Source of the DNA: Zea mays
Taxonomy: Eukaryota; Streptophyta; Magnoliopsida; Poales; Poaceae
Direction: 5' to 3'
Assembly: GCF_902167145.1 (NCBI RefSeq)
Contig: NC_050098.1
Location: 83,306,207 to 83,370,206, forward strand
Length of the DNA: 64,000 nt
Part shown: positions 1 through 64,000 of the stretch, piece after piece
Layout of the letters: each line of letters starts with the position of its first letter
Position numbering within the stretch: position 1 is the first letter of the stretch
The notes under the pieces: model-generated
Seen by the model: the letters and a program-made list of their open reading frames with translations, nothing else
Told to the model about the DNA's origin: nothing
Database searches by the model: none
Program-made: the position numbers and the translations under genes

Positions 1-672
1 TTTTCTTACAATAACAGCTATCAGTCCAGTCTGAAGATGGCACCTTTTGAGGCATTGTATGGGAGAAGGTGTAGGACCCCACTAAATTGGTCTCAGGCAG
101 GAGAAAGGGAAATTTTTGGGCCAGATTTGGTACTTGAGGCAGAGGCAAAGGTCAGGGTGATTACCAAGAACTTGGAAGCTGCTCAGGCTAGGCAAAGGAG
201 CTATCATGATAAAAGGCGGAAGCCTCTACAGTTTGAGGTGGGAGATCATGTCTATCTTAAGGTATCACCCACAAAGGGTGTGCAGAGATTCGGGATCAAG
301 GGCAAGTTAGCTCCTCGCTACATTGGACCCTATAAGATCAAGGCAAGCTGTGGACCCGTAGCCTACCAATTGGAATTACCACCTCACATGTCAGCAGTTC
401 ATAATGTGTTCCATGTATCCCAGCTGCGGAAATGCGTTCGTCTACCCACTGAAGTGCTACCGGAACCAGACATTGAGATAGAACCAGACTTGTCCTACCA
501 AGAGTACCCCGTCAAGGTATTAGATCAAAAGGAGAGATCAACTCGGGCAAGGTCGGTCAGAATGTGCAAGGTTCAGTGGAGTCACCATTCAGCAGAAGAA
601 GCTACATGGGAGACGGAGGAATTTCTACGCTCTCGCTTCCCCGACTTTCTACCCAAAGGAGTCGGTATGTAA
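1..672 (+). CDS. Gag-pol polyprotein, integrase C-terminus with chromodomain (partial)
   Basis: The frame is open from base 1, so the gene continues to the left. About 223 residues are visible. First comes the end of the integrase catalytic region (SYNNSYQSS, then FEALYGRRCRTPLNW). Next is the GPY/F-type module (KLAPRYIGPY) and the FHVSQL motif. It ends with a chromodomain-like segment (KVQWSHHSAEEATWE) and a TAA stop. In this lineage the integrase inserts cDNA into chromatin, and the chromodomain is thought to steer it to marked histones. No stop or frameshift is seen here, unlike the equivalent part of GyA, but the rest of the gene cannot be judged. Confidence 0.93.
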   Translation, partial: FSYNNSYQSSLKMAPFEALYGRRCRTPLNWSQAGEREIFGPDLVLEAEAKVRVITKNLEAAQARQRSYHDKRRKPLQFEVGDHVYLKVSPTKGVQRFGIKGKLAPRYIGPYKIKASCGPVAYQLELPPHMSAVHNVFHVSQLRKCVRLPTEVLPEPDIEIEPDLSYQEYPVKVLDQKERSTRARSVRMCKVQWSHHSAEEATWETEEFLRSRFPDFLPKGVGM

Positions 673-922
673 CCCCAAAACCCCACCCCCACCTGCCCTT
701 TGAAATCAATTATAAGAAAAACTTAGATAACAAGGATAGTCTAAGTTGTGGAATTAACTTAAGAAGGGCTTCCTTCTGAAGTTGCAAAGAGGATGACATT
801 CGAAGAGCAGTTAACAAGAGAAACTTAAGTGTAAAGGAAAAACAACACCAGCACACCATCAAGCACCCCTCCAAGGGACTCTACCTAAATCTCGGGACGA
901 GATTCCTTTAAGGGGGGAGGGC
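673..922 (+). other. Gy1 3' untranslated region with polypurine tract
   Basis: There is no gene between the pol stop and the LTR. The last bases, about 907-922, form a purine-rich run (TTTAAGGGGGGAGGG then C) touching the LTR. This is the plus-strand primer site (PPT). The same block occurs, reversed, next to the GyA 3' LTR. Confidence 0.85.
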
Positions 923-1785
923 TGTAACACCCCAGGTGTTACCTTGGCTAGAGCCACTTTGGCACTAGAAGCTGTGTTCACAAGGGTAAAGACTTAGGGC
1001 ACCACATAAGAACTTTGGAGATCATGTGCTAATCAAGTTGCCAATGACAAAAGAAGCATTACTCTAATCCTTGCACACTTACTACCTTGGATAATAGGGG
1101 AGAAGAACCCTAGACCTCTCCTAAACCCTATCTTCCAAAACCCTAAGTAAGGGGGGGGGGGAAAGAGAGTGAACAAGGGTGCAAAGTGTGTGTAACCTTT
1201 GCCCAAACCCTAAGCAACATTATAACCATCAATTAAGGGAGGGAAATATTGCAAAAAGACCCCTGGAGAAACCCCAATTCAAATCTCCAAGTGGAGAGAG
1301 AGCTAGAGCTCTCTATTTCCCTCTAAGTCACATTTTAGCCCTAATCCAAAGACCAGCCGTGTTCACTTTGAAGATGGCGCCAAAACCACTTGGGTTCTAT
1401 ACCAAAAATGTGGTATACCACTTAAGGCACCCCCTGGAAAAATTTGAGACCGAGACTCAGACGTTTGACAGCACTTGACATCAGTTTTGTCGCTGAGTGG
1501 GCAGAGAGACAAGCCAGATTTGGCGCCCGTCTATCTCCCGATCTAGGGCGTATCATCCCTTGGAACTCACACATGTGAGATAGCCCTAGGTGCCAGGAGG
1601 AGGTCTGTGCCGGTTTCATGGCGAGATTCGCACGTTTGTGATCTCTGGAGACGTTTGAACACTGGAAGAAACTCACCTCCACGTGTTCGACGCCTTCTGC
1701 CCGCGCCAGAGCACGCTCGCGCGCGTTCCCCGCATGCCCCGCGCCGCGCCCGAGCCAAACCCGCGTCGTGGCCCGCGCCCGAGCT

Positions 1786-1792
1786 TATAAAG
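1786..1792 (+). promoter_or_regulatory. LTR promoter TATA box (Gy1)
   Basis: TATAAAG sits in GCTTATAAAGCCCTCCC. The reversed GyA LTRs have CCTATAAAGCCTCCC at the matching place, so the box is conserved between families. Transcription would start some 25-35 bases downstream. Confidence 0.75.
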
Positions 1793-2316
1793 CCCTCCCA
1801 GGCTTCGACTACACCCTTCCGCGCACCCTCCACACCTCACCGGAGTTAGCTCGTCGCCGTTTGCCCGTGCGCAGCGAGTCCGCGGCCGCCCAATCCCTTT
1901 GTCACCATAGACCGGCCAATAGAGCCATTCCCAACCCCGTCCAGCCCTCGGAGAAGCCTGTGCACACCTCCGTGAGGCTCCCCGAGCAAGGAATCGGAGT
2001 TTACTTCGCCGGAGAAGCCAGTCCACGCTCGCCGGAGCTCTCGACCCCGCCGGAGTACGTGGACCGGGTAAACCACTCCACCATCCTTCGATTCCTTGTG
2101 CATACAGTCGCTGCGTGACCCCGTTAAGCTCACCGTGCCCTCGGATTGAACCAGTTCGCCATGGTTTGGCCGGTATACTCGCCGCCGATGAGGACACCCG
2201 CCTGCACGCGTGGACCGGGCGATTCTGGCCATCTCCGACGTCGGGCCGTACCTCGACGTGACCGGCAGAGTCTCCCCGAGCCAACCCCACCCTTCGCCGG
2301 ACCTCCCTCGCTGCCG

Positions 2317-2322
2317 GTAAGC
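2317..2322 (+). other. Candidate splice donor in Gy1 LTR leader
   Basis: CTGCCG|GTAAGC matches the plant 5' splice consensus and is repeated at the homologous place in the left GyA LTR (GCCG|GTAAGC, about 23354). It stands where GC-rich leader gives way to AT-rich sequence. An ORF from ATG 2161 reaches this donor in phase 0, while the downstream exon at 3766 needs phase 1. The joined reading frame is therefore unresolved. Confidence 0.5.
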
Positions 2323-3765
2323 CGCGCTGCCCTTTTCTTTCCCGCGGTTACTGTTTGCATAAGGGGAAGGACTGCGGGTGAGAGGGAGAGAAGGTCAGGG
2401 GGTTTTGTGAAATGTCAGAGACACAGGGGAATAGTGGCGTGGGGGTAGATTTGCGAAGGTGGATTTAGTTTAAACCCAGGGACCTTGGTGTAAACTGTTT
2501 TTCCAGGAAACACTTTTTAAATTCTATTTTAAATTGAACAGAGGCTTTAAAAAAATTCATAACTTATGATTAGTTCATCCAAATTTGGTCAAACAAATTT
2601 TGTCAGACTCCAATTAATGTAACCTATTTAAGAAAAATATAAAACCCCTTGGTGCTGTAGAAAACTTAAAAGTTCTGCTTTAATGTTAGTTTTGGCCAAA
2701 AGCTAAATAATAGTAAGAAAAATAATTAGGCTAATTGACTAGGGTTAGGAAAAATTGGGGAAGTTTATAATTACCTACTAACCTGTTTAAAAATGTTGAA
2801 CCTCTCTGTCCACTCCATTTAAGTTAGTTTTACCCCTTATTCTATAATATGCTTAAGGATAGGGAAAATAGAAAATGTAATTTAATTAATGAACCAGAGA
2901 GTACCTCTATTTTTGTTAGGTTCATTATTCAATATAGTTCACTGGAAAAATATATCATACCCTGTTTTAGTGTAAAATAAGTAAGATCTCTTTTGTTTTA
3001 ATAAAACAAGTGAAACTTAGAAAAACTCTACAAAAATAACCCCAAGGTAAAAACACCCCCACCCTTGGGATAACTATTGTTTTATTAGAGAGAACTTAGG
3101 AAAAATATGAAATCTGCTGTTTGACATTTTTCAAATAATAATGTAGTAGAAAGTGCCTTTTTGACATTAAACTTAAGAAAATCATAACTAAATAACCACC
3201 CCTTAGTTCTCTGTGATTTTTAGCACAAAGACCTATTATTACTAAGGGATGCCAGCAAAAATAACCTTTAGGACAGAACCTACCCCTAACTAAGAGGTGT
3301 AGTGTAAAGTGGCCCATTTTGCCTAACTCTTGTTATTTTTGTTTAAAGCCTAGCCTTTGTACTTAAAGCCTCAACTTCTTAAAACAAGTTAGAATAGCAA
3401 AGGGCAACCCACTGTAATTTTTACAGAATTTTTTTTGGAAATTATTAAAACCCTGTTGTAGTTCAAACCTACCCTAGAAACCCTAAATGGGAATTAATGA
3501 AAGGAAAAAGAATAATGTGAATTAAGGTTATCCTAAAACCTTTGTAATCTGTCCACTAAAATGTATCAAGGCAATACCAAACCACTATGTTATCCTAAAA
3601 GAAAACCTAAGCTTAAAGGGTCATAAGTCTATGTATCTATATATATACCACTAGAAGCCCCGCGTGACTAAGAAAACCCTAAGTTACTTCTTAACTTAGT
3701 TTCTTTAGCTTAATGTTCTTAAATCTTGCATAATCATGACATACATGTTCATTGCATTTCAATAG

Positions 3766-3885
3766 ACTGTAATCTTGCTGATGGAGAGTACATCCTCGTG
3801 CCGGAGCAAGGAGTTGCTCAGGAGGTAGCCCCAGATCCAGCACCCGAGTCTGCACCAGAGGACCTGCCAGCCACTGCTTTGGAAG
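3766..3885 (+). other. Candidate coding exon 2 inside Gy1 LTR
   Basis: The segment is preceded by TTTCAATAG and followed by GGAAG|GCAGGC, a GC-type donor. With one base borrowed from upstream it reads DCNLADGEYILVPEQG, then an acidic, Pro/Ala-rich stretch ending in LEG. Both GyA LTR copies align as DCNLADTEYVLIPEQG (right copy) and a close variant with one stop (left copy). In the matched blocks most differences are silent third-position changes (for example GAC/GAT, CTT/CTC, GAT/GAC, CCG/CCC, CAG/CAA). No ATG lies in this frame in Gy1, so translation would have to start in another exon. Function is unknown. Confidence 0.55.
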
Positions 3886-4872
3886 GCAGGCCCCGGTTTT
3901 ATGCATAACCTGTTATTTATGCTATTTTACTTCACTTAATGATTGTAGGATTGATTGTGCACTTAGGTGTAGGAATTGTTTGAAACCCTAGTTGCATGAT
4001 CTCAGGAATCCTTTTGAGATGAATACTAGTATGACAGGTCGAGTAGTTGCTTTATTTAATTAGGATCTCGGTAGAAGACGAGTGATTTTTCTAGCACTCG
4101 CGCGAGATCAGGAAATTGATTGTACCCACTTTCACACTGTCATGATACTAGTTGGTGGACAACAATCCATGGGGATTGGTTGTTCCCGAGATGGAAAATG
4201 GAATAAGGATTAACGTGCGGATACCTGTGTCAAGCGTTTGAACGTACTGAACACATACCGAGAAATATGGTAAATCGGTAAGCCTAGTACCTGAGTGAAC
4301 CTGCCCGCAGACATATCCCCTCACGCGACCTGAGACGAGGTCTCCCATTCCGGTTATGGTGGGTACAAGTGCGGTCACTGCACGACGGCCAGTCGGGGTC
4401 AGTGGGGCATTGTACGCCAAGGCGGTGAGCCCTGATCTGTTGCCAGGGAATCGATGGGGACGGTTGATGTGTGTGGGGACGGAGTGCCCCTGCATGTCGT
4501 GTGTTTAGGTTTACCTTGCAAGGATAAAAACTCGATTCGAATCGTCTGCTTCTCGCAGCTAATGAGACTGCTTGATCCATTGTACTGCATTGAGTAATAA
4601 GTGGAAGTCTGATGAGTTGAGATAAGATGTTGATTGCTAATAATGCCTGCTACCATGTATGAGTAGATAGTCCACTTTTAGCCTTAAGAGAGTCACACTT
4701 AACTTTGACTAAGTTAAAATCTTGATTTAGAAACTCAGCTAGTGCTTTTGGCAACCAAACCCCACAGCCAAACAACTGCATGTCTAGAGGTAGAGGAGTA
4801 GACTCCTCACACCGGGTAAGTCTAGCTGAGTATTAGTATACTCAGCCTTGCTTGTGGCATAATTTTTTACAG

Positions 4873-4979
4873 GTTCTCTGGAGGAGATGGTTGCTGGGAT
4901 AACTTGGCCGTCCACCTTGCCACCGGGTTGGACTGTTGAGTGGGACCCTGCCTCGGCTGAGGAGGAGCATGAGGAGTGA
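4873..4979 (+). other. Candidate terminal coding exon 3 inside Gy1 LTR
   Basis: The segment follows a strong acceptor (AATTTTTTACAG|GT). Joined to the single base left by exon 2 it reads G-SLEEMVAG, TWPSTLPPGWTVEWD and a short acidic tail EEEHEE, then TGA. The GyA LTRs read G-TLQDMVDG, TWPTTLPPGWTVEWD and GEEHEE, then TAG. All tryptophans, the PPGW core, the acidic tail and the stop position are kept, with eight silent codon changes against mostly conservative replacements. This supports selection on protein. I do not recognise the family. Confidence 0.6.
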
Positions 4980-5300
4980 TGGGATAGGCTTCCCCATCTC
5001 TCTGTTTAATTACCGTTAGTTTTATTCCGCTGCATTTCGAACAATGATGGTTACTTTTGCAAAAACTCCGATGATGATGATGGTGATGTAATAATTTAAC
5101 ATTGTGACATGTATGGTTTTATGCTTTATTGTATTTGCTCTGTGACTCACCTTCGAGTGAGATTGTGGTACTTGATCCTGTCAGTGGCCGTGTCGGACTA
5201 GATCCGAGGGATTGACGGGTTATTCCCATTTAAGTGTGGTCTAGCCTCTAAGGCGGGACTTGGGCACTTAAGTTGGAATAATTCGGGCAGTTCCGCCACA

Positions 5301-5888
5301 CACGACATCGGCGCAGAGACACCGTAGGGTACCGATCTGTGGCGGGGTGGCCCGACGGTGGCGTAGCTCAACTCTGACGAGTGATTGCGCGAGCAGCAAG
5401 GTAGGAAATGGGAAATTAGGGGTATGGGGAGGTTGGTTACCTCGAGAGATGGCTCTGGAGCACTTGAGCGACGGCGAGAACACAACGAGGGCCCTGGTCG
5501 ACGGCGGCGAAGACACGACTGCACGGCGAGAGGTCCGGTGAGTGCAAACAGAGGGAAATAGTGGAGATGGGGCAAAACAAAGGCTGTCTTGAGTTGCTGG
5601 CGAGGAGGCGGAGCTCACCGGGGCAACAGACGCGACAAGAGCTCGACGGTGGCCGCGAAACGGACCCGAGGTCACGGTAGACGGCAGTGGTACTCCACAG
5701 GCGCACGCGTAGTGCGAGAGGGGGGTGTGAGGGGTCAGCAGAGGAGCGCTATTAAGCGAGGAGAGTGAGTGAGTGGGTGCGGGCTCAAAAGGAGGTCGGG
5801 CGCATGGGAGAGTTGGCGGGAAACGTGCGACGTGGGCGCGTCCACGGCGGGGGCACGGGCGGGAGGTTAGGGAAGGGGAGGTGGCTGA
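5301..5888. other. GC-rich orphan fragment between Gy1 and GyG
   Basis: This 588-bp stretch is the DNA into which Gy1 inserted and, on its right, the flank of GyG. It is GC-rich and on the minus strand resembles the leader of a long grass LTR (CTCGCTTAATAGCGC as a weak TATA-like site, then Pro/Ser-coding GC-rich sequence). No conserved ORF is visible. It could be a remnant of a further LTR in reverse orientation. Confidence 0.4.
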
Positions 5889-6834
5889 TGTAACACCACA
5901 AGTGTTATTGTACGTTCGCGAATATGGATTTAAGCACGGGATATCAAACAGGATAATGACTTTTATGTCCTAATCATCTTCGACTATCATGATTTCATTA
6001 TCGTATCTATTTTCATCCATCTGGACTCTTCCTAAAAATTTTCATGATGATCAAAATATATTTGTTCTAGAAATTAGCGAGTCTTGTGATTATTTAAATT
6101 TCATCAATTGCGTATAAAAATTTGGAAATTCAGTTTAGTCCCCCGATTTCATCCTAAATTTTTTTAGAAGTCGACGACTAAAGTTTTTGGGTGTAAAATA
6201 ATTTAGTCCCTTCTCGTCAAACGAGACATCACGTCTGAAGTTTTATAATCATGGTTGGTTTTCAGCAAATTATCCTTGACAGAGGGATCAGGTGTCGAGT
6301 TGTAGATGAAGCTATCTAATTTTAAGTCCTATGAAATATAGTTTAAAATATCGGTCACAATCTCATTTGACTCAATCTGTTTTCATCTTATTAGAACCCG
6401 ATATTATCTAAGGCACAGGGATGAACGTTTGATTTTATAGCAGATAATACTGGGTCCAAAATTATAATCCAATAATATTTTAGTTTGATCCATTCTCATC
6501 GTGTCGACATCCTAATTCCAAAACAATAGGAACCAGATTTGTAATGATGTTTATTGTAAAAAAACAATGGAGAAGATAAATCCAATTTTTGATTAAACCA
6601 ACGTGTAACCCTCTCCTCTATCCTCATCGCCATTCGCCAGCACTACCGCTACGTGGCTCAAATTCCAGAATCAACATCATCATCCTCCCACTCGTCTCTC
6701 TCTCCCTGGTTTCAATCTTCAGCCGCCTCTTTTCCATTGGATATTTTCCTCACCGCGTTTAACAGGGTGCCTCGAAATCAGCCTCATGTCTCTTTCTCCT
6801 AGTCCGTAGCAGCAACCCAGCTCCCTGCGTCTTC
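5889..6834 (+). repeat. GyG LTR, left part
   Basis: Starts TGTAACACCACAAG, the typical start of the long chromovirus LTRs in this window. No chromovirus-type PPT precedes it, so it is a 5' LTR or a solo LTR rather than a 3' LTR. It is AT-rich (U3-like) up to about 6600, then turns to a CT-rich leader. Cop1 interrupts it at 6834 and it resumes at 11830. No gene is seen. Confidence 0.7.
6830..6834. repeat. Cop1 target site duplication, left
   Basis: TCTTC, repeated at 11825-11829. Confidence 0.9.
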
Positions 6835-7099
6835 TGTCAGAACACTAACGAGGATAGACAATGAAATACACGAGCAAATATTTGGTGCTACAAGCGGCAG
6901 CTTTTCTAGTGTCTCTCTATTCATTGTAAAGAAAATACATGCAGTCATATATGATTGCAAACTAACTGAATCAATCACGGCATGCCCAAGATCGGCTGTT
7001 GCCATCCCAACAGCCTAGACATGCCGCCTGCCATACTTAGCCACTAATCAATATAAACTACCAAATATAGTTAGCGGGTGCTCAGGGTTTATTCTAACA
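6835..7099 (-). repeat. Cop1 3' LTR
   Basis: 265 bp. On the plus strand it runs TGTCAGAACACTAAC to TTATTCTAACA. It is a near copy of 11560-11824. The small size is normal for copia elements. Confidence 0.95.
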
Positions 7100-7115
7100 A
7101 TCTCCTCCTAAGCCC
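7100..7115 (-). other. Cop1 polypurine tract
   Basis: In sense GGGCTTAGGAGGAGAT directly before the 3' LTR; the plus-strand DNA primer site. Confidence 0.8.
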
Positions 7116-7123
7116 TTGAGCAA

Positions 7124-7714
7124 CTACTTTAGCTTCTTCATGACGATCCCATCACGGAGTCCTTGAAACCTGCTTCGTCCGAGCGCCTTTGTCAGGAAGT
7201 CACCCAACTGAAATTCAGTACCAATGAACTCGACGTCGATCAGCTTCCTATCGCAGCATTCTCGGATAAAATGGAACTTGATATCTATGTGTTTACTCCG
7301 ATCATGGTGCACAGGGTTCTTCATCAAGGTGATGGCGGACTTGTTGTCCACCATGAGCTTGGGTGCAAGGACTGCTCCTCCAACGAGCTCAGCCAGCAGA
7401 CGTGCTAGCCAGATCGCCTCACACGCAGTTCCTGCAGCAGCGATGTACTCAGTCTCGCATGAAGACAGAGCCACCACCCTTTGTTTTGCCGACTGCCATG
7501 CAATCGGACCTCCTGCTAGGAAAAAAATCAGCCCACTTGTACTCTTTCGGTCGTTCACGTTGCCCGCCAGATCGTTGTTCGAGTATCCCAGCAACTTGGG
7601 AGCACCGGAGTTCTTCTTTCCTGGGTGGTAGTGCAGCCCCCACTGCTGTGTTCCGACAACGTATCGAAGAACACGCTTCACTGCAGCAAGGTGTTCTTGG
7701 CGCGGTCCCTCCAT
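7124..7714 (-). pseudogene. Cop1 RNase H section
   Basis: Typical copia RNase H: YSNNDLAGNVNDRKSTSG (normally ...DAD/DWA..., so the first catalytic region looks altered), WQSAKQRVVALSSCETEY, VDNKSAITLMKNPVHH and RSKHIDIKFHFIRE, ending with DFLTKAL. RNase H removes RNA from the RNA-DNA hybrid. The open frame stops 24 bases before the 3' LTR. Confidence 0.9.
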
Positions 7715-7743
7715 AAACCGGCTAAGGTAGCAAACAGCATAAA

Positions 7744-8340
7744 CTAGGTTAGGCTAGAGTTGCACAAGTACCTGAGGCTGCCGATGATGCTGCGGTACTC
7801 CGTCGCATCAACGCTTGGCGTGTCTCCCTCTTTGAGCAGCTTCAGCTTGGGCTCCATAGGCATGGCACTAGCGTTGCATCTGGTCATGCCTGCCTTCTCA
7901 AGGATCTTGGCAGCGTACGCAGTCTGCCGGAGCATGATGCCGGCTGGTCCTTGCGACACTTCGAGGCCTAGGTAGTAGGAAAGTAACCCAAGGTCACTCA
8001 TGCGGAAGGTGTTCATCATCTGTCCCTTGAACTTGTTCACAGCTATCGCATCTCCTCCGGTGATGATTAGGTCATCAACGTAGACGCCCACGATTAGGCG
8101 CCCTGTGCCACTGCCACGGGTGTAAATACCATGCTCGTCGACACAGCGCTTGAAGCCGAGACCGAGTATGGAGGCGTCGAGCTTCTGGTTCCAGGCCCAT
8201 GGAGCTCGACGAAGCCCGTACAGAGCCTTGCGGAGGTGCAACACTTTGTGCTTGTTCTTGCTGTCGATGAAGCCTGAGGGTTGCTGGACATATACCTCCT
8301 CGTGAAACTCCCCATTCAGGAACGCCGATTTTACGTCCAT
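7744..8340 (-). pseudogene. Cop1 reverse transcriptase core
   Basis: Copia RT palm: MDVKSAFLNGEFHEEVYV, ALYGLRRAPWAW, then the catalytic YVDDLIITG, which is intact. RT copies the RNA genome into DNA. The frame is lost just after LCNSS at about 7744, and RNase H continues in another frame. Confidence 0.92.
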
Positions 8341-8352
8341 GTGGTGAACGCT

Positions 8353-9249
8353 TCATCCGAGCAGCCTGACTGACTTCAGCCGCGCGACAGGGGCGAACAC
8401 CTCTTCAAAGTCGATGTCGGGGCGCTGCACATACCCCTTTGCCACGAGACGTGCCTTGTACTTAATGATGGCATCGTTCTCCTTTCGTTTCACCTTGTAC
8501 ACCCATTTGAGACCGATGGCTTGTTGATCCCGAGGGAGATCAACCAGCGCCCATGTGTCGTTGTCGCGGATAGACTTGAGCTCCTCCTCCATCGCCGCGT
8601 TCCAGTTTGGATCGCCATCAGCATCTTTAAAAGACTTGGGCTCCTCCACGCTGACGTTGTGCAGCTCGGCTTCCTCGACGTCGCGGTGAGCCCGACCAGG
8701 CACGGTGTTGGTTCCAAGGACGTTCTCGAGTGTCCTGTACCGGTGCTCCAGGTCCTCATCGTCGTCCATATCGAGGTTCGGGTCATCGCTTAACGGCATC
8801 GCGAACTCCACCTGCGTCACCCTGGTGGAGTCTTGCCTCAACGTCGAGCCCAGAACGGGTGAGCCAGCTCTAGAGGCTGCTGGCATCGCTCCTCCAGTGC
8901 GCGACGGCGTGCCCGACAGGGGTGGCGATGGACCCATAGCATGCAACGGGGATCCAAGCACAGATGATGTCGGTGCCTGACGACACAGCTCATACTCCTC
9001 CTCGACGGTGAACAGCACCAAGCTGTCGCTTGGCGTGGTGCTCCCCCAGTCCCAGCACGCGTTTTCGTTGAACACGACGTCGCGCGTGACCCGGACGTGC
9101 TCCGTTGTTGGGTCGTAGAAGCGGTATGCCTTCGCTCCTTCTTCGTAGCCGATGAAGACCACCTTCCGACCATGATCCTCGAGCTTGGTCGGGTGCGGGC
9201 GCAGATGTTTGATGTAGGCGACGCACCCAAACACTCTTAAGAAGTGCAT
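8353..9249 (-). pseudogene. Cop1 integrase C-terminus and RT start
   Basis: 298 codons. Begins with the copia integrase tail (HFLRVFGCVAY, FIGYEEGAKAYRFYDP), passes through an acidic linker and enters reverse transcriptase (KWVYKVKRKENDAI, YKARLVAKGYVQ, FAPVARLKSVR). It ends at a TGA. The junction to the next RT block looks a few residues short of the usual copia spacing, suggesting a small deletion together with a Trp-to-stop change. Confidence 0.88.
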
Positions 9250-9273
9250 GGGTGGTTTCTTCCTGTACCATGC

Positions 9274-9957
9274 CTAGAACGGTGTGAGGTCGTCGAGGGC
9301 TGCCGTGGGCGACTGGTTGAGGAGATACACTATGGTGTGCACCACCTCTCCCCAGAAGAACCCTGGCATGCCTCGAGCACGCAGGATGGAACGTGCCGTG
9401 TTCACGACCATCTGGTTTCTCCTTTCTACGACGCCATTCTGTTGAGGAGAGTATGGCATAGAGTGTTGACAAAGGATTCCCTCACCTGCACAGTACTGAC
9501 CGAATTGTACTGAGGTGAACTCTCCTCCATTGTCGGTGCGGAGAACTTTCAGCTTCTTGCCGGTTTCCCGCTCGACCTTCGCCTGAAAACTCATGATGGC
9601 CGCCGGTGCATGTGCCTTGGAACGCAACAAGGTGAGCCACATATACCTGCTCATGTCATCAACCAACAGCAGAAAGTATGTGTTCCCCACCGGCGTCGGT
9701 GGAGTGACCGGCCCGTAGAGGTCGCCATGGACCAGCTCGACCTGATCCTTTGCCCGGAATTTGGCGGCCTGCGGGAATGGCGCTCTCTTTTGCTTGGCGA
9801 GAACGCAGTCCTCACAGACTTGCTCGACGTGGTCGATCTCCGGCAGCCCCTTCACCATCTCACCGCGGCAGAGTTTGCGCAGCGAATGGAAGTTCAAGTG
9901 CCCGAACCTCTCGTGCCATCTCCAGGCGATGTCGCCAACACGAGTAGTGAGGCACAC
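9274..9957 (-). pseudogene. Cop1 integrase section
   Basis: Integrase joins element cDNA to the chromosome. The HHCC zinc-binding region is visible (HERFGHLN...CEDCVLAK), as are the catalytic acids in HGDLYGP, RTDNGGEF and QQNGVVERRN, in the usual D, D, E order. The same frame continues upstream to the protease through one more stop near 10001, and downstream through the TAG at 9274 into the connection region. Confidence 0.92.
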
Positions 9958-10071
9958 CGGGGCGACGATGATGATGTCGAGGTAGTAGAGGCGGCTTGGG
10001 GATCAGTGCACCTTGGCGAGCAAGAGTGGTTGCGGGTCGAAGATGCAGAGGATGCCCTCCTCGATGATGAC

Positions 10072-11487
10072 CTAGAAGCCATTCTCGTCCATCTGCCCGA
10101 GGCTCACTATATTGGTGGTGAGCCGCGGGATGAAGTAAACTCTGCCGAGTCGGCGGTGTTCGCCGGATCTGAGGGCAAAGAGAACAGTGCCCTTCCCCTC
10201 GATGTTGACCACCGACCCATCACCGAACTTGACGGTGCCGGTCACGCCGCTGTCGAGCTCGGAGAAGACATGACGCGAACCCGTCATATGGTTCGTCGCG
10301 CCGGTGTCGAGGACCCATCCGCAGGGCCCCTCTGCCTCCTTCTCTTCCTCCCTGAGGTGGAAGAGGACCTTTGATTCCATGAGGTGGACGCTCTGTGGCG
10401 GATTGACGGCGCATAGCGACGGCGACGGCGCTGAGGAGTGGAGAAGAGGTGCGTGCGGCGCAGTTACCTCGGACTCAACGGAGATGAACATGAGGGCCCG
10501 ATCTTCTTCCTCCTCAGCCTGGGCCACATGGGCTGCGGCCTTTTTCTTCTTGCCTTTGTAGTCTCTGGCCCAATGGCCTTTCTTCCCGCAGCTGTTGCAG
10601 AGGGTTCCAGGTGGCGACCTGCCACCGCCCGCGTTCCTGCCAAACTGGCCATCACGGGACGAGGAGCCGGTGCCGCCACGACCGCGTCTGCGCCCTTGGT
10701 CCTTCCCATGGCTGCTTGAGCTACCGTCGCCACCGGAACTCTCCTGCTCGCGGCGGATCTGGCGACGTGCCTCCCAGTCTTCTTCACAGAGCAGGAGTGA
10801 GCCCATACCGTCCGTGATCTCCTTTGGCTTGCCGCGCTCCTCGAACACGCGCAGCCACCCGACGACGTCCTCGATCGAAGCCATGATCAGATCGAGGAAC
10901 ATCTCGAGAGACACGGCGGCCTGAGACAGCCGATCAGGTACCACCTGCAGAAGCTTCTTCACCACCTCGGCGTCAGAGATGTTGTCACCGAGGATGCGAA
11001 GGTTGACGGTGAGTGACGTGATGCGGATCCCGAACTCGGAAACAGACTCCCCATCCATGAAGACGAGCGCGCCGAACTTGCGACGGAGCTGCTGCGCGCT
11101 GGCGTCACACGCGTGGCCATCACCGACCCACAGTACCTTGACAGCGTCCCACGCTTCCTTCATGGTCCGCCTGCGACCGAGCGTCCCCCACATCTCGGAG
11201 GGGACCGAGCGCAGGAGACACGCCATTGCCTGGCGGTCTTGCTGGTACTCATCTTCATCCGGGTCCTCGTCAATGCCGATGTCGACGGCGTCCCAGACGT
11301 GGAGCTTCTGGTAGTTCACCTCCATCAGCAGTGCCCATTCCAGATAGTTCGTTCGCGTGAGCATTGGCCACGCGACGTTGGCTGATGAACGCTCGACGAC
11401 GCGCTCCATGATCCGTGATCCAGAGCGGTGGCGACTCTCGGAACGACCACAGCGACGGCGTGGCGAGCGCAACGGCTCGGGCTTCAT
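10072..11487 (-). pseudogene. Cop1 gag and protease section
   Basis: 472 codons. An N-terminal copia Gag region (PMLTRTNYLEWALLMEVNY) is followed by a Gly/Arg/Ser-rich linker, a zinc knuckle and the aspartic protease (GWVLDTGATNHMTG). Gag forms the virus-like particle and protease cuts the polyprotein. The knuckle reads CNSCGKKGHWARDY: the last cysteine of CCHC is tyrosine, a one-base G-to-A type change that should weaken RNA binding. Protease Asp-Thr-Gly is kept. The section ends at a TAG. Confidence 0.92.
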
Positions 11488-11545
11488 TGTCAGTTAGCTT
11501 GATCTTGGCAGGCGACAAAGACATGGCGACGATGAAGAAGAACCG

Positions 11546-11557
11546 GCTCTGATACCA
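11546..11557 (-). other. Cop1 primer binding site (initiator Met tRNA)
   Basis: In sense TGGTATCAGAGC, the classical initiator Met tRNA complement, two bases after the 5' LTR. Confidence 0.92.
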
Positions 11558-11559
11558 AT

Positions 11560-11824
11560 TGTCAGAACACTAACGAGGATGGACAATGAAATACACGAGC
11601 AAGTATTTGGTGCTGCAAGCGGCAGCTTTTCTGGTGCCTCTCTATTCATTATAAAGAAAATACATGCAGTCATATATCGTTACAAACTAACTGAATCAAT
11701 CATGGCATGCCCAAGATCGGCTGTTGCCATCCCAACAGCCTAGACATGTCGCCTGCCATACTTAGCCACTAATCAATATAAACTACAAAATATAGTTAGC
11801 GGGTGCTCAGGGTTTATTCCAACA
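11560..11824 (-). repeat. Cop1 5' LTR
   Basis: 265 bp, paired with 6835-7099. Differences between the pair are mostly transitions. Confidence 0.95.
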
Positions 11825-11829
11825 TCTTC
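11825..11829. repeat. Cop1 target site duplication, right
   Basis: TCTTC, matching 6830-6834. Confidence 0.9.
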
Positions 11830-14800
11830 CATGGTCGCTTCTCCAGCGTTCCTCTAGCTCGCCCCTGCCTTCATCCCCAATGCCGGCCTCCATCACCGGT
11901 AGCCGTACCAAACCCCACTTTCCTGGTCGCGTGTGCCCTAGTGGTTGTTGTGCTGGTCACCGGTTGAGTCCCCTCATGGATGCTGTTGCCCAGACACTGA
12001 GTCTCCTCCCCTCGACATGCTTAATAGCGTTGTCGACTCGGACTCCACTGTCAACCCACGCTTGTTGTCTCCCTGGCTCGATTAATACTCACCTCGGCTC
12101 ATTCTACAGCCGTCGTGCTCGCCCCGCAACTCGCCACGGCCTGGTCTGCGCCCTTCGGCTCCATGGACGTCGCGCCTCCTCAAGTTCCCTTTCTGTCTGG
12201 GCGTCGACATCACCAGCGTCATTCTCCTTCGACCGTGTCTTGCTGTTGTAGCTCGGTAGTGATAAACGCTCACTGTTGGTCCTTGTTTTGAGCTCGTCGT
12301 CTAGGACTTGGCCACACGCCACCATGAGCTTGCTGTTGAGACCCTAAGACCTACAGCGTGCAACCTCAGCAAGCTATCATCCCTGCTCGGCTATGCCTTG
12401 GTCGCCGTACCATGTCTCTTCCTCGCCTGGATTGAAGTTGCCATGTCACCAAAGCTCTGTGGTGCTTGGTCTTTCTCGATCCTATGCAGCTTAACAAGCC
12501 GTCGGTCGTTGACTACCTTGTCGGATGCCGACACCGCTTCTCTGACCTCGCCTCGACACTCAATCGTTGTAGCACGCCACGCCGTGTGTTCTGCTATCGT
12601 CGTCTGCTATCCTCATCCTCGCCAATTTTCTTCGTCGTGGTGCTCGCCGGCGGTCGAGCTCTGTCTCGTCATCGTCGTTTCTCGTCCGCGACCTCGTCAG
12701 CTCCCGCGCGTTGTGCACGTCTTGTGTTCGCGTCGAGTCCTAGGATTTTGGGGGAAAGGGAAGCTCCAGTGCATCGGTCGTCTGGTGTTCAGTGAAATGG
12801 ATAAACTGGTGGTAGTCATGGTCCTCGCAAAATCCAAGTTCAGCTTAGTTGCGGTGAGCTCATATATTACTCTAGTCATTTGATTTGATTAATGGATTAA
12901 ATAAGTATATTGGTCGCGATGATTCTTTAGTTAGTTGCACCTGTGTGTTGTGATTATATTAAATGTTTGCTAAAATGTCTAAATCGAATACTTGTTCTAT
13001 TTGAAGCCAATAATCGTCGTCGTTCTCACTATAGTCAAGCCAAGTTGATTGTGGTTCCATTTTAGGCGTGATGCTGATGAATGAAGCAAATGATGTGTTT
13101 AATAGGATTAAACAATGTCGTTTGTGGTTAGCTGATTTTTGTTTGTGTAGTGAAATCAGCTCTAGTGTAGCACTTTGCAGATATTCGGTAAAATGAGTGA
13201 AGTATAGATCATTGTAAATTTGCGATTATCAAATTGTTTTGGTCATGGTAAGCGGATGTGTTATTCATGATAGTTGGATCATTGAATAAACTAATGTGTT
13301 TGTGCGATGATCCTTTTATTTAATATAGGTGCGCTTGGTGATTATGGCTAGATCCATTATCGTGTCGGTGTGCTGTTCAGTGGTGATACGATTGTTTTTA
13401 GAATTATAAAGTAGTTGAGTCATGGGTTGAGGACTAGAACTTTGATGCAAATTTATATGAAGAATATTGGTAAGCATGAGTGATGTTTGATGAAGTGTCT
13501 CATCCATTTGCAATTTTATGGAGGTTAAAGTTTGAACTGTTGTCTTAGGTGAAAATATATTAATAGATACATATACATCATGCATCTCATTAGGTACGCT
13601 AGTTGATCATGTGAGGTGGAAGACGAGCCAAGTCAACGCCAAGATGATGTAACGGGTGGGCTACTCCAAAAGGTGATGTCGGTGGATCAACCTGAAGATG
13701 GACAGACTAAACAAGTGCCAACACAAAAGGGTGGTCACCAAGTGGTCGTCGTCTAACAAACACTAACCTAGTGTTGTCCCAGGCAAGCCCCAGTGCATTA
13801 TCCCTTTCCTTGTTGTTTTAAATTTTTTATCACCTTAGATGATGCATTAGGTGATAGGAGTTGTGTGCTAAACAATTGATGCATTTCCTTCCTTGGAAAA
13901 TTGATTATCATTCCTTGATACCTCTTTTTATGAAAATGATTTTTATGATGCTTAGTCTTGCTGTAGAAAACAAAATTGTTTTGTTTTGAAAAAGGTGATG
14001 CTTCACACTAGATGGGAATTTTTACAAAGAAAAGACTTATGATGGTGATTCCATCACGGCCGTGATGGGTTCAACATTTGAAAAGAGTACCTCTGCCAGG
14101 TACCAAACTTTGGGGTTTTAAGTAATAAAGACGAGACCGGGCGGTTAACTTGCATGAGAAGGGAGTCTCGGTGTAGTGTCTCTGTCTGAGTCGTTTAAGG
14201 ACCGAGCCGATGTAGGCTTGATGATCGAGGACCTTTTAACTGGCCACATGCCTCGTCATGGGTAAGCTTTGCCTTGGTCGGACTAATACCAGAAAGGCCA
14301 CCACACAATGGGAGTGGAGAGATGGCGAGAGTAGCGTGTACCCTCCATGGCAAGAGGCTGTACGGTGGAGTATATGTGCTCTCGATTGGCATGAACCCAT
14401 TCTGGTCTTGAGAAACCTCGGTGCGAGTTGACATATGCAAGGGTTAAGTGCTACATATGTCGTGTGGTTGGAGATCCCCAACTGGGTATTAATCGATTCT
14501 GATCGCCGTTACTTCTCGGATATGAAGACTTGGTCAATGAACTACACGTAATGACAAGTAAACTCAAGGGATGATAAAAGACGGCTAGTATAGGACAAGT
14601 GCTTGATCTAGAATAGAAAGAAATCTAGATGCAGGTAACTATTTAACCTAACAAGTAAAATGAATTATTAATGATTCACTCATAGTAAGCTTTTCTGCAA
14701 AAAGAGTCTTTGAATCTTGATAAGCTTTACCTTGATTGCCAAAAGCCAGCACATCCTTGAGAGTCTTTTTCCTTAGACGGGTAAGACTTGCGAAAGTACA

Positions 14801-14975
14801 CTTTGTACTCAGGGTTTTCGAACCCATGTTGTTGCAGTACTAGATTTATGTTGTTGTGGATGGTGCTAAGCGCCGATGGGCACAATGTTCTTATAGGTCT
14901 AAGTAGCTCTTATATACTTCTTATTGAGGATGGTCACTTAAGCTAGCATTTATTTCAAACTTATGAAAATTATAC
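11830..14975 (+). repeat. GyG LTR, right part
   Basis: Continuation of the LTR after Cop1. GC-rich leader runs to about 12850, where TTGCG|GTGAGC is a plausible donor. AT-rich intron-like DNA follows to 13590, then an open acidic segment (13594-13782). The long tail, 13800-14975, is of the kind common to grass gypsy LTRs. The right terminus is missing because TatC starts at 14976. No supported gene is present; ORFs at 11880-12883 have no recognisable product. Confidence 0.65.
13594..13782 (+). other. Candidate coding exon inside GyG LTR
   Basis: Bounded by CATCTCATTAG on the left and GTCCCAG|GCAAGCCCC on the right, so it has the same acceptor and GC-type donor layout as the GyA, GyB and Gy1 exons. 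One frame reads an acidic, Gln-rich stretch (EVEDEPSQRQDDVTGG onward) but closes with a TAA (after VVVV) 28 bases before the donor. The exon is either degraded or uses other borders. Confidence 0.3.
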
Positions 14976-15677
14976 TATTGGGGGCCTTCCTCGTCGAAAG
15001 GTCCTCAAAAACTTAACTAACATGTTTTTCAGTATAACATAGACTGTTACAGAAAGCTTCGGCTTTGAGATGAAGGTGTGAGTGATATGAAGGCGTGGTC
15101 AGAAGGAAGGACAAACAAGCTCCGAAGCTACGACTGAAGGAGCTCCGGCTTAGCACGATGACAATGGTGAAGAATGGAACTGACATAAAGGAGAAAGGAC
15201 TGCTTAGTCCTCAGCTGCTTGCCTTATGGTTAATAGAAAATGTTAGGGACATGAATGTAATTTTGCCCGGGCTGCGTCCCGTGCCTATAAATAGATGAAC
15301 AGTAACACCGTACTGGACACACTGCGTTGTAATCGCTCCCGCATCTCTCACACTCTTGCCTTCCGTCAAGCCGAATGTATCAATGAAATATAAATATGAT
15401 GAGCATTTATTCATGTTCATAAAAGGAGATAAGAATGTAAATAATCTATTTCTATATCGCCTTTATTTATATATCTTCACTGTTTACATTCTTTTGTGTT
15501 TCATGCGTCCTCATTTATACTTGTTTATTGAGATGATGAAGGTATGTCCTTCATAACCTTCGTGTGAGGGCCATTATATTTGAAGGGATATAATGCTCTG
15601 AACGACGAAGGTTCCTAATCATTTACTATTGTGTTGCTTTGTTCTTGGTGTATAGCATCTGAGAACAAGGACCAACA
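14976..15677 (+). repeat. TatC 5' LTR (702 bp)
   Basis: Begins at TATTGGGGGCCTTCC (TG mutated to TA) and ends ACCAACA directly before the primer site. It is rich in CTTCG/CGAAG motifs. It aligns with 47858-48480, and its promoter and right end align with the TatD LTR, so the two elements are related. Confidence 0.9.
15286..15293 (+). promoter_or_regulatory. TatC 5' LTR TATA box
   Basis: CCTATAAATAGATGAACAG; the same box is in TatD (61750). In the TatC 3' LTR it has decayed to TTTAAATA (about 48168). Confidence 0.85.
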
Positions 15678-15678
15678 T

Positions 15679-15689
15679 TGGCGCCCACC
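15679..15689 (+). other. TatC primer binding site (Lys tRNA type)
   Basis: TGGCGCCCACC, one base after the LTR, is complementary to the 3' end of plant Lys tRNA (…GGTGGGCGCCA) for 11 bases. Complementarity stops there. Confidence 0.75.
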
Positions 15690-15690
15690 T

Positions 15691-17260
15691 CCGGTGAACT
15701 CATTCGACCTCCTTCGGCAAGCATCGACCTTCGTTTTGCCGCCGAAGAAGACAGCAGCGCCAGGTGCTACATTGCAACCACTGGACACTAATCAAGAGAC
15801 ACTACGCGAAGCCAGGAGCTAGAAGAGGAAGGCTACCAGCCCAACACCTCAGGAGGAGGAACTGGATCAAGAGATTAGGGATCTAGAAGCTATCCATCAG
15901 CAGGTCCAAAAGAAGAGAGAAAAGATGCTTCGGCTCGCCGACCTCTAGAGGAAGATCGATGAAGCTGCTGAAGAAATGTGTCACCTCACTCAGGATGACC
16001 AAGACCGAAGGCCCCAACACTGGGAGCTTCTCCAAGAAAACCCATACAATGATGATGAATGGTATGGTGACTTTCATCACAACAATTTTGCTTTTGATGA
16101 TGCTTCTCTCCTGACAGCAGAACTGCAGGCTACCCCATGGCCGCCGTCATACAAGCCACCTCATCCTCCTTTGTATGATGGGCACTCAGACCCGAAGCAA
16201 TTCCTGATGAGCTACGAAGCAACCATATCTTCATATGGGGGCAATACTGCAGTCATGGCGAAATCCTTCGTCATGGCAGTCAAGAGCGTAGTGCAAACTT
16301 GGTACTCTTCTCTTCGGGCAGGGACAATCACGTCTTGGCAGAAGCTAAAAGACATGCTGGTCACTAGCTTCCAGGGTTTTCAAATGAAGCCAGTCACTGC
16401 TCAAGCTCTGTTCCAGTGCACACATGATCAGGAAGAGTACCTCCAGGCGTATGTCCGAAGGTTACTGTGACTGAGAGCCCAAGCGCCTACAGTGCCTAAT
16501 GAGATTGTCATTGAGGCCATGATCAAGGGGCTCAGACTAGGACCAACGGTGCAATATTTTGCAAGGAAGCCACTGCAAACCTTGGAGAAGCTTCTCTAGA
16601 AAATGGATGAATACATTAGAGCTGACAATGATTTTCAGCAAAGAAGGGAAGAAGCTTACAGATACTCTCAAATGGCCAAGGGCTTCAGAGGCAGATTCCA
16701 CCATAGGCATGTCAGGTCAATCCATAATGCCAGCCCAAGTGATGACAGCGGGAGCCAAACCCAAAGTCAACAGCATAGCTCCCAATCATGAGGGCCGCAA
16801 CAAAGTTCCTTTAGGCCACTAGCTCTAAGAGGTAGAGGGGGCAGAAGCTTCGGAGGAAGATATGCAGATCAGCCCAGGAGACTGTTTTGTTTGTTCTACA
16901 GCAAAGACAAAGGCCACACCACAAGAACGTGCCAAGTCACGATTCAGAAGCAATTAGAGATTGTCGAAGCTAAAGCATGATAGAATCAGCCGAAGCAGGT
17001 TCTACATACTGCTTCATGCTATTCTCCCTACGTCCTAGAGTACGTAGGCAATCAACAACATGCGGCCTCTGTAGCTTCGGCAATCCATTCTCAAGCCTCC
17101 TGGGCCCAGCTCCCACCACCACCACCACTAGTACCTACTCTGGTCTGGAGCCAGCAGCCAGAAGGGCATCAACACGCTCAGCAGCAGCGAGATTTTCGGG
17201 AGGAGTCTGAAGCTCACATAGTCAATAGCACTGTGCCCGAGTCCGAGCACATTTACTGAA
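15691..17260 (+). pseudogene. TatC Gag, interrupted
   Basis: One frame with stops at about 15947, 16468, 16600, 16789, 16977 and 16980. It starts with a charged coiled-coil-like segment (ELDQEIRDLEAIHQQ). The Tat-type Gag core follows (PWPPSYKPPHPPLYDGHSDP, QFLMSYEATISSYGG, FVMAVKSVVQTWYSSL, SWQKLKDMLVTSFQGF). A CCHC-like knuckle (CLFYSKDKGHTTRTC, with one cysteine replaced) and a Pro/Gln-rich tail finish it. Gag packages element RNA. Nothing of protease or polymerase follows the tail. Confidence 0.82.
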
Positions 17261-18120
17261 AAATATCCTACACTGATGCATCTTTGTTTTTTCTGCCATT
17301 TTACTCTCTTGTAAGAAAACAATTCACGAAGGATTAAATTCCAATTTCATGTAATAATATTGTCGTCACATCATCGAGTGGGATGCATCCCCTTAACAAG
17401 ATTCCAAAGTTACAAAAGTCGTTCCTAAGGGAGCGCAGAGTAAGTCCCGAAGCTCAAAAGTCGTTCCTAAGGGAATGCAGAGCTAAAATACCACTGAAAT
17501 ATAAGGTGAAGAAGCTCCAAAGTCGTTCCTAAGGGAATGCAGAGCTTAAATGCCACCGAAATAGAAGGTGAAGAAGCTCGAAAGTCGTTCCTAAAGGGAT
17601 GCAGAGCTTAAATGCCACTAAAATATAAGGTGAAGAGACTCAAAAGACGTCCCTAAGGGGATGCAGAGTCTGGGAATGTTTCCGTGTGGGGATATGACTT
17701 CGGCATAAACATCATGCTGCATCATATCATCGCATCATTCCGCATAGCATTACATCATACATCATGTCGCATCAACAGCAAGATTGTTCAGAAGGAAAGT
17801 TGCTTCTTTTAAAGTATACGATAAATGAAACACTGTGCTGGAGCACAAAGCACATCTTCGGCAATGATAAACTTACATGATCAGGAAAATTTTCGACGAT
17901 AACAATATCATACAACTGTACTATAGAAGGGTTTTCTCTTTATGAAGCATGAAAAGAAGGGAAGGTGTTTTTTCGCCGAAGGCTAAAAAATGGTATGTAC
18001 GCAAATTTCATGCATCGCAAAGAAATATATTACATTAATACACATACATATATACAATGTTTAACTTGTTCACGAATATTACATTTCCCAAATGTTACAA
18101 TTCTCAACTACATGAAAATC
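17261..18120. other. TatC non-coding spacer between gag and antisense gene
   Basis: No gene is visible. It holds AT-rich DNA, a tandem repeat (17414-17670) and a CATCAT-rich patch at about 17700-17775, then sequence downstream of the antisense gene stop. It serves as 3' flank for two convergent genes. Confidence 0.6.
17414..17670 (+). repeat. Tandem repeat, about 62-bp unit, five partial copies
   Basis: The core AAAGTCGTTCCTAAGGGA with GCAGAG recurs at 17414, 17456, 17519, 17581 and, diverged, 17642. The first step is 42 bp and later ones 61-63 bp. Tat/Ogre elements are known to carry such arrays in untranslated regions, and these can seed satellites. Confidence 0.85.
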
Positions 18121-20157
18121 TAGTCTTCCTTTAAAATTTTCTCCGCAGCTTCATTCAAAAGTTTGTTAACAACTTCATCAACAGCTTCTTTGGCTATTCT
18201 TATGGTTTCTAGCGCCGGTGGCAGTGAAAGTAATAAGTTGTTAATACGAAGCCAGAAAAAATACTGAAGCTATGAAATAATTAAAATACCTATGCGCCTT
18301 GCGCGCTCAGCAGCCTCTTCGACTCGCTTGGCTTCTTCTCGGGCTTCATGGGATTCTTTCTCGTTCTTCTTTATAGCTTCGTCGGCTAATTCTCGGCCAC
18401 TGTTCATCCAAACGTTGGAGTAGAATTTCCCGCCCATCAGAGTAGCCTCAGCTGAAGGGTCCTTCGTGTTTTCTACAGTGAAGACGGCCTCCGTCTGGGT
18501 TGCAGCTTTAACATGTTCACACCTAGATTTTTCTAAAATTGCTGCAACCCCTCTAGCACCGGTGAAGGCGCAAAAGTCGCCGCGATCACTAAGTATTTCA
18601 TCAAAGGCTTCAGCTTCTTCGCTGATCCACTCGATGATTCCTTCGAGATCGCCTTTAATAAATTTTTACTCAAATGAGTAAGCACCCACCCTTGCAAAAC
18701 TATCTTTCAGCTTCTTAGCACAATCCAAGGATTTTTCATAGTATCTTTCCTTCGATTCCCGAAGCTCATCTACATTCTTTTGTAGTCTTGCGCTAGTCCA
18801 TTCACTTATTTCTTGTTTTGCTTTAGCTGCTTCAAAATCTTTGTTCTTTTCTGCAAGCTTTTTCTTTAAGTCTTCAATTTCAGCTCTATGAGCTTTGGAC
18901 TATGTAGCAAGATTGGCGTCGCTAGCCTTTACCCTATCTACCAAGGAAAGCAGAATTTTATCCTTCTCTGCGGCTTCATTCTTCAGTTTGATAACCTCTG
19001 ACGGAAGGTTACCAAGGGCTATTTGGCAACTTTCATCCTCAGCATTCTTTTGTGCTCTTAAAGTGTTGCTCAAAATTAAGCCCTACAAAAAAGGGAGACA
19101 AAGGATCAGCATAAGAGTAAAAGACACAAAATAATCTGCTTATAAGTCAAACAACTTTTGTACCTTCCGACTATTGTAAGTGAGGCTGTCTGCGAGGTCA
19201 TCCTTCGACATAGCAGAAAGGCCAACTTCAAGCTTTGGAAATCCTATGTTTCTTGCCATCTCCCGGCAAACAGATATTTCCTTATTATTCGGGAGGCAGT
19301 ACAGGATGTCATCTTCGTTGGTGCCATTACACACCAGGGACCCTTTCGAGTACTTCAGTTCTCGGGCATAGTGTTTGGCTTCCGCAATTTCCTCTTCCGA
19401 CAATTTTTTACCCGAAGCATGTCAAATAATAAAGTATACCTCTTCAGTAGACGCTTCGGGAGTAGGAGATCCAACCTTGGGCGCATCTTCTTTCTCCAGA
19501 ATCAGACCAACGTCTAAAGGTCCTTGATTAATACTCTGCCCAGTTCCAGCAGGCTCTGTTTCAATGGACACTGAGGGCCCAGCTTCGGCTTCAACATGAC
19601 CTGTAACAGCTTCGACAGTCTCCTTTGCGGGTGCAGGAGTTGACGCCCTTGTCGCCTCTAAGACAGCGTCTAGCACGCTAGCCATCCTCCTCCTCTTGGG
19701 AGTTATTGCAGGAGCTCTAGGCACATTTGGCAACTTCGGCTCTGGTGGCAGACTCAGGATTTTTCGTAATCCTGCCGATTCTCCTAGCTCTAGCTCTTCG
19801 GCCGCTTTTTCTTTAGCTTCGGCACGATGCTCCAGCACTCTGGCCGATTCGGTTTTCCCCTGCCCAATTATTTCCGACGCTTCGGCCGATTCTGGCTCAA
19901 CAGTGGAAGAAGTCCCTTCAACAAGCTTCGACACCCTGGCCGTTTCAATGTATCTAGGCCGGTGCTTCAAAACCTTGATCTTCTTACCCTTCGGCGCAGC
20001 AGAAATGGCCGATGTAGCAGTTTTTCTCTTTTTTCCCTGCTTTCGCGAGGGATAACTATAATATGGGTATACAAAACCAATAACGTCAAAAACTCTGTTT
20101 AGTCTTTTCTTGCCTCGCCTTCCGAAGGCTAAGGTCATAGCATCATCTTTGGCCCTG
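18121..20157 (-). pseudogene. TatC antisense gene, 3' part (coiled-coil protein, spliced)
   Basis: This is the downstream half of a minus-strand gene cut by GyA. From the GyA border it reads an Arg/Lys-rich stretch (FGRRGKKRLNRVF), a Ser/Glu/Pro-rich middle and KLSEEEIAEAKHYA. A clear 81-bp intron (19083-19163; donor AAG|GTACAAAAG, acceptor TTTTTTGTAG) precedes a long Glu/Lys/Ala coiled coil (EIEDLKKKLAEKNKDFEAA, REEAKRVEEAAERARR). A second intron near 18230-18290 leads to the last exon, which ends LNEAAEKILKED at 18121. Its expected acceptor AG looks mutated. In-frame stops lie near 19421, 18898 and 18667. Function is unknown. Confidence 0.75.
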
Positions 20158-20162
20158 GTGTA
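20158..20162. repeat. GyA target site duplication, left
   Basis: GTGTA, repeated at 46547-46551. Confidence 0.92.
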
Positions 20163-20476
20163 TGTGGTGGAACCGCCCGAATTATTCCAGCTTAAGTGCT
20201 TAAGTCACGCCTCAGGGGCCGTAACACACTTAAATCGGAATAACCCGTCAGTCCCTCAGATCTAGTCTGATAAAGCCACTAAACCAGGATCAAATTCCAC
20301 AATCTCACTCGAAGGTGAGTCATAGAAGAAATACAATAAAGCAGGAAACCTCAAATTAAGTACTGAAGTTATTACATGAATCAGAGTTTTTCAAGTTGCT
20401 GATAAGAGTTCATAAAATAAAATGCAGCGGATAATCGATGTCGTCGGTAGCGAGGAAATGGGCAAGGCCTAGCCCA

Positions 20477-20583
20477 CTACTCCTCATGCTCCTCTCCAGC
20501 TGGAGCAGCATCCCACTCGACCGTCCAACCTGGTGGCAGGGTGGTAGGCCAAGTCAAACCATCAACCATATCCTGAAGCGTAC
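20477..20583 (-). other. Candidate LTR coding exon 3 (GyA 3' LTR)
   Basis: In sense reads G-TLQDMVDGLTWPTTLPPGW, then TVEWDAAPAGEEHEE and TAG. It is homologous to Gy1 4873-4979 with the stop in the same place. Here the expected acceptor ACAG has become GCTG, so this copy may no longer be spliced. Confidence 0.55.
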
Positions 20584-21569
20584 CAGCAAAATTATGCCAC
20601 AAGCAAGGCTGAGTATACTAATACTCAGCTAGACTTACCCGGTGTGAGGAATCTACTCCTCTACCTCTAGACCATGCAGCTGTTTGGCTGAGGGGTTTGG
20701 TTTGCCATAAGCACTAGCTGTATCTAAAACCAAGTTTTAGCTTTTTGAATTCTAACATCATTAGCTTTACTAAGTTTGCTCCTTCTAAGCATACATGGTA
20801 ACAAGCATTTAGTGCAATCAACAAATTGTCTCATGTAACCTCATTTCACTTCTTACTCAATGTAGTACAAGGGGTCAAGCAGTCTCATTAGCTATGAGAA
20901 GCAGACGATTCGAATCGAGTTTTATCCTTGCAAGGTAAACCTAAACACACGACATGTAAGGGTGCTCCGACCCCACACATGTCAACCGTCCCCATCGATT
21001 CCACGTTCGCGTCCATGCCTCACCGCCTTGGCGTACAATGCTCCACTGACCCCGGCTGCCGCCGTGCAGTGACCGCACTTGTACCCACCATAGCTAGCAT
21101 GGGAGACCCAGTCTCAGGTCGCATGAGGGATAAAGTCCGTGCTCGGCTTCACTCAGGTACTAGGTTTACCGGTTACCATATTTCCCGACATGTGCTTAGT
21201 ACGTTCAAAAGCTTGACTCAGGTATCCACACATTAATCCTTAATTCCTTTTTCCCATCTCATGAACAAGGCATCCTCCCTAGATCCAAGTCCATAGACCA
21301 ACAAATATCCCGTTATCAAGATGAATACAATCAATTCCTGACCTCGCGCGAGTGCTAGAAAAATCACTCGACTTCTACCGAGATCCTAATTTGCATAGCA
21401 GCTACTCGACCTAGCATACTATTATCCATCTCAAAAAGGTATCCTAAGTTCATGCAACTAGAGGTTTCAAGCAACTCCTACACTTAAGTGCACATTACAA
21501 TCCTACAAGAATTAAGTGTAGTAAAGTAGCATATAATGATACGATTATGCATAAAAAATCGGGGCTTGC

Positions 21570-21692
21570 CTTCAATAGCTGGGTCTGCGGGGAGATCCTT
21601 GATAGCAGCCTCAGGAGCTTGCTCCTAGCCTTCCTCTTGGACAGTTCCTTGCTCGGGGATGAGCACGTACTCTCCGTCAACGAGATTACAAT
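21570..21692 (-). other. Candidate LTR coding exon 2 (GyA 3' LTR)
   Basis: Preceded in sense by GCATTCATTAG and followed by GAAG|GCAAGC. Reads DCNLVDGEYVLIPEQG, then an acidic region ending IEG. One in-frame TAG (21625-21627) replaces a probable CAG. Confidence 0.5.
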
Positions 21693-23879
21693 CTAATGAA
21701 TGCAACGAGTAAGATACATGCATCATATGATATGTGCTTTAGCAATTAAACTTTGATGGTGAATGATCCACTTAAATTAGATAGAGTTAAATCTTGTTAC
21801 ACAAGATTTTTGGTGGTATTATTAGTAATTTAGATCACACTCAGTTAAATTAAGTGGTAAGTCCATTTTGGTGTTCTCCTTTATGTTTTTAGAGTGGGTT
21901 TGAACTACAAGTTACCTTAATAAATTTCAAAAATTCTGTAAACATTACAGTGGCTTATTACTGGTGTATAATTCTCTGTCCTAAAATTTGGGGCTTAAAA
22001 AGTGAATAGTTTTCTCTGGGCAAAATTACCAAGTTTTAGAGCAGAAGGGGTGATTTGAACTACAACTACCATTTAGCAGTGGGAAGTTTTCTCATACTCA
22101 TTTTTGTTGGCATTTAGATGTTATAACACGACTTGGCACAATTTTCTAGCCATTAATACTTACCAGTTATTTTATTATGATTTTCCCAAGTTTCTGGCCA
22201 AAGGGGTGCTTTCTACTACCACTATATTTGAAAAATATCAAACAACAGATTTCTGATTTTTCCCAGCTTATATTTTGTGCAAGAGCAATCATTCTGAAGT
22301 TTGGCATCTTTTTGCTTAAAGGAAGGGGTGGTAAGAGTTATTTGGATTAAATGGCCTTTTTCATTAAGTATTGGTAATAGGCATTATTGTACACCTTTCA
22401 ATTGGGTTTGCATTTTTCTCTGGTGGCCTATCTCATTAGTGACATAACAAAATTTTATTTGCCCATTATTGCATTATTTTGGGTTACTAATGATTTATTC
22501 AAAATATGACTCATTATCATGTTCTATTTATCTACCCTACTTAAAATGATGGGCTGGGGTGTTTATTATTTTTGCAGTGGGGTTTTGGTGGTTATAAGTT
22601 CACTGCCATTTTATTAATAACTTTGGGTCTGGTTTTATGACTCTAATAATTGTTTTCTAGTTGGAATAATGCTAAATAAAACATTCCACTTTAATTCTAT
22701 TCTGGACTAGAGGTCTTTCTATTTTTCCCAGGTTCTCTGTTACTTAAGTAGGCTAGGAAAAATAATTTCATCCACTGGTCATTAATTTCTAAGGCCTTTC
22801 TGATTTTCCTAAGTTTTGGGCAAAAATGGCTTTTAATAGATATCCCCACTAAATTTTTCAATACTGGGGTTCTCACTATTTTTAAACAGTGTTTAAATGG
22901 GGTTTGAACATCTACAAGTTTTCTTAAGTTCACCACAGAAGCATAACTAATTTTCCTTAATTAAACAAGGTTTGGTCAGTTTCTGTATTTAATTCTAAAC
23001 TCTAAAATTTAGATCAGAAAGCATGGGGTTTAGCATTTTTAATTGGTAGTCCATAATATTTAGAATCCAGCAAAATTGGTTTGACCATATTTGGTTAAGT
23101 ATCTCTCAAGTTATGAATTTCCTAAGTTCTCTGTTCATTAAAAAGATTAAACAGAAATGATTAAATGGAAAACTACTTTGCAACGGGGTCCCTGGCGGGT
23201 GTTTTCAAGTTTCCTTACAGACTAGTCCTTGGGCTACTATTCAATTGAGTTGCTGACAATTCAGAAAACCCCCTGGGTTCTTCTAATCCTAACCCGAGGT
23301 CCTTCCCACAAATCAAACAGTACCCGCGGCGGAAGAAAGGGCGGAGGGGCTTACCGGCGGCGAGACTGCTCTGGTGAGGTGGCCGAGGGTGTAGAGGAGG
23401 TCCTGAGGGTCACGGCGATGTGCGGGTCGCCGTCGGGGATGGTCGGAGTCGGCCGGTCCACGTGCATAGGCGGGGGAGCTGGTCGGCGGCGAGGAGTCCA
23501 GCCTATCCAGGGCACAATTGACCAATCAAACGGGTCAAAGAGCTTCACCAGGGATCAAGGAAGGTGTGTGCGCGAGGAATTGAAGAACGGCTCACCGGAT
23601 TGCTCGGTCTACACGCGCAGGCGGGCGGCCGAAGTCCGGTGAGGGCGATCTTGGCCTTCCGGTGAAGTTCTGCCGGGTCCGAGGGTTGGGAAAGCTTCAC
23701 AAGCTACTGGCGAAGCTAACCGAGCGGCTAGCGCGGCTTGGAAGTGACTAGAGTGGGCTGGCCATGGTGGTCGAAGCTCTGGCGGCAATGGCGGGCGGAA
23801 AAAGAGCTCGCCGGAGCTAAGGAGGGGCGTCTGGCCGGCGAAGGTGAGCACGGGGTGAGGTGAGGCGCGCCTAGGGAGG

Positions 23880-23886
23880 CTTTATA
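23880..23886 (-). promoter_or_regulatory. GyA 3' LTR TATA box
   Basis: In sense CCTATAAAGCCTCCC; the 5' copy is at 45670-45676. Confidence 0.75.
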
Positions 23887-24127
23887 GGCGCGGGCGAGCA
23901 CGGCCGAGGGTGAGGGCGCGCGGCGGACTTGACTGAACGCTGGGGCAAGTGCGCGCGCGGGTTGGGCGAACGCCGGCGTGCCGACCAGGGTCGAACACGT
24001 GTGCCCGTTCGTTCTGCCCAAGTTCTGGCGCGTGTAGTCATTCATCCGAGCCTGCTCTCGCCTTGGTCAGTGCACAAAACCTCTTCTCCTCCCTACAAGC
24101 TACCGATCTTGTGTGGGGGTCAAAGGA

Positions 24128-24132
24128 TTTTG
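24128..24132. repeat. GyB target site duplication, left
   Basis: TTTTG, repeated at 36689-36693. Confidence 0.93.
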
Positions 24133-24379
24133 TGTCACACCCGGTTCCAGGGGGTAGAACCGAGCGCATAGCATATGTGTGCCAGGATCCATTTCCACAC
24201 ATATGTTGACGTCACAAGTGTAATATATCAAAAGACAATGCAATAAAGGCGTAAAGAGAGTATAATACTTTATTACATCATCTGAAACATTGTATCTTTA
24301 ACAAGTCTCACATCAAAGTAAAGCGGAAATAAACAACTGGGCAATCTTCCACAGGAAGTTGACCGGCGTATCGTTAGAC

Positions 24380-24429
24380 TTAGAATTCCTCGTCGTCAAA
24401 AACTCCATCAAAGTCTCCAGCATCACCCT
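24380..24429 (-). other. Candidate LTR coding exon 3 (GyB 3' LTR)
   Basis: After acceptor ATTTTGATCAG it reads, with one base from exon 2, EGDAGDFDGVFDDEEF and TAA. It has the same phase, acidic tail and stop layout as the Gy1/GyA exon 3, but no residue-level similarity beyond acidity. Confidence 0.45.
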
Positions 24430-25428
24430 CTGATCAAAATAAGCAAGGGTGAGCTCACTTATGGTCGGGGCTCAGCAAGTGGGGGAAAAACTAATGCAGG
24501 TATAACAAGGTGAGGCTAAGGTTGAGCAGTAAGCATTTTAGTTGGTCAATATTTTATTAACAACACCTGTCTTACTAATAAGTGTGCATCCCAAATATCC
24601 CATTTAAACAAAGGAATATGAGTATAACAAAAACACTTAAGTGAAATCACTTAAGCAAATTATTGGCAGATCATCGGATCTCAATTTAATTCCATCTTCA
24701 AGTTCAATTATCATGTGAGGAGTCCAGGTCGCTCATAACCGCGAGCACGGCTGATATATCAGTTTTACACCCTGCAGAGGTGGTACAACTTTACCCACAA
24801 GCCATGTATCTCATCTAGCACGGGTTGATCGGACCCTTAAACACTGCCGAGGTGAATGGCTAGGGATCCATTATGAGGCTTTCACAAAATACACTTAATA
24901 CGAAGCAACCCGCTAAGGTTTCTAAAGATGATGGTGGTGGCCCCCTGGGTGAGGTACCTTAGCCAAGAATACGACCCCATGTTAACGTGGGCTGCCAGCA
25001 CCTACCGCTGCCCCTCTTGCCCATATTTCAGGTAAGGTTGCTAGGCACTAAGCATATAGAGCTAATTACCAAAGCCAGAGCCATGATAGCACTCGTGGTT
25101 GCACTGTTATCCTGGGTGGTCACTCCATGTTCCAATTAATTTGTAATAAAGTTATCTTAACCATCGGGTTAATGTCATAATTGGCAATTAACATTTTTGG
25201 AACATTAAAACCAATTAACGAGTGACATTAGGAATCATTAAGTTGAGCGGTAGCATAAATCTTGCACAGCTTAATTATTTTCCCAGGTTAAACAAGGAAT
25301 ACAGGTAGTAAATCTAGGAAATCCTTAATTAGGTAAACCCATCAAATTATGCAACATATCAAAAAGTAAACATTATTATATGCAATGAGTAGGTACAAAC
25401 AGAATATGCAGAGGGAGAATCCACTTGC

Positions 25429-25494
25429 CTTGCTCAAAAGCGTCTTGCGGGTCGTCCTCGAACGTATTCGAATCGCCTACCGCACAATCGGCTT
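25429..25494 (-). other. Candidate LTR coding exon 2 (GyB 3' LTR)
   Basis: Acceptor GACTCTATTAG, donor GCAAG|GCAAGT, a textbook GC-type 5' splice site. With one upstream base it reads EADCAVGDSNTFEDDPQDAF then EQ. It is identical in the 5' LTR copy at 34615-34680. Confidence 0.45.
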
Positions 25495-26696
25495 CTAATA
25501 GAGTCGCATAGCGCACATACAAAAATAAAACATAAACCAATAAATAAACATGCACCATTTCATAAACATACACCAATACATCATTAAACACACATTAACA
25601 TATCGCACTAATCATATCTTAATTACGTACTAATCGCGTAAATTCTTATTAATTCAATTGTAGCTATTAATGTGATCCTAATGGTGAATTTATGAGTGGG
25701 TGCAATTAATATATTTTAACCAATATTATTATATTTTAACATCATCATTGAAATTAAATGATAATTATCGTCTTTAATACTAATAAATAAGTTTTTATCC
25801 TTTTTATTTCTAACTCAAATGGAGTATGGCTAAAAATGAATCTATTAATATTAATATTCTAAAAATCTACATAAATTGCTAATTGAACTTTTTATAACAC
25901 AAGTGAGGATATTTTGACATAAACCAGTATTTTGCTTAATCTAAAAATCTAAGTACTCAATTTGCGAACATGTTTATTTGACTAGCAAAAATCTATTTTC
26001 CATACTACTAATGATATTTTCTCCTTTCTTTATAAAAAGAAAATGTTAACAAAATAATTAACTAAATCATCTAGAAATCCTATATTATTCATATGACATG
26101 CGTTCTATACCATTTTTCTAAATCCACTTAAAGTGCACTATAATTCTCCAAATAGTTTCTAAAGTTTATTGTGACCAAATTTAACTACAAAAACTCTTAT
26201 CTATTGTTTTTATCACCAACATGTGACTACTAAATCTAATCCATATTTTTCTAATCCAAAAATCAACGCGTCGATTAACATGAAATAACACGGTGTACGA
26301 ATAATCGCATGAAACTACCAAACAATTCCATAACGCTCATACACATAAATTGTGGATCACACGTGTTCATATTACAGCAAACCAAAATATACAACTCATG
26401 AATCGAATCAAAAAGTACTTTTATAAAATACACAAATGAAATTTGGGTCGTCATCAACCTTAGGTTCGCGCGTGTGACGGGGATGGATCGACGGGGTTCG
26501 GCCAGGTGGAGAGCAAGGCTCGACTACGGACGGCGAGTGCGTGGCTCCGGCGAACTCCGGCGACGAAAGGCACACTCCGGCGAACTCCACGGGCTCCGGC
26601 GACGAACGACAACGAACGGCAACGTCGAGCAGTGTACTGGCGAGCTAGAGAGATGGAATGAGCTTGGGTAGGGAAGAAGGGAGAGGGCTCTGCTGC

Positions 26697-26705
26697 CTTT
26701 TTATA
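26697..26705 (-). promoter_or_regulatory. GyB 3' LTR TATA box
   Basis: In sense CTCTATAAAAAGGCAG. Confidence 0.82.
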
Positions 26706-27483
26706 GAGAGAGGGAGGGAAGAAGAAAGGATGCCAGGGAGAGCTTCAATGGGGAGCTGGCTGTCTTCATATACCGTCAATACGTCGGTTACCAAGGGAGA
26801 AATAATAGGAGGAGGAAGAAACGGTAGAGTTGAAGCTCCATTAATCCGTGATGAAGAACGGACGTGTGTGTGCATGGCGCTTGGGTTCGACCGTTGGCTT
26901 GCTTGCGCGTGGTCGCGGGTTGGGGCCGGGGTTGCTCGCGCGCTGGCGTCGAGCTCGCGCTCGGGCGCTGCCGGTGACGCGGCCTGGGAGGTAGAGGGCG
27001 CGGCGGCTGCATGCTGCGCGAGAGCGAGAGAAGAAAGGAGGAGAGAGAGAAGAGAGAATAGAGGGAGAAGACAGAGGGGGCGGCGGCGGCTGGGATTTTC
27101 CCAGGGGCGCGCGCGGCTGTAGAGGCTAGGGTTTGGGGTCTTGGGCCCCTAGTGGGCCCGGTTGGGGTAGATTTAGGTTTTTTTTTTCTAATTCCGAGAT
27201 GCATTTTTAAAGAGCTCAAAAAATCATAAAAATTCACCAAAAATATTTATAAATAAACTACTTGTTTTTACACTAATAATCATTATATTATTTAATTATT
27301 ATATTAAATACTAGGATCTCTTTTTAAAAATACTTGATAATAAACATCCGATAATCAATCAAGCGCACACAACAAAAATTGATTCAAAATGCAAATAAAT
27401 AATTAAACACTTAAAAAAATATGACCCTAATTAATATAATAACTAAATTCATTATTTTATTTGATGGCTTTTGTGGTGTTACA

Positions 27484-27500
27484 AACCTACCCCTCTTAAA
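27484..27500 (-). other. GyB polypurine tract
   Basis: In sense TTTTTAAGAGGGGTAGGTT before the 3' LTR; nearly the same as in GyE and GyF. Confidence 0.88.
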
Positions 27501-27519
27501 AAGAATCTCGTCCTCGAGA

Positions 27520-28278
27520 TTAAGAAACTTTCGAGAATAACTGGGGGAATTCTGCTCTGAGTTCATCTTCTCTTTCCCAAGTGGCCTCATCTTCCGAATG
27601 ATGACTCCACTGAACTTTGTACATGTTAATGACTTTATTCCGTGTAATTCTGCGAGATGTTTCCAGAATTCTGATTGGGTACTCCGAATAAGTCAAATCC
27701 TCATTAACATTCAGTTCTTCCATGGGTAACTGTTCTTCTGGTACTCTCAAGCACTTCATAAGCTGTGATACGTGAAATACGTCATGCATATCCGATAAAC
27801 TATCGGGTAGCTCTAACTGATAGGCTACTTCACCTTTTCTTTCCAAAATCTTGAATGGGCCGATATAGCGAGGTGATAATTTTCCCTTAACCTTAAACCT
27901 TTTCATTCCTCTCATCGGTGAAACTTTAAGGTAGACAAAGTCTCCTACTTCAAACATCAATTCTCTTCTTCTATTATCAGCATAGCGAGGTGCCATTTTG
28001 AGACTTGCTTGATAACTGTTGTTATACGAAAATTCTGCATAAGGCAAACTTTTATCCCAACTTCTACCATGCTTTAGAGCACAAGCTCTTAGCATATCCT
28101 CTAGCACTTGGTTTGTTCTTTCCGTTTGCCCATCCGTCTGCGGATGATAAGCTGAACTAAAATTTAGCTTGGTATCCATGGACTCATGTAGTCTTTTCCA
28201 AAAACGCGAGGTAAATTGGGTTCCTCGATCTGATACGATCTTCTTCGGTACTCCATGCAGACAAACAATCCTTGACAT
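27520..28278 (-). pseudogene. GyB integrase core and chromodomain, internally deleted
   Basis: Catalytic core (VSDRGTQFTSRFWKRL, FSSAYHPQTDGQTERTNQV) continues to YNNSYQASLKMAP, then jumps straight to YADNRRREL. Some 51 residues present in GyF and Gy1 (the FEALYGRKCRTPL stretch onward) are missing without a frame change. The GPY/F module, HVSQL and chromodomain (KVQWSHHSEDEATWE) follow. Confidence 0.93.
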
Positions 28279-28293
28279 GTATAACTCTGCTAA

Positions 28294-29265
28294 CTAGGCT
28301 CCTGAGTAAGTTGTCTTCACAGGTATAAAGTGTGCTACTTTAGTCAACCTGTCCACTATGACCCATATTGAACCATAGCCATCTCGAGTACGGGGTAGTC
28401 CAACTATGAAATCCATACTGATTTCTTCCCATTTCAATTCCGGTACCTTAAGAGGTTGTAGCAATCCTGCTGGTCTTTGGTGTTCAGCTTTAACTCGCTG
28501 ACACACGTCACATAATGCAACATGAGTAGCTACATCTCTTTTCAATCCGTACCACCAATACTTTTCCTTAAGATCCTGGTACATCTTGGTACTTCCAGGG
28601 TGAATGGAGTAAGCTGAATCATGGGCTTCTCTCAAAATAAGTTGGCGCAGGTGTTCGATTTCGGGTACACAGATTCTCTTCTTAAACCATAATGTGCCTT
28701 GATCATCTTCCCTGAAATCTGGGGCTTTACCCAAACTAATCAAAGCTTTAATTTCCTTAATTTTCTCATCAGACTCTTGTCCTTTACGAATATCTTCTTC
28801 CAAAGTAGATTCAACTTCCATAACTATTGCTTCTACATTATTGAGCAATCCAAGGTTGAGTTGTTCCATTTCCCAACACAATTCCTGTGACATCAAATGA
28901 GTAGTGATGTTGTTCACTTGACCCTTACGGCTCAAAGCATTAGCTACTACATTTGCTTTTCCTGGGTGATATTGTATTTCCAAATCATAGTCCTTGATCA
29001 ACTCAAGCCATCTTCTCTGTCTGAGGTTGAGTTCTTTCGGAGTGAATATGTATTTCAGGCTTTTGTGATCCGTGAAGATTTTGCACTTGTTTCCAATCAT
29101 ATAGTGCCTCCAAATCTTCAAAGCATGCACTACGGCAGCTAGTTCCAAATCATGCGTAGGATAATTCTTCTCATGCTTTCTCAACTGCCTTGATGCATAA
29201 GCTATCACTTTTCCTTCTTGCATTAGCACACATCTAAGTCCATGGTGTGATGCATCGCAATACAC
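28294..29265 (-). pseudogene. GyB RNase H and integrase N-terminal half
   Basis: RNase H ([55 protein letters not shown]) leads to the integrase zinc-binding domain ([18 protein letters not shown]...CDVCQRVK). The start of the catalytic core follows ([28 protein letters not shown]). The section ends in a TAG just before LAELYMSR. Confidence 0.95.
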
Positions 29266-29266
29266 A

Positions 29267-30385
29267 TCAAATCCCTTGTGGATGTCTGTTGTCTGGCATT
29301 ACCAATATTGGTGCAGTGGTTAACCTTATCTTGAGTTCTTCAAAACAATTCTGGCAAGCTTCATCCCATTTGAAATCTTTGCCTTTCTCCAATACAGAGG
29401 TAAGTGGTTTCACTAACTTGGAAAAACCTTCAATAAATCTTCTATAGTATCCTGCCAATCCATGAAAACTTCTGATCTTGGACGCATCCTTTGGTTGCTT
29501 CCAATCCAGTATCTCACTTATCTTTCCTGGGTCCACTTTAATTCCACCATCGGTAACGATATGCCCTAAGAAAGCAACTTCCTTCAACCAAAAATCACAC
29601 TTCGAGAACTTTGCGTATAGCTGGTTGTCACGAAGCTTTTGTAGGACTAGCCTTAAATGATCTTCGTGTGTTTCTTCATTCGGAGAATATATCAGTATGT
29701 CGTCAATGAATACGACAACAAACTGATCCAGATATTCCATTTCCATGAATACTTTATTCATCAAGTTCATAAAGTATGCTGGTGCATTAGTCAGTCCAAA
29801 TGACATGACCAAAAACTCATATAATCCATATCTCGTCGTGAAGGCTGTCTTGGGTACATCTTCTGTTCGAATCTTTAACTGATGATATCCCGATCTCAGA
29901 TCTATTTTCGAGAATATCTTAGCTCCCTTCATTTGATCGAATAAATCTTCAATCCGAGGTAGTGGATATTTATTCTTGATGGTTACTTCATTCAAACTTC
30001 TATAATCAACATACATTCTCCTCGAACCATCCTTCTTGTTCACAAATAGAACTGGGGCTCCCCAAGGGGATGAACTTGGGCGAATGAAACCTTTTTCTAG
30101 TAATTCTTCTATTTGTTTCTTGAGTTCTACTAAATCTTTGACATCCATTCTATAAGGTCTTTTCGAGATAGGTGCGGTTCCGGGTACTAATTCAATAGAA
30201 AAATCTATATCACGGTCAGATGGCATACCTGGTAATTCCTCCGGAAATACGTCTGGGTATTCGCACACTACTTTGATATTTTCCAAGGGCTTTTCTTCCA
30301 AGTGATTGATCACTGTTTTCCCTTTTTCATCTGTTGACTTGTCTATGTTAACTTGGATTCTTTCACCTTGAGGACTTGTCAACAT
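29267..30385 (-). pseudogene. GyB reverse transcriptase
   Basis: 372 codons, the longest open block of the element. Contains the RT entry ([17 protein letters not shown]), [48 protein letters not shown], the catalytic FIDDILIYS (intact) and the thumb/connection ([20 protein letters not shown]). The frame is lost at VMPD because of a 7-bp near-tandem insertion. Confidence 0.95.
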
Positions 30386-30400
30386 AATTGTTCCATTGGC

Positions 30401-30751
30401 TCACTGTATCACTCCATCACAACTTTTCAACCAGTTGCATCCAAGAATCACATCAATACCGTTGGATCCTAGGACCACTGGGTTGACTGAAAAATCTGTT
30501 CCTTGAATCTTGATATTAACATGGGGGCATGAGTGTGTGGCCTTCATGTCACCTCCCGGTGAACTAATGTGTAATATCCTCTTCAGAGGGTACTTAGGTA
30601 TGTTATGTTTTTCCACAAATGACTCAGTTATAAAAGAATGCGATGCTCCAGAGTCAAATAAAACTGATGCAGGTATGGAGTTAACAAGGAACATACCATA
30701 CACTATGTCGGCATCCTCAGGCACTGATTCCGTAGTGACGTGATTGACCAT
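30401..30751 (-). pseudogene. GyB protease
   Basis: Retropepsin with ASVLFDSGASHSFITESF, the CPHVNIKIQGTDF strand and VILGCNWL. The active-site Asp-Ser-Gly is kept. The section is closed by a TGA after DGVIQ. Confidence 0.93.
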
Positions 30752-30882
30752 TCCTCTGCTCTGGTTCTGCGGTGTCTTGTTCTGAGCAGATCCACGAGCG
30801 GGGGTGCTCTGGTCATTTCTTTGGTTATTGTTTTTCTGGGGTGTCTGCTGGTTGCGCCTTGGGCAGTTGTTAGCATAGTGGC

Positions 30883-31903
30883 CTAGCTCACCGCACTTGA
30901 AGCAGCCATTGGGTTGGACAGGTGCGTTGTTTCTGGCCTGCGTGTTACTAGCGCCACTTTGACGATTCTGTGAACTACTACCAGACCTCTGGTTGGTCTG
31001 AGAGTTGTTCCTTTGTTGAATCTGACTCTGATTATTTCTCTGGCCTTGTTGTCCAGAGCGTTGTACTTGATAATTATTTTCACCTTAATTTCCAGAGCGG
31101 AACTGCGAACCTTGAGCGTTGTTTGGCTGGGTGTTCCTGCTGGACTGACCTTGGAACTTCCTTTTATGGTCAGATAATTCCTTCCTTTTGCTCTCAAGGC
31201 CAATTGCCTTGTTCAGGAGTGTCTGGAAATTGGGAAAAGTGTGACTCTGAAGTTGGTAGTTCAGAGGTCCAATTAGTCCTTCCAGGAAACGCTCTTGGCA
31301 CTTCTCATCAGTGTCCACTTCTTATGGGGCATAGCGTGAAAGCTGAGTGAAGCGATCACGATACTCACTAACAGACATATTCCCTTGAGTAAGGGAAAGG
31401 AACTCCTTCTTTTTCAGCTTCATAATTCCCGAAGGAATGTGGTGAGCGCGGAAGTTCTCCTGAAACTCCTACCAGGTTATTGTATCAGCATTGGGATGTG
31501 CCGCTGTGAAGGCATCCCACCAGTCGGACGCGGAACCCTCGAGTGTTCCCGAGGCGTACAAGACCTTCTCCCGGTCGTTGCACTGAGTGATGTCCAACTT
31601 CTTTCCAATGACCTTTATCCAGTCATCGGCATCCAGAGGATCAACCGCATGAGAGAATGTTGGCGGATGATGACTCATGAAATCCCGGTGCTTATCTCTG
31701 GCCGGGGGTGCATACTGCTGTTGCTGCTAATGTTGTTGATTCTGCTGGTTCTGCTGAATTTGTTGAACAGCCGCAGTGATTCCTTGCAGAATCTGCATCT
31801 GGGCGGCGATGAACTGTTCCATATTGGGATTCGGTGGTGGTGGTGGTGGTACTTGTTGACCACGCTGGTTCCGGTTGTTAGGTCCTTGACGTGGGTTCAC
31901 CAT
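30883..31903 (-). pseudogene. GyB Gag
   Basis: After a Pro- and Gln-rich N-terminus the Gag core reads HHPPTFSHAVDPLDADDW, LYASGTLEGSASDWWDAF, LSLTQGNMSVSEYRDRF and RFLEGLIGPLNYQLQSHTF. A Gln/Asn-rich basic tail follows, with a zinc knuckle CFKCGELGHYANNC. Four of the six stops lie in this part. Confidence 0.92.
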
Positions 31904-32157
31904 CTGATTGGTTAGAGAGTGAACATCTTAGAGAAGAGAAGAGTAGAAAGATTCTAGAGGGGAAATGACTTAGGTTTTAAAAATTTTATATGTTCTTATG
32001 GCCATCATTCCATAAGACCATTGCACTCAAACAAAGATCCAAATCAAACATTTCAATCAATCACCATCACATGGTTGGTATTTATTAATATGATAACTTA
32101 AAGAGAGTATCATCGTCTAATGCGAAGTATAACTTATTACATCATGACTCAAAACTC

Positions 32158-33168
32158 CTAAAGCAGCCTAGTGACGGATCCGGGCTCTCCATAGCGCAGC
32201 CTCTTGCGGGGAGGAGACAACGCCATGGCGGGGTCCTGAGCTTCGGGCGGATCTAGTCCTTGCAGTTGGGCTTCCAGGGCTGCAATCCTGGCGTGGGCAT
32301 TCTCCAGCTCCAAGTGCACCCTATAGAGATCCAGGGTGGCACTGTCCAGGTCGGTGTTGAGACCGGCCACTACACCAGCTAGGGTGTTGAGGCGATCCTC
32401 ACCAGCTTCTCCTGGGACGATGTTGGTCTGGCTTCCTCCACGCAGACGCTGAGGAAGATGCCTGAACCTCGTGTTCTGCAGCTGCTGCCGGTAGGTGTGG
32501 CTGAGCGACCACAGGGTCCGACGGGCAGCATCGCTGACCGAGGCAGCGTAGGTCGATAGTGGTGTCAGGGACTCATGAGCAGACAGATTCCTGAATCCCC
32601 TGTCACCTGTATCCATCACCCTGACGTGGATGCGAGTGATGTAATAGCAAGCCCGGGGAGGCTCGCTCACTCGCCTTGTTTCGTACAGGGGGCGGACGTA
32701 GGTGCCTAGCGCGTGCAGCACCTCTTGCAGCAGGTTGGGGAAGTGCCCCGTCTCGAACATTGATGTGTAATGTTCGACAACAGGACCAAACCCCATGAAG
32801 TTGTCCTGCTGGGCGTAATCAGCTTCCTCATGGACGTGTCCGTCTTCTCCTCCTTCGTCGTCGTCGTCATCCTCGTCATCATCGTCTCCGGAGTCGTCGG
32901 GATCGTCTCCTCCGGGTGCAGGTGCTTGGAAGGCTGGTGCAGACGATGCTGACGTCGATGATCCAGCTGCGAAAGCCAGGGATTCGGCCAACGGAGTGGG
33001 GGTCGACAGCTGTTCCTCCGAGCTGTCCTCCAGGTTGATTACATTCTCCACTCGGACGGGAGGGAGATCCGCCGGAACTTCCTCGACTACCACTGGGTAG
33101 ACCGGGATCTGCCGGGGCTGAGGGGCGTACCTGGTGTTGATGCGGGTAGTTTGGAGAGTGCGAACCAT
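32158..33168 (-). CDS. GyB pre-gag ORF, acidic coiled-coil protein of unknown function
   Basis: 336 codons, fully open, starting 152 bases after the 5' LTR and ending 255 bases before gag. It starts MVRTLQTTRINTRYAP and continues through a Val/Pro-rich part. A strong Asp/Glu run lies near residues 90-115. A folded-looking region has FPNLLQEVLHALG, RPLY and PPRACYYITRI, and a C-terminal coiled coil (LELENAHARIAALEAQLQG) precedes a basic end (PPRKRLRYG). The FP..L.EVL...G....PLY....PR pattern recurs in the GyA ORF. It is the only gene in GyB with no break. No known family comes to mind. Confidence 0.8.
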   Translation of the reverse strand: MVRTLQTTRINTRYAPQPRQIPVYPVVVEEVPADLPPVRVENVINLEDSSEEQLSTPTPLAESLAFAAGSSTSASSAPAFQAPAPGGDDPDDSGDDDDEDDDDDEGGEDGHVHEEADYAQQDNFMGFGPVVEHYTSMFETGHFPNLLQEVLHALGTYVRPLYETRRVSEPPRACYYITRIHVRVMDTGDRGFRNLSAHESLTPLSTYAASVSDAARRTLWSLSHTYRQQLQNTRFRHLPQRLRGGSQTNIVPGEAGEDRLNTLAGVVAGLNTDLDSATLDLYRVHLELENAHARIAALEAQLQGLDPPEAQDPAMALSPPRKRLRYGEPGSVTRLL

Positions 33169-33303
33169 CTACAAAAGAAGTGTCAACTCAGTTGAATTTC
33201 AAAGAGGTAAGACTGATAAAGGAATTTATAGGAATGAAATTAGCAAGTTTTGAACAACTAGGCTTTCCATTTCTAACTAATCTAACGACCTAGGGTCAGC
33301 ATA

Positions 33304-33315
33304 CCTCTGATACCA
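33304..33315 (-). other. GyB primer binding site (initiator Met tRNA)
   Basis: In sense TGGTATCAGAGG, four bases after the LTR; eleven of twelve bases match the usual site. Confidence 0.9.
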
Positions 33316-33565
33316 CTTCTGTCACACCCGGTTCCAGGGGGTAGAACCGAGCGCATACCATATGTGTGCCAGGATCCATTTCCACACATATGTTGACGTC
33401 ACAAGTTTAATATATCAAAAGACAATGCAATAAAGGCGTAAAGAGAGTATAATACTTTATTACATCATCTTAAACATTGTATCTTTAACAAGTCTCACAT
33501 CAAAGTAAAGCGGAAATAAACACTGGGCAATCTTCCACAGGAAGTTGACCGGCGTATCATTAGAC

Positions 33566-33615
33566 TTAGAATTCCTCGTCGTCAAAAACTCCATCAAAGT
33601 CTCCAGCATCACCCT
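33566..33615 (-). other. Candidate LTR coding exon 3 (GyB 5' LTR)
   Basis: Same reading as 24380-24429, acceptor intact, stop TAA. Confidence 0.45.
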
Positions 33616-34614
33616 CTGATCAAAATAAGCAAGGGTGAGCTCACTTATGGTCGCGGCTCAACAAGTGGGGGAAAAACTAATGCAGGTATAACAAGGTGAG
33701 GCTAAGGTTGAGCAGTAAGCATTTTAGTTGGTCAATTTTTTATTAACAACACCTGTCTTACTAATAAGTGTGCATCCCAAATATCCCATTTAAACAAAGG
33801 AATATGAGTATAACAAAAACACTTAAGTGAAATCACTTAAGCAAATTATTGGCAGATCATCGGATCTCAATTTAATTCCATCTTCAAGTTCAATTATCAT
33901 GTGAGGAGTCCAGGTCGCTCATAACCGGGAGCACGGCTGATATATCAGTTTTACACTCTGCAGAGGTGGTACAACTTTACCCACAAGCCATGTATCCCAT
34001 CTAGCCCAGGTTGATCGGACCCTTAAACACTGCCGAGGTGAATGGCTAGGGATCCATTATGAGGCTTTCACAAAATACACTTAATACAAAGCAACCCGCT
34101 AAGGTTTCTAAAGACGATGGTGGTGGCCCCGTGGGTGAGGTACCTTAGCCAAGAATACGACCCCATGTTAACGTGGGCTGCCAGCACCTACCGATCCCCC
34201 TCTTGCCCATATTTCAGGTAAGGTTGCTAGGCACTAAGCATATAGAGCTAATTACCAAAGCCAGAGCCATGATAGCACTCGTGGTTGCACTGTTATCCTT
34301 GGTGGTCACTCCATGTTCCAATTAATTTGTAATAAAGTTATCTTAACCATCGGGTTAATGTCATAATTGGCAATTAACATTTTTGGAACATTAAAACCAA
34401 TTAACGAGTGACATTAGGAATCATTAAGTTGAGCGGTAGCATAAATCTTGCACAGCTTAATTATTTTCCCAGGTTAAACAAGGAATACAGGTAGTAAATC
34501 TAGGAAATCCTTAATTAGGTAAACCCATCAAATTATGCAACATATCAAAAAGTAAACATTATTATATGCAATGAGTAGGTACAAACAGAATATGCAGAGG
34601 GAGAATCCACTTGC

Positions 34615-34680
34615 CTTGCTCAAAAGCGTCTTGCGGGTCGTCCTCGAACGTATTCGAATCGCCTACCGCACAATCGGCTT
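34615..34680 (-). other. Candidate LTR coding exon 2 (GyB 5' LTR)
   Basis: Same as 25429-25494, with TATTAG acceptor and AAG|GCAAGT donor. Confidence 0.45.
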
Positions 34681-35882
34681 CTAATAGAGTCGCATAGCGC
34701 ACATACAAAAATAAAACATAAACCAATAAATAAACATGCACCATTTCATAAACATACACCAATACATCATTAAACACACATTAACATATCACACTAATCA
34801 TATCTTAATTACGTACTAATCGCGTAAATTCTTATTAATTCAATTGTAGCTATTAATGTGATCCTAATGGTGAATTTATGAGTGTGTGCAATTAATATAT
34901 TTTAACCAATATTATTATATTTTAACATCATCAATGAAATTAAATGATAATTATCGTCTTTAATACTAATAAATAAGTTTTTATCCTTTTTATTTCTAAC
35001 TCAAATGGAGTATGGCTAAAAATGAATCTATTAATATTAATATTCTAAAAATCTACATAAATTGCTAATTGAACTTTTTATAACACAAGTGAGGATATTT
35101 TGACATAAACCAGTATTTTGCTTAATCTAAAAATCTAAGTACTCAATTTGCGAACATGTTTATTTGACTAGCAAAAATCTATTTTCCATACTACTAATGA
35201 TATTTTCTCCTTTCTTTATAAAAAGAAAATGTTAACAAAATAATTAACTAAATCATCTAGAAATCCTATATTATTCATATGACATGCGTTCTATACCATT
35301 TTTCTAAATCCACTTAAAGTGCACTATAATTCTCCAAATAGTTTCTAAAGTTTATTGTGACCAAATTTAACTACAAAAACTCTTATCTATTGTTTTTATC
35401 ACCAACATGTGACTACTAAATCTAATCCATATTTTTCTAATCCAAAAATCAACGCGTCGATTAACATGAAATAACACGGTGTACGAATAATCGCATGAAA
35501 CTACCAAACAATTCCATAACGCTCATACACATAAATTGTGGATCACACATGTTCATATTACAACAAACCAAAATATACAACTCATGAATCGAATCAAAAA
35601 GTACTTTTATAAAATACACAAAATAAATTTGGGTCATCATCAACCTTAGGTTCGCGCGTGTGACGGGGATGGATCGACGGGGTTCGGCCGGGTGGAGAGC
35701 AAGGCTCGACTACGGACGGCGAGTGCGTGGCTCCGGTGAACTCCAGCGACGAACGGCACACTCCGGCGAACTCCACGGGCTCCGGCGACGAACGACAACG
35801 AACGGCAACGTCGAGCAGTGTACTGGCGAGCTAGAGAGATGGAATGAGCTTGGGTAGGGAAGAAGGGAGAGGGCTCTGCTGC

Positions 35883-35891
35883 CTTTTTATA
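35883..35891 (-). promoter_or_regulatory. GyB 5' LTR TATA box
   Basis: In sense TATAAAAAG, the likely promoter of GyB RNA. Confidence 0.84.
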
Positions 35892-36688
35892 GAGAGAGGG
35901 AGGGAAGAAGAAAGGACGCCAGGGAGAGCTTCAATGGGGCGCTGGCTGTCTTCATATGCCGTCAATACGTCGGTTACCAAGGGAGAAATAATAGGAGGAG
36001 GAAGAAACGGTAGAGTTGAAGCTCCAATAATTCGTGATGAAGAACGGACGTGTGTGTGCATGGCGCATGGGTTCGACCGTTGGCTTGCTTGCGCGTGGTC
36101 GCGGGCTGGGGCCGGGGTTGCTCGCACGCTGGCGTCGAGCTCGTGCTCGGGCGCTGCTCGGCCGCTGTCGGTGACGCGGCCTGGGAGGCAGAGGGCGCGA
36201 CGGCTGCATGCTGCGCGAGAGCGAGAGAAGAAAGGAGGAGAGAGAGAAGAGAGAATAGAGGGAGAAGACACAGGGGGCGGCGGCGGCTGGGATTTTCCGA
36301 GGGGCGCGCGCGGCTGTAGAGGCTAGGGTTTGGGGTCTTGGGCCCCTAGTGGGCCGGTTGGGGTAGATTTAGGTTTTTTTTCTTTTTTTTCTAATTCCGA
36401 GATGCATTTTTAAAGAGCTCAAAAAAATCATAAAAATTCACCAAAAATATTTATAAATAAACTACTTGTTTTTACACTAATAATCATTATATTATTTAAT
36501 TATTATATTAACTACTAGGATCTCTTTTTAAAAATACTTGATAATAAACATCCGATAATCAATCAAGCGCACACAACGAAAATTGATTCAGAACGCAAAT
36601 AAATAATTAAACACTTAAAAAAATATGACCCTAATTAATATAATAACTAAATTCATTATTTTTATTTGATGGCTTTTGTGGTGTTACA

Positions 36689-36693
36689 TTTTG
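36689..36693. repeat. GyB target site duplication, right
   Basis: TTTTG, matching 24128-24132. Confidence 0.93.
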
Positions 36694-37318
36694 CCTACTG
36701 GTTTCACAGATTTGGAGCCAAGAAATCCGGTATGTCTCTCTGCTCAAACACGAGGCAAATCCAGGGTTTTGTCGTGTCTAGGGCTCACGTTCCAATGCCA
36801 TCTTCTGGTATGTGATAGAGGGGTTAGTTAGACACGTTTTTGTCAATGGGGTCATTAGGATTCGAGCTAGGGATCAAGGTGAACACGCTTGGTCTTTGCC
36901 TCAAGGTCGGAAATTCAGAATTCTGAATTTCAGAATTCCCTATTGAGTCCCCACTTGAGAAGCTTGCTTGGGGTTTTGTTTAAATTATTTTGGCCAAGCT
37001 TCCTTAGTCTTTATTGTTGCTTATTAAATATACTTCAATGTTTATATTTGGCCTAAGCCATGATTCTTTATTTTTCATACTCTTTTGCTTTTTCTCTTCA
37101 ATTTTGCTTATAGAGCTCAATTAGGGTTGTTATTAGGGTTTCAACATTTTGCCCTTTGGAAAAACTCATTTCTTTTGAACATGATGCTTTTAAGTATAAA
37201 CTTAGTGGATCCTTTATTCTTAAGTCAATTTGATGCTCATGCTCAATTTGGTTCACATAAAATGATGGTTCTTGGGTTAGCACTTGAGAGAAACCCTAGG
37301 TGACACTGGGGTGTCACA
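36694..37318 (-). repeat. GyA 3' LTR, U3 side
   Basis: Continues the LTR after GyB, from CCTACTGG (the uninterrupted site ATTTTGCCTACTGG is seen in the 5' LTR at about 45917) to GGTGTCACA. In sense the LTR begins TGTGACACCCCAGTG. No gene. Confidence 0.93.
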
Positions 37319-37334
37319 GCCTTCCCCCCTTAAA
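37319..37334 (-). other. GyA polypurine tract
   Basis: In sense TTTAAGGGGGGAAGGC before the 3' LTR, as in Gy1. Confidence 0.85.
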
Positions 37335-37562
37335 GGAATCTCGTCCCAAGATTCGGGTCAGAGTCCTCCCGGGGTGAAGCGAAGGGTGAGACTTACATGA
37401 AGTGGGTGCTTATTATTAGGGCAAACTGCTCTTCGAGTGTCATTCTCTTTGCAACTTCAGAAGAAAGTCCTATTAAGTTTTGTTTCATAATTACTTCATT
37501 CTGATTTAAGATTATATTTCTGAAATTTAGATTCGAAGGGCAGGAGGAGGGGTTGGGTGTGA

Positions 37563-38892
37563 TTACGTACCAATTTCCTTAGGTAGGCAATCGGGAAAGT
37601 TGGATCGCAAGAATTCCTCAGTCTCCCAGGTAGCTTCTTCCTCTGAGTGATTACTCCACTGGACCTTGTACATCTTGATCGATTTAGCCCGAGTTGATCT
37701 TTCTTTGCAATCCAGAATCTTGGAAGGGTACTCTTGGTACGATAGATCTGGCTCTATCTCCAATTCTGGTTCTGCTATGATCTCGGTCGACAATCGAACA
37801 CACTTCTTCAGCTGAGATACATGGAACACGCTGTGGATGGCAGACATTTTTGGAGGTAACATCAATTTATATGCCACGGGTCCACAGGCTTCTATGATCT
37901 CATAAGGTCCAATGTAACAAGGGGCTAGCTTGCCTTTGATCCCAAACCTCTGCACTCCTTTGGTGGGTGATACCTTGAGATAAACGAAATCTCCCACCTC
38001 GAACTGGAGAGGTTTCCTTCTTATCATGGTAACTCTTCTGCCTGGCCTGAGCAGCTTCTAGATTCTTCCTAATTAGTCTGACCTTCCTTTCGGCTTCAGT
38101 CACTAAGTCAGGTTCGAAAACTTCTCTTTCTCTGGGCTGAGACCAATTGAGCGGTGTTCTACACCTTCTTCCATAGAGGGCTTCAAAAGGTGCCATCCTT
38201 AGGCTGGATTGATAACTGTTGTTATAAGCAAACTCTGCCAAGGAGAGGTGCTTATCCTAGTTCTTGCCACAATCGATTGCACAGGCTCTCAGCATATCTT
38301 CAAGAATTTGGTTTACCCTTTTAGTCTAACCATCAGTCTGTGGGTGGTAAGCTGAACTTCTGATTAGCTTGGTTCCCAAAGACTCCTGCAGTTGTTCCCA
38401 AAATCTGGCAACAAATTGGGCTCCTCGGTCAGATACAATGGTCCGAGGCAATCCATGCAAACACACGATCTGGTCAATGTACAACTCTGCATACTTTTGA
38501 GCCTTATCAGTGGTGTGCATAGGGAGAAAATGTGCCACTTTCGTTAGTCGGTCCACAATAACCCAAATCGAATCATGATGACGAGAGGTGTTGGGCAGAC
38601 CTACGATGAAATCCATGCTGATGTCATCCCATTTCCACAAAGGTATAGACAGGGGTTGCAAAGCTCCAGCTGATTTCAAGTGGCTGGCCTTTATCCTCTA
38701 ACAGGTGTCACATTCCGATACATATTGGGCTATCTCCCTCTTCATTCTGGTCCACCAATACAAAGGCTTCAGATCATGGTACATTTTGTTGCTTCCCGGA
38801 TGCATAGATAATTTGGAGAGATGAGCCTCGTCCAAGATTTTCTTCTTGAGGTCCTTGTTTTTGGGAATCACCAATCTGCTTTTAAACCACAA
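37563..38892 (-). pseudogene. GyA integrase with chromodomain
   Basis: The zinc-binding part (HPGSNKMYHDLKPLYWW...CDTC) lies at 38698-38892. The catalytic core follows ([34 protein letters not shown]) at 38326-38679, then the FEALYGRRCRTPLNWSQ region at 37900-38241. An indel near 38030 moves the frame to the GPY/F and chromodomain tail (HVSQLKKCVRL, KVQWSNHSEEEATWE). Confidence 0.92.
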
Positions 38893-38937
38893 TACACCCT
38901 TTCCGTCTTGGCGGAAACATTTATACTTCTCAACCTT

Positions 38938-39534
38938 CTAATGGAGATTCTCCTTGATAATTTGTACTCCCTTGTCACTGAGCTGGGCCATGATGATCTG
39001 GTCTTGCAAAGCTGGCTCAATAGAAATATGAGACAAAGCACCAGAAGGAATCACTTCAATCTGCATCTTGCTCAACTCATCACACAAGATGTTGATACGA
39101 GAATCCATCAGAATACAATTGCATTGCAACTTCCGACTCAAGGCATCTGCTACCACATTGGCTTTTCCTAGGTGATAATGTACCTCCAGGTCATAGTCCT
39201 TGGTCAGCTCTAGCCATCTTCTCTGCCTCATGTTGAGATCAGCCTGAGTAAAGATATACTTAAGGCTCTTATGATCAATGAAGATGTTGCAGTGGGTTCC
39301 CATTAAATAGTGCCTCCACATTTTTAATGCATGAACCACTGCTGCCAACTCAAGGTCATGAGTGGGATAATTCTGCTCATGAGGCCTGAGTGCTCTTGAG
39401 GCGTAAGCAATGACTCGGTTGTCTTGCATCAAGACACAACCTAGTCCAGTGCCAGAGGCATGACAATACACATCAAAAGGCTTGCTGATGTCGGGTTGCG
39501 CTGACACTGGTGCTGTGGTCAGATGTTGCCTCAA
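38938..39534 (-). pseudogene. GyA RNase H
   Basis: Reads [19 protein letters not shown] (the first catalytic Asp of YCDAS is His), [34 protein letters not shown] and [17 protein letters not shown], ending with ADALSRK. The frame is shared with RT through the TGA at 39640. RNase H would remove template RNA. Confidence 0.9.
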
Positions 39535-39639
39535 TGCATGGAAGGCATCTTCGCACTTCTGACTCCAAACAAACTTGGCTTCTTTCTTCAGCAGCTCAGT
39601 TATAGGCTTCGCAATTCGAGAGAAATCTGGAATAAATCT

Positions 39640-40296
39640 TCAGTAATAACCAACTAATCCCAGAAAACTCTGAATCTGATGGACAGTCGTTGGTGGCTTC
39701 CAGTTCATCATCTCTTGCACATTATCAGGATCAACAGCTATTCCTGCCTGACAGATAGTGTGACCCAAGAATTTGATTTCCTTTAGCCAAAAATCACATT
39801 TTGACAACTTGGCATAAAGGTGGTGCTCTCGCAGACGTTGAAGTACTACATGCAAATGCCCGGCATGTTCTTCTTCGTTTTTCGAGTACACCAAGATATC
39901 ATTGATGAAAACCACTACGAATTTGTCCAATTCAGGCATGAAAACAGAATTCATCAGATACATGAAATATGCTGGTGCATTAGTTAGCCCGAAAGACATC
40001 ACCAAGAATTCATATAGCCCATATCTGGTTGAGAATGTCGTCTTCGGAATATCGCTTGCTCGTATCTTGATCTGATGGTAGCCGGAGCGGAGGTCTATCT
40101 TGGAAAACACTTTGGCTCCGACTAACTGGTCAAAAAGAACATCAATACGAGGCAAAGGATACTTGTTCTTGATAGTCACTGCATTAAGAGGGTGGTAATC
40201 TATACACAGCCTCAAGCTTTCATCTTTCTTCTTCACAAACATGGCTGGACATCCCCAAGGCGAAGTACTTGGGCAAATAAATCCCTTATCCAGCAA
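39640..40296 (-). pseudogene. GyA reverse transcriptase, active site mutated
   Basis: Ty3-type [49 protein letters not shown] and [11 protein letters not shown]. The catalytic motif, normally F-I-D-D, reads FINDIL: the first Asp is Asn through GAT to AAT at 39901-39903. That residue binds the catalytic metal, so polymerase activity should be lost. The section ends at a TGA after GLVGYY. Confidence 0.93.
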
Positions 40297-40299
40297 CTC

Positions 40300-40995
40300 C
40301 TACAATTGCTTCTTCAATTCTACTAACTCAGTGGGTGGCATTCGGTAAGGCCTCTTGGAAATTGGTGCCGTTCCCGGTTGCAACTCGATGGCGAATTCAA
40401 TATCCCGGTCTGATGGCATTCCCAGCAATTCATTAGGAAACACATCTGCATACTCACAGACCACTGGAATCTTCTTCAGAGGTAACTCCGTCATAGAGAA
40501 AGTACATGACTGAGTAGAACCTTGACTGGGCAGAATTAAGGTAAAGTTCCCACAGAACCGGGAATTGATTTCCACAATGCGGCTGGCTACATCAAGCACT
40601 ACTTGGTGCAGGGTCATCCAATTAGCTCCCAAAATAATGTCCACATTTTCCAAACCCAACACAAGAAGGGTGGTTTTGACAATGTGGCTTCCCAGTTGAA
40701 TCGGCACACTTTGGTTTAATTGATTAGTTGCAATTTTACCCCCAGGTGTGGCTATCATAAATGACCCTTTTGAGTGAGAGAAGGGCAGTTGACATTTAGC
40801 ACTGAATATTTGGCTAATGAAACTATGAGATGCACCAGAATCAAACAGAATTAAAGCAGGTTGATTATAAACTGAAAAGATACCGGTCATGATGGGAGCT
40901 CCCTCAGGTACTTCCTCCAGAGTAGTGAAGTTGAGCTTCCCTTGCCTGACTTGTACCTTCTGCTTTCTTCCCTTGTCTTGATTTGGTGCTGGCAT
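40300..40995 (-). pseudogene. GyA protease and RT entry
   Basis: Retropepsin fold with the active site ALILFDSGASHSF, then the flap-like and ILGANWM segments. A linker follows to the RT start ([35 protein letters not shown]). The section ends at a TAG inside ELKKQL/ELLDKGF. Confidence 0.92.
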
Positions 40996-41238
40996 CTGCC
41001 TTTACTGGTTCCTGGGACAATTCTTGGCATAGTGGCCCACATTGCCACAAGTGAAGCACTTGTTCCCATTGCCCTGGCAGAACTGTTGCTGCTGCTGCGG
41101 AGGCTGATTGTTCCTTGGAGCGGGAGCTAGAAAGCGGTTGGGTGCCGGCTGCTGCTGAGGTGGCCTGATCACCCATCTGCCTGCCTGCTGCTGAAAACCC
41201 CTGCTCTGATTGTGAGAAACAATCCTGAACCTCTGGGC

Positions 41239-41988
41239 CTAAGCGGATGGTGCTGCCATTGGTGCCTTTCTCTTCTTCTCTGCCCGGTGAGCTACAATAC
41301 AGTCCTCCTGGGAGATGGCTAGGTTGACCAACTCATTGAAGCTATCAGCCCGGACAGTGTTGAGTCGTTCCCGCAGCTTGGTGTTAAGACCCCTGCGGAA
41401 GCGGTCTCTCTTCTTCTCATCAGAATCAGCATGGTAACCTGCATACTGGCACAGGTCGTTGAAGGCCTGAGCGTACTGCAATACCGTACGGGTTCCTTGA
41501 TTGAGTGCCAGAAACTCATTCAGCTTGCGATCAAGAATGCCAGCTGGGATGTGGTGCCCTCTGAAAGAAGTCTTGAATTCCTCCCAAGACACTTCACGAT
41601 TAGCGGGGAGCATAGCACGGAAGTGGTCCCACCAAGTCCGAGCAGGGCCGCGAAGCTGCTGTGCGGTGAAGCGAGCCTTGGCTTCATCAGGGCAGTCTCC
41701 CGTGAGGAGGGGAAACTTGGACTCAACGACGCGGAGCCATACGTCAGCGTCCAACGAATCCTCTGCCTTGGTGAATAAGGGTGGCTGCGTGCTCAGGAAC
41801 TCCTGGTAGGTTGCCGCTGCTGGAGGTCGCTGATGCTGGCCTCCACCATGCTGCTGAGGGTGGGGCTGGCGCTGCAAGAGCTGTCACAGAATCTCATTTT
41901 GCTGGGCCATCAGCTCCTGCACTGTGGGAGCTGGAGGAGGTGGCGGGGGAACCTGCTCGTTATGCCCACGACGCTGCCTAGCTGCCAT
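41239..41988 (-). pseudogene. GyA Gag
   Basis: Gag forms the particle and binds RNA. After a Pro/Gln-rich start (VPPPPPPAPTVQEL) and one TGA, the retrotransposon Gag core is clear: LDADVWLRVVESKF, QLRGPARTWWDHF, SWEEFKTSFRGHHIP, LNEFLALNQGTRTVLQYAQ and FRRGLNTKLRERL. The part after the next TAG carries a zinc knuckle, CFTCGNVGHYAKNC, near 41030-41075. Confidence 0.92.
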
Positions 41989-42247
41989 CTGAAAACAGAG
42001 ATTGTCACCATTGTTATCCCATCTCACAATCTCGAACGACAAGCTATTATCTCATATGGAAGGAAAAATGCCATAATCATAATATGAGGTTCGAAATGAA
42101 GATAACATGGTTACAAAACATCCCACAGATTTCAAAAGTTCACAGGGTTACATCAATTAGGGGAAGGTACCCGTAAGCCTAGTTCAAAATCTGACATTAA
42201 CTAAGCTCGCGTAGTCTTCTATCCGCCTAAAGCATCAAAGTGACTGA

Positions 42248-43123
42248 TCAACCCTGAGCGGTGGAAGCGACACTGGATGCGGGTGAAGGGGGCATCGTGG
42301 AGGTAGTCCCATTGGCACCAGGGGCTGGTCCTAACTCCTCGGGAGCCTCTTCTCCCTCGCTTCCAGCCTCATTGGCCTCCATCTCCAAGTGGTGCATGTC
42401 TAGGTGGTCATTAGCTTCTTCGAGTTCCCGTTGCACATCATGGAGCTGGTTCTCCAAGACATCAATAGTGTTGTCTCAGATCTCCACCTGCTGCTCCAAG
42501 GTGGTAATGCGCTGGCTCAGCCTTTCCACCTGCAGATCCTTCTCCACCAACTCGGAGGATAAATCGACCACAAAATCTTCTTGACTGTCGAGGGTGAGCT
42601 TGGTGGTTTGAGCGATGTTAGCAAGATGTGCCATAGTGTCGCTCTGCAGGGCCTGGAGGCGGTACAACGCACTCATGCACTGAACAGCGACCCTCCCAAC
42701 CAAGTCAGGATACATTGCCCACACATCTTTCACATGGCTCACGCGGTTACACCACATGGGTTCATCCTTCTTCTCAGCAGGGAAGAGTCCCAAGGGGTGC
42801 ATCACCATCTCCAGGGGATGGTAGCCACAGAAGGTCGTCAGAGTCTTCATGGCTGCTGCCTCAGTGGTGTCGTCCGTCCTGAATCCAATCGTCTCGGAGT
42901 CAAGAGAACGCCTACCCGGCTGAAGGGGATGAGCCTCCAAAGTCAGCCAGACCAGACAACGAGGTACCCGATGCTCCTCATATAGCTGCACCGTGTACAA
43001 AGGGGGCGTAGGGTAACCGGTGGAGTTAAGCACTTCCCACAAGATGGAAGGAAAGCCATCGTGAGAAAGGAAGTCAGAGCTGAAACGAGTGTCTCCTCCA
43101 CTGGCGGGGGTGGGTGAATTCAT
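42248..43123 (-). CDS. GyA pre-gag ORF, coiled-coil protein of unknown function
   Basis: About 291 codons between the 5' LTR and gag, with one in-frame TGA at 42476 that looks like a former CGA. The N-terminal half has FPSILWEVLNSTG, PPLY and VPRCLVWLTLEAHP. The C-terminal half is heptad-rich (LSSELVEKDLQVERLSQRI, LENQLHDVQRELEEANDHLD) and ends in an acidic, Pro/Ala/Ser-rich tail. GyB has a related ORF in the same place. It is not Gag and has no zinc knuckle. It could assist packaging, nuclear export or chromatin targeting; that is guesswork. Confidence 0.7.
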
Positions 43124-43482
43124 CTGCGAAAGGGTATCAAAGGTAAAGATTATGGTGGAAGGAAGAAAAATAAAAGAGCCTGGATGGTTTTTAAAGGAAG
43201 CGGGTTAGCTCAATATTTAATTCCTTTTTGTGTTTATAATGCATGCATGCTGGAAGTAACGTCTCCTCTCCGAATAATAGGGTGCTTTTAGGGCATCCTT
43301 AAAAGTCTAAGTACTGGCCCACGGGGCCTACTTAATTAGCCACCTATTTGCCCCTTTATGCCTAAGGCCTTTCGTCCTAGGTCTAGCGGTCTAGTCCTGA
43401 CGATTCGTAGTAGTTTCTAGGCAAGTTTTAGATTTTGAAAATTGGTATTAACGGTTTATCGTCCTTCTTTGTGGTGGAATTT

Positions 43483-43494
43483 GCTCCGACACCA
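43483..43494 (-). other. GyA primer binding site, diverged
   Basis: In sense TGGTGTCGGAGC, two bases after the LTR. It differs from the initiator Met tRNA complement TGGTATCAGAGC by two A-to-G changes. Confidence 0.65.
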
Positions 43495-43810
43495 GCAGTG
43501 GCGGAACCGCCTGAATTATTCCAGCTTAAGTGCTTAAGTCACGCCTCAGGGGTCGTAACACACTTAAATCGGAATAACCCGTCAGTCCCTCAGATCTAGT
43601 CTGATAAAGCCACTTAACCAGGATCAAATTCCACAATCTCACTCGAAGGTGAGTCACAGAGGAAATACAATAAAGTAGAAAACCTCAAATTAAGTACTGA
43701 AGTTATTACATGAATCAGAGTTTTTCATGTTGCTGATAAGAGTTCATAAAATAAAATGCAGCGGATAATCGATGTCGTCGGTAGCGAGGAAATGGGCAAG
43801 GCCTAGCCCA

Positions 43811-43917
43811 CTACTCCTCGTGCTCCTCTCCTGTCGGAGCAGCATCCCACTCGACCGTCCAACCCGGTGGCAGGGTGGTAGGCCAAGTCACACCATCAAC
43901 CATATCCTGAAGCGTAC
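43811..43917 (-). other. Candidate LTR coding exon 3 (GyA 5' LTR)
   Basis: Acceptor intact (AATTTTACAG|GT in sense). Reads G-TLQDMVDGVTWPTTLPPGW, then TVEWDAAPTGEEHEE and TAG. This is the best preserved GyA copy. Confidence 0.6.
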
Positions 43918-44903
43918 CTGTAAAATTATGCCACAAGCAAGGCTGAGTATACTAATACTCAGCTAGACTTACCCGGTGTGAGGAATCTACTCGTCTACCT
44001 CTAGACCATGCAGCTGTTTGGCTGAGGGGTTTGGTTTGCCAAAGGCACTAGCTGTATCTAAAACCAAGTTTTAGCTTTTCGAATTCTAACATCATTAGCT
44101 TTACTAAGTTTGCTTCTTCTAAGCATACATGGTAACAAGCATTTAGTGCAATCAACAAATTGTCTCATGTAACCTCATTTCACTTCTTACTCAATGTAGT
44201 ACAAGGGGTCAAGCAGTCTCATTAGCTGTGAGAAGCAGACGATTCAAATCGAGTTTTATCCTTGCAAGGTAAACCTAAACACACGACATGTCAGGGTGCT
44301 CCGACCCCACACATGTCAACCGTCCCCATCGATTCCACGTTCGCTTCCGGGCCTCACCGCCTTGGCATACAATGCTCCACTGACCCTGGCTGCCGCCGTG
44401 CGGTGACCGCACTTGTACCCGCCATAGCTAGCATGGGAGACCCAGTCTCAGGTTGCATGAGGGATAAAGTCCGCACCCGGCTTCACTCAGGTACTAGGTT
44501 TACCGGTTACCATATTTCCCTACATGTGCTTAGTACGTTCAAAAGCTTGACTCAGGTATCCACACATTAATCATTAATTCCTTTTTCCTGTCTCATGAAC
44601 AAGGCATCCTCCATGGATCCAAGTCCATAGACCAACAAATATCCCGTTATCAAGATGAATACAATCAATTCCTGACCTCACGCGAGTGCTAGAAAAATCA
44701 CTCGACTTCTACCGAGATCCTGATTTGCATAGTAGCTACTCGACCTAGCATACTAGTATCCATCTCAAAAAGGTATCCTAAGTTCATGCAACTAGAGGTT
44801 TCAAGCAACTCCTACACTTAAGTGCACATTACAATCCTACAAGCATTAAGTGTAGTAAAGTAGCATATAATGATACGGTTATGCATAAAAAACCGGGGCT
44901 TGC

Positions 44904-45026
44904 CTTCAATAGCTGGGGCTGAGGGGAGATCCTTGATAGCAGCCTCGGGAGCTTCCTCCTGGTCTTCCTCTTGGACAGTTCCTTGCTCGGGGATGAGCAC
45001 GTACTCTGTGTCAGCGAGATTACAAT
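44904..45026 (-). other. Candidate LTR coding exon 2 (GyA 5' LTR)
   Basis: Acceptor GCATTCATTAG, donor GAAG|GCAAGC. Reads DCNLADTEYVLIPEQG, then an acidic region with EEAPEAAIKDLP, ending IEG with no stop. In this copy the frame is also open back to an ATG at 45057. Confidence 0.6.
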
Positions 45027-45669
45027 CTAATGAATGCAACGAGTAAGATACATGCATGATATGATATGTGCTTTAGCAATTAAACTTTGATGGTGAATGA
45101 TCCACTTAAATTAGATAGAGTAAAATCTTGTTACACAAGATTTTTGGTGGTATTCTTAGTAATTTAGATCACACTCAGTTAAATTAAGTGGTAAGTCCAT
45201 TTTGGTGTTCCACTAAATTAAGTCGGGGATGGTCGGAGTCGGTCGGTCCACGTGCGCAGGCGATGGAGCTCGTCGGCGGCGAGGAGTCCGGCCTATCTAG
45301 GGCACAATTGACCAATAAAACGGGTCAGAGAGCTTCACCAGGGATCAAGGAAGGTGTGTGCGCGAGGAATTGAAGAACGGTTCACCGGATTGCTCGGTCT
45401 ACGCGCGCTTGCGGGCGACCGAAGTCCGGTGAGGGCAATCTTGGCCTTCTGGTGAAGGTTTGCCGGGTCCTAGGGCTGGAAAAGCTTCACAAGCTACTGG
45501 TGAAGCTAACCGAGCGGCTGGCGCAGCTAGGAAGTGACTGGAGTGGGCTGGCCACGGTGGCCGAGGCTCTGGCGGCTCTGGCGGGCGGAAAAAGAGCTCG
45601 CCGGAGCTAAGGAGGGGCGTCTGGCCGGCGAAGGTGAGCACGGGGTGAGGTGAGGCGCGCCCGGGGAGG

Positions 45670-45676
45670 CTTTATA
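45670..45676 (-). promoter_or_regulatory. GyA 5' LTR TATA box
   Basis: In sense CCTATAAAGCCTCCC, the likely promoter of the element RNA. Confidence 0.78.
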
Positions 45677-46546
45677 GGCGCGGGCGGGCACGGCCGAGGG
45701 CGAGGTTGCGAGGCGGACTTGACTAAATGCTAAGGTGAGCGCGCGCGGGGGTTGGGCGAACGCCGGCGTGCCGACCAGGGTCGAACACGTGTGCCCGTTC
45801 GTTCTGCCCAAGTTCTGGCGCGTGTAGTCATTCATCCGAGCCTGCTCTCGCCTTGGTCAGTGCACAAAACCTCTTCTCCTCCCTACAAGATACCGATCTT
45901 GTGTGGGGGTCATAGGATTTTGCCTACTGGTTTCAGAGGTTTGGAGCCCGGAAATCCGGTCTGTCTCTCTGCTTAAACCTGAGGCAAATCTAGGGTTTTG
46001 TCGTGTCTAGGGCTTGCGTCCCAATGCCATCTTCTGGCATGTGACAGAGGGGTTAGTTAGACACGTTTTTGTCAATGGGGTCATTAGGATTCGAGCTAGG
46101 GATCAAGGTGAACACGCTTGGTCTTTGGCTCAAGGTCGGAAATTCTGAATTCTGAATTTCAGAATTCCCTATTGAGTCCCCACTTGAGAAGCTTGCTTGG
46201 GGTTTTGTTTAAATTATTTTGGCCAAGCTTCCTTAATCTTTATTGTTGCTTATTAAATATACTTCAATGTTTATATTTGGCCTAAGCCATTATTCTATAT
46301 TTTTCATACTCTTTTGCTTTTTCTCTTCAATTTTGCTTATAGAGCTCAATTAGGGTTGTTATTAGGGTTTCAACATTTTGCCTTTGGAAAAACTCATTTG
46401 TTTTGAACATGATGCTTTTAAGTATAAACTTAGTGGATCCTTTATTCTTAAGTCAATTTGATGCTCATGCTCAATTTGGTTCACATAAAATGATGGTTCT
46501 TGGGTTAGCACTTGAGAAAAACCCTAGGTGACACTGGGGTGTCACA

Positions 46547-46551
46547 GTGTA
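46547..46551. repeat. GyA target site duplication, right
   Basis: GTGTA, matching 20158-20162. Confidence 0.92.
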
Positions 46552-47561
46552 GGCCCCAAGTAACTCGTCGCTAGTCGCCTCAACACAGTTCAGCCAGTCA
46601 TCATTTGGCTCATCAAACTGATCTCTGTATCTGAATGTATATTTCAAATAAACCAAGCCGCCTTGACTGGACCCGACAGCAGTCTCCTTCGGCATTTCCC
46701 AGTCATTCACAAGAGGCCACACTCTATAGGCTATGTGCTCCTGGACTAGGTCTCTCGTGCCAATAAAGGTGCATACATTGTTGAAAGCCTTCTGGCATGC
46801 TTCGATATCGTTTCCAAGAGCAGTATCCGGCCTTCTGATGCTGAAGCGAGACCAAATAGGGCGTTGGATAATCCCCTTTATATCTTCCCTTTCAACTAAT
46901 TTATTCTTTACATAAAACCATTCTTCCATCCTGGCCCCTAGCCACCTCTTTTGAAACATTGGAACTGGATAACTTACATCAGAACGAGGCACGAAGCCAT
47001 AACAACCAAAATTATTGTGATACTGCTCCTTGCTAGTAGCCTTCGTCTCATACAGCAACTCGTGCATGTTGAAGAAGCATTTTGCACTCGGCTCTAGTCC
47101 TTGGCTCCTCACGGCTCAAATAAAAATCCCCATCCTGATTATGGCTTTGGGGGTAATCTGATGAAGAAAAATCTCAAAGGTCTTTAGCACTTCAACTAGA
47201 AATCTACTTAACGAAAACCGAAGACCTGCCTTCATGAAGCTCCCACTTCATCTACTTCGGGCACAGGGGCGGCGCTGTCCCCTCCAGCTCTCACAATGGA
47301 AATATCACAAAAATACCTCCATTTCATAGCATCAATCTAACTCTACTTGATGGATGACTTTCCGAAGATAGTGTGACTCGGCCGCCATGGCCGATCTTCG
47401 GCATCTTCGTTCCCACTTTCCACATCAAAGCTTTCGCTATCACCAGAATCTTCAGATAACCCAACTAACATTTCATTAGTAATCTTCTATGTGTTTGTCT
47501 TTTCCATAGCCTCGTAAAACCCAACTAGAGCAGGATCAACAACCTTCTTCTCTTCAGCCAT
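46552..47561 (-). pseudogene. TatC antisense gene, 5' part (Transposase_28-type domain)
   Basis: Starts at ATG 47561 (MAEEKKVVDPALVGFYEAM) close to the 3' LTR and runs away from it. An acidic region is followed by several stops and a frame change around 47200-47300. The family's conserved region comes next: LRFSLSRFLVEVLKTFEIFL, ITPKAIIRMGIFIWAVRSQG, FFNMHELLYETKA, FGCYGFVPR and EEWFYVKN. Pfam calls this 'putative gypsy type transposon' (Transposase_28) despite the lack of any shown transposase activity. The frame reaches LLGAYT at the GyA target site and resumes at 20157. Part of the ORF as read here (46471-46546) is GyA LTR. Confidence 0.78.
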
Positions 47562-47847
47562 CTAGTAGGCACTTGTTCAAATGCCAGAGCTCACAAATCA
47601 ATCAAAACCTAATAGAGCAGGAAAATCCAAGCTTGAGCAAATAGCGCAAGCGATTGTGATGGCACATCAAATGCTACCAATGCGGGTTCCTATTTATATG
47701 CCTAGAGCATTGCAACTTGGTGGGATCTATATGTTATTGACTTTCGCTATTCTAGCGAAGGGAAGGTGTTTTTTTGGACCTTCGGCTAAAGGCTTTCGTT
47801 CACGTTGCAGTCTGAATTTGTTAAATACAAAAACAAATTAATACTGT

Positions 47848-47857
47848 GAGGGGCCAC
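47848..47857 (+). other. TatC polypurine tract
   Basis: GAGGGGCCAC directly before TGTTGGGGG of the 3' LTR. Confidence 0.7.
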
Positions 47858-48480
47858 TGTTGGGGGCCTTTCTCTTTCGAATGTCCTCAAAAACTTAACT
47901 AACATGTTTTTCAGTATAACATAGACTGTTACAGAAAACTTCGCCTTTGAGATGAAGGTGTGCGTGATATGAAGGCGCGGTCTAAAGGAAGGACAAACGC
48001 GCTCCGAAGATGCGGCTGAAGGAGCTTCTGCTTAGCATGATGACAATGGTGAAGAATGGAACCGACCTAAAGGAGAATGGACTGCTTAGTCCTCGACAGC
48101 TTGCCTTATGGTTAATAGAAAATGTTAGGGACATGAATGTAATTTTGCCTGGGCTGCATCCTGTGGCTTTAAATAGATGAACAGTAACACCATACTGGAC
48201 ACGCTGCGTTGTAATCGCTCCCGCGTCTCTCACACTCTTGCCTTCCGTCAAGCCGAAGGTATCAATGAAATATAAATATGATCAGCATTTATTCATGTTC
48301 ATAAAAGGAGATAAGAATGTAAATAATCTATTTCTATATCGCCATTATTTATATATCTTCACTGTTTACATTCTTTTGTGTTTCATGCGTCCTCATTTAT
48401 ACCTGTTTATTGAGATGATGAAGGTATGTCCTTCATAACCTTCGTCTGAGGGCCATTATATTCGAAGGGATATAATGCTC
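47858..48480 (+). repeat. TatC 3' LTR, truncated
   Basis: Matches the 5' LTR from its first base to ATAATGCTC (15598 in the 5' copy). The last 79 bp and any target duplication are gone, replaced by a CACTA end. Small ORFs inside (47982-48438) are also present in the 5' LTR and look non-coding. Confidence 0.88.
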
Positions 48481-48606
48481 CAAGGAAGATAAGTTTACTT
48501 CCTAGAGCTACCAGTTGCCTCTCGGAAGTTATTTATTTCCTACGGTTTGTTATAAAAGCTGTAGGAAGTTAAAAAACTGTACGAAGTGTATGATTTTGGT
48601 GTAGTG
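48481..48606 (+). mobile_element. CACTA transposon terminal fragment
   Basis: The right end reads TTTTGGTGTAGTG, which reversed is CACTACACCAAAA, the standard CACTA inverted terminus. Short repeats built on CTTCCTA / TAGGAAG / CTACGG lie inside, as in CACTA subterminal regions. Only about 126 bp are present and they abut the broken TatC 3' LTR. The other terminus and any transposase are absent. Confidence 0.65.
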
Positions 48607-49145
48607 ATTATAGTGGTTTTCTAATCCATAATGTTGCTATATAACCCTTGACTTCTTATACTTTTGTTTTCTTGCCATTGTATTGCCATCCTTGCGCAAT
48701 ATCTACTTTGATATACTGAATTCTTTGTCTCCCTACTCCTACTTGATAATGCCTCTCTACTTTTCTCCTTGATAATGCTTTTCCTTAACTCACTTCATAT
48801 CCTTGGTTGTATCATTTATCCTCACTTTAAAAGTTCATGGTTATCTTATTTCACTCTAGGCACCCAACTCCTTGATATTATAAAATCTTCTTATTTCAAC
48901 CCTTGTCTCACCTTTTGTTTTGGTTGAATGAGTGGAATTGGATTGTGTTGTGCTAGTATGTTTGAATTCATTATCCCTTGTGTTCATGATTGATTTGCTT
49001 CTTTGAAATGATTCTTGGTGTATTGTGTGACTTTTGTCCACAATGACATCAGTTAGCTAGGTAAAACCTTAGATAGATGGGTTTTCTCTACTCTCTATAA
49101 TCTGTCTTTACTCAACCCTTTCGTCCCTTACATTCTTCCATACCC
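48607..49145 (+). other. GyE internal leader, no gene
   Basis: AT- and pyrimidine-rich DNA with no convincing ORF. It ends in a long pyrimidine tract and CCATGCAG immediately before the first ORF, resembling an intron 3' end. Confidence 0.5.
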
Positions 49146-49754
49146 ATGCAGATGTCAGACCTTGGAATGTCAACTATAAGTGATTTCACTAAATGCAAAG
49201 AATGTGGTGTGTTAACAAGTCAAAACAACACTATAAATAAGATAGCTGATGAATAGACACTCAAGACACAAAAGGGTGCACAACCAAACCAACAGACAAG
49301 TGACCCTAGAACATGTTGTTGTTGTGAGTACTATGGAATTCCTTGTCGCCAAATCAATGCAAATGAAAGTGAAACTACAAAACAAAAGAACCAGATTTTA
49401 TTTTCTGGCATAAAAAGACAGATGTCTCGTCAAGAACAACTAATAGTAGATTCTCTCATACCTAATGCACTGTCAGTTGATGAATTGCAAAGTTTTCCGA
49501 AAAGGAAACATCACAAGGATGCCCAGCCCCAAGAAGAAACACATGAGTGTTTCATTGATGGATGGACTATTACTTGCACACAGTTTAAGCCCCGTGGTCG
49601 CATCAGGTCCAAGAAACAAAAAGGGAAACATGGAAAAAGTCAAGAAATAACTTCAAGAAAAGCTTGCTATCAATGTGGACGTGAAGGTCATTACTTTTGT
49701 AACTGTCCCGAGAAGAGTTCACTACAGATCACCTCTGAGATAAAGCTATCTTAG
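49146..49754 (+). pseudogene. GyE ORF1, CCHC zinc-knuckle protein
   Basis: About 202 codons with one TAG at 49254, probably a former CAG. Starts MQMSDLGMSTISDF and includes cysteine-rich CKECGV and CCCCEYYGIPCRQ segments. A basic stretch (RSKKQKGKHGKS) precedes a normal knuckle CYQCGREGHYFCNCPEK. Such knuckles bind nucleic acid in Gag. No Gag core is visible before it, so this is either a Gag remnant or a separate binding protein. Confidence 0.7.
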
Positions 49755-49763
49755 TCTTCAGAC

Positions 49764-50438
49764 ATGGAATATGAACGAAAATGCACAGAAATTTCTACCA
49801 ACAATGTAAAGACAACTCCACCATGTAACTTATCAAGCCGTGCTTGCTTTGGCTGTGGTGATACCGGCCATCTTGTTAATAGTTGTCCTAAGAAGGATGT
49901 GGAGATCAATAAGGTCCAAAAGAAAAGACAACACCCTCAAACTCATGCATCAACAAAGAATAAACAACGGAAAAAGTCCATAGGAAGGATAAGTTATGCA
50001 GTGACAGGAACCATTCCTTATGAAAGTGCAGTAATTTTTGGAACACTAGTCATTCACACAACTACCGCCACCGTGTTGTATGATCCTCGTACAACACATT
50101 CTTTTATCAGTGCACAGTTTGCAACAAAGTATGGTATCTTTAAGTGTCCCTTGAGATTAAGGATGACCATCAGTGCACCCGAAAGAAAAATGTTAGTAAA
50201 CTACATATGTCCAAATGTAAATGTTAAAATCAATGGGATAGATTTTCAAGCTGATCTTATAGTGATAGAATCAATGAGAAAGGATGTGGTTCTTGGAAAG
50301 AATTGGTTACAAAGAACTAAGGCAGTAATCCAACATACTAAGAGAACCATGTGTTTGGAAAGCCCATCACGAGAAAGAATAGTAGTTGAAGACAATCGAC
50401 CTCCAGCTTTGATTGCTGCATCTGTCAAGGAAGAATAA
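49764..50438 (+). CDS. GyE ORF2, zinc knuckle plus inactive retropepsin-like domain
   Basis: 224 codons, open. A knuckle CFGCGDTGHLVNSCPKK is followed by a Lys/Gln-rich linker and a retropepsin fold that aligns with the GyB protease: GTLVIHTTTATVLYD, HSFISAQFATKYGI, CPNVNVKINGIDF, VVLGKNWL. The active site, D-S-G in GyB, reads D-P-R here (50082-50090), so proteolysis is unlikely. The fold is otherwise kept without a stop. It may be decay, or a protein kept for binding only. Confidence 0.78.
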   Translation: MEYERKCTEISTNNVKTTPPCNLSSRACFGCGDTGHLVNSCPKKDVEINKVQKKRQHPQTHASTKNKQRKKSIGRISYAVTGTIPYESAVIFGTLVIHTTTATVLYDPRTTHSFISAQFATKYGIFKCPLRLRMTISAPERKMLVNYICPNVNVKINGIDFQADLIVIESMRKDVVLGKNWLQRTKAVIQHTKRTMCLESPSRERIVVEDNRPPALIAASVKEE

Positions 50439-50957
50439 TACATCATTTAGCTAGAAGAAGGAGTATGTCTCACGAAGAAAAAAATGTCAAGGTGTTGCCC
50501 CTTTCAAGATTTGTACTTGTGCTAAGTGATATCTGAATAAATTTGGAGAATCTTTCGCACCTATTGTGTTTTGCCTCTTTATAAAGAGAATAAAGTGTGG
50601 TATCATATGCTTTATGCAAACAATATGATGTTCTATTCTAGTTGCCCTAAAGTCCCGCTCAAGTCTTTCTCTCAACGCTCAAGTCTTTCTCTCAATTTGT
50701 GCTCAAAGAAATACTATTGGATCAGAAAATTATTTGGATATCATGCTCTGAAATCTATAAGGTTCAAAAGATCTTTGTTAAGGAATATAACACTTGTAAG
50801 CACTCAAAGTATGATGAAGCTAGTAGAAATATGAAACCATCCTTGTTCCTTAACTAATCTTATATTGGAAATCAACACGTTGTGTTAGCTCTTTATCTTA
50901 ATGTCATGCAAGCCTCTTATGCAGTCTATCTCACTAACTTTTTTACCCTCTGACTAG
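50439..50957 (+). other. GyE spacer between ORF2 and ORF3
   Basis: No supported gene; the short ORFs at 50487-50834 have no recognisable product. The stretch ends in a pyrimidine tract and TGACTAG directly before the ATG of ORF3, again like an intron acceptor. Confidence 0.45.
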
Positions 50958-51482
50958 ATGATGAACCCCAATGGAAATGAAGTAAATGGTGCCAACGACA
51001 ATATTCCTACCTTAACAACTATGAACGAGAAAAATGAGTCACAGAGATATTCGATGAATGGAATGAAGAACAACAAAAGGAATAGAAAAATGTTTGGATA
51101 CATGATTAGTCCACCTCAACCACAAGCAAAAGCCACGAAACATATGGATACCCAAACAGAAGAATCAAGTCAGGCTCAGCTATATGAGATATAGACACCC
51201 AATCAACCCCCACCCCCTGTTGGTCAAGCAAAGTTGACTCGCAAAGAACTCAAAGCAAGAGGTGCTTGCTACTACTGCAAAAATGAAGGACATATTATTC
51301 GCGAATGCCCCAAGAAGCGTCTAGACCGACTAGAGAAGAAAGCTGCCAAGCATGACCTAAGCAATAATTCAGAAGACCAACCATTTTATAAGTACGATGA
51401 TGAAGGTCGCTTGATTAGTATACATTGCAGAGCAAAGAAGAAAGGAAGTTCCTTAATATTAGAAGAGTTCAATGAGAAGTAA
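50958..51482 (+). pseudogene. GyE ORF3, CCHC zinc-knuckle protein
   Basis: 175 codons with a TAG at 51192, likely from CAG. The N-terminus is Asn-rich (MMNPNGNEVNGANDNIP), then Pro/Gln-rich. A knuckle CYYCKNEGHIIRECPKK and a charged tail (RLDRLEKKAAKHDLSNN, HCRAKKKGS) follow. It lies 89 bp before the LTR, where autonomous relatives would have the chromodomain end. Confidence 0.7.
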
Positions 51483-51551
51483 GAACCTACAAATAACCAT
51501 GTATCTCCTTTGCTTTCGTGCTAGCCTTCCTTAATCTCGAGGACGAGATTC

Positions 51552-51571
51552 TTTTTAAGAGGGGTAGATTT
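51552..51571 (+). other. GyE polypurine tract
   Basis: TTTTTAAGAGGGGTAGATT before the LTR, almost identical to GyB; a CTCGAGGACGAGATTC block just upstream is also shared. Confidence 0.85.
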
Positions 51572-52410
51572 ATAACACTATAAAAATCATTAAATAAAAA
51601 TAATACATTTAGTTATTAATGATATTTATGGTAATTAATTTTCTTTTAAGTGTTTGTTATTTATTTGCCTTTGAAATGATTTTTGATTTCTCATAATTGA
51701 TTTTGGATATCGAATAGCATTTCTTGTTAAGTAAAAATCCAAATAAATAATATAATATGTACTAGTCCAAAAATAACTATTTTATTTATAAATAGTTTTG
51801 GTTTAATTGTTATGAATTTTATGGTTATTTAACATTATATTTTGAAATTAGAATAGAAATAGAAAAAAGAAAAAACAAAACCTAACCTAACCGCATTCGG
51901 TCCATTAGGCCCATCATCCCAGCCGCACTCCCTCCCTCCCTGGCAGCCGCTGCCACCTTCTCTCCCTTGCCTCCCCTGCTCCTCTCCCTCAGCCGCCACC
52001 CACTCTCTCTCCTCCTCCATTGCTTCTCTTCCACGCGCAGCGCCAGGAACAGCAGAGCCGCCCCTGCCACGTCGCCGACCCCGGTAGAGCAGCGACGCCC
52101 AGGTGCCACCCGCACCGACCCGACTGACGCGCTCAAGCTCCGCGTGCCAAGACAGCCACCCAACGCGCCACATGCTCCGAGCACCGAGCCCCTGCGCCAA
52201 GCACCCGAAGCCGACGCCAAGCCAGGAACCCGCGCGACAATCCATTTCTCCTTCGTTAATGGAGCTTCAATGCGCCCGTTCGTTTCTCTCCTCTCCCCCT
52301 TAATCTGTAAGTTTCTCCTCCCCATTAACCCGTCTATTTTCTCCACCATTAATGGTCGTCGGTCGCCATTTCTCTTCCCCTCAGTGCCCTCTCACTTCCC
52401 CATCTTCGAC

Positions 52411-52418
52411 TATATATA
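52411..52418 (+). promoter_or_regulatory. GyE LTR TATA box
   Basis: TATATATA in CGACTATATATACGCCGG at the U3/leader border. Confidence 0.75.
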
Positions 52419-53688
52419 CGCCGGTCCCGAGCCCCTTCTTTCTTCCGTGCTTGTGTGACTCTGTGCTCTGTCGCCCATAGGCCATAGCCGTAGCACCTTG
52501 TGGTGTCGCACATTACTGTTAGTCGTCACTCTACGTCGTTAGAGCTTGTACCTCGTCGGAGTTCCGTCCACGCAGCACGACGATCGCGCTCGTTCCCTGC
52601 CCGCCGAACCACTCCCCCTCATCGACGTTCATCCCTGCGCATGAACGAGAAAACAAGGTTGAAGACAACCCGTTAATTTAATTTCTAAATCATGTTTTGA
52701 AATAACTTATGGATCTTGTGAATTATTGTTGTAATATCGATGCAATTTGGTGATTCACGTGTATAATTTTAGAGATTCGATGTATACGTGTAACCAAAAT
52801 CGAACCCCGCGACAAAGCTTTTATAATTTTAAAAATAAGTACGGTCACTATTCACTACCTCAGTGATTTTCATACTAGAAATGTTTATAATTGATTTCGC
52901 TTTAGTGTGTAGAGCGATAATTGGTTAGTATTGATAAGTATAATTTTATTGATATAAGAAAAATAGAAGGACTACTAGGCCACATATTTCCGATCAAATA
53001 AAAATATATATTTTACTATTCATGATAAATGTATTCATAAGTATGACACTTAATTACTTAGAATTAGTAAGATATTTATTTATGTCATAATAACCATGAA
53101 TATGTTATTAAAAGTCTCATTTAGTAATTTACAATTAATTCTTAGAATATTAATGTTATAAGAATTAAGTAAACAATTTTAGCCACACGTATAATTTCTA
53201 TTTAGAAAAGAAAGGAGAAAACAGAAATAGAGTTTTCTAAAGATACTAAAATAATAGAATTGGGTTCATATCTTTAAAATGATGACCTATCGGTTTCAAT
53301 GTAGTTTTCTCAACAAATATAGATTTAGTGTTTTCCTAATAGAATGATAATCATTTATTATCCCTTCACATAAAACCCATTTAGTCTCATATTTAAGTAT
53401 CCATAATTATATGTTTTTTCAATAGTAATATGTCATATAACTTTTCTAATAATGATATAATGACTTAATTAAGTACTCACACCATCATAACTAAAACGAT
53501 AGTTAATAATATACCAATGAATATAGTATTCATTTCAAATGATTTAGGTCATATATTCCTTAATTGAAACTAAATATAATCAATAGATTATTTATATTTT
53601 CTCACAATTTAATAATTAGACTTACATTTCAATTTATCCATAACTAGTAATGTAAGCGTGATTAATCTGTTCATCACATTGAATCCAT

Positions 53689-53719
53689 ATTATATATATA
53701 TATTTATATATATATATAT
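53689..53719. repeat. AT microsatellite
   Basis: TA dinucleotide run with one interruption, inside the GyE LTR intron-like region. Confidence 0.85.
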
Positions 53720-54444
53720 CATTTAGTGGTCCCTAAAGGATAAAATAAAGAAAATTAGTGTTCATGTCCTTTTTATAATTAAAATGTTAGTTTACATATT
53801 TGTTTTGTATATAGCTTTCTTAACAAAGAATATAGGACATGTACTTTCTAATAAAAATAAAATATAGTTGTTTGTTCATTGTCTCTTACATAAAAGTTCA
53901 TTTAAGGCATATATCATAACTTTCCATAAATAGATGTTTAATAATAATGATCTTTCCACATAAAACCTATTTAGACTTATATCTTAATTTGTCATAAGTG
54001 ATTGGTTAACAATAATTATAATATGTTCCATGATGCTTCTAAAATTAATAATGTATTTCATAGCACATTAACCTTATATATAACATATATCTTCCCTAAA
54101 AGGTTAAAAAGGTTTAATATTGTTATAACATGTTTTATCATCTTATAAACCCTTTATCTTAGACGTATCGCATATGACGTTTTATAAAAGATTAAATTGA
54201 TGAACCTAATATTTGTATGTTTTAATTAAGATATTTTTAAGCTCATGTCTTGTTTTATAAAGTATAGATCACACAGTTTTGAAAAGAATACCCTCTTAAT
54301 ATAGCCATTACTTGCGATGTTTTTGAAAAAGGAATGCTCTTTTCGTTAAGTTGTCTTTTAGCTTTACGTATGGTGAATGTTGTATGTTATTGAGTGGTGT
54401 TTGTTCTTCTTGTTTGTTTGTCTGATATTCAGTGGTTTATCTAG

Positions 54445-54504
54445 TAGTTAAGAATCAAGATCTATTCCTATCCGTGGAAGAACCTCATGTTTTCAATAAG
54501 CAAG
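54445..54504 (+). other. Candidate coding exon in GyE LTR, degraded
   Basis: Follows TTTATCTAG and ends GCAAG|GCAAGT, the same GC-type donor as GyB. Its last 30 or so bases align codon by codon with GyB (E-E-P ... Q-G-K). The expected downstream exon at about 55519 soon meets a TGA, so this copy seems broken. Confidence 0.35.
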
Positions 54505-55818
54505 GCAAGTAGACTTCTCCCTCTGCATACTCTGTTTGATCCCAAACAATACATTTAATAAAGTTTATTTTTTTGGATATATATGCATAATTTGACGTGT
54601 TACCTATTCGAATACACCTAACCTTTTCAACCTTATTCCTTGATCAAACCTGGGTATTATACTTTACCTTCGTAGCTATGCTATTGCTACAACTTAACTT
54701 TATGCAGTCACTCCCGCTTATGATATTAATGTTCCAAATGGTAAGTTTACATTATTGTTGTTAACCCGATGGTTAAACAAGATTATTGCATATTAATTGG
54801 AACATGGAGTGACCACCCGGGAAAATAGTGCTACCATGAGAACTATCATGGCTCTGGTCTTGGCTAAATAACTAAGGAAGTCTTATGTTGGGTGCTGGTC
54901 GTGGTCGAACAGAAAGGGGGCATCTGGCAAGCGCTTATAGTTCCGGCTCAGGCAGATTGGATACGGGCATAGTTCCCAAAGCTTTACCCTGTAGTCTGGA
55001 CTATAAGTTGGTTACGGTAGGTGTACCTTATGCAGTTGACCATTTTCAGCATTTGCGTAATGAGGACTCTAGGGAGAAGCCACGTAGTGAGACCCTAGCC
55101 ATTCACCTCGGAAGTGAATACGGGTCTAGCTAACCCGGGCTAGAAGGGAATCGCGACTCATGGGTAAAGATGTGTCACCTCTGCAAAGTGTAAAACTGAT
55201 ATATCAGTCGTGCTAAGGTTATGAGCAGCCTGGACTCCTCACATGATAATTAAACTTGAAGATGGAAATAAATCGAGATCCGATGATCTGCCAATGGTTT
55301 GCTTAAGTGGTTTCACTTAAGTGTTTTTGATGTACTCTTATACCTTTGTTTAATGGGAACACTTGGGATTCACGATTATTAGTAAGACAGGTGTTGTTAA
55401 TAAAATGTTGACCAACTAAAATGCTTACTGCTCAACCTTAGCCTCACCTTGTTAAACTTGCATTAGTTTTCCCCCCACTTGCTGAGCCCCGACCATAAGT
55501 GAGCTCACCCTTGCTTAATTTTGATCAGAAGTTTGCAGATGAAGTTATGATGCTGAGCTCCATGGATGCTAGTCTAGTGATACCCTCGGTCATCTTCCTA
55601 TGGATGGATGTCCATGTTTCGCTGTACTTTGATGAATAAAGGTTCAGACCTTATGCTTGTTCGAAGTGTAATATGTTAATATAATCTTTATTTACGCTCT
55701 TATGCATTGTTCTTTTGATATATTACACTTGTGACGTCAACATATGTGTGGAAATAAATCCTGGCACACATATGCGATGCACCCGGCTCTGCCCACCAGA
55801 AACGGGTGTGACACAAGT

Positions 55819-56461
55819 GGCACCCGCGAAAAACGCATGCGAGATCGTGGCGCTGTCCACCAGGTCCCACAAGTCGGCGTTGAGGGAAGGAGCAGGCAAG
55901 CGCGCACGCGAGGTAAGAGCGGCTGACATGAGGGGTCCACCTATCGGCACGCGTGGTAAGTGAAGCCTAGGCCGCGCGGTTGGCATTCGGTTTGGGCCGA
56001 ATGTTAGGTTCTTGGCCCAAGCGCGGGTATAACTCCTTTTCTTTTTCTTTTAATCTTATTTTCTGTTTTCTTTTCTCATTTTGAATTTCAAATTCAACTT
56101 GGTGACAAAATTTGTATTCAGATTTAATTTCCACTTGATCATACCAAATTTGAAGAAGTTATTTATTCATAGATTTATTTTGTATAGTATGTTATTCCTT
56201 TCTTTCCCCTTTTTTCCTAATTCTCCTAAATTCGAATTTGAGGTACTAACATATGTTAGAATATATATATTTTTATATCATCACAAAATGCACAACAAAA
56301 ATAAAGTCCTAGCATGATGCATATTTCATTTGAGTGTCTTTGGTTATTTATTTATTTGTTATATGTGGTGTTCACACAAAATAATAAATATAGATAACAA
56401 CCATATATATAAAGGAATAAAATTTCTCTTTTTAGACTTTTCTTACAAAGTGGGTATTACA
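55819..56461 (-). repeat. GyF 3' LTR fragment (U3)
   Basis: In sense starts TGTAATACCCACTTTG at 56461. It is AT-rich, then GC-rich towards 55819 where GyE interrupts it. Small ORFs (55715-56563) are not supported. Confidence 0.8.
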
Positions 56462-56480
56462 AATCCTACCCCCTTAACAA
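56462..56480 (-). other. GyF polypurine tract
   Basis: In sense TTGTTAAGGGGGTAGGATT before the LTR. Confidence 0.82.
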
Positions 56481-56588
56481 GAATCTCGTCCTCGAGATTT
56501 AGGAGGAACGAGGGAAATGATGGGGAAAATCTATGTGAAGCTCTTCTTCTCGCTCCCAAATAGCTTAATCTTCTCCATGGTGACTCCA

Positions 56589-57946
56589 TTACACTTTGCA
56601 CATCTTTATCACCTTATTTCTTGTAACTCGAGTCAAAGTATCAAGAATCTTGATAGGATACTCCGTGTAAGTCAAATCACCCTGAACACTGAGCTCTTCC
56701 ATTGGTAATTGTTCCTCTGGTACACGGAGACACTTCTTAAGTTGAGACACGTGAAACACATTATGCACATCCGATAGATTATCAGGTAGCTCGAGTTGGT
56801 ATGCCATCTCCCCAACTCACCTAAAGATCATCAATGGTCCAATAAAGTGAGGAGCCAATTTGCCTTTTACTTTAAACCTCCTCATTCCACGAAGTGGTGA
56901 CACCTTGAGGTATACATGATCTCCTTCCTCAAATTCCAGTGGTCTTCTTCTATTATCAGCGTAGCTCTTTTGCCTGGTTTGAGCTACCCTCAAATTCTCC
57001 CGAATTATATGGACTTGTTCTTCTACCTCTTGAATAAGTTCAAGTCCAAAGAACTGTCTTTCTCCAGTCTGATCCCAATATAAAGGAGTCCTGCACTTCC
57101 TACCATATAAAGCTTCGAATGGTGACATCCTCAGACTGGCCTGATAGCTATTATTATATGAAAACTCAACATATGGTAGACTCTTATCCCAACTTCCTCC
57201 ATGCTAAAGGGCACAAGCTCTCAACATATCTTCCAAAACATGATTAGTCCTTTTGGTTTGTCCATCAGTCTAAGGGTGATAAGCCATACTAAAGTTCAAC
57301 TTTGTATTCATATTCTCATGAAAGTTCTCCAAAACCTTGAGGTAAACTGTGAACCTCGATCCGACATGATCTTCTTTGGTACTCCATGTAAACACACAAT
57401 CCGAGCCATATATAACTCTGCGAGCTGAGAGCCTTTATAAGTAGTCTTGACCGGAATGAAATGAGCTACTTTAGTCAATCTATCCACAATCACTCATATA
57501 GCATCATATCCTTTCTGGGTGCGAGGCAATCCAGTAATGAAATCCATACCAATATCTTCCCACTTCCACTCGGGTATCTTTAGCGGGTGCAATAGTCTAG
57601 CTGGCCTCTGGTGTTCAGCCTTAACTCTTTGACACACATTGCACATAGCCACATGTGCAGCCACATCTCTCTTCAATCCATACCACCAGTATTTCTGCTT
57701 CAAATCCTGATACATCTTGGTACTACCAGGATGAATAGAATAATCTGAGTCATGGGCCTCCTTTAAAATAGTCTCACGAAGGCTTTCAATATCAGGAACA
57801 CATATCTTGTCCTTGAACCATATGGTTCCTTGCTCATCCTCCATAAACTTTGGACCTCTACCTTCCGTAATAAGATCCTTAATCTCTTGTATCTTAGCAT
57901 CACCAATCTGTCCTTTGCGGATTTCTTGCTCCAAGGTAGGTTCCAC
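56589..57946 (-). pseudogene. GyF integrase with chromodomain
   Basis: Zinc-binding domain ([17 protein letters not shown]...CNVCQRVK) and core start lie at 57494-57946. The middle of the core ([31 protein letters not shown]) is at 57308-57493, with an indel near 57330. The FEALYGRKCRTPLYWDQ region is at 56817-57128, and HVSQLKKCLRVPEE plus the chromodomain start at 56589-56807. It retains the 51 residues missing from GyB. Confidence 0.9.
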
Positions 57947-57975
57947 ATCAATAATAACTCCTTCAGTGTGAGCAA

Positions 57976-58713
57976 CTATCCTAGGTTAAGTCTTCTGAAA
58001 TCCTCAACAATCTCATCGGGTAGCTGGGCAACAAAATCTGAATGAACGTGTTCCTTTCGACTCAAGGCATCTGCAACCAAATTCACCTTGCCCGGGTGAT
58101 AGTGAATCTCCAAGTCATAATCCTTAATAAGCTCCAACCAACGGCGTTGCCTAAGGTTGAGATCCTTCTGAGTGAATATATACTTCAAACTCTTATGATC
58201 CGTGTACACTTGGCACTTGGTTCCCATAATATAATGTCTCCATATCTTAAGTGCGTGGACAACGGCTGCCAGTTCTAAGTTATGAGTGGGGTAGTTCAAC
58301 TCATGTTTTTGGAACTGACGAGACGTGTATGCGATCACATGTCCTTCTTGCATGAGCACACATCCCAAGCCTTGGTCATATGCATCACAATAAATATCAA
58401 ATCCCTTCCGCAGGTCTGGCATAACCAACACTGGTGGCGACAGCAACCTCTTCTTTAATTGATCAAAGCTATCTTGGCACTTCTCATCCCACTTGAACTC
58501 TCTTCCATTCTCCAGAAGCAAGGTCATGGGCTTAGCAATCTTAGAAAATACTTCAATAAATCTCCGGTAATACCCTGCAAGCCCCAAGAAACTCCAGACC
58601 TCAGTAACTATATATAGTGGGTATGCTCCACGCCATAATCTCCTTGACTTTAGCAGGATCCACTGATATTCCTCCATTAGAAATGATATGTCCAAGGAAT
58701 GGCACCTCGTCAA
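57976..58713 (-). pseudogene. GyF RT connection and RNase H
   Basis: The useful part starts near [18 protein letters not shown] and runs through [51 protein letters not shown] and [15 protein letters not shown] to [13 protein letters not shown]. The first 40 residues of this ORF are out of frame RT and not real protein. Confidence 0.88.
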
Positions 58714-59137
58714 TCCAAAACTCGCATTTGCTATACTTGGCGTAGAGTTGATTATCTCGTACCTTCTGTAGCACCAATCTCAGATGTTCCTCATGATCGC
58801 TATCACTCTTGGAATAAATAAGAATATCATAGATGAATACCACGACGGATCTGTCCAAATACTCCATAAGCACCTTATTCATCAAATTCATAAAATAATC
58901 TGGTGCATTAGTTAGTCCAAATGACATAACCGTGAACTCATATAATCCATATCGAGTCAAGAAAGCTATCTTGGGAATATCCGATGGCCTAATCTTCATT
59001 TGATGGTATCCCGATCGGAGATCAATCTTTGAGAATACCCTAGCACCTCTCATCTGATCAAATAAGTCCTCAATACGGGGTAACGGGTACTTGTTCTTCA
59101 CAGTAACATCATTAAGGGAGCTATAATCCACACACAT
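58601..59137 (-). pseudogene. GyF reverse transcriptase, active site mutated
   Basis: Contains [30 protein letters not shown] and [18 protein letters not shown]. The catalytic F-I-D-D reads FIYDILIYS: Asp to Tyr by GAT to TAT at 58829-58831, a transversion. This should abolish polymerization. The thumb ([18 protein letters not shown]) follows, and a frameshift occurs near 58620. Confidence 0.92.
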
Positions 59138-59233
59138 CCGTTGTGATCCATCTGTCTTCTGTACAAACAGAACCGACGCTCCCCGAGGTGAGGAACTCAG
59201 ACGAATGTACCCAGCCTCTTGTAACTCTGTTAA

Positions 59234-59812
59234 CTACTTCTTAAGTTCCTTTAACTCTTCTATAGACATCCTATATGGCCGTTTAGAAATAGGAGCAGTT
59301 CCAGGTAAGAGATCTATTACAAACTCAACTTCCCTATTTGGCGGCATCCCTGGTAACTCCTCTGGAAAGACATCCGAAAAATCCCTAACCACATGTATGT
59401 TGTCACTAACAAACTCCTCAGCTATAAAGAACATCGCACGTTTGGAAGAGGTGGTTACTGCAATTTGAACTTGAAATCTTTCTCCTTTAGGGCTGGTGAG
59501 TTCTACAGTACCCCTACCACATTGTATAATGGCCTTTGCCTTTCTTAACCATGACATACAATGGATCAGATCTATACTGCTTGCCTCTAATATTATAGCA
59601 GTAGCTCCAAATTCTCTTCCCATAATTGTTAATGTCAATCTACGTGTCATATGATTTGCCTCAACAGGCCCTTTAGGTGTGATTACTATCATTGGTTTTC
59701 TCATATTTAGCAGTGGTATCTCATTTGTGTTGGCATATCGAGCAGACATGAATGAATGTGTAGCACCAGAATCAAATAATATTGTTGCAGGAATTGCATT
59801 AATGTAAAACAT
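59234..59812 (-). pseudogene. GyF protease and RT entry
   Basis: Retropepsin (ATILFDSGATHSFMSARY, active site kept), TIMGREFGATAIILEASS, then the linker [20 protein letters not shown] and [14 protein letters not shown]. Ends at a TAG in the RT fingers entry. Confidence 0.92.
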
Positions 59813-59916
59813 ACCAAGTGCAATGTCAACTCCTTCCGTAGTAGCATCAACGCTGACCTGATTAACCCTGGCAATAGAGTATCCCTTGCCAGATCCTGGA
59901 GTTTGTTTCTTATTCT

Positions 59917-61081
59917 GAACCGGGGTAGTAGAAATCCTCTATGGGCAAACATTTGCATAATTTCCAGTCTTCCCACACTTGAGGCAAGTAGTGCCTGCAC
60001 TCTATCCTGAAAACTTTGTCGGGGTGCCAGTGGGGGTAGCCTGACGAGTCGGTGGGGTCCTCTGAGGTGATTGCTAAACTGGGTGCTGGCCTCTGCCAGT
60101 GCGAACTGGTGTACCCTGGGGTGAACTGTAGCATGGACGAACACTGCTGCTTCCTTGTCCTTGGGATATAACCTTCCTCTTCAAATCTCCTAGCTGAACA
60201 TGCTTGTGTTCAATAGCTAGGGCCTTGTCAAGCAGCCTCTGAAATGATGGAAATGTATGTGCCACAAGAGCATATTGTAGGGGTCCATTGAGTCCTTCAA
60301 TAAAATGATCCTGCTTTCTCTCATCCTCAGCAACTTCAACCTGTGCGTATCTGGAGAGTTGAATGAACTTGTCGCGGTACTCGCTGACTGACATGCTTCC
60401 CTGCTTCAGCGATAGGAATTCCTTCTTCTTAATCTTCATCAGTCCAGCTGGTATATGATGGTTCCTGAACTGCGTAGAAAACTCTGCCCATGTGATAGTG
60501 TTAGCAGCATCGTGGGCAGCAGTGTATGAATCCCACCAATCAGCAGCAGGACCTGTCAGACGACCAGAAGCATATAGAACCTTCTCCTGGTCAGAGCATT
60601 GTGCAATAATCAACATCTTTTCCACAGATTTCATCCAATCATCAGCGTCTAGTGGATCAGGAGAGCTAGCAAATGTTGGTGGCTTATGGCTCATAAACTC
60701 CCGGTGCTTATCTCAGGGTGGAACTGGTGGTGGAGATGGAGGCAATGGTGCTTGCTGATGTTGTTGTTGTTGTTGCAGTTGCTGTTGCGCCCTTCTCTCC
60801 TGGCGTATCTCCTCTCGCTCCTAGCGCATCTCCTGGCGTATATCTTCTCGCTCTTAGCACATCTCCTGGCGTTCCTGCCGCATCTGCGCGTGCATATCCA
60901 CCATAGTGTCAGCCATCTATTGCATTATCCTCATTTGTGTTGCAACAGTTGGGTCAACTCCTGTTGGTGGAGGCGGTGGAGGATCCATCTTAGGTTGTTG
61001 TTGCTGTGGTTGTCTAAATATCCTCCGAGTGTGTCGATTGTGAGGCAGATCAATTCCACCACCCTTCCTGGTATTGACCAT
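59917..61081 (-). pseudogene. GyF Gag
   Basis: N-terminus with Gln and Pro runs and a repeated Arg/Glu segment (EREDIRQEMR, EREEIRQERR). The Gag core is open at 60074-60694: FASSPDPLDADDWMKSVEK, GRLTGPAADWWDSY, RNHHIPAGLMKIKKKEFL and FIEGLNGPLQYALVAHTF. The zinc knuckle reads CLKCGKTGNYANVC, with the histidine of CCHC replaced by Asn. Confidence 0.9.
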
Positions 61082-61511
61082 CTGAGTTAGAAACATATGG
61101 TAAGAGAGAAAGGATTGTAGACAAGGCAGGTGATTACGAGGCATGTTACTTTGGGGGGATTTATTAGTTAAGTAGATTAATGTTTTTACCTACCATAGCT
61201 AATTCATTACCTTATGGTGGTACATTCTAAGATGTCCATATATAATATTTCAATCAATCAAAGATGCAAATCAGACATTTATCATCAAAACAATCAACCA
61301 ACATTTTTAAATAGAGAAAAATAGTTTTAGTTTCATTTTAGGTTCCCTATCTCTTGAAAAGTTCATAATTATAGGATTCCAAGGTGTGAAACCCATCTTG
61401 TCTTAGAGTATAAAAGATAAGAGTAATCAGAGTATGACAGCAAATGGTGAGACAGGATCGAGATAAGATAAGTATAGAAAGAATCAGAGTAAGGTAAGTA
61501 GGTAAGGGTGT
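61082..61511 (-). other. GyF leader remnant, no gene
   Basis: 430 bp upstream of gag in sense. In GyB and GyA the extra pre-gag ORF would begin to appear here, but no matching coding sequence is seen before TatD cuts the element. Confidence 0.5.
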
Positions 61512-62139
61512 TGTTGGGGGTATGCTTCGTCGCCAAAGATTCTGTAAGAAGAAACACCTTCGGCAGATCCTCTCAAAAGCAGTGCCGAAGTTATCACCCA
61601 TAATGCTTCGACATAGCCACATGTCTCAAGACGAAGGAGTGAACCGACTTAAAGATGAAATGACCAATTGACCCGTGATTGCTTGTATTATGATTATAAG
61701 CATTTGTAAAGGGCATGAATGTAATTTCTCACAGGCTGCGTCCTGTGCCTATAAATAGGTGAACAATACCCCCGTACTGTTCACGCAATCTTGTAATCGC
61801 TTGCATGCGACACTCGGATTGTTGCCTTCTGTCAAGACGAAGGTATAAATGTGATCAAATGTTATGTTATAATATTTAAATTTGTATGATTAAATATATG
61901 AATAAATTTATGTGTTTTGATATATTATTCTTTCATGTTTTATATTTTATACTTCATCTTTCATTATTTCATAACTCTAGTCACAAAGGTATGACCTTCG
62001 TGACTCTTGCTCATGACCTTCGTCCGAAGTTCATTATACCCTTGGGGAGATAATGCTTCAATGGACGAAGGGCATTAACATTTAACATTTTATGTTGCCT
62101 TGTTCTTAATTCGAAGCATTTGAGAACAAGTCACCAACA
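61512..62139 (+). repeat. TatD 5' LTR (628 bp)
   Basis: TGTTGGGGGTATGC to CACCAACA. Rich in CTTCG/CGAAG, with the same right third as TatC. Confidence 0.9.
61750..61757 (+). promoter_or_regulatory. TatD LTR TATA box
   Basis: CCTATAAATAGGTGAACAAT. Confidence 0.85.
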
Positions 62140-62140
62140 T

Positions 62141-62150
62141 TGGCGCCACC
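62141..62150 (+). other. TatD primer binding site, one base short
   Basis: TGGCGCCACC; TatC has TGGCGCCCACC. Loss of one C cuts complementarity to Lys tRNA to seven contiguous bases. Confidence 0.7.
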
Positions 62151-62181
62151 TCCGGTGAACTCACTTCCACTTTTTGAGCTG

Positions 62182-63144
62182 ATGGCTTCATTCAACAACC
62201 AAGCTGAAGCTGCTTCGGCTACAAAGCTGGTGCTCCCGATAACAGGCGGTTCATGCTCAGAGCCGGCCAACAAGAAGCAGAAGGAGGAGGCCCAGAGAAG
62301 GGTACAACATGTTGGGGTGCAGGGACCCTTCATCAAGTCAAAATGATCTCACATCCCAATTACCTTCTCCCAAGAGGACCTTCAGCTCAAGGATTACCCC
62401 CACAATGATGCTATGGTCATATCTTGTGTCATCAAGGGATTTCTAGTCCACAATGTTCTGGTTGATACAGGCAGTGCAGCGGATATCATATTTGCTAAGG
62501 CCTTCAGACAGATGCAGGAGCCAGAGGATAAGATCCATGATGCTACACACCCTATATGTGGTTTCAGAGGAAGGCAGATTGTAGCACTTGGCAAGATCAC
62601 AATGCTAGTGACCTTCAGATTTGTCCACAATACAAGAATTGAACAGGTTGTGTTTGATGTTGTTGACATGGAATACCCCTACAATGCAATTATTGGTCGT
62701 GGAACACTCAATGCATTCGAAGTAATTCTTCATCCAGCATATCTATGCATGAAGATACCTTCGGACCAAGGGCCTATTGCTATTCATGGAAGTCAGGAAG
62801 CTGCCAAAAAGGCTGAAGGAAATTGGACAGACTCAAAAGCAATCCACAATATAGATGGAGCTGAAGCTTGTGAACAGTATAAGTACAGAAGAGAGAAGGC
62901 TGCTTCGGCTGATCAGCCGAAACCCATGCTTCTATGTGAAGACATTGCAGAGCAGAAGGTATTGCTGGGGTCTCAATTATCTGAAGAGCAAGAGAAAACC
63001 TTGATAAGGTTTTTATTCAACAACAAAGATGTTTTTGCATGGTCAGCCAACGATCTCTGTGGTGTCAACAGGGACATCATTGAACATGCCCTCAATGTCG
63101 ATCCATCATTCCGACCCAGGAAACAAGCTTCGGAAAATGTCTGA
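62182..63144 (+). pseudogene. TatD leader peptide and protease
   Basis: From ATG 62182 (MASFNNQAEAAS) the frame meets a TGA at 62344 (probable CGA). It continues as the Tat pre-protease region (IPITFSQEDLQLKDYPHNDA) and an aspartic protease with HNVLVDTGSAADIIFAKAF and YNAIIGRGTLNAF. The RT N-terminus follows (FNNKDVFAWSANDLCGV). A one-base loss near 63130 shifts the frame. There is no room for Gag between the primer site and protease. Confidence 0.88.
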
Positions 63145-64000
63145 CGATAAAGCCAAAGGTGCTCGGAACGAAGTAAAAAGGCTTCTCAGTGCTGGTGTCA
63201 TCAGAGAAGTGAAATACCCAGAATGGCTAGCCAACACTGTTATGGTAAAGAAGGCCAATGGTAAATGGAGAATGTGCATTGATTTTACTGATCTGAACAA
63301 GGCTTGTCCAAAGGATGAGTTCCCATTACCAAGGATAGATTCTCTAGTAGATGCAGTAGCTTCGTTAGAGCTCATGAGTCTGCTAGATTGTTATTCAGGC
63401 TACCACCAAATCTGGATGAAGAAAGAAGATGAGCCAAAAACCAGCTTCATAACCCCCAGTGGTACATATTGTTATCTTCGGATGCCTGAGGGGCTCAAGA
63501 ATGCTGGAGGAAGCTTCAGCAGGATGACAACCAAGGTCCTTCACTCTCAGATAGGCAGAAATGTGCTAACTTATGTTGATGACATTATAGTGAAGAGCAC
63601 GAAGCAAGAAAACCACATTACTGATCTGCACGAAACATTTGCTAATTTTAGGCAAGCTGGCCTGAAATTAAATCCAGAAAAATGTGTCTTCAGAGTGAAG
63701 AAGGGCAAGTTCCTTGGCTGTCTAGTTTCAACGAAGGGGATCGAAGCCAACCCAAGCAAGATTGAAGCTATTCATTGAATGGAGCTGCCAAGCATAAAGA
63801 AGGGGGCCCAACGGCTGACAGGAAGACTGGCATCTTTGAATCGATTTATATCTAGATCAGCAGAAATAAATTTACCATTCTTTGAAGTACTAAAGTCAGC
63901 TGAAGTTTTTCAATGGGACCCAACTCAACAGAAAGCTTTCGAAGAACTGAAGCAATATCTGATCGATTTAACAACATTAACTCCACCCGTGCTAGGGGCT
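63132..64000 (+). pseudogene. TatD reverse transcriptase (continues beyond window)
   Basis: RT fingers and palm: AGVIREVKYPEWLANTVMV, WRMCIDFTDLNKACPKDEF, LLDCYSGYHQIWM, FGLKNAG-like (PEGLKNAGGSFSRM) and the intact catalytic YVDDIIVKS. Then FRVKKGKFLGCLVSTKGIEA. A TGA at 63776 (probably TGG) interrupts the thumb, and the frame continues to the window edge (GAQRLTGRLASLNRF, QQKAFEELKQYL). The wording is typical of Tat-lineage RT. Confidence 0.92.

What the first reader, a model, noticed from the sequence alone, without database searches (positions are those of the whole stretch)
3766..4979. Two protein-conserved, splice-bounded segments inside the Gy1/GyA LTR
Seen: 3766-3885 and 4873-4979 of the Gy1 LTR align in frame with 21692-21570 / 20583-20477 and 45026-44904 / 43917-43811 of the GyA LTRs. 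Blocks such as DCNLAD.EY.L.PEQG and TLPPGWTVEWD...EEHEE are kept. About eight silent codon changes occur in each segment, other changes are mostly conservative, and the stop is in the same place. Each is bounded by an AG acceptor, and a donor AAG|GC(A/G) joins them in phase (one base plus two). Inference: R-U5 encodes a small spliced protein distinct from Gag-Pol. Chromovirus LTRs are normally treated as non-coding.
Basis: partly seen in the sequence, partly recalled or inferred. Interest (0 to 1): 0.9.

Follow-up and report, generated by a model that had tools for sequence, protein, structure and literature searches.

The report
Spliced coding exons inside retrotransposon LTR
The end-repeat of a maize-type jumping gene, normally treated as non-coding, carries two short protein-coding pieces that appear spliced together in maize gene models and whose protein sequence seems to have been kept by selection, although we do not yet know where its translation begins.

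Summary
Two segments of a 4.4 kb grass chromovirus LTR (Gy1 3766-3885 = E1; 4873-4979 = E2) are conserved as protein in GyA. Joined dN/dS is 0.29; 0 of 20,000 neutral simulations reach it. In a six-frame scan of R-U5, 290 overlapping stop-free 35-codon windows remained; the 13 lowest p values were all in the E1 or E2 frame. Splicing has independent support: two maize proteins (LOC100278178; LOC100275057 = UniProt B6SMY3) and a JGI contig protein carry E1 joined to E2 exactly at the predicted GC-AG intron.

A protein 'distinct from Gag-Pol' is not shown. E1 has no AUG. The inferred leader exon (TATA 1786, donor 2317) is closed in E1's frame and shows at most a marginal coding signal. The only open, in-phase upstream frame I found inside the element is the end of Pol, where a moderate donor-like G|GTAYGTAA straddles the stop. 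I lean to a 75-76-residue acidic Pol/integrase tail encoded in the 3' LTR and reached by splicing (about 0.4); a stand-alone small protein is the main rival. The intron is itself conserved (82%; last 133 nt 96%). Limits: one deep DNA comparison, no RNA seen.

The parts
1..672 (+). Gy1 pol 3' end: integrase SH3 and chromodomain, ...LPKGVGM*
   Evidence: Pfam SH3_Tf2-1 1.7e-26, Chromo 20.2 bits (below the 25.1 cut-off)
661..672 (+). donor-like GTCG|GTATGTAA straddling the pol stop (donor GT at 665); exon would end with one spare base, as E1 needs
   Evidence: (approximate donor matrix from recall): score 2.9, about the top 3% of GTs of the window; GyA counterpart ATTG|GTACGTAA at 37574-37563, score 2.5; letters checked
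923..5300 (+). Gy1 3' LTR (TGTAACACC...GCCACA), end approximate
1786..1791 (+). TATAAA, conserved in GyA3 at 23886
1817..2316 (+). inferred leader exon 0 (start taken as about 30 nt after TATA, not mapped), ending CGCTGCCG|GTAAGC
   Evidence: conserved donor, TATA-donor distance 531 (Gy1) and 532 (GyA3) nt; at most a marginal coding signal
2317..3765 (+). inferred intron 1 (mostly 53-58% identical; 3099-3196 is 77 of 98 identical)
3766..3885 (+). coding exon E1 (with the preceding base: DCNLADGEYILVPEQG...ALE|G)
   Evidence: joined to E2 in maize proteins
3886..4872 (+). GC-AG intron, 799 of 973 identical to GyA5
   Evidence: splice read from protein junction ALEG|SLED
4740..4872 (+). very conserved 3' end of the intron (126 of 131 identical) with hairpin CUGAGUAU-UAGU-AUACUCAG
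   Evidence: z -2.4 in Gy1, -2.5 in GyA5
4873..4979 (+). coding exon E2 with stop TGA
44904..45026 (-). E1 in GyA 5' LTR
43811..43917 (-). E2 in GyA 5' LTR
21570..21692 (-). E1 in GyA 3' LTR (in-frame stop, decayed)
20477..20583 (-). E2 in GyA 3' LTR (acceptor AG lost)

Best explanation
E1 and E2 are two genuine coding exons in the transcribed part of the LTR of a Tekay-like grass chromovirus. They are joined by removal of a 987-nt GC-AG intron and encode a 75-76-residue, strongly acidic peptide with almost no lysine or arginine, probably unfolded (conservation, joint and composition shown; translation not). They take their N-terminus from an upstream exon that ends with one spare base. The mechanism I commit to (inferred, about 0.4): in full-length RNA the donor-like site across the pol stop (G|GTAYGTAA) is spliced to E1 of the 3' LTR, which skips the pol stop and U3 and adds the E1-E2 tail after the integrase chromodomain. 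At the 5' end the same exons are joined to leader exon 0 and act as a shortened leader. Where an LTR lies by a host gene the same acceptors are captured, giving the maize gene models. The conserved intron end may govern splicing or export of unspliced RNA (guess).
For: Coding: joined dN/dS 0.29, 0 of 20,000 simulations; 13 lowest p values of 290 stop-free windows; pol positive control dN/dS 0.085 in its own frame. Splicing: P0001 (LOC100278178) and P0121/P0122 (B6SMY3 / LOC100275057) carry E1|E2 joined at the predicted place. In P0168, a contig protein holding the upstream exon of LOC100275057, the exon reads on as Gln-Gly-Asn, which fits a G|GTAAY donor with one spare G and so an AG|AC acceptor (DNA not seen). 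P0002, a JGI protein, is joined too and begins at the Val whose codon in Gy1 is a GTG, the first start-like codon in frame on exon0-E1-E2. E2's acceptor is used with other upstream sequence in P0076 and P0167. Pol tail: donor-like site at the same place in Gy1 and GyA, one spare base, phase fits; no GTAYGT at the pol ends of GyB (whose LTRs gave no E1-E2 match) and GyC (LTR not delimited here), which run straight into the PPT. Precedent: CRM group A pol runs into the 3' LTR (PMC3059260, one figure-legend passage seen).
Against: No RNA read or protein joining pol to E1 was seen; the protein searches could not return one, because candidates were limited to 1.75 times the query length. The pol donors are only moderate (1.7 to 2 sites per kb score as high) and the argument was made after seeing the sequence. 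A stronger donor (5.6) lies after the pol stop in GyA at 37396 and, read by hand, does not give E1 an open frame. P0002's start argues that this RNA was not joined to pol (unless the contig simply ends there). By dN/dS rank E1 is only 12th of 272 windows. One exon-0 window in E1's phase, spanning the donor, reaches p 0.023, so a coding exon 0 is not fully excluded. DNA-level selection rests on one deep pair of sequences.
Confidence: 0.65

Rival explanations
1. A stand-alone small protein of the LTR promoter: exon 0 is spliced to E1 (or to an acceptor a little upstream) and translation starts at a non-AUG codon or at an AUG some 11 or more residues before E1.
For: Of 127 database proteins with a residue at position -11, 89 have Met there, many as the called start. 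Both GyA LTRs read MHVSYSLHSLDCNL without a stop. Conserved TATA and exon 0 donor. P0002 fits exon0-E1-E2.
Against: Gy1 has no in-frame AUG between the upstream stop at 3720 and E1. Position -11 is Met in 70% of rows against 98-99% identity for DCNL; the rows were called as genes and found through E1, so both figures are biased. The joint seen in LOC100275057 removes this stretch. On exon0-E1 the frame is closed 18 codons back with no AUG in both families.
Confidence: 0.3
2. Only a 30-residue peptide starting at the Met of E2 is made (MVAGITWPSTLPPGWTVEWD...EEHEE); E1 is leader.
For: E2 windows have the lowest dN/dS of 272 stop-free windows (about 0.2). AUG context GAGATGG / GATATGG.
Against: E1 shows its own frame-specific constraint (p 0.0019) and the E1-E2 phase is kept.
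Confidence: 0.1
3. No protein: the sequence is kept at nucleotide level (splicing, RNA structure) and the maize gene models are accidental LTR exonizations.
For: The intron is more conserved than the exons (82% against 71% and 77%). The N-terminal part of LOC100275057 is one maize locus, and that of P0001 has no convincing match in the window. Some intron windows rank above E1 by dN/dS.
Against: Change in E1 and E2 is frame-specific, with most at codon position 3 (10, 8, 17 and 8, 2, 13 changes at positions 1, 2, 3), and the p-value scan singles out these frames.
Confidence: 0.15
4. Pieces of a host gene captured by the LTR.
For: Two exons with an intron look gene-like.
Against: No Pfam family for P0001, P0002, P0122 and no PDB relative of P0001. 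Among the proteins seen, the named maize ones look like LTR capture by other exons and the rest carry no informative name.
Confidence: 0.05

Closest known systems
CRM group A centromeric chromoviruses (also Beetle7 and Bingo1 of sugar beet)
   Same: Chromovirus whose coding region continues into the 3' LTR; in CRM group A the LTR encodes the CR motif (PMC3059260, one figure-legend passage; PMC3605345, passages)
   Different: There the ORF is described as extending into the LTR. Here the pol ORF stops before the PPT, and the LTR exons could be reached only by splicing and lie about 3.1 kb downstream (pol stop 672, E1 3766).
CERV of Cer1, a Ty3/gypsy element of C. elegans
   Same: Extra product made by multi-exon splicing of the element RNA (PMC10309623, passages)
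   Different: CERV is 517 residues, its exons 1-3 share the gag frame, and it has a known role in RNA export; no sequence relation claimed or tested.
ORF0 of Retrosat2, RIRE3, RIRE8 (rice)
   Same: Grass elements with LTRs of about 3 kb and an extra coding region (PMC3485330, abstract and passages)
   Different: ORF0 lies between the 5' LTR and gag-pol; GyA has an ORF at that place too (43123-42479). E1-E2 lies inside the LTR.
Extra ORFs of plant LTR elements (Grande, RIRE2, Retand, Athila)
   Same: Additional coding regions in plant LTR elements (PMC7264820, first of three parts read)
   Different: Those are described in the internal region.
MMTV sag, foamy virus tas (recalled, no call)
   Same: Accessory protein encoded in or into the LTR
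   Different: Retroviral; no relation tested.

Membership tests
Tekay/Del chromovirus | integrase with C-terminal chromodomain | tested here: inconclusive
   Gy1: SH3_Tf2-1 92.6 bits; Chromo 20.2 bits, below the Pfam cut-off of 25.1; the nested GyB reaches 29.7
Tekay/Del chromovirus | long LTRs (about 2.5-6 kb in maize Tekay, Prem1, Xilon, Diguus, Dagaf, Gyma, Flip; that these belong to the clade is recalled) | tested here: met
   Gy1 LTR 923-5300; lengths of maize families from PMC3091746 Table 1 passages
Tekay/Del chromovirus | reverse transcriptase phylogeny | not tested
   no reference set at hand; clade named from layout and recall
CRM group A (LTR-encoded Pol C-terminus) | pol ORF continues into the 3' LTR | tested here: not met
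   pol stops at 672, LTR begins at 923
CRM group A (LTR-encoded Pol C-terminus) | CR motif | not tested
   no CR-motif profile compared; E1-E2 has no Pfam match
Retrosat2/RIRE3/RIRE8 ORF0 | ORF located between 5' LTR and gag | tested here: not met
   E1 and E2 are inside the LTR; GyA has another ORF between LTR and gag
CERV-like spliced accessory product | multi-exon product of the element RNA | tested here: inconclusive
   E1-E2 joint seen in maize proteins with other upstream sequence and in P0002; joining to element exons only inferred
CERV-like spliced accessory product | needed for export of genomic RNA | not testable with these tools
   needs experiments

The most novel reading that the evidence does not exclude
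Grass chromoviruses run a splicing programme like that of a complex retrovirus: Pol is made in two forms, one ending at its own stop and one carrying an acidic tail encoded by two exons in the 3' LTR, with the choice governed by a conserved RNA element in the GC-AG intron, so that integrase targeting or element expression is tuned by splicing.
Probability: 0.28. Interest if true: 0.88.

Novelty: new variant of a known kind. Interest (0 to 1): 0.72.

Why it matters
LTRs of plant elements are usually treated as control DNA. If these LTRs code, many copies (1531 database proteins matched the E1-E2 profile at E up to 1) are also exon donors: in two maize gene models they already supply the 3' coding exons. 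It would make testable why LTRs of such elements are so long, why maize LTR-retrotransposon ESTs fall mostly in the LTRs (PMC3091746 passage), and whether integrase of these elements has a splice-controlled tail.

Tried and rejected
Rejected or left: chance ORFs; nucleotide conservation as sole cause (frame-specific signal); exon 0 as a coding exon (lowest p 0.02 among 207 stop-free windows, the lowest on the minus strand; one plus-strand window at 2274, in E1's phase and spanning the donor, p 0.023; no AUG in that frame), weak but not excluded; the conserved block after the pol stop as link to E1 (phases read by hand do not fit; sequence); Rfam element in the LTR (one hit up to E = 1, snoR1, 21.1 bits against a cut-off of 49); viral contig L001 (no nucleotide match to the window, phage-like by eye) and L002 (a short pol-like piece, no E1-E2).

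Led nowhere: more DNA copies were sought in viral contigs, genome contigs and plasmids without a usable relative. AlphaFold2 of P0001 with 35 rows gave mean pLDDT 54.4, so no fold was searched. Two other stretches of the intron, 4060-4140 and 4500-4620, do not fold better than shuffles (z -0.5 and +0.5). Literature searches for a prior report: (listings), with passages or parts read; nothing seen there describes coding exons in a Tekay-clade LTR. The library holds only open-licence papers.

Full report
WHAT IS THERE. The window holds nested Ty3/gypsy elements. Gy1 (+ strand) is cut by the window start: pol ends at 672 and the 3' LTR runs from 923 to about 5300. GyA (- strand) has its 5' LTR at 46547-43498 and its 3' LTR in two parts, 37319-36688 and 24132-20164, around the nested element GyB. 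The GyA 5' LTR lacks about 1.5 kb of U3 that the 3' LTR has. Pol of Gy1 carries integrase SH3 and a sub-threshold chromodomain match. Naming the elements Tekay-like rests on layout and recall.

THE OBSERVATION. E1 (3766-3885) and E2 (4873-4979) were confirmed against the sequence. The GyA 5' LTR copy is open through both. The GyA 3' LTR copy has a stop in E1 and has lost the AG of the E2 acceptor, as expected of decay after insertion.

CODING TEST. By counting (Nei-Gojobori type, kappa 2), Gy1 against the GyA 5' LTR gives dN/dS 0.38 for E1, 0.19 for E2 and 0.29 joined. Random placement of the same number of changes gives as few amino-acid changes in 0.19%, 0.69% and 0 of 20,000 runs. The pol end gives 0.085 in its own frame and 1.5-2.2 in the other two. 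GyA 5' against 3' LTR gives 0.60, p 0.18. Scan of both strands of the R-U5 alignment: 1573 overlapping windows of 35 codons, 290 without a stop in either sequence, the 13 lowest p values (800 simulations each, 0.004-0.021, uncorrected) all in the E1 or E2 frame. Ranked by dN/dS, E2 windows come first of 272 stop-free windows, but E1 comes only 12th, behind intron windows with few changes. The limit is plain: one deep pair of sequences, and E1 alone is modest.

PROTEIN RELATIVES. The joined peptide found 408 proteins with E up to 1 and a four-row alignment 1531; 120 of each list were visible. Most of those seen are unnamed contig ORFs reading E1 into the intron. Among 146 rows matching E1 (of 168 proteins held), identity to the commonest residue is 66-88% just before E1 (positions -9 to -2), 98-99% at DCNL, as low as 40-56% at single columns in the middle of E1, and 70-90% in the six columns after it. 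These rows were found through E1, so the step is suggestive only. E2 was recognised in 21 of 166.

SPLICING. P0001 (LOC100278178, maize, 125 aa) contains E1 and E2 joined as ...ATALEG|SLEDMV.... P0121 (B6SMY3) and P0122 (LOC100275057) contain ...DCNLVDGEYILV...APALEG|SLEDMVVGVT and end there, ten residues into E2. The first 75 residues of P0122 match only P0122, P0167, P0121 and contig protein P0168. P0168 reads on as ...ALRRQGN, which fits an exon ending in one spare G followed by GTAAY, so the joint with E1 would be G|AC; its DNA was not seen. P0167 and P0076 join other sequence to E2. P0002 (64 aa, from a 1685-nt contig) is joined and starts at the Val that in Gy1 is a GTG, the first start-like codon in frame on exon0-E1-E2; it could also simply be cut by the contig end. 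That B6SMY3 stems from a cDNA is recalled, not checked; no RNA was examined here.

WHERE TRANSLATION BEGINS. E1 has no in-frame AUG. Unspliced, GyA has one 11 residues before the Cys of E1; Gy1 has none before the stop at 3720. Upstream, both families share TATAAA (1786; GyA3 23886) and, 531-532 nt on, a donor CGC(T/C)GCCG|GTAAGC (2317; GyA3 23354). Exon 0 joined to E1 is closed 18 codons back with no AUG in both. In the exon 0 region the lowest p of 207 stop-free windows is 0.02 (minus strand); one plus-strand window in E1's phase that spans the donor gives 0.023. At the pol end, Gy1 has GTC G|GTATGTAA and GyA ATT G|GTACGTAA. A splice there skips the stop and gives G|AC or G|AT = Asp, the residue found at the start of E1. 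GyB and GyC have no GTAYGT there; the LTRs of GyB gave no E1-E2 match, the LTR of GyC was not delimited. Donor scores use an approximate matrix from recall. About 2 donors per kb score as high, so a site in phase within the last eight codons is expected about 1.6% of the time (my arithmetic, after the fact). I therefore prefer the pol-tail model at about 0.4, with the stand-alone protein at 0.3.

NATURE OF THE PEPTIDE. 19 acidic and 0 basic (K, R) residues of 75 (Gy1), 20 and 1 of 76 (GyA). No Pfam or PDB relative. AlphaFold2 mean pLDDT 54.4, best ten-residue blocks 74-79 in E2: probably a flexible acidic tail. An activation-domain or chromatin-binding role would be a guess.

THE INTRON. It is 799 of 973 identical, above E1 (85 of 120) and E2 (82 of 107); its last 133 nt are 126 of 131 identical, while 4620-4740 is 78 of 116. 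Silent sites of E1+E2 differ at 47%, so the intron seems to be under its own constraint. The conserved end folds better than 198 of 200 shuffles in Gy1 and in GyA5; two other intron stretches do not.

KNOWN. Chromoviruses with pol running into the 3' LTR exist (CRM group A, Beetle7, Bingo1), spliced accessory products of Ty3/gypsy elements exist (CERV), and grass elements of this kind have ORF0. A spliced, two-exon coding unit inside the LTR was not found in the papers searched.

Noticed in passing
4740-4872 (GyA5 about 44051-43918): Intron end 126 of 131 identical between families whose LTRs are 52-89% identical in the other stretches measured; perfect hairpin CUGAGUAU-UAGU-AUACUCAG beside a GTAAGT donor-like site.
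   Followed up: partly
767-810 and GyA 37469-37426: A block between pol stop and PPT is 40 of 44 identical in Gy1 and GyA (reads LPSEVAKRMTFEEQ in one frame), preceded by AG and, in GyA, followed at 37396 by the strongest donor of the internal region.
   Followed up: partly
43123-42479 (-): GyA has an ORF0-like ORF between 5' LTR and gag, whose ATG directly follows a pyrimidine-rich CAG acceptor-like sequence, so ORF0 may also be a spliced product.
   Followed up: no
P0001, P0121, P0122, P0167, P0076: Maize gene models whose 3' coding exons are supplied by this LTR (exonization).
   Followed up: partly
3099-3196: Island of 77 of 98 identity inside an otherwise poorly alignable intron 1.
   Followed up: no
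6835-11824: Copia-type element, - strand (Pfam copia gag), with 265-nt repeats 95% identical at both ends.
   Followed up: no
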